Shown: positions 1-64,000 of the stretch, piece by piece
Numbering within the stretch: the first letter of the stretch is position 1
Layout: every line of letters starts with the position of its first letter
Assembly: GCA_026710655.1 (NCBI GenBank)
Contig: JAPOQN010000013.1
Location: forward strand, 1-64,000
Direction of reading: 5' to 3'
Origin: Chloroflexota bacterium
GTDB taxonomy: Bacteria; Chloroflexota; Dehalococcoidia; Tepidiformales; Tepidiformaceae
DNA length: 64,000 nucleotides
Program-made: the position numbers and the translations under genes
The notes under the pieces: model-generated
What the model saw: the letters and a program-made list of their open reading frames with translations, nothing else
Told to the model about the DNA's origin: nothing
The model's database searches: none

Positions 1-141
1 GAGATGGTGATGCCCGGGGACAACGTGACGATGAAGGTAGAGCTGATTCAGCCGGTGGCGGTTGAGGAAGGTCTGCGCTTTGCGATACGTGAGGGCGGGC
101 GCACGGTAGGCGCCGGCGTCGTCACCAAGGTACTCGAGTAG
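1..141 (+). CDS. tuf: Elongation factor Tu, C-terminal fragment
   Basis: The last 46 codons of EF-Tu, the GTPase that brings aminoacyl-tRNA to the ribosome; the gene begins before the window. Visible are the domain III pieces [29 protein letters not shown] and VVTKVLE, which are near-invariant at the EF-Tu C-terminus. It ends in TAG just 10 bases before rpmG, so tuf, rpmG, secE and nusG probably form one transcript. Confidence 0.95.
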
Positions 142-151
142 GAGGCCCCCG

Positions 152-319
152 ATGGCGAAGGGAAGAGGCGACCGCCAGATCATCACGCTCGGCTGCACTG
201 AGTGCCGCGAGCGCACCTATACTAGTTCCAAGAACCGGCGCAACGATCCCGATCGGATCGAGCTCCGCAAGTTCTGCCCCCGCTGCCGGCAACACCAGCT
301 GCACAGGGAGACAAGGTAG
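152..319 (+). CDS. rpmG: 50S ribosomal protein L33
   Basis: A 55-residue ribosomal protein of the large subunit, starting ATG at 152 behind the purine stretch AGGAGG (139-144). It has the L33 pattern: a basic start (MAKGRGDRQ), a first CTEC pair, the YTSSKNRRN stretch, and a second CPRC pair near the end, so this is the zinc-binding four-cysteine form. It sits between tuf and secE, the standard place in many phyla. Confidence 0.96.
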
Positions 320-323
320 GGGG

Positions 324-683
324 ATGGCACGCTCCCAACGCCGACGTGGTTCGCGCGGCCGGCGCGCTTCCCGCGAGCGCCGGCAGGACGGCTCCGCCCA
401 GGAGGTGACCGAGGGCGGCGCTAGCGCCGTCGCCGCAGTCACCACACCGCGCGTGCAGCCCCGCCGCGGCCGCCGCTGGAATCCCCTGGGCTTCCTGAAG
501 CGGTTCCAGCCCCGGGGCGTGGCCGATGTCATCTCCGAGCTGCGCAAGGTGACGTGGCCAACGTTCGCCGAGACGCGCTACCTGACCATCGTCGTCGCCA
601 TTGTGGCCATCATCGTTGGCGTCATCCTCGGCCTTTTCGACCTGCTGTTCGGCTGGATCATCGAGCAGATCTTCTTTACCTAG
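324..683 (+). CDS. secE: Preprotein translocase subunit SecE
   Basis: A single-span SecE of the SecYEG protein-conducting channel, 119 residues. The first 60 or so residues are a basic, low-complexity cytoplasmic extension. The conserved part follows: the amphipathic helix with ISELRKVTWPTFAETRYLT, then one hydrophobic helix (about 88-110). The ATG at 324 has GGGGG just upstream and lies 4 bases after the rpmG stop. The extension is longer than in minimal Gram-positive SecE; the core is typical. It is followed directly by nusG. Confidence 0.96.
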   Translation: MARSQRRRGSRGRRASRERRQDGSAQEVTEGGASAVAAVTTPRVQPRRGRRWNPLGFLKRFQPRGVADVISELRKVTWPTFAETRYLTIVVAIVAIIVGVILGLFDLLFGWIIEQIFFT

Positions 684-685
684 CC

Positions 686-1417
686 ATGAGTGAGGACAAC
701 CTGGAACTCCAAGACACCGACACCGCAAGTCACGAGTCGCTCCCCGAGGCGGGGCCCGGCGAAGTCGGCCAACAGCCCACCCGCCGCCGCCGCGCGCGCC
801 GCGATGAGCACGAGGAGCAGGACCAGATCAGCGACGAGGAGATCAGCGCCGCCGGGCGGTCCTGGTACTTCGTCAACACCTACAGCGGCCACGAGTACAA
901 GGTGCGACACGCCATCCGGGCCACCATCGACCAGATGGATGCGGCCGACCGCGTGTTCCAGGTGATCGTGCCCACCGAAGACGAGATCGAGATCCGCGAG
1001 GGCCAGCGCCGCACCGTCAAGCGCAAGCTGTACCCCGGGTACGTGCTCATCCAGACGATCACGCTGGAGGAGGGCGACCCCGAGTCCGACAACCTCTGGC
1101 ACATGATTCGCAACACCAGCGGCGTGACCGGCTTCGTCAGCGCCGGCTCGGAGCTCGCGGGCGGCACACCCAAGCCCGTGGCCCTCACTCTCGACGAAGT
1201 CAACAACATCCTGCGCGCCATGCGCATGGAGCAGCCCCGCGTGCGCGTCGGCTTCCAGGTCGGCGAGAGCGTCCGTATCTCCTCGGGCCCCTTCGAGGAC
1301 CTCGTTGGCTCCGTCGACGAGATCAACACGGAAAAGGGCAAGGTGCGCGTGCTCGTGAGCATGCTCGGCCGGGAAACGCCGGTCGAACTGGACTTCCTCC
1401 AGGTGGAAAAGCTCTAG
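686..1417 (+). CDS. nusG: Transcription antitermination factor NusG
   Basis: A 243-residue NusG, which binds RNA polymerase and promotes processive elongation and Rho or ribosome coupling. The start is placed at ATG 686, two bases after the secE stop; the frame is open upstream but that part overlaps secE. An acidic/basic disordered N-terminal extension of about 60 residues precedes the NGN domain (SWYFVNTYSGHEYKVRHAI, then RKLYPGYVLIQ and VRNTSGVTGFV-like IRNTSGVTGFVS). A KOW domain ends the protein (VGESVRISSGPFEDLVGSV). Such N-terminal extensions are common outside Proteobacteria. The expected next genes, rplK-rplA-rplJ-rplL, are absent. Confidence 0.96.
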   Translation: MSEDNLELQDTDTASHESLPEAGPGEVGQQPTRRRRARRDEHEEQDQISDEEISAAGRSWYFVNTYSGHEYKVRHAIRATIDQMDAADRVFQVIVPTEDEIEIREGQRRTVKRKLYPGYVLIQTITLEEGDPESDNLWHMIRNTSGVTGFVSAGSELAGGTPKPVALTLDEVNNILRAMRMEQPRVRVGFQVGESVRISSGPFEDLVGSVDEINTEKGKVRVLVSMLGRETPVELDFLQVEKL

Positions 1418-1516
1418 AACTGGCTCCCACCAGTCCTCTCCGCCGCCGGTAATTCCCCCGGCAAGATACGTCGCGGCCAGGTTGTATCCGCTGGCGGCGT
1501 CTGCAAAGGTCAAAGC

Positions 1517-2680
1517 GTGATGCATCTTCTTCGAGCCTCCTCCCTGCGCGCCTCGTTTCTCGTCCTGGGCATCGCCGCCCTGATTGCCGTCGCCTGTGGT
1601 GGCGGCGACGAATCGCCCGACCCGACCCCCGCCCCCGCGGAAGCGGAGGCCGCCACCGAGGCCCCGACCGAAGCGCCTACCGAGGTGCCCACGGAAGCGC
1701 CGCCCGCCACCACAGCCGCTGCCGCCGAAGAGTCCGCCGGCGAGAGTGGCTCCGTCGACGTGCGCTACCTGCGCGCCTTCTGCGTGGCGGGGAACGACCT
1801 GCAGACGGCCATGTTCACGGCTGCCATACGAATGGAAACCGAAGGCATCGATCCGGAGAGCCCTGAGGCGTTCGGTGAACTCTTCGTCGAGCCGCTCAGC
1901 GGGTTCCTCGAGTCCATGCGCGAGGTCACGCCGCCGGACGACCTGGCCGAGTACCACGACGCCGCGCTCGCCCAGTACGAGGCGCTGGTCACGCTCTTCG
2001 CCTCCCTTGAGGAGGGTGAGGAGCTCGAAGGCGATCCCTTCGAACTGCTCGGAGGGATGCTGGGGGGCACCGCCGAGATTCCCGAGATTCCCCAGGCCGC
2101 CCTTGACCGGCTCGCCCAGGTAGCCGAAGGCGTCCAGGAGTGCCAGGGCTCGATCATCCTGCCGACATTCCTCGGGCAGGGCGAGAGCGAGGCGGTCGAT
2201 ACCGGGTCCGGCGCGGCCGAAGCCGATCCCGAGGCTGAGGCCTACGTCCGCGAACTCTGCCTCGCCGGCGAGCGCTACGAGGCGACCATCCAGGAGGCGA
2301 CCGCCGACCTGGGACCCAACGCCGACCTGGACGAGAGCGATCCGGAAGTGTTCGCCACCCTCTTCCTCGAGGGCCTGCGGGGCCTGGGCGCCGACCTGTC
2401 GGCCATCCCGGCGCCTGACGACATCGCCGAGTACCACGGCGCCTCCATCGGGCGCTTCGAGGAGATGGTCGCCGTGCTGGACGGCATCATCGAGTCCCTT
2501 GATGCCGGCCGGGAGGTCACCGACGCGCAACTCGCCCGCTTCCGGGAGCTGCTCGGCGGCGGTATCGGGATGCCGGGCCTTCCCCTGAACGTAGCCAACC
2601 GCTTCGGGCAGGCCGCGAACAACGTGATCGAGTGCTACAACTCCGGCTTCCTCTACGGCTTCCTCAGCGGAGGGCAGTAG
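1517..2680 (+). CDS. Secreted lipoprotein with two homologous domains, function unknown
   Basis: A 387-residue protein with a lipoprotein signal: a basic start, a hydrophobic stretch and a lipobox ending in Cys27 (LIAVACGGG). A Pro/Thr/Ala/Glu linker follows to about residue 80. The rest is two copies of one domain of about 145 residues. Both begin YLRAFC/YVRELC, contain P-x-PDD(L/I)AEYH, an L-GG-GM/IGMPG stretch, and end EC-x3-(I/G). Start is GTG 1517 or the adjoining ATG 1520. I do not recognise the family. The duplicated domain with paired Cys residues suggests an extracytoplasmic binding or structural role, but nothing specific can be claimed. Confidence 0.8.
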   Translation: MMHLLRASSLRASFLVLGIAALIAVACGGGDESPDPTPAPAEAEAATEAPTEAPTEVPTEAPPATTAAAAEESAGESGSVDVRYLRAFCVAGNDLQTAMFTAAIRMETEGIDPESPEAFGELFVEPLSGFLESMREVTPPDDLAEYHDAALAQYEALVTLFASLEEGEELEGDPFELLGGMLGGTAEIPEIPQAALDRLAQVAEGVQECQGSIILPTFLGQGESEAVDTGSGAAEADPEAEAYVRELCLAGERYEATIQEATADLGPNADLDESDPEVFATLFLEGLRGLGADLSAIPAPDDIAEYHGASIGRFEEMVAVLDGIIESLDAGREVTDAQLARFRELLGGGIGMPGLPLNVANRFGQAANNVIECYNSGFLYGFLSGGQ

Positions 2681-2700
2681 GGAGCGGGGGTTTGATCAGG

Positions 2701-3372
2701 CTAATTGCACGTGCCTCGCCCCTGACAGGGCTCCTCTTCGATGCCGCCCTCGGGGATGCGTTCCTCGCAGAGCAGCGAGACGATGCAGGCCTCATCCGTC
2801 ACCTGTGCGTACTGCTCCATTAGCTGCTCGTCGCTCTCGCTGCCGAAGGAGATAAGGGCGCGGTCGATGTCCGTGATGTCCTGGAAGGCCAGCCCGTCGA
2901 GCCGAACGCCGTTGAGGACGAAGGAGAGCCGCTCCGTGTCCGAGTTACAGAGCTGCTCCCCCTCCGGTGTCGTCAGGCACTGGTCCGTCAGTTCGAAGCC
3001 GAGCGAATCGAAGAACTCGCGCCAGGTCGTCCCCTCGCGGTGGACGTGTACGACGCTGTCACGCGTGCCGTGGATGTGCACGTTCTCGCTGAGCTGGTCC
3101 TCCTCGTCCGAGATGAAGCGCTCCTGGTTGAAGTCGTAGCGCTCGCCCCGGATGTAGAGGGCGAAATCGGCGTGCCAGTGCACCGCCTGGCGCAGCTCGC
3201 AGCCCGGCGTCCCCGGCTCGCAGACCACGACGTCGGGCTCACCGTCGCCGCTGTTCAGGACGAGCAGGACGGCCAGCGCCACGACCGCCGCAACGAGCAG
3301 CACGATGATGGGAAGCCAGGCGCGGGGAGGGAGCGAGCCCCTCGGTGGGCGGGAGGGTTCAGCTGCCGTCAT
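2701..3372 (-). CDS. Single-span membrane protein with His-rich extracytoplasmic domain
   Basis: A 223-residue protein starting at ATG 3372, overlapping the upstream DsbA-like gene by 14 bases; an earlier in-frame start at 3405 would overlap more. A Pro-rich cytoplasmic tail is followed by one membrane helix (about 20-40), then a CEPGTPGCE motif and an outer domain with HWHADFALYI, ENVHIHGTRDSVVHVHREG and EGEQLCNSDT. The clustered His residues look like a metal site and the Cys pairs like disulfides; both are inferences. I have no named family. Being translationally coupled to a thiol oxidoreductase suggests that enzyme matures it or works with it. Confidence 0.7.
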   Translation of the reverse strand: MTAAEPSRPPRGSLPPRAWLPIIVLLVAAVVALAVLLVLNSGDGEPDVVVCEPGTPGCELRQAVHWHADFALYIRGERYDFNQERFISDEEDQLSENVHIHGTRDSVVHVHREGTTWREFFDSLGFELTDQCLTTPEGEQLCNSDTERLSFVLNGVRLDGLAFQDITDIDRALISFGSESDEQLMEQYAQVTDEACIVSLLCEERIPEGGIEEEPCQGRGTCN

Positions 3373-4273
3373 CGTCTCCGGCGTCCGGGTCGCCCTCAGC
3401 GTCACCCTCGCCGTCCTCCGCCTCGTCTTCGGCCGTCACGGCGTCGATCACGCCCTGGATGAGCTCCGCCCAGCGCTCGTTGGACTGGGGTGGGCTTTGC
3501 AGGGGCTGGTCGTTGATGACGAAGCTGGGGGTCCCCCGGAAGCCGACGGCCTGTGCGGCCGCGATGTCGTTGGAGACCGGGCTGAGGGCATCGGGAGCCG
3601 CCTGGCAGGCGGCGAAGGCTTCGGTATCGAGACCCAGATCCCTGGCCAGTTGCACCAGCCTGTCCTCTTCGTAGAGGGCGCTGTCCGTTCCGTCCTCGGC
3701 CTGGAGGGCGAAGAGGCGGTTGGCGTACTCGAAGAGGCGGTCCTGTTTGCCGGCGCACGAGGCGGCCACGGCCGCGCGCACGGAGGCGTCCCCGAGGACG
3801 GGGAGGTGGCGGAACTCGATCTGGAGCAGCCCCGGCTTCACGAACTGCTCGATCAGGAAACCCTCGTTTCTGACCGTGTAGCTGAGGCAGTGCGGGCAGC
3901 GGAAGTCCTCGTACTGGATCATCTTGACCGGCGCGTCGTCGCTGCCCAGCTTGTTGCCGCTCTGCATCTCCGTGGGCAGCGCCGCCAGCTCGTCGTTGAG
4001 GATCGCGAGGTCCCCGGTCACCGCGCCGCCCTCGTCGTCGGCGCCGCCAAAGGGCTGGACGACGAAGACGACGACGAGCGCCGCAATGGCGATTACCGCG
4101 ACCAGCGCGATGAAGCGCCAGTCCAGGGAGTTGATCCCGCCGCCACCGCCACCGGTCCCGCCGCCGTCACCACTCCCCTGCGAGGAGCCGCCCGAACGGC
4201 CGCCGCCCCGATACGAGGTCGCCTGCCTGCGCGCCTGGCGGCTCTGTTGCCGTCTCGCCTGCCGGTTCGACAT
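3359..4273 (-). CDS. Membrane-anchored DsbA-like thiol:disulfide oxidoreductase
   Basis: A 304-residue protein of the thioredoxin-fold DsbA/BdbD class, which forms or isomerises disulfides outside the membrane. Start at ATG 4273 is chosen because the protein then begins with a basic tail (MSNRQARRQQ), Gly/Ser-rich to residue 46, followed by a membrane helix (54-73). The active site is YEDFRCPHC with CPHC at about 126-129. Further on come the insertion helices and the cis-Pro loop (GFRGTPSFVINDQPL). The C-terminus is an acidic tail. It is the first gene of a two-gene unit with the His-rich membrane protein. Confidence 0.88.
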   Translation of the reverse strand: MSNRQARRQQSRQARRQATSYRGGGRSGGSSQGSGDGGGTGGGGGGINSLDWRFIALVAVIAIAALVVVFVVQPFGGADDEGGAVTGDLAILNDELAALPTEMQSGNKLGSDDAPVKMIQYEDFRCPHCLSYTVRNEGFLIEQFVKPGLLQIEFRHLPVLGDASVRAAVAASCAGKQDRLFEYANRLFALQAEDGTDSALYEEDRLVQLARDLGLDTEAFAACQAAPDALSPVSNDIAAAQAVGFRGTPSFVINDQPLQSPPQSNERWAELIQGVIDAVTAEDEAEDGEGDAEGDPDAGDDDGS

Positions 4274-4425
4274 CGCGTCGAGGATAGCAAAGGCTGCGCT
4301 AAGCGCATCGCCTGCCGGGGCAGGGCGCGGGTTGCGCTCGGCTCGCCTCGTGCGTCGAAGGTGCGGGAACGGAACAGTTGACAAGTGCTTGTTGGAAAGT
4401 TAGCGTTACGCAAGGAGATTTGGCT

Positions 4426-4638
4426 GTGGTCACGTTAGACACGCACAAGGCGGTTACCCAGCTCCAGGACGCTGGCGTTCCTGAGCCTTTGGCGCGTGCT
4501 ACGGTTGATGTGGTGGAGGAAGGTGTCGAGAAAGGCACCGAGAAACTTGTGACGCAGGCAATCCTGTACCGCGCGTTGTTGATCCAGGGAGGAGTGCTCA
4601 TTGGAGCATTCGCAGCGATCGACGCGCTCATCAGCTGA
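4426..4638 (+). CDS. Small DUF1640-like protein with C-terminal membrane helix
   Basis: A 70-residue protein. Start is set at GTG 4426 because AAGGAGA (4412-4418) lies 7 bases upstream and the next residues (VTLDTHKAVTQLQDAG) match the start of its paralogue at 41139-41369 and the general DUF1640 beginning (F-D-T-h-K-h-h-x-L-x-x-A-G). A hydrophobic segment (about 50-66) ends the protein. DUF1640 relatives are usually longer coiled-coil membrane proteins; this is a short form. Its function is unknown. The base composition is less GC-rich than in the neighbours. Confidence 0.65.
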   Translation: MVTLDTHKAVTQLQDAGVPEPLARATVDVVEEGVEKGTEKLVTQAILYRALLIQGGVLIGAFAAIDALIS

Positions 4639-4903
4639 CCACTCCGATGCTGGCACCCCACCCGGGGATTTCCCGCAGGAGCGCCTCCATGACCTCGGGA
4701 TCAGTCAGGTCGAGCTTGCGCGCCGGCTGGGACGTCCGCGCCAGGTCGTGAACGAGATCGTCCGGGGCAAGAATGCGATCACCGCCGAGACCGCCCTCGA
4801 CCTTGAGGCCGTGCTCACGACGCCGGCCCATATCTGGCTGGGACTGGAACAGGAGTACCGCTTGGTTCTTGCCCGCAGGGCGCGGGCGGAGGTGCGCCCC
4901 TAG
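4601..4903 (+). CDS. HigA/VapI-type HTH protein, apparently orphan
   Basis: A 100-residue XRE-family protein resembling HigA antitoxins: LGISQVELARRLGRPRQVV is the helix-turn-helix, then NEIVRGKNAITAETALDLE and the HigA-style tail (HIWLGLEQEYRL). The only usable start I find is TTG 4601, with GGGAGG 8 bases upstream, lying inside the previous gene. The usual HigA start (NPPHPGE) is only partly recognisable as TPPGDF. No HigB-like RelE-fold toxin is adjacent, so it may be a solitary regulator or a remnant antitoxin. Its end overlaps the convergent hydrolase gene by 4 bases. Confidence 0.65.
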   Translation: MEHSQRSTRSSADHSDAGTPPGDFPQERLHDLGISQVELARRLGRPRQVVNEIVRGKNAITAETALDLEAVLTTPAHIWLGLEQEYRLVLARRARAEVRP

Positions 4904-5766
4904 CCCGAGGTCTCCGCGAGGAAGCCCTCGACCAGCTCCAGGAAGCGGTCGAACTGGTCATGGTGGACCCAGTGGCCGGCGCCCTCGACCGTCTCCGCGC
5001 GGTAGTTGTGGAAGGCGCTGTAGTCCGGCGTCCCGTCCTCCGCCCCCCAGCTTTCCGCCCCCTGGATGAAGAGCAGGGGCGCCCGGATCTGGTTCCAGAT
5101 GTCGCGCGCGTCCTCCATGTTGAACTCGTAGGGCGAGCGCGAGCGCACGTGGTTGTCGAACTTCCAGACGTAGCCGCCGCCCTCAAGCTCGCGTACGCCG
5201 TGGACCGTCAGGTGGCGGGCCAGTTCCGGCGAGAGGTGCGAGTTGGCCTCGCGCATGCGCGTCACGGCGTCCTCGAAGGTGGGGTAGACGCGGGCGTCGC
5301 GGCCGGCCAGCTCGCGCATGTCGCCCAGCCACTCGCGCATGCGCTCGTGCGCGGGGCGGTGCTCCGAGCTCGTCCACTGCAGCCGTCCGAGCCCCTCGAT
5401 GCTGATCACGGCCTGCACGCTCTCGGGCATGGTGCCTGCGTACTGCAGGGCGATGCTGCCCCCCAGCGAGTGCGCCACGATCGTCACCGGTGTGCGCCCG
5501 ATCTCGCCCACCACGGCGTGCAGGTCGAGGCCGTAGTCGATGATCGAGTAGTTGCCCCCGAGCGCCCAGTCGGAATCGCCGTGGCCGCGCAGGTCGGGCA
5601 CGAACACCTGGTAGCGATCGCAGAGCGCGAGAGCGGTGCGGTCCCACGAGCGGGCGTGGTCGCGCCCCCCGTGCAGCAGGATCAGGGGCGGGTTCCCCGC
5701 CTCCCCCCAGACCACGTAGTGCAGCTGCACCCGTTGCGAGACGACGTAGCGAGACTCGGGTTCCAT
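4900..5766 (-). CDS. Alpha/beta hydrolase
   Basis: A 288-residue alpha/beta-hydrolase fold enzyme of unknown substrate. Seen: the oxyanion-hole motif LILLHGGRDHARSWD, the DLRGHGDSDW segment, the nucleophile elbow VAHSLGGS (Ser100), and the catalytic His in GAGHWVHHDQ near the end. It is clearly paralogous to the hydrolase at 22227-23114, sharing HGGRDHARSWD and GHWVHHDQ. No signal peptide is present, so it is cytoplasmic. Its start lies about 50 bases from a 36-bp repeat that is also found at the 3' end of mutM. Confidence 0.85.
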   Translation of the reverse strand: MEPESRYVVSQRVQLHYVVWGEAGNPPLILLHGGRDHARSWDRTALALCDRYQVFVPDLRGHGDSDWALGGNYSIIDYGLDLHAVVGEIGRTPVTIVAHSLGGSIALQYAGTMPESVQAVISIEGLGRLQWTSSEHRPAHERMREWLGDMRELAGRDARVYPTFEDAVTRMREANSHLSPELARHLTVHGVRELEGGGYVWKFDNHVRSRSPYEFNMEDARDIWNQIRAPLLFIQGAESWGAEDGTPDYSAFHNYRAETVEGAGHWVHHDQFDRFLELVEGFLAETSG

Positions 5767-5814
5767 GGCGTGGGGCAGTGTAGTGGTCCCCGCCCCTATG
5801 GGATGCGCCTGCCC

Positions 5815-5850
5815 AGGAGAAGGCAGGGCCGCCGGGCTGGCAGGTGCGGC
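5815..5850. repeat. Direct repeat copy A (matches the 3' end of mutM)
   Basis: These 36 bases match 6548-6583 at 34 positions. The other copy is the real 3' end of mutM, coding for C-R-T-C-Q-P-G-G-P-A-F-S and its stop. Here the copy has no coding role and lies between the small gene ending at 5854 and the hydrolase starting at 5766. The two copies flank a segment of about 0.7 kb holding two small genes. Confidence 0.85.
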
Positions 5851-5853
5851 GAC

Positions 5854-6099
5854 TCACGAACCGCCCGGCTCCTCGCCCAGTCGTGCGATGGCGCTGTAGA
5901 GGTCGGACATCTCAATTCCCTGCCTGAGGAGCGCCGTGATCTGCTCTTCGATAGTCAGGTGAGCGTTGTCTTCCAACAGCACCCAGTGAACGTTCCGGTA
6001 CGTCGTATACAGGTAGACGCCATTCGTCTCCCCGTCTTCGTGGTAGCCGAGATCCTCGAGCGCGGCGGAGAGAACCGCAAACGCCCGGCTATGCGGCAA
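5854..6099 (-). CDS. Small hypothetical protein, coupled to upstream gene
   Basis: An 81-residue acidic protein with no family I recognise. Start is assigned to TTG 6099 because it overlaps the stop of the upstream 103-residue gene by 11 bases, as in translational coupling; a longer frame to 6165 only repeats sequence of that upstream gene in another frame. Readable segments include ALEDLGYHEDGETNGVYLY, NVHWVLLEDNAHLTIEEQ and a helical end (GIEMSDLYSAIARLGEE). It lies inside the 0.7-kb segment bounded by the 36-bp repeats. The start codon is uncertain. Confidence 0.5.
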   Translation of the reverse strand: MPHSRAFAVLSAALEDLGYHEDGETNGVYLYTTYRNVHWVLLEDNAHLTIEEQITALLRQGIEMSDLYSAIARLGEEPGGS

Positions 6100-6400
6100 T
6101 GGGCAACTGGTCGACGGACTCGTTGGCCAGGGGCGACGCAGGCTCGCGGCGAGGCGGATCGCCAAGCTCGTAGTTGATACCGCGCGCGGTCAGGAACGTA
6201 TCAAGCGCTGCCAGCCCTTCCCGCTTAACGCGCCGAACCAGCATGACGTGGGCTTCGCCGTTCTTGCTCTCCGCTTCGTCCCGCGTAGCTCCCGCAGTGA
6301 TGACGCCAGTTTCCAGCGCCCTCGTGGTCCAGTGGCTACCGTGCTCAATGCTCTGGACCGTCAGGCGGAAGTGCACTGTCTTCTGAACTGGGTCGGCCAT
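6089..6400 (-). CDS. Small protein with paralogue at 53672-53980
   Basis: A 103-residue protein (MADPVQKTVHFRLTV start) paralogous along its whole length to the 102-residue protein at 53672. Shared are VHF-x-(L/V)TV-x-S(I/V)EH, HWTT(R/K)ALETG, the (A/G)-x-TRDEAE-x-(K/R)NG-x-AH segment, (M/I)LLVRRVK(R/K)EGL and the LPLAA-like end. The beta-then-helix layout with a G-x-TRDEAE turn recalls HicB-fold proteins, but I would not assign it there. ATG 6400 is chosen because the paralogue begins at the same point. Confidence 0.75.
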   Translation of the reverse strand: MADPVQKTVHFRLTVQSIEHGSHWTTRALETGVITAGATRDEAESKNGEAHVMLVRRVKREGLAALDTFLTARGINYELGDPPRREPASPLANESVDQLPIAA

Positions 6401-6464
6401 GCCCTGACTCCTCGCCTGGGGGGCGGAGCTCCGGGCTGCGCTGGCCCTGCCCCGTCTGCGTCGG

Positions 6465-6487
6465 AGTGTACATTGTCTCGTGCAATT
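6465..6487 (-). promoter_or_regulatory. Shared upstream element of the 103-residue gene
   Basis: On the minus strand the sequence AATTGCAC-N7-TGTAC lies 68 bases before the start codon. The same element, with the same 7-base spacer, lies 65 bases before the paralogue at 53980. It can be read as a promoter with TACACT as the -10 box and TTTACC as a weak -35 box 17 bases upstream, or as an operator. Conservation between two otherwise different intergenic regions is the main evidence. Confidence 0.5.
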
Positions 6488-6545
6488 GGTAAACGGCTTT
6501 GGCGGATTTTCAGTACCAGCACGCCAACCTGCTGGACGACTTTGT

Positions 6546-7382
6546 CTAGGAGAAGGCGGGACCGCCGGGCTGGCAGGTGCGGCAGAAGCTCGTGACTTTC
6601 TTGCTCGCGTCGATGTCCGTGATCTTGGCGCCGTCGCGCGGGCAGAGGGCGTCCCCGCCGAGGCGGTGGACACGGAAGAAGTCGCGCCGTTCGCGGTAGT
6701 CGAGCGCGTCGCCCTTCACCATGCGTTCGCGCGCGAGGGGCGTGGCCCACGCCATCACCTCGCGCGCCGAGGCGAACAGGCGGCGCAGGTCCTCTTCGTC
6801 GAGGTCCTTGCGGGTGGTGAAGGGATTGATGCGCGCCTCCCACAGGATCTCGTCGCTGTAGGCGTTCCCCACGCCCTGCACGAACTCCGCCTTGGTGAGG
6901 ATGTTCTTGATGCGTCCCCGGTACTTGCGGATGCGCTCCAGCCAGACCTCCTCGGTGAGGGCGGGGTCGAGGAGGTCGGGGCCGCCGGCGCTCCAGTTGG
7001 GGATTGCCTCCAGCTCCTCCAGCGGCAGCAGGTAGATGCGGCCCATCACGCGCAGGTCGGCGTAGCGCAGTTCGTTCCCTCCCGAGAGTGAGAGGCGCAG
7101 GCACGTGCGCCCCTGCTTCTTGGCATCAGGCGGGGCGTACTGGAAGCGCCCCGTGAGCATCGGGTTGATGGCCAGCACCCGCCCCGAGGCGAGCGAGAAC
7201 AGCAGGAACTTCCCCTGCCGCTGCGTCTCCCCGAAGGCGTCCCCCGGTAGCGACTCCGCGAGGATCGTCGCCCCGGTGCGCACGACGTGGGGAATCTTGA
7301 CCTCGACCGACTCGACGGTCTGGCCGGGCAGTCGCTCGTTGAGGAACCCGCGGATCGCCTCGAGGTCGGGGATCTCGGGCAT
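6546..7382 (-). CDS. mutM: Formamidopyrimidine-DNA glycosylase (Fpg/Nei family)
   Basis: A 278-residue bifunctional base-excision repair enzyme of the Fpg/Nei family. The N-terminal Pro2-Glu3 that form the Schiff base are present (MPEIPDLE), as are the Lys of the RQGKFLL loop, the NPMLTGRF segment and the H2TH helix region with EFVQGVGNAYSDEILWEA. The C-terminal zinc finger reads CPRDG...CRTCQ: the second zinc Cys is replaced by Asp. The 3' end carries the 36-bp sequence repeated at 5815. Substrate choice (8-oxoG or oxidised pyrimidines) cannot be told from the sequence alone. Confidence 0.93.
   Translation of the reverse strand: MPEIPDLEAIRGFLNERLPGQTVESVEVKIPHVVRTGATILAESLPGDAFGETQRQGKFLLFSLASGRVLAINPMLTGRFQYAPPDAKKQGRTCLRLSLSGGNELRYADLRVMGRIYLLPLEELEAIPNWSAGGPDLLDPALTEEVWLERIRKYRGRIKNILTKAEFVQGVGNAYSDEILWEARINPFTTRKDLDEEDLRRLFASAREVMAWATPLARERMVKGDALDYRERRDFFRVHRLGGDALCPRDGAKITDIDASKKVTSFCRTCQPGGPAFS
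6548..6583. repeat. Direct repeat copy B (3' end of mutM)
   Basis: The coding copy of the 36-bp repeat; it covers the last codons of mutM. Differences from copy A (5815-5850) are two G/A changes. The arrangement, a gene 3' end duplicated on both sides of an inserted segment, is what site-specific integration leaves, although no integrase is present. Confidence 0.85.
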
Positions 7383-7385
7383 GGC

Positions 7386-7838
7386 TCAGGCTCGCGGCCG
7401 GCCGGCTGCCTCGCGGGCGAAGAGCTGCACCGACGTGAGGATGCCGAGCAGGCCTTCACCCTTGCCCATCGAGATCTCCTTCCCGTAGATGTCGAAGACG
7501 ACGTCTCCGGGGATGCGCAGGACCTCCTCCAGCGGCGCCCCCGAGATCGTGTCGTCGAGGATCGCGCAGAACGACTTCGCCGAGATGCCCTGCGGGTTCT
7601 CCACGGCGAAGTAGTACTTCTGCGCGTTCGCGTCGGTGTCCTCCGCCCACACGTAGGCCTGCGACTCGCAGCGCTTCACGCGCCGCTCCTCGGGGTAGGG
7701 GCGGACGGCGATGCGCTCCGGCACGTTCTCGAACTGGTCGGCGTATTCGATCAGGTAGTCGACCCGCTCGGTGCGGTCGAGGAAGGAGAACTCGTCGAGC
7801 AGGTCGGCGAGCGTCTGGGGAATGCCCTCCACGCTCAC
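7386..7838 (-). CDS. sufE: SufE-like sulfur acceptor protein
   Basis: A 150-residue SufE family protein, which accepts persulfide sulfur from a cysteine desulfurase for Fe-S cluster assembly. The key Cys lies in [12 protein letters not shown], matching the SufE active-site loop; [16 protein letters not shown] is near the end. Start at GTG 7838 is chosen because it makes a 4-base GTGA overlap with the stop of the rhodanese gene. Coupling to a sulfurtransferase suggests sulfur could come from that enzyme. No sufS, sufB or sufC is in the window. Confidence 0.9.
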
Positions 7839-8698
7839 TTCTCGATGGGCACGTTCACCAGGTTGCCCCACTCGGTCCAGGAGCCGTCGTAGTTGCGGAC
7901 GTTCCCGAAGCCGAGCAGGTGGGTGAGCACGAACCATGTGTGGCTGCTGCGCTCACCGATGCGGCAGTAGGCGATCGTGTCGCCGTCGGGCGAGAGCCCC
8001 TGCTCGTTCAGGTAGATCTCCTGCAGCTCGGCGGCGGTCTTGAAGGTGCCGTCGTCGGGGTTGGCCGCGCGCGCCCAGGGGATGCTCTTGGCGGTGGGGA
8101 TGTGGCCGCCGCGAAGGGCGCCCTCGTTGGGGAAGTCGGGCATGTGCAGGCGCTCGCCCGAGTACTCCTGCGGGCTGCGCACGTCCACGAGCTGCCCGCC
8201 CGCCTCGAGGTGCGCCATCACGTCGTCGCGGAAGGCGCGAACGGAGGCGTCGTTGCGCTCGGGGGCGGAGTAGTTGGTGGCGTCGTAGGTGGGAACCTCG
8301 CGCACGAGCTCACGGCCCTCCTGCTCCCACTTCTGGCGGCCGCCGTCCATCACCTTCGCGTCGCTGTGGCCGAAGAGCTGGAAAACCCAGTAGGCGTAGC
8401 AGGCCCACCAGTTGTTGCGGTCGCCGTAGAAGACGACGGTCGTCTCGGGCGAGATGCCGCTGCGCGACATGAGCGCCTCGAAGCCGTCCCGGTTCAGGTA
8501 GTCGCGGCGGAGCTGGTCGTTCAGGTCCGCCGCCCAGTCGACCTGCACGGCCCCGGCGATGTGCCCGGACGGGTAGAGGAGCTGGTCCTCGTTCGACTCG
8601 ACGATGCGGATTCCGGCGTTATCCAGGTTGTCGGCGACCCAGTCGGTGCTGACGAGGACATCGGGGTTGGAGTACCCGCGGCTAGCGATATCAGTCAT
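7835..8698 (-). CDS. sseA: Thiosulfate sulfurtransferase (tandem rhodanese)
   Basis: A 287-residue enzyme with two rhodanese domains. The first, inactive one has the DWAADLND and [15 protein letters not shown] segments. The second has the catalytic loop CRIGERSS, the C-R-x-G-x-R form typical of thiosulfate rather than mercaptopyruvate sulfurtransferases. [13 protein letters not shown] and [11 protein letters not shown] are standard signatures of the second domain. No signal peptide. The ATG at 8698 follows AGGAGAA about 7 bases upstream. It overlaps sufE by 4 bases. Confidence 0.93.
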
Positions 8699-8778
8699 GG
8701 TTTTTCTCCTGAGAGTGGTCCTTGTGGCGGGCAGCGCCCGCGGACCGCTAAGGGTACAGGAGCGCCGCCAACGACGGG

Positions 8779-8900
8779 GAGAGCGCTCGCTTCGCTCGCT
8801 GGGTGGAGCGCCGCCCTGGCGGGCGGCTGAGGAGAGCGCTCGGCGCTGCGCGCCTTGCTGAGTGGAGCGGCGCGTTCCACCCGCCTGAGTGGGCGGTGCG
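8779..8900. repeat. Pair of similar GC-rich palindromic units with hairpins
   Basis: The intergenic region holds two related units, each opening with GAGAGCGCTCG (about 8779 and 8831) and each followed by GGTGGAGCG or AGTGGAGCG and GC-rich inverted arms. GAGCGCTC is itself a palindrome. A perfect 7-bp hairpin, GCCGCCC-TGGC-GGGCGGC, lies at 8810-8827. It could end the transcript of the gene that stops at 8926; no T-run follows. The rest of the 8699-8925 gap shows no gene. Confidence 0.45.
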
Positions 8901-8903
8901 GGG

Positions 8904-8929
8904 ACCAGCCGCTAACCAACAGCCACTAG
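8904..8929. repeat. CCA-rich intergenic tract
   Basis: A short tract of CCAGC, CTAACC, CCAAC and CCACTAG words that includes the stop codon of the gene ending at 8926. Similar tracts occur at 22215-22259, 23218-23264 and 35614-35635. It looks like a recurring low-complexity element at gene ends in this genome. Confidence 0.45.
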
Positions 8930-9348
8930 AACACCAGCTTCGGCGAATCCCCCTCCACCGTCGGCGCCGCCTCCGCCCCGCCGCCCAGCCAGCGTTCGAG
9001 GTCGACGGCTTCGAAGCCCTCGATGCTGCCGTGGTCCTGGGGGTCGCAGACGCGCGGGGCGCCCCGCGCGCCGCGGGGCAGGGCCGTGAGCTCGGCGCGG
9101 AAGAGCACCGCGAGCTCCCAGCCGTCGTCCCCCTCGCGGGAGATGACGTCGACGAGGCGCAGGTCGGACATGGCGCCGTCGCACCACTCGTCCACGACCG
9201 TCGAGGCGATCTCGTAGGGGTTGGCGCCGTGCTTCAGCACCGTCCAGGGGAGCCAGCGGCCCTTCGGGCCGCCCGCATCGAGGACGAAGGCCACGATGCG
9301 GCCCTCCAGCACGGGCACGACGTGGACCGAGAGCAGGACGCCCGCCAT
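8926..9348 (-). CDS. Hypothetical protein, possibly Nudix-like without catalytic box
   Basis: A 140-residue protein whose ATG overlaps the stop of the M16 peptidase gene by one base. The layout (VVPVLEGRIVAFVLD, then KGRWLPWTVLKHGANP, a helix, LRLVDVISREGDDGWELA, VLFRAEL) recalls the Nudix fold, but the G-x5-E-x7-REUxEExG catalytic box is missing. It may be a non-catalytic relative; this is a weak inference. The C-terminal 40 residues are low complexity. The last codons lie in a CCA-rich tract. Confidence 0.55.
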   Translation of the reverse strand: MAGVLLSVHVVPVLEGRIVAFVLDAGGPKGRWLPWTVLKHGANPYEIASTVVDEWCDGAMSDLRLVDVISREGDDGWELAVLFRAELTALPRGARGAPRVCDPQDHGSIEGFEAVDLERWLGGGAEAAPTVEGDSPKLVF

Positions 9349-10604
9349 CAGATGACGCCGGCGAAAACCGCGTCGTCCTCGAAGGGCCCGACGGCCGCGA
9401 TCGTCGCGGCCTCCGCCTGCAGCAGGTCGCTTCCCACCCGGCGCAGGTCGTCGAGCGTGACGGCGTTGATCTGCTCCGCCACCTCGTCGACCGTGAGCAC
9501 CTCGTCGAGCACGAGCTCCTGGCCGCCGATCCAGGCGGCCACAGCGCGCGTGTCTTCCATCCGCAGCTGGATGCGGCCCGCGGCCATGCGCCGGCCCTTC
9601 TCCAGCTCCTCGTCGGTGACGTCGTCGAGGAAGCGCTCGATCTCCGCCCGCACCACCTCGAGCGTGACGCGCGCGTTCGAGGGGTCGCAGCCGGCGTAGA
9701 CCGTGAACGCGCCCGCGTCGCGGTATTCGCCCAGGTAGGAGTGCACGTCGTAAACGAGCGCGCGCTCCTCGCGCAGCTCCAGGAAGAGGCGGCTCGACAT
9801 GCCCTCACCCAGCAACGCGCTTAGCAGACCGGCCGCGTACTGATCGTCGTGACCCAGGGGCAGGGCGGGATAGGTCAGGCAGAGGTGCGCCTGCTCCGTC
9901 GCCTTCGTGCGCACGGCCACGCGCGCACGTTCGCCGCGCGGCTCCACCGGGTGCCAGGCGTGAGGCTCGCCTTCCGGGACGGGACCGAGCCAGCGGGAGG
10001 CCGCCTCGACCACCGCCTCGTGGGTGATGTTCCCCGCCACCGACAGGACCATGTTGGAGGGCACGTACTGCGCCCGGAAGTAGCGCTCGACCGCCGAAAG
10101 CGGCAGCGAGCGCGCCGTCTCCGTGGCGCCGCCGATGTTGCGTCCGAGGGGCTGGTCGGGCCAGAGCGTCTCGTCGGCGAGGATGGCGGCCAGCTCGCCC
10201 GGGCTGTCCTCCACCATGGCCAACTCCTCGAGGATGACCATGCGCTCCTTTTCGAGCTCGATCGGGTCCATCTCCGGGGCGGTGACCATGTCCGAGAGGA
10301 TGTCGATCGTCTCGAGGGCGGCCCAGTCGGGTGTCTTCGCGTAGTAGACGGTCAGCTCGCGGTCGGTGGCGGCGTTGTGCAGCCCGCCCACGCCCTCGAT
10401 CGCCTCCGCGATCTGCTGCGCGGTCGGCCGGCGCGAGGCGCCCTTGAAGAGCATGTGCTCGAGGAAGTGCGAGAGGCCCGCCTCCGGGTCGGCCTCGTAG
10501 CGGCTGCCCGCGCCCACGTACACGCTGACCGTGGCGGAGCGCGTCTGCGGCATCTCGCTCGTGATGATCCGCAGCCCGTTGGGCAGCACCGTTCGTTCAA
10601 ACAC
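9348..10604 (-). CDS. M16 family zinc metallopeptidase
   Basis: A 418-residue pitrilysin-type peptidase of the processing-peptidase class. It has the inverted zinc motif HFLEH at about residues 46-50 (LSHFLEHMLFKGA), the distal Glu region with ATDRELTVYYAKT and EEL, and the second half with SALLGEGMSSRLF and LREERALVYDV. The length fits the short bacterial PqqL/YmxG-like forms, which are usually cytoplasmic. It degrades or processes short peptides; the native substrate is unknown. It follows ruvB on the same strand by 34 bases. Confidence 0.92.
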   Translation of the reverse strand: MFERTVLPNGLRIITSEMPQTRSATVSVYVGAGSRYEADPEAGLSHFLEHMLFKGASRRPTAQQIAEAIEGVGGLHNAATDRELTVYYAKTPDWAALETIDILSDMVTAPEMDPIELEKERMVILEELAMVEDSPGELAAILADETLWPDQPLGRNIGGATETARSLPLSAVERYFRAQYVPSNMVLSVAGNITHEAVVEAASRWLGPVPEGEPHAWHPVEPRGERARVAVRTKATEQAHLCLTYPALPLGHDDQYAAGLLSALLGEGMSSRLFLELREERALVYDVHSYLGEYRDAGAFTVYAGCDPSNARVTLEVVRAEIERFLDDVTDEELEKGRRMAAGRIQLRMEDTRAVAAWIGGQELVLDEVLTVDEVAEQINAVTLDDLRRVGSDLLQAEAATIAAVGPFEDDAVFAGVI

Positions 10605-10638
10605 CTGGGTAATCTCCCGCGCCAGCTAGCTGACGGCG

Positions 10639-11733
10639 CTAATCATGGGCGGCGGGCGTGTTCACGGACAACTTGCCGTCCGCGTTAGCCTCGCCCCACA
10701 GCTCCCCCTGCGGGCCCGCGCCGGGCGTCGCCGGCGGCTCGATGCCGAGGTGGCGCCAGGCCGCCGCCGTGGCCATCCGGCCCCGCGGCGTTCGCTGCAG
10801 CAGGCCGCGTTTCAGCAGGAACGGCTCGTACACGTCGAAGACCGTGTCCGACTCCTCGCTGATGGCCGCCGCGATCGTCTCCAGCCCCACCGGCCCGCCC
10901 TCGAACTGCTCGACGATGGCGCGCAGCAGGCGGCGATCGTTCACGTCGAGCCCGAGCGCGTCGACCTCCAGCAGGTCGATCGCCTCGCGCGTCACCTCCA
11001 GCGTGGCGATCCCGTCGGCGCGCACCTCGGCGTAGTCGCGCACGCGCCGCAGGATGCGGTTGGCGACGCGCGGCGTGCCTCGCGCGCGCTGCGCAATCTC
11101 CCCCCCCGCCTCCTCCCCCAGCGACACCCCGAGCAGGCCCGCGGAACGTCGAACGATCGTCGTCAGGGCATCCAGCTCGTAGAAGTCGAGGCGGTAGACC
11201 GAGCCGAAGCGGTCGCGCAGGGGGGCGCTGATCATCGCGTAGCGCGTGGTCGCGCCAATGACCGTGAAGCGCGGCAGCTGCAGGCGGATGGAGCGCGCCC
11301 CCGGCCCCTTGCCGATGACGAGGTCGATGGCGAAGTCCTCCATGGCCGGGTAGAGGATCTCCTCCACGGCGCGGGCGAGGCGGTGGATCTCGTCGATGAA
11401 GAGGACCTCGCCCTCCTTCAGGTTGGTGAGGATGGCGGCGAGGTCGCCCGGCCGCTCGATGGCGGGACCGCTGGTGGTGCGGATGGGAGCCTGCATCTCC
11501 GCCGCGAGGATGTGCGCGAGCGTCGTCTTGCCCAGCCCGGGAGGTCCGTAGAAGAGGTGGTGGTCGAGCGGCTCGCCCCGCTTCGTCGCCGCCTCGATGG
11601 CGATGACGAGGACTTCCTTCACGCGCTCCTGGCCGGGAAATTCGCCGAGCCGCTGGGGCCGCAGGGTTTGCTCCGCCTGGAGCTCGTCCTCGTCCTGGAG
11701 GGCCCCGTCGATCTCGCGTTCCTCGGGCGCCAT
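10639..11733 (-). CDS. ruvB: Holliday junction branch migration ATPase RuvB
   Basis: A 364-residue AAA+ motor that with RuvA drives branch migration of Holliday junctions. Seen: [17 protein letters not shown], Walker [10 protein letters not shown], Walker [10 protein letters not shown], sensor 1 [18 protein letters not shown], and the C-terminal winged helix ([16 protein letters not shown]). The family is normally 330-350 residues; this one has a short extra tail. ruvA and ruvC are not in the window. The gene is the first of a minus-strand unit running into the M16 peptidase. Confidence 0.97.
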
Positions 11734-11887
11734 GCCGCAAGTCTACCCGGACGGGAACGGATGTTCGAGCCGTTCCCGTTGTTCCTTCGCGATCCGCCCC
11801 GTATACAACCTCTCGCTGGCTCTATTCGTAGCGTCTATTTCGCGCTCGTTGGCTTAGCTCTGTTGCTTCTAGAAGGCGGCCTCCTAG

Positions 11888-12832
11888 GTGGCGAAGCGTT
11901 GGTTCCTGGCACTCCTCGTGGGCGCGATCGCCGGTGGCGGCGTGGCCTTCGCCATCGCCCAGAACACCCGCACGGTTGAGGTGGAGACCACCGCCAGTGT
12001 GGAGGTTCGCCTCTGGCGCAACGTGGCCGATCCCGAACGCCTCCACCTCTCCACCCGTCCCGCCGGTGGCTCCTGGACCACACACAACGATCGCCTGGAC
12101 ATGAGCGAGCGCTCCCCCTCCGGCAACTGGGACCAGAGCAACTTTGTCATGGTGGACGTGCCGATCACCGTCTCGGTGGAGATAGAGGAGTCCGCGCCCT
12201 CACGGACCACCTCAACCGGCGAGCCCGAGTGGTGCGACGATCGCCCCTCGTGGTCGGGAGGAGCCGTCACGCTCCTGCAGGGGGCCACAGGCTTCTACAG
12301 CCTCGATCCGGTCGGCGGCAGTGGACACCGCGACCATGTGCTGCCCTGGTCCGTTCTGTGCCTCCTTGTGGACACGGAGGCCGAGGCGCGCAGCGCCTAC
12401 AACGACACAGGGAACCTCGTGCCCTCCCTCGCAAGCTTCAACCTCTCCAAGAGCGATGACCTCGCCCATGAGTGGCTCCCCCGCTGGCAGGCCCGCGATG
12501 CCCAGGGCCACAGCGCCAACGCCTGCCTGTACGCCGAGCGCTATGAAACCGTCGCAGACCGCTACGGCCACGCCCTCAGTGCCGACGAGAGGAGCGCCCT
12601 GATCGCTGCCTGCGCCGCCGGCTCGACCTCAAGCACCCCCGGGCCGGCTGCGACCCAGACAACGCAGGCGGGGCGAACCTACGCCTCCTGCGACGCGGCA
12701 GCGGCGGCGGGAGAGCCTCGCCAACAGGGCTGTAGTGCTGGCCGCTGCCCTGGCGGGGGGAGGGGCTTCCCCGCTTCGATGGTCCCCAGCGCCCGCGACG
12801 GCGATGGCGACGGCGTGGTCTGCGAGCAGTAG
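11888..12832 (+). CDS. Secreted protein with C-terminal Excalibur calcium-binding domain
   Basis: A 314-residue protein starting GTG 11888. A signal anchor (about 4-24) is followed by a domain beginning [20 protein letters not shown] and GGSW, which is shared with the N-terminus of the CAP protein at 29871-31352. A middle region has WLPRWQARD and paired Cys residues. The C-terminal 45 residues match the Excalibur domain: a Cys-Asp-Ala start and the D-x-D-x-D-G-D-G-x-x-C-E end ([14 protein letters not shown]). Role unknown; calcium binding at the cell surface is inferred from the family. Confidence 0.75.
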
Positions 12833-12839
12833 CGGGGGT

Positions 12840-13145
12840 CTAGCCCGCCGCCTGCAGCTCCGCGGGCCCGCGGGCGGCGCGCAGCACCCGGAAGATCGTG
12901 CGGCGCGAGAGCCCGAAGCGAGCGGCCAGCTCATCGACCGACAGGTCCTGCTCCCGCGAGAGCCGCACGATCGTCTCGTCGCGACCCGTGCGCAGCATCG
13001 CCGGAGCGCCGCCGGGCTCCTCGTAGCGGCAGCGCGGCAGGGGGCAGCGCAGGCACGAGGGGTAGAGGTCGCAGCCGTTGTCGCGGTACCGGGTGTTTTC
13101 GGGCAGTGCGTCGATGCGCGGCCGGCGGATCGGGGTCGCTTCCAA
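12840..13145 (-). CDS. Cysteine-cluster helix-turn-helix regulator
   Basis: A 101-residue putative regulator. The N-terminal half has a tight Cys cluster, GCDLYPSCLRCPLPRCRYEE, which could bind zinc or an Fe-S cluster. The C-terminal half is a helix-turn-helix, LSVDELAARFGLSRRTIFR. Start is TTG 13145: a full Shine-Dalgarno AGGAGGTG (13151-13158) sits 6 bases before it, whereas the in-frame GTG at 13154 overlaps that site. A palindrome with a GAAC-N4-GTTC core lies about 30 bases upstream and may be its own operator. It may sense redox state; this is inference. Confidence 0.75.
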   Translation of the reverse strand: MEATPIRRPRIDALPENTRYRDNGCDLYPSCLRCPLPRCRYEEPGGAPAMLRTGRDETIVRLSREQDLSVDELAARFGLSRRTIFRVLRAARGPAELQAAG

Positions 13146-13171
13146 GGGCTCCACCTCCTGTTAGGGAGGAG

Positions 13172-13195
13172 GAACAATAGAACTATTGTTCTATA
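13172..13195 (-). promoter_or_regulatory. LexA-like palindrome and -10 box before the Cys-cluster HTH gene
   Basis: The sequence GAACAATAG-AA-CTATTGTTC (13172-13191) is a perfect 9-bp inverted repeat. Inside it is GAAC-TATT-GTTC (13180-13191), which fits the GAAC-N4-GTTC consensus of Gram-positive LexA/DinR boxes. On the minus strand TATAGA (13190-13195) could be a -10 box touching the palindrome, so a bound protein would block transcription. The target is the HTH gene starting at 13145. Confidence 0.6.
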
Positions 13196-13266
13196 GCGTC
13201 ACGACCCACATGACAGTCCCGCCCGGCGCGCGCCGGGGAAGGGCCCTGGGAGGGGATTTGGGCCGG

Positions 13267-14088
13267 CTACAGGCTCATGTTCTGGAGGCGCTCGATGCGC
13301 TGCTCGAGCGGCGGGTGCGTGCTGAACAGCCTCGACATCCCGCCCCCGGCGAACGGGTGCACAATGTAGAGCGCCGCCACCGCCTCCTGCTGGGGCGTCT
13401 CCTGCATCGGCGCGAACTCGACCCCGCGGTGCAGCTTCTCCAGCGCGCTCGCCAGCGAATGCGGGTCGCGCACGATGCGCGCGCCCGCCTCGTCCGCGGC
13501 GAACTCGCGAGTGCGGCTGATGGCGAACTGGATGATCGAGGCCGCCAGCGGCGCCAGGATCATGATCGCGATCGCGGCGAAGGCGTTCCGCTGGCCCCCG
13601 AAGAAGATCATCATGAACGAGATCATCGAGATCGCCCCCGCGATCGTCGCCACGATCGAGCTCGTAAGCGTGTCCCGGTTCTTCACGTGCGCCATCTCGT
13701 GGCCGATGACGGCCCGCAGCTCGTGCTCGTTGAGCAGCCGCACGATGCCGGTCGTGACCGCCACCACGCCCTTCTCCGGGCTGCGTCCCGTGGCGAAGGC
13801 GTTCGGCGTGGGGGTTTCGATGATGAAAACCCTGGGCATCGGCATGGAGGCGCGGTAGGCGACCTCCTCGACCATCGCGTGGAGGGCCGGCGCCTCGTCC
13901 GCCGTCACCTCGCGCGCCCCCGCCATGCGCAGGGCGAACTTGTCGCTCCACCAGAAGGCGGAGAAGTTCATCACCGCCGCGATGACGAGGAAGATGATCA
14001 GTCCGCCCATGCCGCCGAGCACGTAGCCGATGAAGAGCAGGAGGGCGGTCAGGGCCGCGAGCAGGAAGCCGGTCTTGATGCCGTTCAT
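13267..14088 (-). CDS. htpX: Membrane metalloprotease HtpX (M48)
   Basis: A 273-residue HtpX-type protease that degrades damaged membrane proteins. Two N-terminal membrane helices (about 4-22 and 28-46) are followed by PNAFATGRSPEKGVVAVT, the zinc motif VIGHEMAHVKNRD, two more hydrophobic segments and the third-ligand segment REFAADEAGAR. The length and motif order are normal for HtpX. It lies alone between the HTH regulator and the Nudix gene. Confidence 0.95.
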   Translation of the reverse strand: MNGIKTGFLLAALTALLLFIGYVLGGMGGLIIFLVIAAVMNFSAFWWSDKFALRMAGAREVTADEAPALHAMVEEVAYRASMPMPRVFIIETPTPNAFATGRSPEKGVVAVTTGIVRLLNEHELRAVIGHEMAHVKNRDTLTSSIVATIAGAISMISFMMIFFGGQRNAFAAIAIMILAPLAASIIQFAISRTREFAADEAGARIVRDPHSLASALEKLHRGVEFAPMQETPQQEAVAALYIVHPFAGGGMSRLFSTHPPLEQRIERLQNMSL

Positions 14089-14157
14089 GGGTGTGGGAAA
14101 TCCTCCGTGAGTCCACCATCCAGTATAGGAGAGCCGCCCGCGGGCGGGTGAACGTCG

Positions 14158-14574
14158 CTAACCGCGCTCGAGGAAGGCCCCCACCGCCCGGCGCGCCTCC
14201 TCCTGCGCTCCCGCCAGCGTCTCCTCGCCCTCGAACGGGATCCAGCGGAACTCGAAACGCAACCCCTGCGTCCGCTCGGGGCCCAGCGGCTCAGCGCGCC
14301 ACGAGTCGGGCAGGACCATCCCCGGGACCGTGACGTAGCAGTGCCAGAGCTGGCCGTCACTCTCGAACAATGCCGCCGGCCGCCAGCCGCCCAGGGGGAG
14401 GCCGCTCTCCTCCAGCACCTCGCGCGAGACCGCCTGCACGGGCGTTTCGCCCTCCTCGACGGTGCCGCCGGGCACCTGCAGCCCGGCCTCGGGCATGCCC
14501 GCGTGCTCGAACACAAGCAGCCCGCGGCCTTCCTCGGTGTAACGCAGTACGAATCCGTACGCCTTTTCGGTCAT
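14158..14574 (-). CDS. Nudix hydrolase
   Basis: A 138-residue Nudix protein that cleaves nucleoside-diphosphate-linked compounds; the substrate is unknown. The complete Nudix box runs GGTVEEGETPVQAVSREV then LEESG (G-x5-E-x7-R-E-V-x-E-E-x-G). VPGMVLPDSWR and FEFRWIPFE are in the second half. It starts at ATG 14574. No partner gene is coupled to it. Confidence 0.9.
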   Translation of the reverse strand: MTEKAYGFVLRYTEEGRGLLVFEHAGMPEAGLQVPGGTVEEGETPVQAVSREVLEESGLPLGGWRPAALFESDGQLWHCYVTVPGMVLPDSWRAEPLGPERTQGLRFEFRWIPFEGEETLAGAQEEARRAVGAFLERG

Positions 14575-14625
14575 GTCCGCGATTCTCGCAGATCAGTGGC
14601 TTGCGCGAGGGTCTAAACTCGCTTG

Positions 14626-14850
14626 ATGGCGCAGCAGTCAGGTCAGCAGCGGTTCCGTCGCGTGTGGGGGTACATCCGCCTCGCGCTGCTTGTTATCCTC
14701 ACGCTATACCTGATCGTCGAGCTTGCCACGCAAGACTGGGGCAACGTCGCCCCGACGGCCATCTTCATCGTCCTGCTCGCCTTCCTCGAGGCCATGGATC
14801 GCGGCTGGCTTCGACGCTTCGGTGTTCGCGGACCCTCGGACACCAGCTAG
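14626..14850 (+). CDS. Small two-helix membrane protein
   Basis: A 74-residue protein with a basic start (QQSGQQRFRRVWGYIR), a first membrane helix (about 18-34), a short loop DWGNVAP and a second helix (about 42-56), ending in a basic tail. TTG 14623 directly before the ATG is an alternative start. There is no recognised family. It precedes the SnoaL-like gene by 31 bases. Confidence 0.6.
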   Translation: MAQQSGQQRFRRVWGYIRLALLVILTLYLIVELATQDWGNVAPTAIFIVLLAFLEAMDRGWLRRFGVRGPSDTS

Positions 14851-14881
14851 AATCGCCCCCCAACCCGAAGGGAGCCCCAAC

Positions 14882-15313
14882 ATGTCCGATGCCCAGTACC
14901 TCGCCGACCGCATCGCCATCATGGACGTCATGGTCAAGTACGGCACCGCCGTCGACGCCCGCGAGATGGACCGCTACCGCTCGTGCTTCACCGACGATGT
15001 GCTCGTCGTGGGCTACGGCGCCGAGGATATGGAGGGCGCCGACGCCTACCTCGACTACGTCATCACCGCCCTCGAGAACTTCCCCGCCACCCAGCACATG
15101 ATGGGCAACCAGGTGGTCGATATCGACGGCGATACCGCCCACGCCCGCACCGACGTCCAGGCCACCCACGTCCTGAAGGAAGACCCGGACGCGATCATGA
15201 CCCTCTGGGCGACCTACGTGGACGACATGGTCCGCGGCGCCGACGGGCAGTGGCGCATCAAGCGCCACGAGCTCGTACGCGCGGGCAGCCAGCGCACCGT
15301 CAACCAGCCGTAG
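14882..15313 (+). CDS. SnoaL-like / NTF2-fold protein
   Basis: A 143-residue protein of the SnoaL-like superfamily, which includes small hydratases, isomerases and ring-hydroxylating dioxygenase beta subunits. Start ATG 14882 has GAAGGGAG upstream. Typical features are the helical start (LADRIAIMDVMVKYGTAVD), the MDRYRSCFTDDV turn, the QHMMGNQVVDIDGDTAHART strand region and the end GQWRIKRHELVRA. The neighbouring LLM and Rieske genes suggest it takes part in catabolism; the reaction cannot be given. Confidence 0.82.
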   Translation: MSDAQYLADRIAIMDVMVKYGTAVDAREMDRYRSCFTDDVLVVGYGAEDMEGADAYLDYVITALENFPATQHMMGNQVVDIDGDTAHARTDVQATHVLKEDPDAIMTLWATYVDDMVRGADGQWRIKRHELVRAGSQRTVNQP

Positions 15314-15334
15314 CCCCGGGGCCGCAGCGAATCC

Positions 15335-16285
15335 CTACAGCTCGGCGACTTGCGGCAGCACCTCGCTGGCCAGCCAGGCGGGTACGCTGTCCGATGACAG
15401 GTCGAACCAGGTGAACTGCACCTCGTCGATGCCCGCCTCCGCGAGCCGCCCGAGCTTGTCCACGATCTCGTCCGCCGTCCCCATGATCGCGCCGATGCCG
15501 CGCAGCATTTCGCGGTACTCCGCGGGCGACATGCCCGGTGGCGGGGGCATGCGCTGCATCTGCAGGAGCGTCGCCGCCTCCACCTCCGCGTCCGTCGCGC
15601 CGATCAGGCCCATGGTCGTCATCACGTGCCGGATCTCGCCGGGGTCGCGCCCCAGATCGTCGCAGTACCCGGCGAGCAGCTCGCACTTGTGGCGGTAGGC
15701 GTCGAGCGGCAGGTCGACGGCGTTCCACTCGTCGGCGTACTTCGCGACGAGGGGCAGGGTGCGCTTCTCGCCCCCGCCCGCGATCAGCACGGTCGGACGC
15801 TCGGCCACTGGCTTCGGCAGCGTCTGCGCTTCGCTCAACCGGTAATGGCGACCCTCGAACGATGCCGGCTCCTCGCCCCACATCAGGCGCATCACCTCCA
15901 GGTACTCCTCCAGCCGGTCGAAGCGCTCCCCCAGCGACGGATAGTCGAGGCCGTAGGCGATGTGCTCCCCCTCGTTCCAGCCGATCCCCAGCCCGAGCAC
16001 GAAACGCCCCCCGCTGAGCACGTCGAGCTGCGCCGCCAGCCGCCCCACGTTCGATGGCGGCCGGAACATCACCGGCGTCACCAGCGACCCGAAGCGGATG
16101 CGCTCCGTCTCCCGCGCCGCCAGTGCGAACAGCAGGTACGGATCGAGCGAGTCGATCTGGTTGACCGTGTAGAAGTGGTCGCCGAGGTAGTACGAGGCGA
16201 ACCCGTGCTTCTCGGTCGCGCGCATCGAGGCGATCGCCTCCTCGAACGTGACTCCCCACGGCCCCACGACGAGTCCGATGTCCAT
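15335..16285 (-). CDS. LLM class flavin-dependent oxidoreductase (copy 3 of 3)
   Basis: A 316-residue TIM-barrel enzyme of the luciferase-like monooxygenase superfamily, using reduced FMN or F420. Seen: VGPWGVTFEEAIASMRATE at the start, TPVMFRPPSNVGRLAAQLD, SGGRFVLGLGIGWNEGEH, PKPVAERPTVLIAGGGEKR and an IDEVQFTWFDL end. It is the last of three tandem paralogues of the same length in one operon, 10 bases apart. All three have FRPP-SNVGR and GG-EKRTL in common, so they arose by tandem duplication. Substrates are unknown. Confidence 0.92.
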   Translation of the reverse strand: MDIGLVVGPWGVTFEEAIASMRATEKHGFASYYLGDHFYTVNQIDSLDPYLLFALAARETERIRFGSLVTPVMFRPPSNVGRLAAQLDVLSGGRFVLGLGIGWNEGEHIAYGLDYPSLGERFDRLEEYLEVMRLMWGEEPASFEGRHYRLSEAQTLPKPVAERPTVLIAGGGEKRTLPLVAKYADEWNAVDLPLDAYRHKCELLAGYCDDLGRDPGEIRHVMTTMGLIGATDAEVEAATLLQMQRMPPPPGMSPAEYREMLRGIGAIMGTADEIVDKLGRLAEAGIDEVQFTWFDLSSDSVPAWLASEVLPQVAEL

Positions 16286-16295
16286 GGGTGCGCTC

Positions 16296-24728: not shown

Positions 24729-25435
24729 GCGCGATGGGTACGGCGCTCGTCCTCGCCGGCCACGGATCGCACCTGAACGCGCGCTCCGGCGAGGCCGTCC
24801 GCGCCCACGCCCGCGCGCTGGCCGCAAGCGGCGCCTGGGACGAGGTGCTGGTCGCCTTCTGGAAGGAGGAACCGTCCCTCGCGCGCGCCCTCGACGGCTG
24901 CGCCGCGAGCGATGTCACCGTCGTCCCCGTGTTCATGTCGGAGGGCTACTTCACGGGCGAGGTCATCCCCGCCGAGATGGGCCTCGACGGCCCCGTCACC
25001 CATCACGAGGGGCGCACCGTGCGCTACACGCGACCGGTCGGCGTCCACCCCGCCCTTGCCGGCATCGTCGTCGAGCGCGCGCTGGAGGCGGGCGCCGCCA
25101 CAGACGACGCCATCTTCGTGCTTGGGCACGGGACGCGACGCAACTCCGGATCGTCGAACGCCGTCCACGAGCAGGTCGAGCGCGTGCGCGCCGCGGGCCG
25201 CTTCGCCGAGGTCATCGCCGTGTTCACCGACCAGGAGCCGAACATCGCGTCGATCCCGGAACTTGCCGGTGGGCGGAGCGCCGTGGTCGTGCCCTTCTTC
25301 GCCTCCGAGGGCTGGCACGTCGGCCAGGTCGCCGCGAACGGCGTCGGCGCCGTCCGCTACGCCGACCCCGCTGGCACCCACCCCGGCATCGCCGCCGTCA
25401 TCACCGAACTCGCGCTGGAGGCGGCCAGGGCGTAG
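24725..25435 (+). CDS. Sirohydrochlorin chelatase (CbiX/SirB type)
   Basis: A 236-residue class II chelatase with two CbiX domains, inserting Fe or Co into sirohydrochlorin. The first domain has ALVLAGHGSHLNARSGEAV and VVPVFMSEGYFTGEVIP; the second has IFVLGHGTRRNSGSSNAV and VVVPFFASEGWHVGQV. The metal-binding His residues of both are kept. It is coupled to the SUMT-HemD fusion by a 4-base overlap. The precorrin-2 dehydrogenase step is not encoded here. Fe (siroheme) is the more likely product, but cobalt cannot be excluded. Confidence 0.9.
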   Translation: MSAMGTALVLAGHGSHLNARSGEAVRAHARALAASGAWDEVLVAFWKEEPSLARALDGCAASDVTVVPVFMSEGYFTGEVIPAEMGLDGPVTHHEGRTVRYTRPVGVHPALAGIVVERALEAGAATDDAIFVLGHGTRRNSGSSNAVHEQVERVRAAGRFAEVIAVFTDQEPNIASIPELAGGRSAVVVPFFASEGWHVGQVAANGVGAVRYADPAGTHPGIAAVITELALEAARA

Positions 25436-25442
25436 CCGCCCG

Positions 25443-26315
25443 CTACCGCTCGATCGGACCGCCCGCGAAGACGGTGGAGCGCACCACCGCGGGGGTGCCG
25501 TCGTTCTGGATGGCGTCGTGGCGGCGGGCGATCTGCCCCTCGTGGTCGTCGTGCGTGAGGATGTAGAAGCGGTTTGCCTTGATCCCCTCGAACACGCACT
25601 CCGCCGCCCACTCCGGCGAGAGCGCGCGCAACCGGACCGTGTCGCTGAAGCCCGGGGTGCTCTCGATCCGGGCCTGCACCTCCTCCGGTTCGAGGTCGCG
25701 CAGGTGGTCGGGCCGGTTGCGTTCCGAGTTGCGCAGATTCGTCCTGATGATGCCCGGGCAGAGCACCGAGACGCCCACGTTCGAGCCCGCGTCCCGGAGC
25801 TCCCCGTACAGCGTCTCCGAAAGCGTGACGACCCCATGCTTGCTCACGTTGTAGGCACCCACCCCGGCGACCGACACGAGCCCCGCCATCGAGCCCGTGT
25901 TCACGATGTGCCCCTCGTCCTGCTCGATCAGGTGGGGCGCGAAGACGCGCACGCCATGGATCACGCCCCACAGGTTCACCCGTAGCACGAACTCCCAGTC
26001 GTTCACGCCCAGGTCCCACATCCGCCCCCGCCCGCCCACGCCTGCGTTGTTGCAGACAACGTGGACGGAGCCGTAGTGCCCGAGCGCCTGCTCGGCGAGG
26101 TTGTCCATGGAGGCGGCGTCCCCGCAGTCCGTCTGGACGGTCAGGACCTCGGCCCCGCTCTCGCGGAGGTCCGTGGCGGCCGCCTCCAGCACCTCCTCCT
26201 CGATGTCCGCCAGGACGAGGCGCATCCCCTCGGCGGCGAAGCGCGTCGCCATGCCCAGCCCGATACCGCTCGCCCCACCCGTCACCACCGCGACCTTGCC
26301 CGCAAAGTCCTGCAT
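25443..26315 (-). CDS. Short-chain dehydrogenase/reductase (tandem copy 2)
   Basis: A 290-residue classical SDR using NAD(P). Seen: VAVVTGGASGIGLGMATRFA (TGxxxGxG), the DIEEE segment after strand 2, CNNAGVGG (NNAG), VNLWGVIHGVRVF, and catalytic Ser then Y-x-x-x-K in YNVSKHGV. The C-terminal 50 residues contain a segment shared only with its neighbour (FYILTHDDHEGQIARRHD). It is nearly the same protein as 26399-27268; even the leader before the ATG is repeated. Confidence 0.92.
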   Translation of the reverse strand: MQDFAGKVAVVTGGASGIGLGMATRFAAEGMRLVLADIEEEVLEAAATDLRESGAEVLTVQTDCGDAASMDNLAEQALGHYGSVHVVCNNAGVGGRGRMWDLGVNDWEFVLRVNLWGVIHGVRVFAPHLIEQDEGHIVNTGSMAGLVSVAGVGAYNVSKHGVVTLSETLYGELRDAGSNVGVSVLCPGIIRTNLRNSERNRPDHLRDLEPEEVQARIESTPGFSDTVRLRALSPEWAAECVFEGIKANRFYILTHDDHEGQIARRHDAIQNDGTPAVVRSTVFAGGPIER

Positions 26316-26398
26316 GTCCGTCCTCCTCGTAGGCGCCGCAGCCTACAACAAGGAGCCACGCCCGAGACTGCGCGACCGGCCACGAGGACTCGGGCCCG

Positions 26399-27268
26399 CT
26401 ACCCCTGCTTGCGCGCGTCCCCGGCGAAGACCGTGGAGCGCACGATGGCGGGGGCGCCGTCGTTCTGGATGGCGTCGTGGCGCCGCGCGATCTGCCCCTC
26501 GGGATCCTCGTGCGTGAGGATGTAGAAGCGGTCCACCTTGATCGCCTCCAGCACGCACTCCGCCGCCCACTCCGGCGTGAGCCGCTGCATCGGTTCGCGC
26601 CGGGGCCGGCCCCGTTCCGCGCGCGCCCGCAGCTCCTCCTCGTCGAGCTCGCGCAGGTCGGCGGGGCGGTTGCGCTCCGAGTTCCCGAGATTCGTCGAGA
26701 TGAGGCCCGGGCAGAGCACCGAGACGCGCACGTTCGAGCCGGCGTCCCGCAGCTCGGCGTGCAGCGTCTCCGAGAGCGTGACGGCGCCGTGCTTGCTCAC
26801 GTTGTACGGCCCCGCGCCCGCCACCGATACGAGCCCCGCCATCGAGGCCGTGTTCACGATGTGCCCCTCGTCTTGCTCGATCAGGTGCGGGGCGAACACG
26901 CGCACGCCGTGGATCACCCCCCAGAGGTTGACCCGCAGCACGAACTCCCAGTCGTTCACGGTCAGCTCCCACATGCGCCCCTGCGTGCCAACGCCCGCGT
27001 TGTTGCAGACGACGTGTACTGAGCCGTAGTGCCCGAGCGCCTGCTCCGCGAGGTTGTCCATGGAGGCGGCGTCCCCACAGTCCGTCTGGACGGTCAGCAC
27101 GTCGGCCCCGCCCTCGCGCAGTCCCTGCGCGGCCCCTTCCAGCGCCCCCTCCTCGATGTCGGCGAGGACGAGACGCATCCCCTCAGCGGCGAAGCGCGTG
27201 GCCATGCCCAGCCCGATACCGCTCGCCCCGCCCGTCACCACCGCGACCTTGCCCGCAAAGTCCTGCAT
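26399..27268 (-). CDS. Short-chain dehydrogenase/reductase (tandem copy 1)
   Basis: A 289-residue SDR, the first of a duplicated pair. ATG 27268 is chosen by alignment with copy 2; the frame continues upstream without a usable signal. It carries the same VTGGASGIG, CNNAGVG and YNVSKHG motifs. The copies differ most around the substrate lid (residues about 195-235 here: ELDEEELRARAERGRPRREP), so they may act on different alcohols or ketones. Confidence 0.92.
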   Translation of the reverse strand: MQDFAGKVAVVTGGASGIGLGMATRFAAEGMRLVLADIEEGALEGAAQGLREGGADVLTVQTDCGDAASMDNLAEQALGHYGSVHVVCNNAGVGTQGRMWELTVNDWEFVLRVNLWGVIHGVRVFAPHLIEQDEGHIVNTASMAGLVSVAGAGPYNVSKHGAVTLSETLHAELRDAGSNVRVSVLCPGLISTNLGNSERNRPADLRELDEEELRARAERGRPRREPMQRLTPEWAAECVLEAIKVDRFYILTHEDPEGQIARRHDAIQNDGAPAIVRSTVFAGDARKQG

Positions 27269-27335
27269 GTCCGTCCTCCTCGTAGGGGCGCGCACGCTAC
27301 GGCGGCGTTCAACGGATCGCAACGAGAGGCTTGGA

Positions 27336-27539
27336 CTACGAAGTCGTGTTGGGCGAGCGCCCCTGTTCTTTGCAGAACGCGAGATACTCGTCGACCGAAT
27401 CGGCGAACGCCTGCCGCAGGTCCGCGACGGACTCGCCCTGGAAGGTGATCACGTCGCGCGTGCCGACAACCTCGCCATGAAAGAAGCCTGCCTCGTCGTC
27501 GAAGGTGACCGAGGCTCGGTAACCGTGGTATTCCATCAT
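27336..27539 (-). CDS. HicB-family protein without HicA partner
   Basis: A 67-residue HicB-fold protein: MEYHGYRASVTFDDEAGFF, GEVVGTRDVITFQGESVADL, AFADSVDEYLAFCKEQG. These match HicB antitoxins. The C-terminal DNA-binding RHH part that usually follows is missing, and there is no HicA reading frame next to it. It is either a solitary HicB-like domain or the remains of a toxin-antitoxin pair. Confidence 0.8.
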   Translation of the reverse strand: MMEYHGYRASVTFDDEAGFFHGEVVGTRDVITFQGESVADLRQAFADSVDEYLAFCKEQGRSPNTTS

Positions 27540-27587
27540 GGCGCCGTCACCGACTCTCTCAAGTGGAGTCAGCGTACAACGCAGGAA

Positions 27588-27611
27588 GGCCGCGCAGCAT
27601 GCTGCGCGGCC
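27588..27611 (-). terminator. Perfect 24-base palindrome, terminator of the second Rieske gene
   Basis: The sequence GGCCGCGCAGCA is followed at once by its reverse complement, giving a 12-bp palindrome (fewer pairs in RNA because of the loop). On the minus strand it starts 27 bases after the Rieske gene stop at 27639 and is followed by TTCCTGCGTTGT. It also separates that gene from the HicB gene. Confidence 0.7.
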
Positions 27612-27638
27612 TCCCGGTAGTCGTTGACTGGTGGAACT

Positions 27639-28919
27639 CTAGCGGTCCGGGCCCTCCAGGTAGTCGTCGATCACCTTGTGCATGTGGCGGATACGGCGCT
27701 CGCGGTAGTTGATCAGCAACCCCTTGAACGAACGCGACTGCATCCCCTTCTGCACGCGCGGAAGGTTGTACGAGTCCTGGTCGAGCCCCAGCCCGAGCGA
27801 GACCTCGCCGTGCTTGTGGGTCGAGTGCACCGGCCGCGGCGGCGGGTCCGAACCCTCAGGGATGCGGATGAAGTTCTGCAGGTCGTAGTACATCTTGTTC
27901 GGGTCGGTCGCGTGCGGCCGCTGCCGGAACAACATCACGCCCGAGTGGTGCGTGTTCAGCGTGATGTTCGGGAAGATGTAGTAGTGGTAGTCGTCCGATA
28001 GCTGGTCATCGTTCAGGTCCGAGAGGTCGATGCCGTGCTCGGCGCCGTACTTCTTCACCGAAGCCTGGATGGCCGGACGTACGTCCGCGGGGCCGCCCTC
28101 GAACGTCTCCGGGTCGACCCCCGCGGCGCTCAGCATCTCCCTGAGCGCGCGTGTCAGGTCTTCCTGGTTCGGGTAGCGCGGGCTCAACAGCCCGAAGGGC
28201 ACGAGATAACGGTTATGCCGCTCGTAGAGGTCGATCTGCACGTGGATGTCGTCGATCGACTCCAGGATCTGCGGGTGGATGCCCTGTACGTGGTAGACCT
28301 CGTTGAAGGCGTCCACCGAGGTCTTCCAGTTGCAGTCCCAGAGGATCGTCTGGTCCGACACCAGGTACTGCTGGTCAAAGTGGTACGGGTCCAGGTGCTC
28401 CGGAATCTCGCCCAGGAACTCCATCAGGGGCTCGGCCTCGGGGTTCATGTTGAACCAGACGAAGCCGCCCCACGTATCGCAGGGCACCTCGGTGAGGGCC
28501 GTCTCCTGGGGGACGCCCTGGGTGAACGTGTCCTCATCCGGCACGAACTTCTTCGAACCATCGAGGTTGAACTCGAAGAAGTGATACGCGCACTGGAAGC
28601 TCTCCGCGTGCCCCATGCCGGCGTTGCGGATCTGGTTCCCGCGGTGCGGGCAGACGTTGTAGAAGGCGCGGACCTTGTCCTCCGCCTCGCGCACGATCAG
28701 GAAGGACTCGGGGCCCAGCTCCGTCGTGAAGTAATCACCGACGTTGGGGATGTCGGACTCGCGGCCGGCGACGTTCCAGACCTTCGTCCACATGCGCTCC
28801 CACTCGAGCTCCATGAACTCCTTCGAGATGTACCGTTCCTTGGGGATGAGGTCGGTCCCGAGGACTGGCTCGGGCGCCTTTGTGGTTGGCGTTTGGCGGG
28901 CGACGGACTGGAGGACCAT
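27639..28919 (-). CDS. Rieske non-heme iron oxygenase, alpha subunit (copy 2)
   Basis: A 426-residue paralogue of 18329-19606 with the same numbering of its cofactor ligands (CPHRGNQI near residue 90, CAYHFFEF near 110, DAFNEVYHVQGIHP near 203-216). ATG 28919 is preferred to an earlier in-frame start at 28988 because GGGAG lies 9 bases upstream and the protein then begins like its paralogue (APEP-x-x-GT-x-LIPKERY). The two differ mainly around residues 215-330, including the substrate-pocket region. Confidence 0.94.
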   Translation of the reverse strand: MVLQSVARQTPTTKAPEPVLGTDLIPKERYISKEFMELEWERMWTKVWNVAGRESDIPNVGDYFTTELGPESFLIVREAEDKVRAFYNVCPHRGNQIRNAGMGHAESFQCAYHFFEFNLDGSKKFVPDEDTFTQGVPQETALTEVPCDTWGGFVWFNMNPEAEPLMEFLGEIPEHLDPYHFDQQYLVSDQTILWDCNWKTSVDAFNEVYHVQGIHPQILESIDDIHVQIDLYERHNRYLVPFGLLSPRYPNQEDLTRALREMLSAAGVDPETFEGGPADVRPAIQASVKKYGAEHGIDLSDLNDDQLSDDYHYYIFPNITLNTHHSGVMLFRQRPHATDPNKMYYDLQNFIRIPEGSDPPPRPVHSTHKHGEVSLGLGLDQDSYNLPRVQKGMQSRSFKGLLINYRERRIRHMHKVIDDYLEGPDR

Positions 28920-29021
28920 GCGATTACTCCCTGTGCTGTGTGGTCGCGACGGAACCGGCGCGCAATACGCGCCTGCTATGCGCACCATCCTACGCGCGTT
29001 GTCAACGATCTTCGCGCGGTC

Positions 29022-29801
29022 TCAGGCGGGCGCGAGAGCGGCGATCTCCTCGAGGCTCTGGGCGCGCGGCGTGCCCGAGGTTCCGAACACGAACGTCTCC
29101 CCGCTGGGGCCGTCCGCGCCGTGCGAGAGGATGTTGATGACCGCCTGCCCGACATCGGAGGCGCGCATCCCCGCGTCCGCCGCCGCCGCCGAGACGGCGC
29201 GCAGCATGGGCGTGTCCGTGGCCCCCATGCAGAGGCCGTTCACGCGGATGTTGTGCTCCGCCAGCTCGATCGCCCACGTCTCCACCTGGCGCCACTGCAC
29301 CCACTTGGCGCAGTCGTAGCCGCTGGCCGCCCCGCCGGTCATCAGGTGGCCTTCCTTGATGTGCTCGGTGATTACGTTGATGATCTCGCCCCCGCCCACC
29401 GTCCGCATGGCCGCCGCGGCCGCCGTCGCGCAGTAGTAGCTGCCCATCGCGCAGATGTCGATGGAGCGTTCGTAGGCGAGCGTCTGCGACTCGTACGTGC
29501 CGCCCGTGAGCGTCGTGTCCGCGTAGATGGCGGCGTTGTTGACGAGCAGGTCGATGCGTCCCAGCCGCTGCAGGGCGCTGTTCATCGCTCGGCGCACCTG
29601 CACCTTGTCGGCCACATCGCAGTCGATCGCAATCCCCTGGCGGCCCGTGGCGCGCACCTGCGCGGCCGTCTCCGCGTTGTTGACGGCGTCGATGTCGAGA
29701 CTCGCGACATCCGCCCCGTTCTCGGCCAGCGCCACCGCGATCCCGCGTCCGATTCCGACGGCCCCGCCGGTGACGACGGCGGCCTTCCCCTCTAGCAGCA
29801 T
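29022..29801 (-). CDS. Short-chain dehydrogenase/reductase
   Basis: A 259-residue SDR separate in sequence from the tandem pair. Motifs: AAVVTGGAVGIGRGIAVAL, DIDAVNNAE (Asp after strand 2, favouring NAD), LVNNAAIYAD (NNAA in place of NNAG), and Y-D-C-A-K in SGYDCAKWVQW. The C-terminal SGETFVFGTSGTPRAQS is unusual for the family. It is probably an alcohol dehydrogenase step in the same catabolic cluster; no specific substrate is indicated. Confidence 0.9.
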   Translation of the reverse strand: MLLEGKAAVVTGGAVGIGRGIAVALAENGADVASLDIDAVNNAETAAQVRATGRQGIAIDCDVADKVQVRRAMNSALQRLGRIDLLVNNAAIYADTTLTGGTYESQTLAYERSIDICAMGSYYCATAAAAAMRTVGGGEIINVITEHIKEGHLMTGGAASGYDCAKWVQWRQVETWAIELAEHNIRVNGLCMGATDTPMLRAVSAAAADAGMRASDVGQAVINILSHGADGPSGETFVFGTSGTPRAQSLEEIAALAPA

Positions 29802-29870
29802 GGCGTTCCTCCTGTTCCTGCTTCGAAAGCGCGCTGATTCTGGCCGATCGCGCGCCGCCTCGCCATGCCT

Positions 29871-31352
29871 TCAGCGGTGCTGGACGTATCCCTCGGGCGG
29901 TTCCACCTCGTGGAAGATGGAGTAGCGCGAGATCAGGACGAAGTCGCCGTCGACATTCCCCCACACGAGCACGGTGTAGACACCCGCGCCGTGTTCCGCC
30001 ACCACCTCCGAGATATCCGCCTTCAGGGAGAAGGCCTGCCCGCTCGCCGTCCACTCCTCGGCGGTGATCCAGGGAACGGTCAGGTTGACTTCCGCCTGCT
30101 CCTCGGTGGCGTCGCGCGCCGCCCGCCAGAACGTGTTGGCCTCGGCCGGCGAGCCGGGCGCGGGTGCATCCGGGGGCACATGGTAGGGATTCGGGCAGGG
30201 CCGGTAGGTGCGACCGAACTCCTCGGAGAGGTAGAAGCGCTGCGGGGGCAGTGGCCTCCGCAGCCCGGCCACGGCAGGGCCGCTGTCGTAGCAGTAGGTG
30301 CGGGTGACCTGGCCGAGTGTGAGGGCGACCGGCGGCGCGTCGTAGTTGACCCGCACGTGCAGATCCCCTGGCTCCGAGAACCGCACGCCGTTCTTCACGG
30401 TCCCCGCAAGCTCGATCCACCCGTCTTCGATGGTTGGGGGGCGGGTGTACTCCAGGTAGTCCCCCTCGAACTTCTGGATGGCCCGGAAGTTGTAACGGTC
30501 CCAGGCCAACCCGATGTTCACGGCCCGGTGCCACGGGTCAAGGATGTTGTTGGCGTGCCCCTCGCTCCCCATCCAGGCCTCCACCGCCTTCTCCACCTCC
30601 TGCCTGATGGGGGCCAGCGGGGCGTGGAAGTCCGCCGCGGTGACGCAGTAGTCCAGGCCGAGGCCGTTCTCGGCAATGGCGTTGTGGCCCCCGGTCAGGC
30701 TGTAGCGCATGTACGGCTTCAGGCCGTCCTGGCCCCAGTGCGATGAATAGCAGCCCGCCAGCGATGCTTCCGCGTGTAACTGGGCGGCGTCGTTCTCGCC
30801 GAGGACGACCGGTTCGACCCCCGCCTCGGACCGCTCCGCGTTGATGAGCTGGAGCATGTACCGCTTCAGGTCGAGGTGACGCTGGCTGGGCGTGGAGACG
30901 GCCACCTCGAAGGTGATGTCGCCGAATCGGAACCAGCCCCGGGGGGTGGACCCGCTCAGGGCAAGCGGCTCCGTCTCCGGTTCATCCCAGAATTGGCCCT
31001 CGCCGCGGGCGCCCACGTGGAAGCTGCCGCTCTCCATCTCCTGCTCGACGCGCACCTCGACCCTGGCCGTGGCACCTCGGTTTCCTCCGGGCAGCGGCGC
31101 CACCACGTCTACGCTCTCGTAGCGGCGGCGGCTCTCGTCGCTGCCTTCCTCGTCCACCGTCAGCCGGACCGTGCCCAGCGTGCTCCACGAGCCCCCTTCG
31201 GCGCGGGCGCTGAGGTGTACGCGGCTGGCGCTGTTCGCGTCCTGCCAGAGGCGAACCTGCACGCTGACCGTGCCGTCGTCGTCCGCCAGGGCGGGCGCCC
31301 ACAAGCCGATCGCGAGCAGCAAGGCGGCCACTGCTGCGACCCAGCCCTTCAT
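29871..31352 (-). CDS. Secreted CAP-domain (SCP/PR1-like) protein
   Basis: A 493-residue secreted protein. Signal peptide to about residue 23 (ALADDDG). Residues about 28-80 form the domain shared with 11888-12832: VSVQVRLWQDANSASRVHLS, GGSWSTL. The CAP domain follows: LQLINAERSEAGVEPVVLGE, AEASLAGCYSSHWGQDG, NAIAENG, and SEGHANNILDPWHRAVNIGL. The His/Glu pocket residues of CAP proteins are there. The last 180 residues have a Cys-rich insert and beta-rich end. Role unknown. Confidence 0.85.
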   Translation of the reverse strand: MKGWVAAVAALLLAIGLWAPALADDDGTVSVQVRLWQDANSASRVHLSARAEGGSWSTLGTVRLTVDEEGSDESRRRYESVDVVAPLPGGNRGATARVEVRVEQEMESGSFHVGARGEGQFWDEPETEPLALSGSTPRGWFRFGDITFEVAVSTPSQRHLDLKRYMLQLINAERSEAGVEPVVLGENDAAQLHAEASLAGCYSSHWGQDGLKPYMRYSLTGGHNAIAENGLGLDYCVTAADFHAPLAPIRQEVEKAVEAWMGSEGHANNILDPWHRAVNIGLAWDRYNFRAIQKFEGDYLEYTRPPTIEDGWIELAGTVKNGVRFSEPGDLHVRVNYDAPPVALTLGQVTRTYCYDSGPAVAGLRRPLPPQRFYLSEEFGRTYRPCPNPYHVPPDAPAPGSPAEANTFWRAARDATEEQAEVNLTVPWITAEEWTASGQAFSLKADISEVVAEHGAGVYTVLVWGNVDGDFVLISRYSIFHEVEPPEGYVQHR

Positions 31353-31417
31353 AAAGGAGGCTCTCCTGTGGACAAAGCAACCGATGCCGCCTTTATAAGA
31401 CTATTGCCAGCATGCGG

Positions 31418-31441
31418 CGCCTGGGAAGGGTGCCCCAGGCG
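31418..31441. other. Hairpin between divergent genes
   Basis: An 8-bp perfect stem CGCCTGGG / CCCAGGCG with an 8-base loop. It lies in the 134-base gap between the divergent starts of the CAP protein and the MFS transporter, so it cannot be a simple terminator; it would sit in the leader or promoter region of either gene. The rest of the gap has a TATAA-like word (about 31394) but no clear promoter. Confidence 0.35.
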
Positions 31442-31486
31442 GACCAGTACAGGGTGTGAGGCCGCTGACGCGTAGACTCGCCCCTC

Positions 31487-32746
31487 ATGCCCAGCGGTAC
31501 CCCCCAGGCCTTCCGCGCCCTGCGCCACCGGAACTTCCGCTTCCTGCTGGCGGGTACCGTGCTTGTCGGGCTGGTCGGGCCCCTTCACTTCGTCACCCAG
31601 ATCTTCTGGGTACAGCACGTCTACCCCGAGCAGCAGATCATCTATACGGGTCTGCTCCTGGGTGGGCGTGGCCTCGCGACGCTGCTCTTCAGCCTCATCG
31701 GCGGCGCCATCGCCGACCGTTTCGAGCGGCGTCAGGTGTTGCTTGGCTGCGAGTCGGCCTCGCTCGTGCTCAACATCTTCGTGGCCCTGCTCATGCTGAT
31801 GACGCCTTTCGGCGGGGCCACGATCATCGGTGTCGTCGCCCTCACCTTCCTCGCCTCGGCCACGCAGGCCATCGACCACCCCGCCAGGCAGGCGAGCATC
31901 CCTTCCGTGGTGGGCATGGACGACCTCGGCAACGCGATCAGCCTGAACTCCGCCGCCCAGCAGCTGATGATCCCGATCGCGATTCCCCTGGCGGCGGTCC
32001 TCAACGGCGCCTTCGGGCCGGGCGTGCTCTACGCGGCATCGCTCTTCACCTGGCTCGGAATCATTCCCCTCATCGCGATGCTCAACTACGAGAGCCGCGG
32101 GGAGGCTGGTCGCCAGATGCTGCGGGCCGTGGTCGACGGCCTGCTGTACACGCGGCGCCACGTGGTCATCCTCGCCGCCGTCGGGCTCGTGTTTGTGATG
32201 CACGGCGTGGGCATGCCCGGCGTCGGCAACCTCGGTGTGATCTGGGCCACCGAGATCCTCGAAGTCGGCGAGGAGGGCTTCGCCCTGATGGCGTTTGGCT
32301 GGGGCGGCGGCGCCGTCGCCGGGTCGATGTACTTCGCCCAGCGCCCGGATGTCGCCGGTCGCGGCTCGACCCTCGTGCTGGCTGCCATCGCCTTCGCCGT
32401 CAGCGCCATCATCTTCGCTTTCTCCCGCTCGATCTGGCTGACGGCCGTCACAAACGTCGGACTCGGCGTCGCCCTCTCGGCCTCGACGGTGAGCGCCTCG
32501 GTGATCATCCAGCAGAAGGTGGTGGAGGGGATGCGGGGCCGCGTGATGGGGCTCTTCCCCCTCACGAACGGCTTCGCCATGCTGCTCACGTTCCCCATCA
32601 GCGCGATCGCGCAGAGCGCGGGCCTGCCCATCGTGCTGACAGTGCTTGGCTGGACGACGCTCGGGCTCTCCGCCCTGATCGTCCTGGTGGTCCCCCAGAT
32701 CCGCCGCGTCCGCCCCGAGCCCGTCTACTCCACCGCCCCGGGGTAG
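31487..32746 (+). CDS. MFS transporter (EntS-like exporter class)
   Basis: A 419-residue major facilitator with about 12 hydrophobic segments. It begins AFRALRHRNFRFLLAGT, the usual start of the MFS_3/EntS group, and has motif A between helices 2 and 3 (GGAIADRFERRQVLL). The HPARQASIPSVV loop and GMRGRVMGLFPLTNGF are also typical of this group. Such proteins export siderophores or drugs; no cargo can be named. It converges with clp with only 6 bases between stops. Confidence 0.88.
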   Translation: MPSGTPQAFRALRHRNFRFLLAGTVLVGLVGPLHFVTQIFWVQHVYPEQQIIYTGLLLGGRGLATLLFSLIGGAIADRFERRQVLLGCESASLVLNIFVALLMLMTPFGGATIIGVVALTFLASATQAIDHPARQASIPSVVGMDDLGNAISLNSAAQQLMIPIAIPLAAVLNGAFGPGVLYAASLFTWLGIIPLIAMLNYESRGEAGRQMLRAVVDGLLYTRRHVVILAAVGLVFVMHGVGMPGVGNLGVIWATEILEVGEEGFALMAFGWGGGAVAGSMYFAQRPDVAGRGSTLVLAAIAFAVSAIIFAFSRSIWLTAVTNVGLGVALSASTVSASVIIQQKVVEGMRGRVMGLFPLTNGFAMLLTFPISAIAQSAGLPIVLTVLGWTTLGLSALIVLVVPQIRRVRPEPVYSTAPG

Positions 32747-32752
32747 GCCCCC

Positions 32753-35200
<2,448 letters not shown>

Positions 35201-35259
35201 GGGGTCACTCCTCTGCCCCGCGTGCGCGGGGTCTTCCGGGGTGGGCGGAATCGGTCGGG

Positions 35260-35640
35260 CTAGCGGGCGGGACGGCCCTCGCTGTCGATGGCGGGCGCCG
35301 GCAGCCGCGTGCGGCGCAGGGTGTCGAGCTCGGCCTTCACCTTGTCCAGCTCGGCCTGGAGCGTGCGCAGCTGGTCGCTCATGCGCAGCACCACCTCCAC
35401 GCCGGCGAGGTTCACGCCCAGCTCCTCGATGAGGCGCTGGGCCTGGCGAATGCGGTGGATGTCGGCGTTCGAGTACATGCGGATGTTGCCGCTCGTGCGG
35501 TGCGGCCGGATGAGCCCGGCGCGCTCGTAGTAACGCAGCGTCTGCTGGTGCAGTCCCACCAGCCGCGACGCGATCGAGATGACGTAGCAGGGCTCGTCGT
35601 CGGGCAGGGGCTCGGTCGGTGGTGGTCGTCGGTGGGGCAT
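35260..35640 (-). CDS. hspR: MerR-family heat-shock repressor HspR
   Basis: A 126-residue HspR. The winged HTH is CYVISIASRLVGLHQQTLRY, YERAGLIRPHRT, NIRMYSNADIHRIRQAQRL, followed by EELGVNLAGVEVVL and a coiled-coil tail. HspR represses chaperone operons and is released on heat stress through DnaK. Here it lies between dnaJ and clp; dnaK and grpE are not in the window. GAGGAAGG precedes the ATG. The first codons lie in a CCA-rich tract (on this strand). Confidence 0.94.
   Translation of the reverse strand: MPHRRPPPTEPLPDDEPCYVISIASRLVGLHQQTLRYYERAGLIRPHRTSGNIRMYSNADIHRIRQAQRLIEELGVNLAGVEVVLRMSDQLRTLQAELDKVKAELDTLRRTRLPAPAIDSEGRPAR
35614..35635. repeat. CCA-rich tract at the hspR 5' end
   Basis: 22 bases that match the tract at 23218-23240 on the opposite strand except for one missing base. 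It encodes the weakly conserved start of HspR (R-R-P-P-P-T-E-P). Both tracts therefore sit at the start of a coding region and encode disordered residues. Confidence 0.4.
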
Positions 35641-35656
35641 GGCTGGTCCTTCCTCG

Positions 35657-36684
<1,028 letters not shown>

Positions 36685-36827
36685 TACAGAAGGGAAGCTG
36701 ACAGCACCTTTATCAACTATGGGGACGCGCCTGTCCGTTGGGGATCCGTGGAGCCGGCTGGCGAGACGCACGAAACGGGAGGCGTTCGCCCCCCGCACGT
36801 GGTTGGGCCGGGCGAGTTCGCGACGCC

Positions 36828-37040
36828 CTAGGCGTTCACTTCCTCGGTGATGTCCTCGACGACGATCTCGTTCCCCGCGCCGACGTTGATGCGGACGATC
36901 TTGCCGTCCTCGAGCAGGGCCTCGACGTTCTGCTGGTGCGAACGCCAGCCCTTGGGGAAGGCGTAGCCGTTCTTCTCGAGCGCCTCGAGGAAGAAGTAGC
37001 TCATCGTCATCGGGGCCAGGTAGAAATCGGTGCTGTCCAT
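36828..37040 (-). CDS. Small hypothetical protein
   Basis: A 70-residue acidic protein, ATG 37040. It begins MDSTDFYLAPMTMSYFFLEA and ends NEIVVEDITEEVNA. No membrane helix or known domain. The DNA between it and dnaJ (36685-36827) has no gene that I can support. Confidence 0.55.
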   Translation of the reverse strand: MDSTDFYLAPMTMSYFFLEALEKNGYAFPKGWRSHQQNVEALLEDGKIVRINVGAGNEIVVEDITEEVNA

Positions 37041-37182
37041 TTGCGCTCTCCCTCGTGGTTCGGGCCGCTCCTGCGACCGGGCGCGCCCATTATGGCGATC
37101 CGCGCGCTTGCTCGCCACGCCGGAGCGGGATTCGCGCGCGCAGCGGTACGGTAGCATCCCCGGCTTGTCAGGTCGCCTTCCC

Positions 37183-37347
37183 ATGCGCATCGCCGGCCAG
37201 GTCCTCGCCATCGCCTCGCTCGTCGCGGGTATCGCGCTGCTTCTCCTGCTGCTCATGCAGGACGCCTCGGGCAGCGATGGCATGTGGTTTGCGGGGGCCC
37301 TCATCGCCAACGGTGTCCTGCGCCTTTTGCTGGGGAGCGGGGAGTAA
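37183..37347 (+). CDS. Small membrane protein
   Basis: A 54-residue protein with a long hydrophobic stretch (QVLAIASLVAGIALLLLLLM), a short polar turn (QDASGSDG) and a second hydrophobic part (MWFAGALIANGVLRLLLG). Start ATG 37183. Two membrane helices in a hairpin are likely. It precedes the usp-trk genes by 66 bases on the same strand. Function unknown. Confidence 0.55.
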   Translation: MRIAGQVLAIASLVAGIALLLLLLMQDASGSDGMWFAGALIANGVLRLLLGSGE

Positions 37348-37413
37348 AGCGGGGCGCATTGTGCGCGAAGCCGTGCGGCAGTATTCTCACGCGTCCCGGA
37401 GGGACGTTTCGCA

Positions 37414-37884
37414 ATGGCGAGATTCCGTTCCATCCTTGCCCCAGTGGTAGACGACTCGGCCAGCCTTGAGGCCGTCGCCATCGGCGCCTCCCTTGCCCGC
37501 CAGGAGAAGGGTGTCCTCACCCTCCTGCACGTCATCGAGGTCGAGCGCAGCCTGCCCGTCACTGCCGACATGGACCTCGAGGCGCAGAGCGGCGAAGAGC
37601 TGCTGCGCCGCGCCCGCGCCCTCGCCGCCGAGGCCGGCAACATCACCATCAACGACGAGCTCCTGCAGGCGCGCGTCGCCGGTCCCGCCATCGTGGAGGA
37701 GGCGGAGGCGCGGGGCGTGGACGTGATCATGATGGGCGTCGGCTGGTCCCCCCTCCTCGGCCAGTTCGAGGTCGGCCCCACCGCCGGCTACGTGCTCCGG
37801 CACGCCTCCTGCAACGTCTGGATCGTGCGCGAACCGCTGGAGATGGCCACGGCCGCCGCCGGGAAGGCCGCGGCCAGCCGGTGA
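37414..37884 (+). CDS. Universal stress protein (UspA family)
   Basis: A 156-residue UspA-fold protein: SILAPVVDDSASLEAVAIGA at the start, ARGVDVIMMGVGW in the middle and AGYVLRHASCNVWIVRE at the end. The ATP-binding G-x2-G-x9-G-(S/T) motif is only partly kept. Together with the two TrkA-type genes that follow, it probably senses nucleotide or stress state for potassium transport. The GGAGGG before the ATG is well placed. Its stop overlaps the next start in GTGA. Confidence 0.87.
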   Translation: MARFRSILAPVVDDSASLEAVAIGASLARQEKGVLTLLHVIEVERSLPVTADMDLEAQSGEELLRRARALAAEAGNITINDELLQARVAGPAIVEEAEARGVDVIMMGVGWSPLLGQFEVGPTAGYVLRHASCNVWIVREPLEMATAAAGKAAASR

Positions 37885-38291
37885 AGGTCCTCATCATGGG
37901 CTGCGGGCGTACCGGCGCCGCCATTGCCGCGAGCCTCGACGGCGACGGCCACCAGGTCACCATGCTCGACATCAACGCGGGCCAGTTCCGCCGCCTGCCC
38001 GATGCCTTCGGCGGGCTTAAGGCCGTGGGCAACGGCATGGACGCCGACGTCCTTGAGCGCGCCGGCGCCCGCGAGGCGGACGCCTTCGTCGCCGTTACCC
38101 AGGGCGATAACCGCAACTTCTTCGCCAGCCAGCTGGCCCACGAGGTCTTTGGCGTGAAGAGCGTCGTCTGCCGGGTGAAGGACCCCGAGCGCGGCGAGAT
38201 CTTTGGCCACCTCGGCCTCCAGACCTATAGCCCCACCAGCGCCGGCGCGGAGGCGATCCTCGGCATGCTCTCCGGCTCGGGACCGGCCTGA
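37881..38291 (+). CDS. TrkA-type RCK N-domain protein
   Basis: A 136-residue regulatory subunit of Trk/Ktr potassium uptake with only the Rossmann (RCK-N) domain: VLIMGCGRTGAAIAASLDG, DIN after strand 2, and AVTQGDNRNFFASQLAHEV. It lacks the C-terminal RCK-C domain. Start GTG 37881 overlaps usp by 4 bases. The next gene is a second TrkA-like protein that has the C domain, so the two probably form a mixed ring. Confidence 0.88.
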   Translation: MKVLIMGCGRTGAAIAASLDGDGHQVTMLDINAGQFRRLPDAFGGLKAVGNGMDADVLERAGAREADAFVAVTQGDNRNFFASQLAHEVFGVKSVVCRVKDPERGEIFGHLGLQTYSPTSAGAEAILGMLSGSGPA

Positions 38292-38294
38292 GCC

Positions 38295-38969
38295 GTGTAC
38301 GTCATCATCGGCGGCGGCGGCAAGGTCGGGTACTACCTCGCCCGCGAGTTGCTCGAAGGCGACCACGAGATCCTCGTGATCGAGCGCAGCGCCCCCCGTG
38401 CCGCCGAGATCAACGACCTGCTGGAAGGCACGGTCCTGCAGGGCGATGCCTGCGAGGCCGCTGTGCTCGACGGCGCCGGTATCGCTCGCGCCGACCTCGT
38501 TGCCGCCGTCACGGGCGACGACGAGGACAACCTCGTCATCTGCGAGATCGCCCGCTACCGGGGCGTGCCCCGCGTCCTCGCCCGCGTCAATAACCCCACG
38601 AACGCGCTCCTCTTCCAGAAGCGCGGCATCGAGACGACCGTCTCCGCCACGGAGGCGATCCTCGCCCAGATTGAGCAGGAGCTGCCGGTCACCTCGATGG
38701 TGCCCGTCATGCAGTTGCACCAGGGGCTGGAGCTGGTGGAGGTGCGGCTCTCGGAGACCTCGCCGGTGGTGGGCCGCACCCCCCGCGAGGTGCTGCTGCC
38801 CCCCGAGTCGCTCATCGCCCTGATCGTCGATTCCGGCGGCGTGCCCCGCGTGCCCGGCGCCGATACCACCCTCACCGTCGGCGACGCGCTCGTCGTGGTC
38901 ACGCGCGCGGAGAGCAAGGGCATGCTCCAGGAAGCCCTGATCGGGGGCGCGCATGGGTTCGACACCTGA
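38295..38969 (+). CDS. trkA: TrkA-type potassium uptake regulator with RCK-N and RCK-C domains
   Basis: A 224-residue Trk regulator. RCK-N: YVIIGGGGKVGYYLARELLE, the DLVAAVTGDDEDNLVICEIA segment; RCK-C from about residue 140 (LELVEVRLSETSPVVGRTPR). It starts GTG 38295, three bases after the previous gene. No TrkH/KtrB channel lies in the window; it must be encoded elsewhere. Confidence 0.9.
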   Translation: MYVIIGGGGKVGYYLARELLEGDHEILVIERSAPRAAEINDLLEGTVLQGDACEAAVLDGAGIARADLVAAVTGDDEDNLVICEIARYRGVPRVLARVNNPTNALLFQKRGIETTVSATEAILAQIEQELPVTSMVPVMQLHQGLELVEVRLSETSPVVGRTPREVLLPPESLIALIVDSGGVPRVPGADTTLTVGDALVVVTRAESKGMLQEALIGGAHGFDT

Positions 38970-38985
38970 GCCCGGAGGGCCCGGC

Positions 38986-39807
38986 GTGACCATCGCCTAT
39001 CTCGGCCCGCCGGGCACCTTCGGCGAGGAGGCCGCGCGCCGCTACGCCCCCGGCGCCGAGTTGCTGTCCTGCCCCACGCACGGCGCCGTCGCCCGCGCCG
39101 TCGAGTCCGGGGAGGCGGCCACGGGCGTGATGGCCATCGAGAACTCCCTCAACGGCTCCGTGGCTGAGACGCTCGACATCCTCATCCACGACACGGCCCT
39201 CAAGATCCAGGGCGAAGTGATTGTGCCCATCGTCCACAACTTCGTCGTCGCCCCCGGCACCGCCCTTGAGGACATCGAGCTCGTCTACTCCCACCCCCAG
39301 GCCCTCGGCCAGTGCCGCGCCTTCCTTGAAGGGCACTGCCCCGAGGCCCAGCGCGCGGCCGCGCTCTCCACCGCCCAGGCCGTCGAGCTTGCCGTTGGGC
39401 GCCCCGGAGCCGCCGCCATCGCCACCCTTCGCGCCGCCGAGCTCTTCGGGGCCGACGTGCTCGCCGAGGCCATCCAGGACCAGGCCAACAACGCCACCCG
39501 CTTCGTCATCATCGGGACCCACGAGCCCGAACCTTCCACCCGTGACCGCACGTCTATCGCCTTCGAGTTCGCCGGCGACCGCGCCGGTCTCCTCACGGCC
39601 GCGTTGAACGAGTTCTCCAGTCGCGCCGTCAACTGCACGAAGATGGAGAGCCGCCCCACGCGCGCGACCTTCGGCGAGTACATCTTCCTTATCGACTTCG
39701 AAGGGCACGCCCGCGACCCCGAGTGCGCCGCCGCCCTCGACGGGCTACGCTCGATGACGAGCATGCTCAAGGTATTCGGCAGCTACCCGCAGGCGGGCGA
39801 TGCCTAG
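38986..39807 (+). CDS. pheA: Prephenate dehydratase
   Basis: A 273-residue enzyme converting prephenate to phenylpyruvate in phenylalanine synthesis. Catalytic part 1-180: IAYLGPPGTFGEEAARRY, GVMAIENSLNGSVAETLD, YSHPQALGQCRAFLE and NNATRFVII (TRF motif). C-terminal ACT domain for Phe feedback: RAGLLTAALNEFSSRAVNCT, KMESRP. GTG 38986 is preferred to ATG 38953 because GGAGGG lies 6 bases upstream and it gives the family start. The end overlaps the DUF3179 gene by 8 bases. Confidence 0.95.
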   Translation: MTIAYLGPPGTFGEEAARRYAPGAELLSCPTHGAVARAVESGEAATGVMAIENSLNGSVAETLDILIHDTALKIQGEVIVPIVHNFVVAPGTALEDIELVYSHPQALGQCRAFLEGHCPEAQRAAALSTAQAVELAVGRPGAAAIATLRAAELFGADVLAEAIQDQANNATRFVIIGTHEPEPSTRDRTSIAFEFAGDRAGLLTAALNEFSSRAVNCTKMESRPTRATFGEYIFLIDFEGHARDPECAAALDGLRSMTSMLKVFGSYPQAGDA

Positions 39808-40990
39808 AACAGTTGCAGTCGCAGCCGTGGCGCTCGTGCTTGCGCTGATCGCCGTCGCCTGCGGCGGCTCCGAGCCCGAGGCGCCCCCCTCCGCGCCCGC
39901 CACCGCCACCGCAGCCACCGAAGGGCCCGCCACCCCGGAGGCGACCGCCGCCCCCACCGAGGCCTCCACCCCAGCCGCTACCCCCACCCAGCCGCCCGCC
40001 ACGACCGCCGCCGCCACCTCCCGGCAGCCGGAAGAGGAGAGCGAATTCGTGATCGTTACCCTCCTCCCCCCCGACGCCATCCCCGCCATCAGCAACCCCC
40101 GCTTCATCACCGCCGACGAGGCCGACGCCCAGCTCCGCCTGACCGACTTCGTCATCGGCGTTTCCATCGAGGGCGAGCACCGCGCCTACGGGGCCGCATT
40201 CCTCAGCGGCCACGAGATCGTGAACGACACGCTTGGAGGCCGCGCTATCGCGGTCACCTGGTGACCGCTCTGCTTTACGGGCATCGTGTATGCCCGCAAC
40301 GTCGCCGGACAGGAGCTCAACTTCGGCGTGTCGGGCAAGCTCATCATGAACGCCCTCGTCATGTTCGACCGGCAGACCGAGACCCTCTGGAGCCAGTTCC
40401 TCGGTGAGGCCGTCCAGGGGCCGCTCAAGGGCACAGCCCTGGAAATCGTGCCCGCCGTGCTCACCCGCTGGGAGAGCTGGCGCGCCCTCCACCCCGATAC
40501 GAGCGTGCTGGACCAGGGTGGCCCGGTCGTCGACCAGTACAACAGCTACTACTTCAGTCCGGGGGCGGGAGTCATCGGCGAAAGCAACCGCGACGACCGG
40601 CTCGTCGGCAAGGAGCTCGTGCACGGCGTCGTGCTCCCGCAGGGGCGCAAGGCCTACGCCCACCGCTTCCTCGCCAAGAACCCCGTCGTGAACGACCTCA
40701 TCGGCAACCAGGCCGTCTTCGTCGCCTGGGACGCCGTGGGCGCCACGGCCATCGCCTACGACCCGAACGTCGATGGGCGCCTCCTCACCTTCGAGGCGCA
40801 GGATCCGGAGGCCAGCGGCGCAGTCGTGCGCGACCTCGAGACCGGCTCCACCTGGTCCGTGCTCACGGGCGAGGCCCTCTCGGGCGAACTGGCGGGAAGC
40901 CGCCTCGACGTGCTGCCCGGGTTCGCCGTCTTCTGGTTCGCCTGGTCCGACTACTTCCCCGACACCGACATCTTCAACCCGGAGGGGTAG
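39800..40990 (+). CDS. DUF3179 lipoprotein read through an in-frame TGA: putative selenoprotein
   Basis: Read through the TGA at 40262-40264, the product has 396 residues. Lipobox ends at Cys21 (LIAVACGGS), then a Thr/Pro/Ala linker to about 75. DUF3179 domain 1 runs from about 80: DAIPAISNPRFITADEA, GHEIVNDTLGGRAIAVTW, then Sec155-Pro-Leu-Cys158, then NFGVSGKL and FDRQTETLWSQFLGEAVQGP. The family normally has C-P-L-C here, so the TGA replaces the first Cys. Both sides are in one frame with no other defect, and a SECIS-like hairpin follows. A second, degenerate DUF3179 repeat fills the C-terminus (W-D-A-V-G in place of W-U-P-L-C). It is probably a cell-surface redox protein. The alternative is a nonsense mutation or a base error. 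Confidence 0.8.
40250..40268 (+). other. Palindrome containing the in-frame TGA
   Basis: GCGGTCACC-T-GGTGACCGC is a perfect 9-bp inverted repeat in which the TGA lies in the right arm. In RNA a 7-bp stem with a 5-base loop could form. It ends 9 bases before the SECIS-like hairpin, so both could form together or in turn. It may be chance, since its sequence is also needed for the coding. Confidence 0.5.
40278..40296 (+). promoter_or_regulatory. SECIS-like hairpin after the in-frame TGA
   Basis: CGGGCAT-CGTGT-ATGCCCG forms a perfect 7-bp stem with a 5-base loop containing GU. The stem begins 13 bases and the loop about 21 bases after the TGA, within the range of bacterial SECIS elements bound by SelB. 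It lies inside the coding region, as bacterial SECIS elements do. Confidence 0.75.
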
Positions 40991-41061
40991 CCGTGACGGC
41001 CGCCGCTCTGGGGGAAGGCGTCAATGCCTCATGCACCGCGGCGGGACGTACGAAACACAAC

Positions 41062-41076
41062 GTCCGCGTCGCGGAC
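41062..41076. other. Short palindrome after the DUF3179 gene
   Basis: GTCCGCG-T-CGCGGAC; as RNA a 5-bp stem with a 5-base loop. It lies about 70 bases after the DUF3179 stop and is not followed by a T-run, so it is at best a weak terminator between this gene and the convergent one ending at 41139. The rest of 40991-41138 shows no gene that I can support. Confidence 0.3.
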
Positions 41077-41138
41077 ACGCTAGCGGATTGGTGTGGCTCC
41101 ATGATGGCGTGGGTGCGGGCTCTCGAACTGCTGAACCA

Positions 41139-41369
41139 TCACGTCAACTCCGCAATGGTGAGAGCCACGCCAGCGATGGCAATGCCGACCCCGCCAAGCA
41201 GCACCGTTTGCCTGTGGAGTTCGGCCCGGAGGTAGTCCTTGGTCACGTAGTCCCGGGTCCCTAATCCAACGGCCCCTTCGACCACGTCCACGGTAGCTGT
41301 GGCCAGCGGCTCGGGAGCTCCCGCATCCTGCAGTTTGGTCACGGACCGGCGCGTATCAAGGGTCGCCAT
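41139..41369 (-). CDS. Small DUF1640-like protein with C-terminal membrane helix (paralogue of 4426-4638)
   Basis: A 76-residue protein: ATLDTRRSVTKLQDAGAPEP at the start, TATVDVVEGAVGLGTRDYVT, then RAELHRQTVLLGGVGIAIAG with one membrane helix. The first 30 residues align with the protein at 4426. The YVTKDYLRAEL stretch matches the K-x-D-L-x-x-E-L coiled-coil segment typical of DUF1640. GGGGAGAGAGG precedes the ATG. Role unknown. The 255 bases on its 5' side up to the ABC gene (41370-41624) hold no gene that I can see. Confidence 0.68.
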   Translation of the reverse strand: MATLDTRRSVTKLQDAGAPEPLATATVDVVEGAVGLGTRDYVTKDYLRAELHRQTVLLGGVGIAIAGVALTIAELT

Positions 41370-41624
41370 GTTCCGCTAGCCTCTCTCCCCGCCAGTCTAC
41401 CTAGCTCGTGGTCCGTATGTCAGGCGCAACTGTACGTCCAAGCACATTGCGACTCAGCACAGCGCCGGGACGCACGTTGTCGAGCAGGCACACACCAACG
41501 GCATCGAGTCATGGCCCTCAATCGCTCCGCGAGTCCTCACCCTGGCCCTCACGGGCGTCGGTCAACCCCCAATTGAAGTCCCGCCGCTTTGCGCACAAGG
41601 GCGCCCGCCCCGCAATATGGTCCG

Positions 41625-42602
41625 GTGCCTCCCTCCGTCCAGGTTTCCGGGCTCAGCCGCCGCTTCGGCGAGATAACCGCTGTCGACGACATCTCCTTCG
41701 ACGTTGGGGAGGCTGAGATATTCGGTTTCCTCGGTCCCAACGGCGCCGGCAAGACCACCACCATCTCGATGCTCTGCACCCTCCTCCGCCCCACCTCCGG
41801 GCGCGCCACCATCGGCGGCTACGACATCGTCGACGACCCCGCCGGCGTGCGCCGCGAGATCGGCATCGTCTTCCAGGACTCGACAGTCGACGAGCGCCTC
41901 ACCGCCCGCGAGAACCTCGTCTTCCACGGCGACCTGTTCGGCATGGCCAAGACCGACGTCCGCCCCCGCTCCGAGCAGTTGATGGAGCGCGTCGGCCTGC
42001 TCGATCGCGCCGACGACACCGTTATCACCTTCTCCGGTGGCATGCGCCGCCGCCTTGAGGTGGCCCGCGGCCTGATGCACTGGCCTTCCGTCCTCTTCCT
42101 CGACGAGCCCACCGTCGGCCTCGACCCCCAGACCCGCCGCAGCATCTGGGCCTACGCCCGCTCCCTGCGCGATACCGAAGGCGTCACCATCTTCCTTACC
42201 ACCCACTACATGGACGAAGCCGAGGCCTGCGACCGCGTCGCCATCATGGACTACGGCAAGATCATCGCCCTCGATACGCCGGACAGGCTCAAAGCCCGGC
42301 TCGGCGGCGACGTCGTCTCCATCGCCGGTCCCGACAACGAGGCGCTTTCGCGCGAGGTGCGCGAGTCGTTCGAGGTCGAGCCCCGCATCGAGAACGATGC
42401 GGTCGAGTTCAACGTCGAGCAGGGCGGCGAGTTCCTCCCCATCCTGCTCAACCGCATCCAGGGTGAGGTGCTCTCCGTCGGCATCCGCGCCCCCACCCTG
42501 GAGGACGTGTTCGTGACCATGACCGGCCACCAGATCCGCGAGGCCGAAGCGAGCGAAGAGGATAAACTGCGCTCCATGCGCCGCCTCGGGAGGATGCGAT
42601 GA
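41625..42602 (+). CDS. ABC-2 transporter ATP-binding protein (DrrA-like)
   Basis: An ATPase of the drug-export ABC-2 class, 325 residues from GTG 41625 (an earlier TTG at 41589 is possible; neither has a clear Shine-Dalgarno site). Motifs: Walker A GFLGPNGAGKTTT, Q-loop QDSTVDERLTARENL, signature FSGGMRRRLEVARGL, Walker B VLFLDEPTVGLDPQ and the switch His in LTTHYMDEA. The C-terminal domain (LRAPTLEDVF-like IRAPTLEDVFVTMTG) is typical of DrrA. It is coupled to the permease by ATGA. Confidence 0.92.
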   Translation: MPPSVQVSGLSRRFGEITAVDDISFDVGEAEIFGFLGPNGAGKTTTISMLCTLLRPTSGRATIGGYDIVDDPAGVRREIGIVFQDSTVDERLTARENLVFHGDLFGMAKTDVRPRSEQLMERVGLLDRADDTVITFSGGMRRRLEVARGLMHWPSVLFLDEPTVGLDPQTRRSIWAYARSLRDTEGVTIFLTTHYMDEAEACDRVAIMDYGKIIALDTPDRLKARLGGDVVSIAGPDNEALSREVRESFEVEPRIENDAVEFNVEQGGEFLPILLNRIQGEVLSVGIRAPTLEDVFVTMTGHQIREAEASEEDKLRSMRRLGRMR

Positions 42603-43486
42603 CCGCCGAGCAGGCCACCGCCGAGGTGGGCGCCCGCGTCGCCACGCGCTCCCCCCGCCCGGCCACCGGCCGCGCGAGCTTCCTGCAGGTCGTGCGCGTC
42701 ATCTGGATGCGCGAGGTCCTGATCTACGTCCGCGACCGCCCCCGCATGATCTCTGCCTTCGTCATGCCCATCATGATGCTGGTCATGTTCGGCGAGGGGC
42801 TGGGCAACAGCATCGCCACCCTCCCCGGCGATATCGGCTACCGCCAGTTCATCTTCCCCGGCATGGTTGCGATGATCGTCCTGATGAACTCCGTGTTCTC
42901 CGGTGTCTCCATCGTGACCGACCGCCAGTTCGGCTTCCTTCGCGAGATCCTCGTGGCGCCCGTCAGCCGTTCCGCCATCTGCATCGGCAAGATCAGCGGC
43001 GGCGCCACCATCTCCCTCGTGAACGGCATGGTCATGTTCGTGATGGCGCCCATCCTCGGCATCGAGATCAGCCTCGAAATCGTCGCCAAGCTCATCGGGC
43101 TCATCGCCCTCGTCTCGTTCATGCTCACGGGGCTGGGGGTGGCCATGGGCAGCCGCCTGCGCTCCGTCGAGAGCTTCCAGATGATCTCGCAGGTCGCGAT
43201 CATGCCGGCCATGTTCCTCTCCGGGATCTTCTTCCCCATCAACAACGTCCCCGCCTGGATGGACGTCATCGTCAAGCTCAACCCCGTCACCTACGCCGTC
43301 GCCCCCATCCGCGAGATCGCTCTCTCCGAGCAGCTCAAGGCGCTCCCCGCCGACGCGCCCTTCCAGATCACCCACGTCGACTGGTTCGGCTACACCCTCA
43401 GCACCTGGGAAGAGATCGGTGTCGTGGTCGTGTTCGGCGCGGCCATGCTCACCATCGCCATCCGCGCCATCCGCACCACCGAGTAG
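42599..43486 (+). CDS. ABC-2 transporter permease (DrrB-like)
   Basis: A 295-residue membrane subunit with six hydrophobic segments. It contains the MLVMFGEGLGNSIATLPGD loop, the FPGMVAMIVLMNSVFSGVSI segment and the ABC-2 signature region ending FLSGIFFPINNVPAWMDVIV and LNPVTYAV. It partners the preceding ATPase (4-base overlap). Cargo could be a lipid, an antibiotic or a polysaccharide; the sequence does not tell. Confidence 0.92.
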   Translation: MTAEQATAEVGARVATRSPRPATGRASFLQVVRVIWMREVLIYVRDRPRMISAFVMPIMMLVMFGEGLGNSIATLPGDIGYRQFIFPGMVAMIVLMNSVFSGVSIVTDRQFGFLREILVAPVSRSAICIGKISGGATISLVNGMVMFVMAPILGIEISLEIVAKLIGLIALVSFMLTGLGVAMGSRLRSVESFQMISQVAIMPAMFLSGIFFPINNVPAWMDVIVKLNPVTYAVAPIREIALSEQLKALPADAPFQITHVDWFGYTLSTWEEIGVVVVFGAAMLTIAIRAIRTTE

Positions 43487-43498
43487 GAAGCGGGCGGC

Positions 43499-44395
43499 AT
43501 GCCGGATCGCTACACGGTCCCCGAGCCCTCGGCAGCCTTCGACGCGACCATGGCCGACGGCGCGGTGATCAAGGTGCGCCGCCACGGCAACCCCGACGGC
43601 CCCCGCATGGTCCTGAGCCACGGAAACGGGCAGTCCGCCGACGGCTACTACCCCTTCTGGTCCCTCCTCACCGACCGCTTCGATGTCTTTGTGTACGACC
43701 TTCGCAGCCATGGCCAGAACGCCGTCGCCCCCGAGTCGCACAACATCGGCGCTCTTGCCGCTGATTGTGGCGGAGTGCTCCAGGCCATCGCCGGGCGATT
43801 CGGGGAGCAACCCGTGATCGGCGTCTTCCACTCGCTCTCGGCGCTCGCGGCCATGCTGCACGCACAGGAAGCTGATGCCTTCTCGACGCTCGTCCTCTTC
43901 GACCCGCCCATCTGCAAGCCGGGCGGGACCACCGAGGAGATGGCGCCACGCTTTGAACGCGGCGCCGCCGGTACCCGCCGCCGGCCCGACCGTTTCGAGT
44001 CGCGCGAAGCCCTCGCCGAGAGTCTGCGCCGGAACCCTATGTACCGGCTCGTCCAGCCGGGTGTCCCCGACCTCCTCGCCGAAACAGTGCTCCGCCCGGC
44101 CGCCGATGGTGACGGTTTCGAGCTCGCCTGCCCCAAGGAGTACGAGGCGCGCGCCTACGACGATGCCGTTCGCTTCGCGATGCAGGTCGACCTCGCCGCC
44201 CTGCGCTGCCCGGTCAAAGCCATCGGCTCCGACCCGACCACCCCCTTCTCCTTCTTCCCCGGGGTCGACCTTGGCGAACTCATCGAGGCCAACTACGACT
44301 TTGTCCCCGACACCACCCACTTCCTCCAGCTCGAAGAGCCGGAGGAGTGCGCACGCGTGACCATCGAGTTCCTCGAAGAACTCGGCTTCGCCTAG
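43499..44395 (+). CDS. Alpha/beta hydrolase
   Basis: A 298-residue alpha/beta hydrolase, not close to the two at 4900 and 22227. Seen: MVLSHGNGQSADGYYPFWS (oxyanion region), DLRSHGQN, the elbow GVFHSLSALA, where the usual G-x-S-x-G is F-H-S-L-S, and a late His in DTTHFLQLEEPEE. AGGA lies about 10 bases before the ATG. It follows the ABC permease by 12 bases and is probably co-transcribed with it. Confidence 0.82.
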   Translation: MPDRYTVPEPSAAFDATMADGAVIKVRRHGNPDGPRMVLSHGNGQSADGYYPFWSLLTDRFDVFVYDLRSHGQNAVAPESHNIGALAADCGGVLQAIAGRFGEQPVIGVFHSLSALAAMLHAQEADAFSTLVLFDPPICKPGGTTEEMAPRFERGAAGTRRRPDRFESREALAESLRRNPMYRLVQPGVPDLLAETVLRPAADGDGFELACPKEYEARAYDDAVRFAMQVDLAALRCPVKAIGSDPTTPFSFFPGVDLGELIEANYDFVPDTTHFLQLEEPEECARVTIEFLEELGFA

Positions 44396-44408
44396 ACCGA
44401 CTCCGGCT

Positions 44409-44534
44409 GTGCTCGCGAGCGACATCGGGCTGCTCCCCGGGGGGGAGCGTTCTCGGACCTGCTGCAGGCGCAGGCGGAGAACGCCGGCCAGTTCCGCGAA
44501 GCCCCTCGCCGACCTCTTCCGCACGACGGAGTAG
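44409..44534 (+). pseudogene. Possible 3' remnant of a decayed gene
   Basis: The sequence after the hydrolase can be read as a protein tail only with two frame changes: LASDIGLLPGG, then AFSDLLQAQAENAGQFREA, then PLADLFRTTE and a TAG at 44532-44534. The first shift falls at a run of seven G. This looks like the end of a broken gene, or of one miscalled at the G run. I do not recognise the family. Evidence is only the protein-like reading. Confidence 0.3.
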
Positions 44535-44565
44535 CCGAGCGCCCGCACACGCCCGTGAACGCGGC

Positions 44566-44589
44566 AGCGCCGCCCCGAAGGGCGGCGCT
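44566..44589. terminator. Bidirectional hairpin terminator between hydrolase and phoX
   Basis: A perfect 10-bp stem, AGCGCCGCCC / GGGCGGCGCT, with loop CGAA (UUCG on the minus strand, a very stable tetraloop). It lies between two convergent genes, 27 bases from the phoX stop. No T-run, as is common at this GC level. Confidence 0.65.
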
Positions 44590-44616
44590 TGCGCCGGCGG
44601 CGCGCGCTACGTGCGG

Positions 44617-46545
44617 CTACGTGCCGATGACGCCCCCATCGAGCTTGCGCGTGACGATGACGCTTGGCCGGGGGAAGTCGCCGTCGGGCCAGGTGCTGGT
44701 GGGCTCATCGAGGCCGCCCCGCTCGCCCGGGTGCTGGATGGCGAGGAAGAGAGCCGTGTCGTCCGGCGTGAACTCCGGCCCCGTCACCTCGCCCCCGGGC
44801 ACGCCCGTCATGAAGCGCCGCAGGCGTCCCCGCTCCGGGCCCGCCGTGGGGATGACGTAGGTGGCGTCCGCCGCCTCCAGCGCGCGAGGCTGCCCGTCGG
44901 TCGTCACCCAGAGGTTGCCGGCGCGGTCGAAGGCGATGTTGTCGGGCGTCGCGATCGAGTCCAGTTCGCCCTGCTCGAAGCCCGCGAAGTAGGTGCCGTG
45001 CTCCTCGTTCGCGGGGTCGCCGCAGAGGATGAAGATGTCCCACGTGAACGTCGTCGCAGCCGCGTCGCCACCGTTCTCCGTGAGCTCGAGGATGTGCCCG
45101 TAGGTGTTGGGGCCGCGCGGGTTGGGGCCGTCGACCTGCTCCTCCGTGCGGCGCGTGTTGTTCGTCATGACGGCGTAGACCCGCCGGTTGACGGGGTTCA
45201 CCTCGATGTCCTCGGGGCGGTCCATTGGCGTCGCGCCCACGAGGTCGGCCGCTTCGCGCGTGAACACGCAGATATCGGCCAGGGACCAGCCCGCCAGCGG
45301 GCCGTCCGGGACGAGCGGGATCCACTCGCCTGCGCCCGAGTCGTCGAACTTCGCCACGTAGAGCGTGCCCGCTTCGAGCAGATTCAGGTTCTCCGCGCGG
45401 TTGTACGGGTTGAAAGCGTTGCGGCTGACGAACTTGTACATGTAGTCGAAGCGCTGGTCGTCACCCGAGTAGACGACGACGCGGTTGTCGTCCGAGAGCG
45501 TCGTGTTCGCGGCCTCGTGCTTGAAGCGCCCCAGCGCCGTGTGCTTGCGAGGCGTCGAGGTCGGGTCGTACGGGTCGATCTCGACGACGTAGCCGTGGCG
45601 GTTGATCTCGTTCGGCTCCTGCGCCAGGTCGAAGCGCCGCTCGAAGCGTTCCCACTTGCGGAAGCTCTCGCCGCCCGGAGCGCCGTAGCGCGCGTTGCGC
45701 GCCTGCGCTGTCTCCTCGACGGCGTCGTTGTTGGCGAAGTACTGGTGGAAGTTCTCCTCGCACGTGAGGATGGTGCCCCACGGCGTCTTGCCGCCACCGC
45801 AGTTGTTGAACATGCCGCGAATGTCCATGCCGGTCGGGTCGGCTGCGGTCTGCAGGTAGGCGCTGCCCGCCGCCGGACCGGTCGGGACGATCGGTGTCTC
45901 GCCGTGGATGCGGCGGTTGTAGTACGACTCGGGGTGGTAGTACCACGTCCCGTTGCCGCGCCGCGAGACGCGCACGACCGACATCCCGTGGTTCGCAATC
46001 TCGACCGCGACCTGCTCGGCCGTGGGGTTGTCGCTGTCGTACCCGGGGAACATGTCGCCGCCGGCCGTGTACTCGTGGTTGACGCTCAGGAGGCCGAAGC
46101 GGACCGAGCCCGGGTCGAGGGGCATGAACCCCACGTAGTCGCAGTTGAAGCCGAACTGCCTGCGGGCCGCCGCCGCCGTCTGGTTGTTCAGGTCGAAGGC
46201 GGGCGCGCCCGCCAGGACCGGGTCGCCCCAGCGGATGAGCACCTCGGCGGCGTAGCCGGAGGCGATGTTGACGGTGTCGTCGAGGTCGTGGGGGATGCTC
46301 TCGATGCCGACCGGGCCGCCGCCGCCGGCGCCGGCGTGGCCGGAGGCGCCGGCCACGTCCGCGAGCGAGGCGCCGCCGAAGAGGCGCGCGCCCAGCAGCG
46401 GGCTCGTGCTGAGCGCCACCAGGGGCGCGCCGATGGCGGCCGTCTTCAGGAGGCCGCGGCGGCTGAGGCGCCGGTTGAGGATGGAGGCGAACGGCTCGTT
46501 GCCCTCGCGGTGTGGCGCCGGCGCCTCGATGGAGTCGTTACTCAT
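44617..46545 (-). CDS. phoX: PhoX-family phosphatase, Tat-exported
   Basis: A 642-residue PhoX/DUF839 alkaline phosphatase, which releases phosphate from phosphomonoesters outside the cell with Fe and Ca cofactors. The N-terminus has a Tat signal: LSRRGLLKTAAIG (Arg29-Arg30), followed by a hydrophobic stretch. Typical segments are FNCDYVGFMPLD, LLSVNHEYTAGGDMFPGYD, FNNCGGGKTPWGTILTCEEN, EDIEVNPVNRRVYAVMTNNT and FDRAGNLWVTTDGQP. A PHO-box-like repeat array lies 95 bases upstream of the start, consistent with induction by phosphate starvation. Confidence 0.93.
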   Translation of the reverse strand: MSNDSIEAPAPHREGNEPFASILNRRLSRRGLLKTAAIGAPLVALSTSPLLGARLFGGASLADVAGASGHAGAGGGGPVGIESIPHDLDDTVNIASGYAAEVLIRWGDPVLAGAPAFDLNNQTAAAARRQFGFNCDYVGFMPLDPGSVRFGLLSVNHEYTAGGDMFPGYDSDNPTAEQVAVEIANHGMSVVRVSRRGNGTWYYHPESYYNRRIHGETPIVPTGPAAGSAYLQTAADPTGMDIRGMFNNCGGGKTPWGTILTCEENFHQYFANNDAVEETAQARNARYGAPGGESFRKWERFERRFDLAQEPNEINRHGYVVEIDPYDPTSTPRKHTALGRFKHEAANTTLSDDNRVVVYSGDDQRFDYMYKFVSRNAFNPYNRAENLNLLEAGTLYVAKFDDSGAGEWIPLVPDGPLAGWSLADICVFTREAADLVGATPMDRPEDIEVNPVNRRVYAVMTNNTRRTEEQVDGPNPRGPNTYGHILELTENGGDAAATTFTWDIFILCGDPANEEHGTYFAGFEQGELDSIATPDNIAFDRAGNLWVTTDGQPRALEAADATYVIPTAGPERGRLRRFMTGVPGGEVTGPEFTPDDTALFLAIQHPGERGGLDEPTSTWPDGDFPRPSVIVTRKLDGGVIGT

Positions 46546-46639
46546 GTGGGTCGTTTCTTCCTTCCCTCGGGTTGTCGCCGCGCCAGGCTTTCGGGAGCCC
46601 GCACGCGGTCACGAGGGAGGCTATCGACCCGCCTGCCGC

Positions 46640-46717
46640 GAAGGTTTAACCGACGCCGAACAGTCGCTTAACGGTTGGTTGCCGTCCCGTGAACGGCGGT
46701 TTAAGGAAGGTCTGAAC
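46640..46717 (-). promoter_or_regulatory. PHO-box-like array of 11-base repeats before phoX
   Basis: On the minus strand consecutive 11-base units read GTTCACGGGAC, GGCAACCAACC, GTTAAGCGACT, GTTCGGCGTCG and GTTAAACCTTC (46694 down to 46640); four of five begin GTT(C/A). Two further, weaker units (TTCAG, CTTAAACC) precede them. The 11-base spacing and GTTMAMC-like heads match the PhoP boxes of actinobacteria (GTTCACC plus 4). A -10-like GATAGC follows the last unit. This fits PhoP/PhoB activation of phoX. Confidence 0.65.
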
Positions 46718-46812
46718 AACTCACCAACGTGCCTTGGCAGATGCGATCATGGGGGCCGACCGGGAGGGGGGGCCGACCTGCACCGCCTCGCGCTGCGCCG
46801 AGCCGCCCGCCG

Positions 46813-47976
46813 CTACTCGTCCGCGCAGTAGTCGACGGGTTCCATCTCCCACCACGCGTCCGGCAGACGAACGGTGATCCCCTCAATGTTTCCGCCCTGC
46901 ACGCCTATGTAGCTAGCATGGCTCCGGGACGCCGTGAAGCCGATGTCCTCCTCGTACCACCCGATCAGGGTGCAGGCGCCCGTCGGCGGCGGGTAGATGC
47001 CGATGGTGTACCACCCCTCTGCCGGAACGGCGATGACGAAACCTCCGTCGGCCACGGACAGGCTGTAGGTGCTGTACGCGCCGCCGCCCGAAATGGCCAC
47101 AAGGGCGATCCGTCGCAGGCCATCCCCACGCGGCCCCACCACGGAGCCGCTGATGGTGTAGACGGGCGGCTGGTTTTCGGCGCGATAGAGCTCGAACTCC
47201 TCGTAGAACTCCTCCACGTCGATGCCGAACACGCTGCTGAAGGCCTCCCTCCACGGCATGCCTGTCGAGATGGTCCGGTAGTAGTCAAGCAGGGCGCCTT
47301 CCCCTGCCCGCTGGACAAGCAGCTCCACCGCCAGGAATCCGAGGACGTAGTTCTCCGCGAATATCTGGTCGCCCGTCGCCTCGAGCGTGCCCGCCCACGA
47401 GGCCGCGAAGAACGCGTTCTCGTCCCGCAGCTCCTGGTACGTTCGGGGCCCCACCTCCCCCCGGTAGAGGGCCTCCGCGTAGTCCGCCATGCCCTCCAGG
47501 AGCCAGCGCGGCCCCCTGGCGCGGCCGAACTCCTCAAGGTCGTCACCGAACCCCGCCAGGTGAATCTGCAGGAGGTGGAAGTACTCGTGGTCGAGAACGA
47601 GGGAACCGTCGGCACGGCATTGACTGTCGATAAGGAAGATCGCGGAACCCCATCCGGCGAAACACGTGCCTCCGGCCAGGCGGAACCCCGTAACTTCCTG
47701 GAAGACGCTCCCGAGCGTACCGCTCTCGTTCACGAGGTAGACCGTGACATGGGGCACGCTGACACCGAAGCGGGCGTCGAAGAAGGTGATGATGCGGGCC
47801 ATCTGGGCGTGGACTTCCTCCGCCACACCCTCGTTGAGGCCGTCGTAGAGCACGACCGCTGCCTCCACCGTCCTTCCCGAGTCCAGGTGAACCGTGTGTG
47901 CGCTCGCCTCGCCCTTCGGCCCGCCACAGGCGCTCAGTGCAAGCGCGACCAGTCCGACCCGGAGGGCCGCAGTCAT
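46813..47976 (-). CDS. Lipoprotein with HExxH peptidase-type motif
   Basis: A 387-residue protein from ATG 47976 (an upstream frame to 48078 lacks a signal). Signal: ALRVGLVALALSACGG with lipobox Cys. The middle has the zinc motif VLDHEYFHLLQIH and, about 30 residues later, WLLEGMADYAEAL, giving H-E-x-x-H plus a downstream Glu as in gluzincin-like MA peptidases. The C-terminal 120 residues are a beta-rich carboxypeptidase-regulatory-like domain (YTISGSVVGPRGDGLRRIAL). It is probably a surface metallopeptidase; activity is not proven. Confidence 0.78.
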   Translation of the reverse strand: MTAALRVGLVALALSACGGPKGEASAHTVHLDSGRTVEAAVVLYDGLNEGVAEEVHAQMARIITFFDARFGVSVPHVTVYLVNESGTLGSVFQEVTGFRLAGGTCFAGWGSAIFLIDSQCRADGSLVLDHEYFHLLQIHLAGFGDDLEEFGRARGPRWLLEGMADYAEALYRGEVGPRTYQELRDENAFFAASWAGTLEATGDQIFAENYVLGFLAVELLVQRAGEGALLDYYRTISTGMPWREAFSSVFGIDVEEFYEEFELYRAENQPPVYTISGSVVGPRGDGLRRIALVAISGGGAYSTYSLSVADGGFVIAVPAEGWYTIGIYPPPTGACTLIGWYEEDIGFTASRSHASYIGVQGGNIEGITVRLPDAWWEMEPVDYCADE

Positions 47977-48098
47977 CCAGGAGCGCCGGGCCCGAGTCAC
48001 GAGCCAAGCATAGGGGGCGACGGACTGGCGAGGCGGTACACCGTTTGGAGGCCGATCCACCCCGCCTGCCGCCACCATTCACGGTAGCGCACAACGAA

Positions 48099-48122
48099 GC
48101 GGGGCGCCCGAAGGCGCCCCGC
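48099..48122 (-). terminator. Hairpin terminator after the D-aminoacylase-like gene
   Basis: A perfect 10-bp stem GCGGGGCGCC / GGCGCCCCGC; on the minus strand the loop is UUCG closed by C-G. It starts 29 bases after the stop at 48151 and is followed by TTCGTTGTG. A strong intrinsic terminator. Confidence 0.8.
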
Positions 48123-48150
48123 GTTGGTGCGTTGCCGCTGACGTTTCGCG

Positions 48151-49851
48151 CTAGGCCGTGCCGTGACGCAGGAGCTTGCCGCTCGTTGCGCCCGTGCACT
48201 CGCCGTCCACGAACGTCTCCTCGCCGTTGACCATGATGTGGCGGTAGCCCTCCGGCTTCCGGATGAGGCGCCACGCGCCCGCCGGATAGTCGTACGCCTT
48301 CTCCGTCACGCCCATGTCGAGGTTTTCGTAGTCGTAGACCACGATGTCGGCGGGAGCGCCCTCGCGGATGGTGCCGCGGTCGCGGAAGCCCGCCGCCAAT
48401 GCCGGGTAGGCGCTGAGACGCCAGTGCGCCTCCTCCAGGTCCATCATCTCGTGGTCGCGGACCAGCAGGGAGAGGTACTCGGTCGGGTACCGGCCCAGCG
48501 TGATGAACTTCGTGTGCGCGCCGCCGTCGGAGACGCCCGGCAGCGCGAACGCCGAGGTCGCCATGTTCTTCATGGCCTCGATGTCCATCTTCTGCGGAGC
48601 CGTTACGAAGAGCGCCTTCATGTCGTCCTCGAGCGCGATGTCGAGCATCGCATCGATGACGTGCACGCCGCGCTCCTTCGCGATCTCGCCGCAGGTCCAG
48701 CCCGTGTACTTGTCCAGCTCGGGCTTGTGCAGCTCGCCCACGGTCAGGTCGTTGAAGTCGAAGACGACGCCCGCGCCGCCTCCCGACCAGTCGCTCTGCT
48801 CCTCCTTGATCGCCTGGCGGAGGGCGGGATTGGCCATCTTCGCGGCGCGCTCCTCGACCGTGCCGAGGGTCATCTCGCGCCACGCCGGGCTGGTGTCGAA
48901 CAGGTTCCATTCCTCGAAGGTGAACTGGAAGTTGTTCTCCGCTGTCAGCGCCTGCCCGAAGATGCGCGTGCCACGGGCGTTGCATTCGTCCAGCCACTTC
49001 ATGGCCTGGTCGTACCCCGGCATCGCGATGCCGTGCTGGTCCGTGAAGACCGCGAGCACGTTCCAGATGACTGGCCGGCCGCTCTCGTCGGCCAGCTTCT
49101 CGGTCAGGTCCTGGCTCGCGCCGATGCACTGGATGAAGCCGCGGCCCACGTCGCGCAGCACGCGGGCGAAGGACAGCAGGTCGCCCTCGGTCATCAGGTT
49201 CGTGATCATGAGCGTGCCGTCGTAGTCACGCTGCACGTCGTTCTCGCCCATCTGCGCCGACCAGCCGCAGCCGCCGGCCTCGAGGCCTTCCTTCATCAGG
49301 CGGTGCATCTCCGCCATCTCGGTCTCGTTCGCCGGACGGCTCTTGGCCGCCTCCAGGCCCATCACGTAGGCCATCAGCGGGTTGAGGGGCATGTAGCTCA
49401 GGATGTTCACGCCCTTGGGCGTGCGGTCGAGGCTGTTGAGGAACTCGGGGTAGGTCTCCCAGTCCCAGGGCATGCCCTCCTGCATCGACTCCAGCGGCAC
49501 CGCCTCGTTGCGCGACATCGTCAGCATGGCGCGCTCCTGGTCCTCCGGCTTGCAGGGCGCGAACCCGAAGCCGCAGTTCCCGATGGCGACCGACGTAACG
49601 CCGTGCCAGCCCGAGATCGTGCACCACGGGTCCCAGAACACCTGCGAGTCGTAGTGCGTGTGCAGGTCGACGAAGCCGGGGGCCACGTTCAGGCCGCTGG
49701 CGTCGATCACCTTCGCGCTGCTCGAGCTGTGAATCTTGCCGCCGATCGAGGCGATGACACCGTCCTTGATGCCGATGTCGCCGCTGAATCGCGGTGTCCG
49801 CTGACCATCGAAGATGGTTCCGCCCTTGATGACGGTATCGAATTCAGGCAT
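48151..49851 (-). CDS. N-acyl-D-amino-acid deacylase-like amidohydrolase
   Basis: A 566-residue amidohydrolase of the D-aminoacylase group. Metal-site pieces: PGFVDLHTHYDSQVFWDP (HxH), a Cys-rich NCGFGFAPCKPED loop typical of D-aminoacylases, and LPGVSDGGAHTKFI with the late Asp and His. The C-terminus has the standard EGAPADIVVYDYENL and YRHIMVNGEETFVDG. It hydrolyses amide bonds, with substrate unknown. It is monocistronic, divergent from the next amidohydrolase. Confidence 0.9.
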   Translation of the reverse strand: MPEFDTVIKGGTIFDGQRTPRFSGDIGIKDGVIASIGGKIHSSSSAKVIDASGLNVAPGFVDLHTHYDSQVFWDPWCTISGWHGVTSVAIGNCGFGFAPCKPEDQERAMLTMSRNEAVPLESMQEGMPWDWETYPEFLNSLDRTPKGVNILSYMPLNPLMAYVMGLEAAKSRPANETEMAEMHRLMKEGLEAGGCGWSAQMGENDVQRDYDGTLMITNLMTEGDLLSFARVLRDVGRGFIQCIGASQDLTEKLADESGRPVIWNVLAVFTDQHGIAMPGYDQAMKWLDECNARGTRIFGQALTAENNFQFTFEEWNLFDTSPAWREMTLGTVEERAAKMANPALRQAIKEEQSDWSGGGAGVVFDFNDLTVGELHKPELDKYTGWTCGEIAKERGVHVIDAMLDIALEDDMKALFVTAPQKMDIEAMKNMATSAFALPGVSDGGAHTKFITLGRYPTEYLSLLVRDHEMMDLEEAHWRLSAYPALAAGFRDRGTIREGAPADIVVYDYENLDMGVTEKAYDYPAGAWRLIRKPEGYRHIMVNGEETFVDGECTGATSGKLLRHGTA

Positions 49852-50013
49852 GCGTTGTTCTCCCGGTTGTGTTGCTCGTTGGGCTCAGTGTACGCGCGGC
49901 CGCAAGCGCGCGGCAGCGCCGAAACGTGAGGGTACCGCATCCCCCGGCGCGGTGGCGAGCGCCCTCCCCGGGGAATATCCTTCCCCCAGAGCTTCCCTGC
50001 CCCGGAGCGCGCC

Positions 50014-51132
50014 ATGACCACGATCGATATTCCCCCCATCGCCTGGCCCGTCGACCGCGACATCCCCGACCTCGACTGGCAGCCACCCGCCGGCACCCGC
50101 GTCATCTCCGCCGACGACCACTGGCTCGAACCCCCCGACCTCTTCGTCGACCGTATGCCCGCGAAGTACCGCGACGTCGCCCCCAGGGTCTGGCGCGACG
50201 AAACCGGCACCCATCTCGTCTGCGAAGACCGCAACCTCGACTCCGTCGGCCAGAACCTGCTCCTTACGCAGGGACGCCCCGGCATGGGCGACATCGAGCA
50301 GCGCGTCCCCGACATGGACGCCGAGGGGCTCGACGCCGGCCTCATCTTCGCGCAGGTCTCCATGGCCCTCTTCTCGCTCGAGGACGAGGAGCTCATGATC
50401 GCCGCCTACGACGCCTACAACGAGGGCCTCGCCGAGTTCTGCGCGGGCATGCCCGGACGCCTCTACGGCGTCGGCATCCTCCCCACCATCTACAGCCCCG
50501 AGCGCACCGCCGACTACATCCAGAAGCTGAAGTCGTGGGGCTACGTGGCCATGCAGATCCCTTCCTACCCCCGCGCCGAGCGCGTCTGGTACAACGGCTC
50601 CAGGTGGGACGTCATGTGGGACGCCATCGAGGCGAGCGGCATCCCCCTCTCCTTCCACATCGGCGAGAACCCCAACTACCGCGGACGGGGCGCCCTCGGC
50701 ACCTACCTGACCACCGGCTTCCAGCCCTTCCGCCGCCTCTGGTCGCTGCTCACCTTCTCCGGGACGCTGGAGCGCCACCCCGAGATGAACGTGATCTTCA
50801 CCGAGGGCGGCATCTCCTGGGTGCCCTCCGCGCTCTACGACGCCGACAAGACCTACCGCCAGTTCGAGAGCGAGATGAAGCCCCAGCTCGCCGAGATGCC
50901 CAGCTACTACTGGCACCGCCAGTGCTACGCCACCTTCATGGACGACCCCACCGGCATCAAGATCCTCGACGACATCGGTCCCGAGCACGCCCTCTGGTCG
51001 GCCGACTACCCCCACCCCGAGAGCACCCTTGGCGAGTCTCGCGGCCTCGTAAAGTCCTTCTTCGACGCCCTCCCCGAAGACCAGGCGAAGCTGGTCGTAG
51101 GCGGCAACGCCGCAAGGCTCTGGGGTATCTAG
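50014..51132 (+). CDS. Amidohydrolase-2 family protein
   Basis: A 372-residue metal-dependent hydrolase of the COG2159/amidohydrolase-2 type, which includes decarboxylases such as ACMSD. It shows VISADDHWLEPPDLFVDRMP (here D-D-H in place of H-x-H), DMDAEGLDAGLIF, YNEGLAEFCAGMPGRLYGVG, SFHIGENPNY (His), and LWSADYPHPEST with the late Asp. It may be a decarboxylase or hydrolase in aromatic degradation, in keeping with the oxygenases upstream. Divergent from 49851. Confidence 0.87.
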   Translation: MTTIDIPPIAWPVDRDIPDLDWQPPAGTRVISADDHWLEPPDLFVDRMPAKYRDVAPRVWRDETGTHLVCEDRNLDSVGQNLLLTQGRPGMGDIEQRVPDMDAEGLDAGLIFAQVSMALFSLEDEELMIAAYDAYNEGLAEFCAGMPGRLYGVGILPTIYSPERTADYIQKLKSWGYVAMQIPSYPRAERVWYNGSRWDVMWDAIEASGIPLSFHIGENPNYRGRGALGTYLTTGFQPFRRLWSLLTFSGTLERHPEMNVIFTEGGISWVPSALYDADKTYRQFESEMKPQLAEMPSYYWHRQCYATFMDDPTGIKILDDIGPEHALWSADYPHPESTLGESRGLVKSFFDALPEDQAKLVVGGNAARLWGI

Positions 51133-51186
51133 GGGTAGGGGTCGAGTCTTGGTACGCCATGTTGCCCCACGGAGGATAGTGGCGAC

Positions 51187-51816
51187 TTGAACGCGATCGA
51201 CATGGCCACGCTCGGCCTGCTATCCCTTGCCGTGTTTCTTCAGGTCTTGGCCGGACTGGTACCAATTCTCTACGAAGACCTGAATCCCGCGAAGGAAGTG
51301 CCGGAAGAAGCAGAAGCCGTCCTCAACGTCCCCAAATCAACGGCCCTTGTCATCCTCATCAGGAGGAGTGACGCTGGGGACTACTCCTTTGAAGAAGGCT
51401 TGGTAGAAGCGTTAGCCGAGGGTGATGATGTACACCCGGTACTCCTTTCATCCCCGTTACTCCCCTCCCTGCTTTACGAACCTTCCGCCAATCCTGGTTT
51501 ACTTTGGGCCAATCATGGAATGTTTCACAAGTGGTACACGCGCGAAGCCCAAGTTGTAAATGTTGGGGACGTTCACACTCTTCGCTTCGATAGGGAAGGC
51601 CAAATGGTCGACAGGGATTCTGAACTAGTTCAAGGGATTGATGCGCTTCCTTATAAAGATGTTGTTGTCTATTGTTCACTGCCGCGCCTCTTCGGACGCC
51701 AAGACTGGGAACTTGCTGCATACCGAACGATCTGGCAACGTTCGTCTCTACTGCTTGTGGGCGTCGCGGCGCTCGTCCGATTCGCCTACGGCGAGCCCAT
51801 CCTCCGCCTCTTCTAG
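51187..51816 (+). CDS. Hypothetical membrane-anchored protein with atypical base composition
   Basis: A 209-residue protein starting TTG 51187, with GGAGG about 10 bases upstream. One N-terminal helix (MATLGLLSLAVFLQVLAGLV), a soluble part with ALVILIRRSDAGDYSFEEGL and YKDVVVYCSLPRLFGRQDWE, and a hydrophobic end (RSSLLLVGVAALVRFAYG). No family recognised. Codons are clearly less GC-rich than in the neighbours (many third-position T and A), suggesting recent arrival. It overlaps the convergent M20 gene by 4 bases. Confidence 0.65.
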   Translation: MNAIDMATLGLLSLAVFLQVLAGLVPILYEDLNPAKEVPEEAEAVLNVPKSTALVILIRRSDAGDYSFEEGLVEALAEGDDVHPVLLSSPLLPSLLYEPSANPGLLWANHGMFHKWYTREAQVVNVGDVHTLRFDREGQMVDRDSELVQGIDALPYKDVVVYCSLPRLFGRQDWELAAYRTIWQRSSLLLVGVAALVRFAYGEPILRLF

Positions 51817-53009
51817 CCCCCCAGCTCCGCCAGCGACCCCTCCAGGAGCCGCATCCCGAACTCCATCCCCAGGGGGATGGCCCGCTCGTCGATGATGAAG
51901 CCCGGGTCGTGGTGGCGTCCGGCGGCGCCGTTGACCTCGTTGCGCGCCCCCAGCCAGAAGTAGCAGCCCGGACGCTCCTCCAGGAAATACGCCATGTCCT
52001 CCGCCCCCATCCCTCGCGACACCCGCGCCTCCACGCCGAAGTAGCGCTCCCCCTCCGCCGCCACGAACGCCGTCACCGCTTCGTCGTTCACCAGCGGCGG
52101 ACAGCTCGTGTTGTGCCTGATCTCGGCCGTCGCGCCGAAGGCCGCGCAGACGCCGCTCACCACTTCCTCCACCTTCGACACCATGCGCGCCCGCACGCGG
52201 TCGTTATAGGTGCGAATCGTGCCCCGCAGCTCCGCCGACTCCGCGATCACGTTCCCGCGGAAGCCCGCCTCCAGCTTCCCGATGGTCAGGACGGCCGTCT
52301 CCAGAGGGGGGAGGGAGCGGCTCACGACCGTCTGCAGGGCCGTGATGACGTGTGCCGCCACCACCACCGCGTCGACCGACTGGTGCGGCGAGGCGGCGTG
52401 CCCGCCCCGGCCCGTGATCGTGATGCGCAGGCTCGTGGGCGAGGCGAAGAAGGGCCCCGGCGCCACGTTGATCTCGCCGACCGGCACGTCGGCGCTGATG
52501 TGCAGCCCGAGGCAGCGGTCGACGTTCGGTTTCTTCAGGATGCCTTCCTGGATGCAGAGGGCGGCGCCGCCGGAGGCCTCCTCCGCCGGCTGGAAGACGA
52601 AGCGGATGCTCCCCGCCAGCGACTCCCGCGCCTCCGATGCCAGTTGCGCCAGGCCCAGGCCAATGGCCGCGTGCGTGTCGTGACCGCAGGCGTGCATCAC
52701 GCCCTCGTTCTCCGAGGCGAAGGGCAGACCCGACTTCTCCGGCACGGGCAGCGCGTCGATGTCGGCCCGCCAGAGTACGCACGGTCCCTTGCGGCCGCCC
52801 TTCACGAGCGCCGTCGCGCCCGTGTTCGCGATGGGCCGCACGTCCTCGACGTCGAGCTTTCCCAGCTCGTCGAGGATGACGCGCTGCGTACGCTCCTCCT
52901 TCCAGGAGAGCTCGGGGTGCTGGTGCAGGTCGCGACGCACCGCGATCACGTCGTCGGTGATGCGGTCGACCTCCGGGCGCACGGGCGGGAGTTTCCCTCG
53001 TCGGCTCAC
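51813..53009 (-). CDS. M20-family amidohydrolase (hippurate hydrolase-like)
   Basis: A 398-residue M20D peptidase/amidohydrolase. Seen: RRDLHQHPELSWKEERTQ, LWRADIDALPVPE, HACGHDTHAAIGL, VFQPAEEASGGA, GLHISADVPVGEI, GRGGHAASPHQSVDAV and GAEDMAYFLEERPGCYFWLG, giving the full two-metal ligand set and the dimer-contact His. It removes acyl groups from amino acids or related compounds. GTG 53009 is chosen because it overlaps the YkgJ-type stop in GTGA. Confidence 0.93.
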   Translation of the reverse strand: MSRRGKLPPVRPEVDRITDDVIAVRRDLHQHPELSWKEERTQRVILDELGKLDVEDVRPIANTGATALVKGGRKGPCVLWRADIDALPVPEKSGLPFASENEGVMHACGHDTHAAIGLGLAQLASEARESLAGSIRFVFQPAEEASGGAALCIQEGILKKPNVDRCLGLHISADVPVGEINVAPGPFFASPTSLRITITGRGGHAASPHQSVDAVVVAAHVITALQTVVSRSLPPLETAVLTIGKLEAGFRGNVIAESAELRGTIRTYNDRVRARMVSKVEEVVSGVCAAFGATAEIRHNTSCPPLVNDEAVTAFVAAEGERYFGVEARVSRGMGAEDMAYFLEERPGCYFWLGARNEVNGAAGRHHDPGFIIDERAIPLGMEFGMRLLEGSLAELGG

Positions 53010-53614
53010 GGCGGCGAGCTTACCACCTCGCCCGTTCCCCCCACCGAGCGCGCGTACGTCTCCCGCAGCAGCGCCGCCCACCCCTCCGCCGTCGAGGGCG
53101 GCCCCGTGAATCCCGGGCACTGGTCGTGCCGCAGCAGAAGCGGCAGCGCTCCATCCACCGCCCGCCCCTCGACCACCGCCTCCACCGCCCGCCGCCCCGC
53201 CTCGCCCGAGGGCTGCGCCGGCCTCCCGCTCGCCGCGTCGACGAACACCACCTGGTGCGGGTACGAACGGCAGGCGTCGGGGCGGGCCTCGTACTGCTCG
53301 CAGGCCAGTTCGGCGTCCAGGAAGACGCAGTGCCCCTCGCGGCGCCCCAGCACGAACGGCGTCACCAGCGGGAGCGCGATCGGCTCGCCGTCCTCGCTCT
53401 CCAGGAAGCGCGAGGCGGGCAGGCCGGTGGACTCGCGCAGGCGCTCCGCCTCCCCCTCACCGAGCGCGACGTTGAAGGCGCGGCAGCAGTAGGCGTCGCA
53501 CTCGTGCGGCTGGCAGATGAAGCTCGGCTCGCCCGGCAGCACCAGCCGGTAGCTCCCGTAGTGCTCCCGGATACGGTCCCAGGCGGACTCCAGCGCGGCG
53601 GTGCGGATCGCCAT
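53006..53614 (-). CDS. YkgJ-family cysteine cluster protein
   Basis: A 202-residue protein of the zinc/iron-chelating YkgJ family (CxxxCxxxCC type). Seen: FICQPHECDAYCCRAF, the acidic linker, then HCVFLDAELACEQYEARPDA, CRSYPHQVVF, and a late HDQCPGF. The Cys spacing is right for the family; it is thought to bind Zn or Fe, and its role is unknown. It is coupled to the M20 gene by a 4-base overlap. Confidence 0.88.
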   Translation of the reverse strand: MAIRTAALESAWDRIREHYGSYRLVLPGEPSFICQPHECDAYCCRAFNVALGEGEAERLRESTGLPASRFLESEDGEPIALPLVTPFVLGRREGHCVFLDAELACEQYEARPDACRSYPHQVVFVDAASGRPAQPSGEAGRRAVEAVVEGRAVDGALPLLLRHDQCPGFTGPPSTAEGWAALLRETYARSVGGTGEVVSSPP

Positions 53615-53671
53615 CGCGACAGCGTACGCCGCGCCGTGGTCGTCCGTGCGCTCAGGAGGGAGGAGAACCTG

Positions 53672-53980
53672 TCAGGCGGCCAGGGGCAGTTCCTCGACGG
53701 ACGGGTTGTGAGGCGCTGACCGCTGCTGCTGGGGCGGCGCGCCGATCTCGAAGCTCAAGCCGCGCGCGTCCATGAACTCCGCCAGCGCGACGAGGCCTTC
53801 CTTCTTCACCCGCCTGACGAGCAGGATGTGGGCCTGACCGTTTCTGGTCTCGGCTTCGTCCCGCGTCTTGCCCGAGGTGACGATGCCGGTCTCCAGCGCC
53901 TTCGTGGTCCAGTGGTCCTCGTGCTCCACGCTTCGAACGGTCACTGTGAAGTGGACGGTCGCTTCGAAACCCTTGCCCAT
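53672..53980 (-). CDS. Small protein, paralogue of 6089-6400
   Basis: A 102-residue protein: MGKGFEATVHFTVTVRSVEH, HWTTKALETGIVTSGKTRDE, AHILLVRRVKKEGLVALAEF, and an end PSVEELPLAA. It aligns with the protein at 6089 from end to end with only small gaps. Here it has no small partner gene after it. The 402-base region upstream (to leuA) holds its promoter element and several hairpins but no other gene. Confidence 0.75.
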   Translation of the reverse strand: MGKGFEATVHFTVTVRSVEHEDHWTTKALETGIVTSGKTRDEAETRNGQAHILLVRRVKKEGLVALAEFMDARGLSFEIGAPPQQQRSAPHNPSVEELPLAA

Positions 53981-54041
53981 GTTCTGCCTCCTTGCCGGCA
54001 GAAGGCCGGACGCCCATCAGGTCGAGCGCCCTATGCAGTCA

Positions 54042-54064
54042 AAGGTACACCTGCCTGTGCAATT
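54042..54064 (-). promoter_or_regulatory. Shared upstream element of the 102-residue gene
   Basis: On the minus strand AATTGCAC-N7-TGTAC, 65 bases before the ATG, the same word and spacer as at 6465-6487. The -10 candidate is TACCTT and the -35 candidate TTGCGA, 16 bases apart. Confidence 0.5.
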
Positions 54065-54229
54065 CGCAAGTGTGGGCTTGACCCATGCTGAACCCCACAG
54101 AGCGCCCCGGTTCCGGAACGCACTGTGGCCACGGAACCAACGCGCCCCGTCCCTTGCGGCTGAGCGCCCCCCGCGAGAGACTTGACGGAAGATGTCCGCA
54201 ACTGTCGCGGTCCACCTGGAGAACGCCCT

Positions 54230-54297
54230 CGCCCCGGTCTCGCCGGGGCGCACCCTCGGGCGCGCATAGCACGGCGGCCCTCCCGTTGAGGGGCCGC
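54230..54297 (+). other. Two hairpins in the leuA leader
   Basis: The first is a perfect 8-bp stem CGCCCCGG / CCGGGGCG with loop TCTCG (54230-54250). The second is GCGGCC-CTC / GAGGGGCCGC with one bulge (54274-54297). They lie in the 324-base stretch before leuA. They could be part of an attenuation leader, but I see no leucine-rich leader peptide or T-box in the right direction, and no T-run follows. Confidence 0.4.
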
Positions 54298-54383
54298 GAT
54301 CGATCCTGACATCCGGCAGCCCGATGTCTCGCGCCCATCACGCGCGAACCGGGCCTGAGCACCCCTCGGAGGAGCCACCCCAA

Positions 54384-55940
54384 ATGCCCGAAAAGATCCA
54401 CATCTTCGACACAACCTTGCGCGACGGCGAGCAGTCCGCCGGCATCGCCTTCACCCCCGAGGAGAAGCTCGAGATCGCGAAGCAGCTCCAGAAGCTCGGC
54501 GTCGACATCATCGAGGCGGGCTTCCCCTGCTCCACTCCCGGCGACCTCGAAGCCGTCCAGCTCATCTCACGCGAGGTGCGGGGGGCCACCATCTGCGCCC
54601 TCGCCCGCGCCGTCGAAAGCGACGTCGATACCGCCTGGGAGTCCATCAAGGAAGCCGAGGATCCCCGCATCCACGTCTTCATCAACAGCAGCGATATCCA
54701 GATGGCCCACCAGCTGCGCAAGGACCGCGAGCAGGTGCTGACCCAGGCCGAGGCGATGGTGAAGCACGCGGCCACCTACACGAGCAACGTGGAGTTCAGC
54801 CCCATGGACGCCACCCGCTCCGACCCGCACTTCATCTACACCATCGTCGAGCGCTGCATCGATGCCGGGGCAAAGGTCATCAACATCCCCGACTCCGTCG
54901 GCTACGCCATCCCCTCCGAACTCGGCTCCCTTTTCGACATGATCCGCGAGAACGTGCCCAACATCGATAAGGCCCGCCTCAGCTTCCACGGCCAGAACGA
55001 CCTCGGGATGTGTACGGCCAACACCATGACGGCCATCGAGCACGGCGCCCGCCAGGTCGAGGTCACCATCAACGGCATCGGCGAGCGCGCTGGCAACACC
55101 TCCCTCGAGGAGGTCGTGATGGCCATCAAGACGCGCAAGGACTACATGGGTGACGTCGACTGCGACATCGACACGAAGGAGATCTACCGCTCCAGCAAGC
55201 TCGTCGAGCGTCTCTCCGGCATGCCCGTCCAGTGGAACAAGGCCGTCGTCGGCAAGAACGCTTTCCGCCACGGTTCCGGCATCCACCAGGACGGCATCCT
55301 CAAGCTGCGCGAGACCTGGGAGATCATGGACCCGGTCGAAATCGGCATCCCCCAGGGCACCCAGCTCGTGCTGGGCAAGCTCTCCGGCCGCCACTACTTC
55401 AAGCAGCACATGGAAGGGCTCGGCTACGAGCTCACCAATGAGGAGTTGAACCGCGCCTTCAGCGCCTACAAGGAACTCGCCGACAAGAAGATCGAAGTCG
55501 ACGACCGCGACCTCGAGGCGATCGTCAGCGATAACCTCCAGTCCTACTCCCTCGAGGGCGATGTCTGGCGCATCGAGCACGTGCAGGTTTCCAGCGGCGA
55601 CCACGCCACGCCCACCGCCACCCTGCGCCTCCTCTCCCCGGAGGGCGACATCCTCACGGACGCCGCCACCGGCACCGGCCCCGTCGACGCCGTCTACCGG
55701 GCGATCAACCGCATCACCGGTCAGTCGCCCGAGCTCACCGAGTTCAGCGTGAACGCCGTCACCGAAGGCATCGACGCCCAGGGCAAGGTCACAATCCGCA
55801 TCGAGGACGAAGGCCAGACCTACACGGGCCGCTCCGCCGACACCGACATCATCGTCGCCAGCGCGAAGGCGTACATGGCTGCCCTTAACCGCATGCTCAA
55901 CGTCCGCGCGCGTCTTCAGGGAGTGACCGTCAATAGCTAG
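54384..55940 (+). CDS. leuA: 2-isopropylmalate synthase
   Basis: A 518-residue enzyme of leucine synthesis, joining acetyl-CoA and 2-oxoisovalerate. Barrel: IHIFDTTLRDGEQSAG, AGFPCSTPGDLEAVQ, SFHGQNDLGMCTANTM (metal-site His with Gln in the usual second His place), GIGERAGNTSLEE. The linker has KNAFRHGSGIHQDGILK. The C-terminal regulatory domain (from about 390) is present, so leucine feedback is likely. ATG 54384 has CGGAGGAG about 8 bases upstream. No leuBCD in the window. Confidence 0.95.
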   Translation: MPEKIHIFDTTLRDGEQSAGIAFTPEEKLEIAKQLQKLGVDIIEAGFPCSTPGDLEAVQLISREVRGATICALARAVESDVDTAWESIKEAEDPRIHVFINSSDIQMAHQLRKDREQVLTQAEAMVKHAATYTSNVEFSPMDATRSDPHFIYTIVERCIDAGAKVINIPDSVGYAIPSELGSLFDMIRENVPNIDKARLSFHGQNDLGMCTANTMTAIEHGARQVEVTINGIGERAGNTSLEEVVMAIKTRKDYMGDVDCDIDTKEIYRSSKLVERLSGMPVQWNKAVVGKNAFRHGSGIHQDGILKLRETWEIMDPVEIGIPQGTQLVLGKLSGRHYFKQHMEGLGYELTNEELNRAFSAYKELADKKIEVDDRDLEAIVSDNLQSYSLEGDVWRIEHVQVSSGDHATPTATLRLLSPEGDILTDAATGTGPVDAVYRAINRITGQSPELTEFSVNAVTEGIDAQGKVTIRIEDEGQTYTGRSADTDIIVASAKAYMAALNRMLNVRARLQGVTVNS

Positions 55941-56544
55941 GCCCTGGCCCACGCAAGATCGACGGCGGCGGGCGCTCAACGCGGTCGCCGTTGTCGCGCT
56001 CGCGCTCCTCGCGCTGACGCTCCTCGCGGGCTGCACGCGCGACAAGTCGCGACTCACCTCCCCCTCCGCCAAGGCGCTGGTGGGCGTCACCACCCCCGAC
56101 CTGCTCGCCTTCGACCCGACGGAATTGCCCCCGGTCCCCGTCGCCGCCCCGGACGGCTGGCGGCTGACCGTCGACCTCGCCCGCTTCGGCGAACTCGAGG
56201 ACGGCACCCCCGCCCTCGCCATCCTCCTCGATATCGAGAGCGAGCCCGGCGCCGCCATGGACCTCTGGCTGGCCGACGACCAGGGCGTGCTCGCGCGCTG
56301 GTCGGGTGGCTCCACCGAGGACTACCGCGGCGATGTCTGCTTCCAGCTCCCCCTCGCGAGCGAGGACGGTAGCCACGCCATTCCCCTGGCCGGCACCACC
56401 GGCCACACCCTCACAGTCGCCTTCCGCGACCAGACCGGCCGGGTCATCCTGTCAATCACGCGCGGCATCGCCAGCTTCGTCCCCCAGCTAACCGGCGCCC
56501 CGGACCGAGCCGAGGTCTTCCGCGACCTGCTCGCCTGCCCCTGA
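55933..56544 (+). CDS. Lipoprotein with apparent ATA start codon
   Basis: A 203-residue lipoprotein: RRRRALNAVAVVALALLAL then lipobox LLAGC, followed by a beta-rich domain (WRLTVDLARFGELEDGTPAL, LAILLDIESEPGAAMDLWLA, GHTLTVAFRDQTGRVILSI). The frame has no ATG, GTG, TTG or CTG between the upstream stop (55924) and the signal peptide. The only candidate is ATA 55933, with AGGGAG 9 bases before it and an 8-base overlap with leuA. The next canonical start (GTG 56080) would remove the signal peptide and lipobox. Function unknown. Confidence 0.6.
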   Translation: MARPWPTQDRRRRALNAVAVVALALLALTLLAGCTRDKSRLTSPSAKALVGVTTPDLLAFDPTELPPVPVAAPDGWRLTVDLARFGELEDGTPALAILLDIESEPGAAMDLWLADDQGVLARWSGGSTEDYRGDVCFQLPLASEDGSHAIPLAGTTGHTLTVAFRDQTGRVILSITRGIASFVPQLTGAPDRAEVFRDLLACP

Positions 56545-56560
56545 GGGCTTGGTACGCGCC

Positions 56561-56905
56561 CTACGCCGATCGTGTGTCCAGAGAGTGGTCGTTCAGCCAC
56601 CCCGCCAGATCCTCGACTGAACCCCCCTCGCCCCCGGCAACGCCCGCAAGTTCATAGCGCTCGGAGATGTTCACGAGGGCCAGGGCCAGAGCCCTCACGA
56701 TCTCCGCGGGGATCGTCTGCATCTTCGCTCGCGACCGGGCGGCCGTCCGAATGAACTCGCTCGTCGTCACGCCCTCCCGCTTCGCAGCCTCGCGGATTTC
56801 TGCGATTTCCGTGGCGGAGAAGCGAAGTGAGTACACGCTCTTCACTTCCCGCTCCGCCTCGTGGACCTCGGCGTTCTCGTAGTCCCAGTCGTCGTGCTTG
56901 CTCAT
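56561..56905 (-). CDS. Ribbon-helix-helix regulator
   Basis: A 114-residue protein with an RHH (CopG/MetJ-like) DNA-binding segment in the middle: SVYSLRFSATEIAEIREAAK, REGVTTSEFIRTAARS. An acidic N-terminus (MSKHDDWDYENAEVHEAERE) and a C-terminal helical part follow the layout of RHH antitoxins. No toxin is coupled to it; the divergent neighbour is the HicA-like pair. ATG 56905 is chosen because it gives the full domain without the basic shadow upstream. Confidence 0.78.
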   Translation of the reverse strand: MSKHDDWDYENAEVHEAEREVKSVYSLRFSATEIAEIREAAKREGVTTSEFIRTAARSRAKMQTIPAEIVRALALALVNISERYELAGVAGGEGGSVEDLAGWLNDHSLDTRSA

Positions 56906-57121
56906 GCTAGATTCCCTGCCCTTCCGCGAGGGTGCGTTCATGTCTATTGGCTGGCATTGCTGTGATTGGACGCCAGGTCGAACCCCGCGATTCCCACGTA
57001 TTACAAAAGTATAGACGCAAGGATCACAGGTCAAGGACAGGGTCGGAGCGTCATGTGGTGGCGAGCGCCCGCTCGGCGAGGCGTTGCGTTACAACCTGCC
57101 CTCAAGGGGAAACCCTCCAGT

Positions 57122-57163
57122 GTTGTTTTAAGCCAACGGCATGTTGTATTCTGGCAACATGCC
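57122..57163 (+). promoter_or_regulatory. Promoter and double operator of the HicA-like operon
   Basis: -35 TTGTTT (57123-57128), an 18-base spacer and -10 TATTCT (57147-57152). Two GTTG-N8-CAAC sites, at 57122-57137 and 57143-57158, lie on the -35 and -10 boxes, 21 bp centre to centre (two helical turns). The second is extended to a perfect 9-bp repeat GGCATGTTG-N8-CAACATGCC (57138-57163), whose right arm holds the ATG. Transcription should start about at the ATG, giving a leaderless mRNA. Confidence 0.72.
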
Positions 57164-57401
57164 TCGTCGGCGCCATCCGAAGAAGGAGGTGGAAGCGGCG
57201 CTGCGAGAGGCGGAGGCAACGGGATGGCGGATCACCATGTCGGCATCAGGTCACGGTTGGGGAGTGATGTGGTGCCCGGAACAAAGCCGGGAGGGGTGCC
57301 GCCGCTCCATCTCTTCCACGCCGCGCAATCCCGGTAACCACGCCGCGCACCTCCTCCAGGGAATGCGGGGCTGTCCTCACACTACTTCCCGAGGAGACTA
57401 G
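57159..57401 (+). CDS. HicA-like small toxin candidate
   Basis: An 80-residue basic protein with a HicA/YcfA-like layout: KKEVEAALREAEATGWRITM, then SGHGWGVMWCP with the His expected of HicA-type RNases, and SISSTPRNPGNHAAHLLQGM. The N-P-G-N-H segment is typical of a HicA-like group that occurs with a DNA-binding partner. Start at ATG 57159; there is no Shine-Dalgarno site, in keeping with a leaderless mRNA. The partner gene starts 2 bases after the stop. Confidence 0.75.
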   Translation: MPRRRHPKKEVEAALREAEATGWRITMSASGHGWGVMWCPEQSREGCRRSISSTPRNPGNHAAHLLQGMRGCPHTTSRGD

Positions 57402-57403
57402 AA

Positions 57404-57949
57404 ATGGACTTCTATGACTTCACCCTGATCGTCGAAGGCACCGACTTCATTGATGATGAAATGGTCGACGCGGTCTACGAGGCTGGCTGCGACGACGCCA
57501 CCGTCGGCGTCAGCAACGGCGTCCCATGTGCCGACTTCTCCCGCGAGGCCACGAGCCTGGAGGAAGCGGCCCTCTCCGCCATCGCCGACCTCGAGAGCGT
57601 GGATGGCATCGAGGTGATCCGCATCGCTGATGCCGGCCTCGCCTCGATGGCGGACATCGCGGGCCGCACGGGGCGCACGCGCGAGAGCGTCAGGTTACTC
57701 GTGGAGGGGAAGCGCGGGCCCGGCGGCTTTCCCGCGCCTGTCACCGATCCCCGCCGCAGGAACAGGCTCTGGTACTGGCCCGAGGTCGCCCGCTGGTTCG
57801 AGTCCACTGGCGTCGGCCGTGCCACCGGCGACCAGGAGCAGATCCTCGCGGCGATCAACGCCTGGCTCGAGCTGCGCCGCCTGCGCAAGACCGTCGAGCC
57901 GGAGCGCTGGGAGGCGCTGCGGGCGCGCTTCGCCCCGATCCTTCAGTGA
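57404..57949 (+). CDS. HTH partner (antitoxin candidate) of the HicA-like protein
   Basis: A 181-residue protein. N-terminal 75 residues: MDFYDFTLIVEGTDFIDDEM, EAGCDDATVGVSNGVPCADF, a small alpha/beta part that may hold the partner. Middle: a MerR/AlpA-like HTH (LASMADIAGRTGRTRESVRL, GPGGFPAPVTDPRRRNRLWY, WPEVARWFE). C-terminal helices follow. GAGGAG lies before the ATG. It probably neutralises the HicA-like protein and represses the promoter. It ends 7 bases into the convergent permease gene. Confidence 0.72.
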   Translation: MDFYDFTLIVEGTDFIDDEMVDAVYEAGCDDATVGVSNGVPCADFSREATSLEEAALSAIADLESVDGIEVIRIADAGLASMADIAGRTGRTRESVRLLVEGKRGPGGFPAPVTDPRRRNRLWYWPEVARWFESTGVGRATGDQEQILAAINAWLELRRLRKTVEPERWEALRARFAPILQ

Positions 57950-58737
57950 ATGAGGCGCCGCCGCATCAGCTTCACCGCCAGCACGTAGAAGAACGCCGTC
58001 ACCACCGCCAGCCAGAGAAGACTGCCCAGCATCGAGTACTCCAGGTTCCCCGTGACCAGCCCCCGGTAGATGTCGACCACGTGCTTGAGGGGCATGAACC
58101 AGCCCAGGATCTGCACCCAGCGCGGCATCGCGTCGAAGGGAAAGAAGGCGCCTCCGAACCAGAACAGCGGGTTGATCACCAGGTTGAAGAAGTAGGCGAA
58201 GTGGCTCATTGCGCGGGCGATCGAGGCGAAGCAGATCGAGATCGAGCTGAAGAGAAGGCCCGGCAGCACGCCCACTGGCACCGCCAGGATGGCCCAGGGC
58301 GAATCCACCATGTGCAGCCACGGGTTCAGGATCGACGCCACGATCAGGATGTAGGTGCCGTTCACCAGCGCCCGCGTCGTGCCCCACAGGATCTCGCCCG
58401 TGATCACGTCGTCCACGCTGATGGGCGTGGCGATGATCGATTCGTACGTACCCTGCATCTCCAGGCGCACGTAGCTCCCCCAGGCGCACTCGAAGGTCGC
58501 CGCGAACATGGGGAAGAGCGCCAGCAGCCCCGGCGCCAGGAACTCCACGTACTTCTCGCCGCTGTCCAGCTCCACGAACTGCCCCAGCGCCAGGCCCAGT
58601 GCGAGGATGATGGCGAACGGCTCGACGGCGATGCCGAGGAACTCCGTCTTCCAGTTGCGCAGCGTCGCGTCTCGGTTGCGCTGCCACACCCGGAAGGCGC
58701 CGAAGGAGATGTCGGGCGTCAGCGCGAAGGCCGTCAA
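57943..58737 (-). CDS. ABC-2 transporter permease (NodJ-like)
   Basis: A 264-residue permease with about six hydrophobic segments: FLAPGLLALFPMFAATFECA, YESIIATPISVDDVITGEIL, FAYFFNLVINPLFWFGGAFF, PRWVQILGWFMPLKHVVDIY. The P-x-x-x-L-x-W-F-x-P-L-x-H end is the ABC-2 signature of the NodJ branch. It is coupled to the ATPase by a 4-base overlap. It is not close to the permease at 42599. Confidence 0.92.
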   Translation of the reverse strand: MTAFALTPDISFGAFRVWQRNRDATLRNWKTEFLGIAVEPFAIILALGLALGQFVELDSGEKYVEFLAPGLLALFPMFAATFECAWGSYVRLEMQGTYESIIATPISVDDVITGEILWGTTRALVNGTYILIVASILNPWLHMVDSPWAILAVPVGVLPGLLFSSISICFASIARAMSHFAYFFNLVINPLFWFGGAFFPFDAMPRWVQILGWFMPLKHVVDIYRGLVTGNLEYSMLGSLLWLAVVTAFFYVLAVKLMRRRLIH

Positions 58738-59657
58738 TTGAGCAGCCCCCGTCCCGTCAGCAGGAGGAACACGTCCTCCATGTTGCCCGGACGCAGGTGG
58801 GCGCGGTGCGGGTCGCCCACGCGCTCCGCCGCCATCGCCGAGGCGTTCCCGCCGCCGAACACGTAGGTCAGGTCCTCCACCTGCTCGACCGCCACGCCGT
58901 CGCCCTGCGGGAACTCGGCGAGGAGCGCGTCGCGCTCCGGCGGTGGCAGCCGCAGCTCCAGCACCTGCGGCCCCGCAACCTCCGCGATCAAGTCGTGCGG
59001 GCGCCCTTCAACCAGGATCTTCCCGCGATGCATGATCACCAGCCGGTCGCAGAGGTGGGTCGCCTCCTCCATGTAGTGCGTCGTCAGCAGCATCGTCACG
59101 CCCCGGCTCTTGAGCAGCCGCAACTGCTGCCAGACCAGGTGGCGCGCCTGCGGGTCGAGCCCCGTCGTGGGCTCATCCAGGATCAGCACCTGCGGGTTGT
59201 TCACCAGTGCCCGCGCGATCGTGAGTCGCCGCTGCATGCCCCCCGAGAGGTCGTCGACGTTCGAGTCGGCGCGGTCGTCGAGCTGGAACAGCTTGAGCGC
59301 CTCGTCGATGCGCTGCCGCACCTCGTCGCGCCTCAACCCGAAGTAGCGCGCGTACACCTCGAGGTTCTGGCGCACGAGCAGGTCGGGGTCGAGGTTGTCG
59401 TCCTGGGGCACCACGCCGAGGACGGCCTTCACCTTGCGCGGCTCCTCCGCCACGTCCAGCCCCGCCACCTCCAGGTGCCCCGCCGTGACGGGCGAGGTTG
59501 CCGTGATCATCCGGATGGTCGTCGTCTTCCCTGCCCCGTTCGGACCGAGCACGCCGAAGCACTCCCCCTCTTGGATGTGGAACGAAATGTCGTCCACCGC
59601 GACGAAGTCGCCGTAGTGCTTCACGAGGCCGCGCGCCTCAATGAGGGCGGATGTCAC
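58734..59657 (-). CDS. ABC-2 transporter ATP-binding protein (NodI-like)
   Basis: A 307-residue ATPase from GTG 59657 (GAGG upstream; an earlier in-frame ATG at 59717 only adds a non-conserved tail). Walker A GVLGPNGAGKTTT, the QDDNLDPDLLVRQNLEVYAR segment typical of NodI, signature LSGGMQRRLTIARAL, Walker B VLILDEPTTGLDPQ and switch His in LTTHYMEEA. With the NodJ-like permease it forms an exporter, probably of a lipid or sugar compound. Confidence 0.93.
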   Translation of the reverse strand: MTSALIEARGLVKHYGDFVAVDDISFHIQEGECFGVLGPNGAGKTTTIRMITATSPVTAGHLEVAGLDVAEEPRKVKAVLGVVPQDDNLDPDLLVRQNLEVYARYFGLRRDEVRQRIDEALKLFQLDDRADSNVDDLSGGMQRRLTIARALVNNPQVLILDEPTTGLDPQARHLVWQQLRLLKSRGVTMLLTTHYMEEATHLCDRLVIMHRGKILVEGRPHDLIAEVAGPQVLELRLPPPERDALLAEFPQGDGVAVEQVEDLTYVFGGGNASAMAAERVGDPHRAHLRPGNMEDVFLLLTGRGLLN

Positions 59658-59741
59658 GGGATGTGTCCTCTCCGGCGCCTGAATCCGTTCGGCGCCGGGG
59701 CGCAGGCTGCCCGCCATCGTAGGAACGCGGGGAGCCTATGT

Positions 59742-60446
59742 TCAATCGGTGTTGGCCGGCGCCACCCGCAGGGAGAGCTCCGTGCCGCCCCGCAGGGGCA
59801 GCGTGGCCGAGGCGAAGCCGTTGGCCGGGTCCTGCACCCAGGCGACGTAGTCCCCCATCTCGATCGGGAACGAGCCCACGTTGTCGGCCATCACCATGCC
59901 GCCCACGCGCACGTGCGGAGCCAGCAGCTGCAGGATGGTCAGATTCAGGTTGGGGAAGCCGTCGATGAGCACGAGGTCGAGCAGTCCGCCGGGGTCGGCC
60001 AGCGTCTCGCGCGCATCTCCAACGCGGATCTCGGCGAACTCCGCCACCCCTGCTTCCTCAAGGTTCGCCCGGGCCACCGCCGCCTTCGACGGCTGTATCT
60101 CGCTGCCGATCACGAGCCCCCCGCCGTTCTCGCGCATCGCCGCCGCCAGGTAGGTCGTCGAGACGCCGAACGAGGTGCCAAACTCCGCCGCCCGCTGCGC
60201 CCCCAGCGAGCGGGCGAGCAGGTAGAGCAGGTTGCCCTGCTCCCGCTCGAGTGAGATGTACTTGTCGCTGAAGAACTCCACCGCCCCCTCGGCGTTGAAG
60301 GGGCGCGGCTCCGGCTCTGGCTGCGGATCCGGCGGAGCGCCCTGCGCGAACGCTTCCATCTCTGCCTCGGCGGCCGCGTGCAGCCGGTCGAGCACTGCCC
60401 GCACGCGGGGGTCGGGTACGACGCTATGGGGTTCAGTCGAGCTCAT
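59742..60446 (-). CDS. Class I SAM-dependent methyltransferase
   Basis: A 234-residue protein like the catechol O-methyltransferase group: EREQGNLLYLLARSLGAQRA, AEFGTSFGVSTTYLAAAM (SAM loop), GSEIQPSKAAVARANLEEAG, LDLVLIDGFPNLNLTILQLL, GGMVMADNVG. ATG 60446 overlaps the upstream TPR gene by 14 bases. It probably methylates a small hydroxylated molecule; not further defined. Confidence 0.87.
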   Translation of the reverse strand: MSSTEPHSVVPDPRVRAVLDRLHAAAEAEMEAFAQGAPPDPQPEPEPRPFNAEGAVEFFSDKYISLEREQGNLLYLLARSLGAQRAAEFGTSFGVSTTYLAAAMRENGGGLVIGSEIQPSKAAVARANLEEAGVAEFAEIRVGDARETLADPGGLLDLVLIDGFPNLNLTILQLLAPHVRVGGMVMADNVGSFPIEMGDYVAWVQDPANGFASATLPLRGGTELSLRVAPANTD

Positions 60447-61290
60447 CGTCATCATCATCCTCGTCGCCGTCGGTTGTGGCTGTGTCCCCATCATCTTCGT
60501 AGATCTGCGTTTCCTGCCAGCCCTCTTCCGGCAGTTCGTCCGCCGTGGACATCTTCTCCGTGGGGCCGTCCTCGTCCTCGGTCAGGTCCTCCACGTTCTC
60601 CCGGCGGAAGTCGCGCCGGGTGTAGGCGCGCACCTCGCTGATACTCGACTTGGGGAAGCTCACCTTGCCCGCCTGCGAGGGGTCCTGGTACGTCTCCCGC
60701 ACGATGATGCGTGGCGGCTCGGCTGTGCTCACGAGCGCCGCCGAGTAGCGGTTTCCCCCGCCCATCAGCCGCGCCAGCCGCAGCCCCACCCGCGGCTCCA
60801 CCATCCCCAGGTAGACCCCACCCGGCGTGACCGCGTTGATGGCGTTCCCCTTGACCTCCAGCTCCACCGGGTCGCCCGCGTCGAGCGCCCCCAGGGCGGC
60901 GGACGGCGCCGCCTCCAGCCGCACGACCGCCGCCTTCCCCACGTCCTCGATGAACAGGCCCCGGCTCATCTGTGCGGCGGGCTCGGCGGCGGGCGCCTCT
61001 TCCTTGGCCTGCGCCAGCCGGTCCAGGTTGCGCTGCGCGATCGCGTTCGTCGGGTCGACCGCCAGCGCCCGCTCGTACACGAGCCGCGCGTCCTTGATAC
61101 GGCCGAGCTCGGTGAAGGCCTTGCCCAGCCGGTTGTAGACCTCGGCGTCGTCGCCGAAGCGCGCGATCAACTCGCGGTTGAGCGCCGCCGCTTCCTGCCA
61201 GCGACCCGCCACGGCCAGCTTCACCGCCTGCTCGTTGGCAGCCCGCCGCGCCCCTGGCGTGTCTGGCACCCGTGCCGATAGCTCGCTCAT
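60433..61290 (-). CDS. TPR-repeat protein
   Basis: A 285-residue protein from ATG 61290. Residues about 20-95 are TPR helices (WQEAAALNRELIARFGDDAE, VYNRLGKAFTELGRIKDARL, VYERALAVDPTNAIAQRNLD). The middle (about 105-215) is a beta-rich part without a family name I know (GDPVELEVKGNAINAVTPGG). The C-terminus is very acidic. It probably acts as a scaffold. Confidence 0.82.
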   Translation of the reverse strand: MSELSARVPDTPGARRAANEQAVKLAVAGRWQEAAALNRELIARFGDDAEVYNRLGKAFTELGRIKDARLVYERALAVDPTNAIAQRNLDRLAQAKEEAPAAEPAAQMSRGLFIEDVGKAAVVRLEAAPSAALGALDAGDPVELEVKGNAINAVTPGGVYLGMVEPRVGLRLARLMGGGNRYSAALVSTAEPPRIIVRETYQDPSQAGKVSFPKSSISEVRAYTRRDFRRENVEDLTEDEDGPTEKMSTADELPEEGWQETQIYEDDGDTATTDGDEDDDDDELD

Positions 61291-61388
61291 CGGCGGCAGA
61301 ATAGGGCCGTGCCCCCTGAGCGGCAACGCCCCTGACGCTCTCGTAAGGTGCCCCGCCCCCGCAACCGGCGGGCGTACAATCGCCCGTC

Positions 61389-62168
61389 ATGGACAGCATC
61401 CCGATTCTCATCTCCGGAAGCGGCAACATGGGCCGCCAGGTGGCCCTCGCCGCCGCCGCCGACCCCGCCACCGAACCCCTTGCCTTCATCGACGCTCTCG
61501 GCGAGGGCGACTCCTGCGAGGGCCTGCCTCTCTACCGCGAGGCCGCCCCCGCCCTCGACGCCCACAGCCCCGAGGTCGTCGTCGACTTCTCCAACGCCGC
61601 CTGGACCCCCGCCCTCGCCCGCGCCGCCCTCGAGCGCGGCGTGCGCCTCGTCATCGGCACGACCGGCCTGCCCGCCGAGTTCCTCGACGAGCTGCGCGAG
61701 GAGGCGGCTGCGCGCAAGGTTGGGGTCGTCGTCGCGCCGAACTTCGCTATCGGCGCCGTCCTGCTGATGCACTTCGCCCGCCAGGCCGCCCGCTTCTTCG
61801 ACCACGCCGAGATCATCGAGCTGCACCACGCCGGCAAGGTCGATGCCCCCAGCGGCACGGCGAAAGCCACTGCCGAGCAGATGGTCGAGGCCCGCGGCGA
61901 GCCCTTCCAGCGGATGGAAGCGGAAGTCCAGACCGTTCCGAACACCCGTGGCGGCGAGGTCGGCGGCGTGACCCTGCACTCGGTGCGGATGCCCGGGCTC
62001 GTTGCCCACCAGGAAGTGCTTCTCGGCGGGCTCGGCCAGACGCTCTCCCTGCGCCACGACAGCACCGGCCGCGACTCGTTCATGCCGGGCGTCCTCGCGG
62101 CAGTGAAGGCTGTCCGGGAAACCGAGGGCCTCGTCCTCGGCCTCGACGAACTCTTCGGGCTCGACTAG
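61389..62168 (+). CDS. dapB: 4-hydroxy-tetrahydrodipicolinate reductase
   Basis: A 259-residue enzyme of the lysine/diaminopimelate pathway using NAD(P)H. Seen: PILISGSGNMGRQVALAAA (dinucleotide site), VVDFSNAAW, VIGTTGLP, APNFAIGAVLLMHFARQAA, and the substrate/catalytic segment ELHHAGKVDAPSGTA. The S-G-S-G-N-M-G start is a slight variant of the usual G-x-x-G-x-M-G. It lies between the TPR gene and gyrA. Confidence 0.94.
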   Translation: MDSIPILISGSGNMGRQVALAAAADPATEPLAFIDALGEGDSCEGLPLYREAAPALDAHSPEVVVDFSNAAWTPALARAALERGVRLVIGTTGLPAEFLDELREEAAARKVGVVVAPNFAIGAVLLMHFARQAARFFDHAEIIELHHAGKVDAPSGTAKATAEQMVEARGEPFQRMEAEVQTVPNTRGGEVGGVTLHSVRMPGLVAHQEVLLGGLGQTLSLRHDSTGRDSFMPGVLAAVKAVRETEGLVLGLDELFGLD

Positions 62169-62175
62169 AGGCCGG

Positions 62176-64000
62176 CTACTCCGCCGGGGCGCTCCCGTTC
62201 GAGCTGCCGTTCAGCGGCAACTCGGCCTGCGCGCGCTCTTCGCTGCGCCGGCGTGAGTCGCCCGGGTCGAAGTTGGCGATGCTGGCCACGCGGTCGGTCT
62301 CGCCCACCTTCATCACGGTCACGCCCTGCGTGTTGCGACCGAGCAGGCTGATCGAGTCGACCTTCGTGCGGATGAGGATGCCGTCTTCCGAGACGAGCAT
62401 CAGCTCCTGGTTCGGAGCCACCATCCGCACCGCCGCCACGTTCCCGGTCTTGGGCGTGATGTTGAGCGTGCGCACGCCCTGGCCCCCGCGACCCTTCACC
62501 GGGTACTGCTCCATCTCCGTGCGCTTGCCGAAGCCTCGCTCCGTGATCACCACCAGTTGTTCCGGTTGGGCGGCCTCGGGGTGAACCGCCTCCGCGCCCA
62601 CGACGTAGGCGTCGCCCTTCAGCTTCAGGCCGCGCACGCCGCCGCTCACGCGGCTCGCGCTCCGCAGCTCCCTGACCCCGAAGCGGATCGCCTGCCCGTC
62701 GCTCGAAACGAGCACCACATCGCTCGCCTCCGAGGCCAGCCGCGCCGCGATCAGCTCGTCCCCGTCGTCGAGGCGCATCGCGATCTTCCCGTTGCGGCGC
62801 ACCTCCTCGAACTCCTTCAGCGGCGTCTTCTTGGCCTGCCCCTGGCGTGTCGCCAGCACCATGAAGTCGTGCTCGTAGTCCTTCACCACCACGATCGTCG
62901 TGACCCGCTCCTGCTGGTCCATCTCGACCAGGTTCGTGATGAACGTGCCCCGCGCTTGCTTCTTCGAGTCGGGGATGTCGTAGGCGCGCAGGTGGTAGAC
63001 CTTCCCCTGGTCGGTGAAGAAGAGGATGTTGTCGTGGGTGTCGCCCACGACCAGCTTCATCACCGCGTCCTCGTCGCGAACGGCCGCCCCCCGGCTGCCC
63101 TGCCCGCCCCGCCGCTGCGTGCGGAACTCCTCCAGCTTTGTGCGCTTCACGTAGTTGCGCCGGCTGAGCGTCATCACGCTCTCTTCGTGCGCTACCAGGT
63201 CTTCCTCGCGGAAGCTTTCCGGGTCGCCCTCGACGATCTCCGTCCGGCGACCGTTGCCGTACTCGTCCCGCAACTCCGTCAGGTCGTCCTTGATGAGGAA
63301 GTCGATCTTGCGTGGGTTCGCGAGCAGGTCCTCCAGGTAGGCGATGCGCTCGATCAGCTCCTGGTGCTCGTCCTGCAGCTGCTGCCGTTCGAGCGCGGCC
63401 AGGCGCCGCAGCTGCATGTCGAGGATGGCGCGCGCCTGCACTTCCGAGAACTCGAACGGCTCCGCCTGCAGCAGCCCCAGTGCCGCCGTCGCCGACTCCG
63501 CCCCGCGGATGGTTGCAATGACCTGGTCGAGCAGATCGATGGCCCGCAGCAGACCGGTGAGGATGTGCTCGCGCTCCTGCGCCTTCTGCAGCTGGTGCTC
63601 GCTGCGACGCCGCAGCACCTCGCGGCGGTGGTCGAGGAACAGGTCGAGTGCCCGCTTCAAGCCCACCCGCCGCGGCGCCCCGTCGACGATCGCCATCATG
63701 TTGATCGCGAACGTCGAGCGCATGGCTGTGTGCTTGTAGAGCAGGTTCTTGACCTGCTGCGCCGACCCCTCGCGCTTCAGCTCGATCACGACGCGCATGC
63801 CGTCGCGGTCGCTCTCGTCGCGCAGGTCGGCGATGCCTTCGATCTTCTTCTCGCGCACGAGGTTCGCGATCTTCTCGATCAGCGTGGCCTTGTTCACCTG
63901 GTAGGGCAGCTCCGTGATGATGATCTGCGTCCGCCCCCGGCTCCCCTCCTCCACCGACGTGCGCGCGTGCATCGTGACCCGCCCGTGGCCCTCGCCGTAG
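62176..64000 (-). CDS. gyrA: DNA gyrase subunit A, C-terminal part
   Basis: The last 607 or so residues of GyrA; the start and the active-site Tyr lie beyond the window. Visible: IIITELPYQVNKATLIEKIA, FAINMMAIVDGAPRRVGLKR, the coiled coil (REVLRRRSEHQLQKAQEREH), EFSEVQARAILDMQLRRLAA, and the six-bladed C-terminal domain. The GyrA box QRRGGQGSRG marks it as gyrase, not topoisomerase IV. The end is a short acidic/Ser-rich tail. Convergent with dapB. Confidence 0.95.
   Translation of the reverse strand, partial: YGEGHGRVTMHARTSVEEGSRGRTQIIITELPYQVNKATLIEKIANLVREKKIEGIADLRDESDRDGMRVVIELKREGSAQQVKNLLYKHTAMRSTFAINMMAIVDGAPRRVGLKRALDLFLDHRREVLRRRSEHQLQKAQEREHILTGLLRAIDLLDQVIATIRGAESATAALGLLQAEPFEFSEVQARAILDMQLRRLAALERQQLQDEHQELIERIAYLEDLLANPRKIDFLIKDDLTELRDEYGNGRRTEIVEGDPESFREEDLVAHEESVMTLSRRNYVKRTKLEEFRTQRRGGQGSRGAAVRDEDAVMKLVVGDTHDNILFFTDQGKVYHLRAYDIPDSKKQARGTFITNLVEMDQQERVTTIVVVKDYEHDFMVLATRQGQAKKTPLKEFEEVRRNGKIAMRLDDGDELIAARLASEASDVVLVSSDGQAIRFGVRELRSASRVSGGVRGLKLKGDAYVVGAEAVHPEAAQPEQLVVITERGFGKRTEMEQYPVKGRGGQGVRTLNITPKTGNVAAVRMVAPNQELMLVSEDGILIRTKVDSISLLGRNTQGVTVMKVGETDRVASIANFDPGDSRRRSEERAQAELPLNGSSNGSAPAE

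What the first reader, a model, noticed from the sequence alone, without database searches (positions are those of the whole stretch)
39800..40990. DUF3179 lipoprotein with an in-frame TGA at its C-P-L-C motif: a probable new selenoprotein
The frame from ATG 39800 meets one TGA (40262-40264) and then continues open to 40990. The residues before it (HEIVNDTLGGRAIAVTW) and after it (PLC, then NFGVSGKL) are both standard DUF3179 sequence. The family has C-P-L-C at this point, so TGA replaces exactly the first Cys, giving Sec-Pro-Leu-Cys, the layout seen in thiol-redox selenoproteins. No other lesion is seen in 1.19 kb. I do not know DUF3179 as a selenoprotein family.
Basis: partly seen in the sequence, partly recalled or inferred. 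Interest (0 to 1): 0.95.

Follow-up and report, generated by a model that had tools for sequence, protein, structure and literature searches.

The report
Selenocysteine-containing DUF3179 lipoprotein
A bacterial gene that seems to be cut short by a stop codon very probably makes a full-length protein containing the rare amino acid selenocysteine, in a protein family already listed as selenium-using but whose job is unknown.

Summary
Frame 39800-40990 is open except for one TGA (40262-40264) replacing the first Cys of the DUF3179 C-P-L-C motif. It is very probably a real selenoprotein gene. The same genome has tRNA-Sec, selA, selB and selD. Seven of 8 same-genus genomes keep the TGA at this codon. 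A 7-bp hairpin follows it (40278-40296); in homologues not chosen by DNA pattern a full stem occurs in 41 of 46 UGA forms and 1 of 35 Cys forms, with covariation. A capped scan of a genome collection found 118 UGA-type DUF3179 sites in about a dozen phyla.

A new family it is not: two reviews list DUF3179 (UxxC/T) as a selenoprotein family, citing a 2007 paper. So: a new member of a known kind.

Added here: the hairpin, repeated Sec/Cys switching (5 changes on the tree, 3 forced by well-supported branches), and an internally duplicated predicted fold with U-P-L-C in a beta-turn rather than at a thioredoxin helix, with a weak Rieske-like lead. Function is untested.

The parts
39800..40990 (+). 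DUF3179 gene, 396 codons with UGA read as Sec; N-terminal signal with candidate lipobox (..LIAVAC) and a low-complexity linker before the domain
   Evidence: translation; Pfam DUF3179 2e-84; signal and lipobox read by eye, not tested with a predictor
40262..40264 (+). in-frame TGA = Sec codon, first position of U-P-L-C
   Evidence: same codon in 7 of 8 same-genus genomes
40271..40273 (+). TGC codon of the partner Cys of U-P-L-C
   Evidence: invariant in the 45-sequence alignment A1
40278..40296 (+). candidate SECIS hairpin: arms 40278-40284 and 40290-40296 (7 bp), loop CGTGT 40285-40289, beginning after 20 nt that follow the TGA
40082..40516 (+). N-terminal half of the domain, carrying the UPLC motif
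40598..40966 (+). C-terminal half, a duplicate of the N-terminal half without U or C at the motif
38953..39807 (+). upstream neighbour: prephenate dehydratase (PheA) gene, overlapping the DUF3179 start by 8 nt; near the UGA orthologue in 5 of 7 same-genus loci

Best explanation
This is a selenoprotein gene of the known DUF3179 selenoprotein family. Shown by sequence: UGA 40262 sits at a Cys column, is followed by a hairpin whose pairs covary among relatives, and the genome has tRNA-Sec, SelA, SelB and SelD. Inferred: SelB with Sec-tRNA binds the hairpin at 40278-40296 in the mRNA and inserts selenocysteine, giving a 396-residue exported lipoprotein. Inferred further (about 0.7): the selenol of Sec155 and the thiol of Cys158 form a reversible selenenylsulfide outside the membrane and act as an oxidoreductase site, with the second half of the duplicated domain structural only. 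The substrate is not known.
For: Machinery in the same assembly: tRNA-Sec 71.1 bits and ARAGORN SeC (tca), selB 300 bits, selA 517 bits, selD 345 bits with one in-frame TGA, at GCGG-U-ASKAGP (read by eye; that this is the usual Sec/Cys position of SelD is recalled). Conserved TGA: 7 of 8 same-genus genomes, with 80-84% identity to the window domain in six and 70% in G404. Downstream selection: pN/pS 0.35-0.50 over 7 comparisons. Hairpin: in a set not chosen by DNA pattern, a full stem in 41 of 46 UGA forms and 1 of 35 Cys forms; Cys orthologues with the same residues CPLCFTGIVY have only 4 of 7 pairs (L260, L265, L275). Covariation among 83 unique UxLCxTG[IV]VY sequences: Gly wobble base against the first base of the Ala/Ser codon 59:1 versus 0:21. 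Sec/Cys switching: 5 changes at least on the tree, 3 forced by starred branches. Breadth: 118 of 120 pattern sites are DUF3179. selA is present in 26 of 26 genomes that I chose as UGA-form.
Against: No selenium incorporation has been measured. The window hairpin alone is not unusual against synonymous-codon shuffles (p = 0.11); the evidence is comparative. The Fisher test ignores relatedness. Over all 126 unique UGA sequences only 86% of cells of the 7-bp stem pair, because the 31 P[IL]CxTG[LM]VH sequences (60%) use a stem shifted by one base. L065 and L066 lack both stems, though folds them into hairpins of their own. selA is common in this phylum (322 of 400), so its presence is weak support on its own. 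The tRNA-Sec cut-off is not specific: it rings over the cut-off in 5 of 14 control genomes, and in G226 (48.9 bits), which has no selA match. Three genomes with a UGA copy have no selA match: G503 and G522 have a tRNA-Sec at 82 bits, so selA may be missing from the draft, but G568 has neither at the thresholds used (the G522 copy rests on the table alone). Redox role and export are inferred.
Confidence: 0.96

Rival explanations
1. Pseudogene or sequencing error: a Cys or Trp codon turned into a stop, with the gene decaying.
For: A single stop in one assembly would look like this, and ordinary damaged DUF3179 copies exist (L070, L071).
Against: TGA at the same codon in 7 of 8 same-genus genomes and at the same column in 118 scan sites (some of these are genomes also met in the phylum draw); downstream pN/pS 0.35-0.50; covarying hairpin.
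Confidence: 0.01
2. UGA is read here as another amino acid (for example Trp by a changed code) or by general read-through, not as Sec.
For: Read-through alone would also leave the frame open.
Against: The UGA column is Cys in homologues. The matched parts of the three other DUF3179 genes, selA and selB of the genome have no internal TGA. One same-genus orthologue ends with TGA (L235), so TGA probably is a stop there too. Sec machinery and a Sec-type selD are present.
Confidence: 0.02
3. The truncated 154-residue product is the functional one (regulatory stop), and full-length protein is made only when selenium is present.
For: UGA decoding depends on selenium in general (recalled).
Against: The truncated piece ends inside the first half of the duplicated domain and lacks the partner Cys. 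Regulation by selenium would be an addition to Sec decoding rather than a replacement of it.
Confidence: 0.01

Closest known systems
DUF3179 (PF11376) selenoprotein family, UxxC/T, listed in PMC9312934 (table row citing its ref 63) and PMC13188914 (table row citing its ref 60), both Zhang and Gladyshev 2007
   Same: Same Pfam family and UxxC layout.
   Different: Nothing in the passages I saw names this organism or phylum for DUF3179. The 2007 paper is on a deltaproteobacterial symbiont (title seen) and could not be read (not held); of the reviews I saw table rows, a few other passages and the reference entries.
Cys-form DUF3179 lipoproteins (C-P-L-C), for example the own-genome paralogue at C13:123543-124448 (L022)
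   Same: Same family and domain, C at the UGA column.
   Different: No UGA; the hairpin is not kept (1 of 35 full stems); mostly CPLCNTAIAFDR-type sequences in place of UPLCFTGIVYAR.
Thioredoxin-fold UxxC/CxxC selenoproteins
   Same: UxxC spacing.
   Different: Predicted mainly-beta duplicated fold with the motif in a beta-turn; no thioredoxin-fold match among the 50 PDB matches shown of 386 (whole model) and of 144 (N-half).
Rieske-fold domains (NirD, Rieske ferredoxins, PetC3)
   Same: They are the high-probability Foldseek matches of whole model and half model (probability up to 1.00 and 0.97; TM by target up to 0.62 and 0.63).
   Different: E-values not significant (0.04 or worse; in the whole-model list low-probability microtubule chains rank above them by E); no C-x-H / C-x-x-H ligands; the profile comparison finds nothing for the N-half and is weak for the C-half (P = 0.005).

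Membership tests
DUF3179 (PF11376) | match to the curated profile over its length | tested here: met
   283.9 bits against cut-off 27, profile 2-292 of 292
Bacterial selenoprotein | in-frame UGA at a column that is Cys in homologues | tested here: met
Bacterial selenoprotein | hairpin (SECIS) just after UGA, conserved as structure | tested here: met
   met by comparison, not for the window sequence alone (p = 0.11); binding by SelB not tested
Bacterial selenoprotein | selA, selB, selD and tRNA-Sec in the genome | tested here: met
Bacterial selenoprotein | coding constraint after the UGA | tested here: met
   pN/pS 0.35-0.50 in 7 pairs; DUF3179 match continues after the UGA
Bacterial selenoprotein | selenium in the protein | not testable with these tools
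   needs 75Se labelling or mass spectrometry
Thioredoxin-fold oxidoreductase | UxxC/CxxC at the start of a helix in a thioredoxin fold | tested here: not met
   in the predicted model U is at the end of strand 54-61 and the next element is strand 66-71 (pLDDT 96.9); no thioredoxin-fold hit among the 50 shown in each search
Rieske iron-sulfur domain | two Cys and two His cluster ligands (C-x-H, C-x-x-H) | tested here: not met
   No His among the invariant or nearly invariant columns of A1; the Rieske alignment A4 has C48, H50, C67, H70 invariant
Rieske iron-sulfur domain | Rieske fold | tested here: inconclusive
   consistent but non-significant Foldseek matches; hhalign negative or weak
Lipoprotein | signal peptide with lipobox Cys | tested here: inconclusive
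   N-terminus MPRTVAVAAVALVLALIAVAC read by eye; no predictor run

The most novel reading that the evidence does not exclude
DUF3179 is a duplicated Rieske-like domain that lost its iron-sulfur cluster and turned the beta-turn of a former ligand loop into a Sec/Cys redox site: a selenoprotein active site on a fold other than the thioredoxin fold, switched repeatedly between Sec and Cys.
Probability: 0.15. Interest if true: 0.65.

Novelty: new member of a known kind. Interest (0 to 1): 0.4.

Why it matters
The natural Sec/Cys pairs within one family, and a hairpin that is kept with UGA and lost with Cys, make it a good system for testing why Sec is kept or lost. The family has no known function (Pfam calls it a protein of unknown function), and its UxxC site appears to lie on a fold not usual for such sites.

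Tried and rejected
Conserved gene neighbourhood as a clue to function: clustering ORFs of 90 codons or more from 132 loci (117 scan loci, 14 phylum loci, the window) and looking at the 25 largest clusters gave no recurrent partner; the best real neighbour was an ABC ATPase in 12 loci, and the 49-locus cluster looks like spurious overlapping ORFs (my reading, not tested). Solved structures by sequence: nothing credible (two haemoglobin hits, E 0.52 and 0.68). NCBIfam: no hit near a cut-off; the best, E 0.034, lies on the signal and linker. Window hairpin alone against synonymous shuffles: p = 0.11. Rieske homology by profile: not supported for the N-half. A first tree needed only 2 Sec/Cys changes; adding loci raised it to 5. 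tRNA or Rfam hits inside the window: none.

Rows dropped or selected before counts: one search used 126 unique 45-mers out of 134 sites (118 scan sites and 16 from family searches). One search used unique 45-mers; its 35 'Cys' rows include 2 regex matches from L061 that do not look like DUF3179, and its regex missed four UGA rows of the UI[RKL]C type (L289, L290, L293, L295, seen). Many of its later loci were fetched because they carried a TGA, not for their hairpin. One search used 132 of 157 rows and one search used 169 of 198 after near-copies were removed. One search compared 60 codons upstream (pN/pS there is 0.38 to 0.69 by my division of the printed values) and all codons downstream. 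A1 holds the window plus 44 of the 64 diverse loci selected; A3 holds 33 of those 45 rows; the Rieske alignment A4 holds 16 of the 21 Rieske loci looked at. The pattern fixes hairpin columns at offsets 16, 18, 19, 22, 24, 25 and 28 from the TGA, so those columns are not evidence in the pattern-selected set; the wobble test uses a column that the pattern leaves free (20) and an unselected set. Some scan loci are the same genomes as in the phylum draw (L067 and L157 are identical in the tree).

Full report
Observation. The frame starting at ATG 39800 has one TGA at 40262-40264 and is otherwise open to TAG 40988-40990. The read-through protein is a full-length DUF3179 protein (PF11376, 2e-84). 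The genome has three further DUF3179 matches, none with an internal stop.

Sec machinery. The window lies in a 3.14 Mb draft genome (93% complete, 71 contigs). That genome has tRNA-Sec (71.1 bits over a cut-off of 47; ARAGORN SeC with anticodon tca), selB (300 bits), selA (517 bits) and selD (345 bits). The tRNA-Sec cut-off alone is not specific, since 5 of 14 control genomes ring over it. selD itself contains one in-frame TGA, at GCGG-U-ASKAGP (read by eye), which I recall as the usual Sec/Cys site of SelD.

Conservation of the UGA. Of 8 same-genus genomes, 7 carry an orthologue with the TGA at the same codon and the same 7-bp hairpin. Their identity to the window domain is 80-84% in six and 70% in one. 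The eighth (G407, 1.9 Mb) has no DUF3179 match. Downstream of the TGA, pN/pS is 0.35-0.50 in 7 comparisons. PheA lies in 5 of 7 of these loci (in one of the other two, L228, the match begins 253 bases from a contig end). In a draw of 400 genomes of the phylum, 81 have DUF3179; of the 18 listed '1 TGA' matches outside the own genome I fetched 15, and all have U at the first motif residue.

Breadth. Of 120 pattern sites, 118 score over 50 bits with a DUF3179 HMM built here. Most of these have long open frames on both sides, but some end early after U, for example L083, L084, L099 and L121 (31-36 residues). The 117 loci concerned carry record titles of Chloroflexota 71, Zixiibacteriota 13, Acidobacteriota 11, Fidelibacterota 5, Planctomycetota 5, Methylomirabilota 4, Calditrichota 2, and 1 each of Actinomycetota, Krumholzibacteriota, Rokuibacteriota, Tectimicrobiota, Verrucomicrobiota and GN15. 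These are mostly metagenome bins by title, so phyla with one locus, such as Actinomycetota (L086), may be misnamed bins. Some loci are genomes also met in the phylum draw.

Hairpin. In the window the TGA is followed by CGGGCAT-CGTGT-ATGCCCG (40278-40296), with 20 nt between TGA and loop, a spacing like that recalled for E. coli fdhF. On its own it does not stand out from 5000 synonymous shuffles (p = 0.11). Comparatively it does. In 126 unique UGA sequences the median z is -1.44, against -0.55 in 37 Cys sequences. Of the 126, 86% of stem cells are standard pairs in this register: 95% in the 83 UxLCxTG[IV]VY sequences and 60% in the 31 P[IL]CxTG[LM]VH sequences, which use a stem shifted by one base; the 37 Cys sequences have 40%. 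In the 83, the Gly wobble base follows the first base of the Ala/Ser codon 59:1 versus 0:21, and the Tyr wobble follows the Ile/Val first base 74:0 versus 2:7 (relatedness not corrected). In the set found by protein or family search, 41 of 46 UGA forms have a full stem in one of the two registers, against 1 of 35 Cys forms (2 of the 35 do not look like DUF3179). Among its 35 UGA rows with at least 6 of 7 pairs, six of the seven pairs show changes on both sides. The best natural control is the Cys orthologues L260, L265 and L275: they have the same residues CPLCFTGIVY but other codons and only 4 of 7 pairs. The one Cys form with a full stem, L259, falls among UGA forms in the tree (fork support 83) and may be a recent Sec-to-Cys change (inference).

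Sec/Cys switching and machinery. With more orthologues added, the tree of 123 UGA and 46 Cys rows needs at least 5 changes of state, 3 forced by starred branches; the window sits in a starred set of 37 UGA and 5 Cys rows. The tree is a quick one without bootstrap, and its root is not inferred. selA is found in 26 of 26 genomes that I chose as UGA-form and in 3 of 6 that I chose as carrying a close Cys orthologue. Three of those six (G503, G522, G568) also hold a UGA-type match and are the three without selA; G503 and G522 have a tRNA-Sec at 82 bits, G568 none at the threshold used. In the phylum draw, selA is in 322 of 400 genomes, including the own genome and the 11 other genomes with a listed '1 TGA' match, so co-occurrence is consistent but a weak test.

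Structure and mechanism. The AlphaFold2 model is confident (pLDDT 96.3; N-half alone 96.9). The domain is an internal duplication: the halves of the window protein align at 34% identity over 112 columns, and the two half-profiles at E 3.8e-35. Only the first half carries U and C in the window protein. U lies at the end of a strand and the motif forms the turn before the next strand, unlike a thioredoxin active site. Invariant residues in A1 (domain numbering) are E58, N61, U74, C77, T79, G80, V82, G98, D109, W116, G126 and G195. Foldseek finds no significant PDB match; by E-value low-probability microtubule chains come first, and the high-probability matches are Rieske-fold proteins, with E 0.04 or worse. 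Profiles do not support homology for the N-half. The most likely working, at about 0.7 for the general idea, is an exported lipoprotein whose Sec155-Cys158 pair cycles between selenol/thiol and selenenylsulfide; this step, the export and the substrate are all inferred.

Relation to what is known. Two reviews list DUF3179 as a selenoprotein family with motif UxxC/T (table rows seen), citing Zhang and Gladyshev 2007 (reference entries seen; the paper is not held). A full-text search for DUF3179 gave three papers, the third being an Idiomarina genome paper seen only in the listing; PF11376 gave one; DUF3179 with selenoprotein gave the two reviews. Of the hits of a search for selenoprotein, Chloroflexi and selenocysteine (17 papers, 15 listed) I read none beyond the listing. 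In what I saw there is no account of the hairpin, fold or phylum range of DUF3179, but the held library is partial.

Verdict. A real selenoprotein gene, by sequence evidence, in a family already listed as such; a new member of a known kind, with strong comparative support and an open question about fold and function.

Noticed in passing
L020:2404-2406, - strand (selD at G000:C8:56278-57213): selD of this genome has an in-frame TGA at GCGG-U-ASKAGP, so SelD is probably a selenoprotein too.
   Followed up: partly
window 19214-19465 and 28527-28778, - strand: At least two Rieske-domain matches in the window; the own genome has 20, same-genus genomes 13-21, and the 11 other-genus relatives searched 1-5.
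   Followed up: no
L289, L290, L293, L295: A further DUF3179 subfamily with U-I-[RKL]-C-[SH]-S-G-V-G at the same column, UGA-type.
   Followed up: partly
L281 and L282: DUF3179 genes with TGAs outside the motif as well (VL-U-VEI in L281, VG-U-LPV in L282); L281 also seems frame-shifted near its end. Sequence errors or decay are possible.
   Followed up: no
L061: Two UGA-type DUF3179 genes side by side on opposite strands.
   Followed up: no
L259: A Cys form (CPLCFTALVYAR) that keeps a full 6-bp stem in the shifted register, perhaps a recent Sec-to-Cys change.
   Followed up: partly
window 44617-46545, - strand: PhoX alkaline phosphatase (1.7e-161) a few genes downstream.
   Followed up: no
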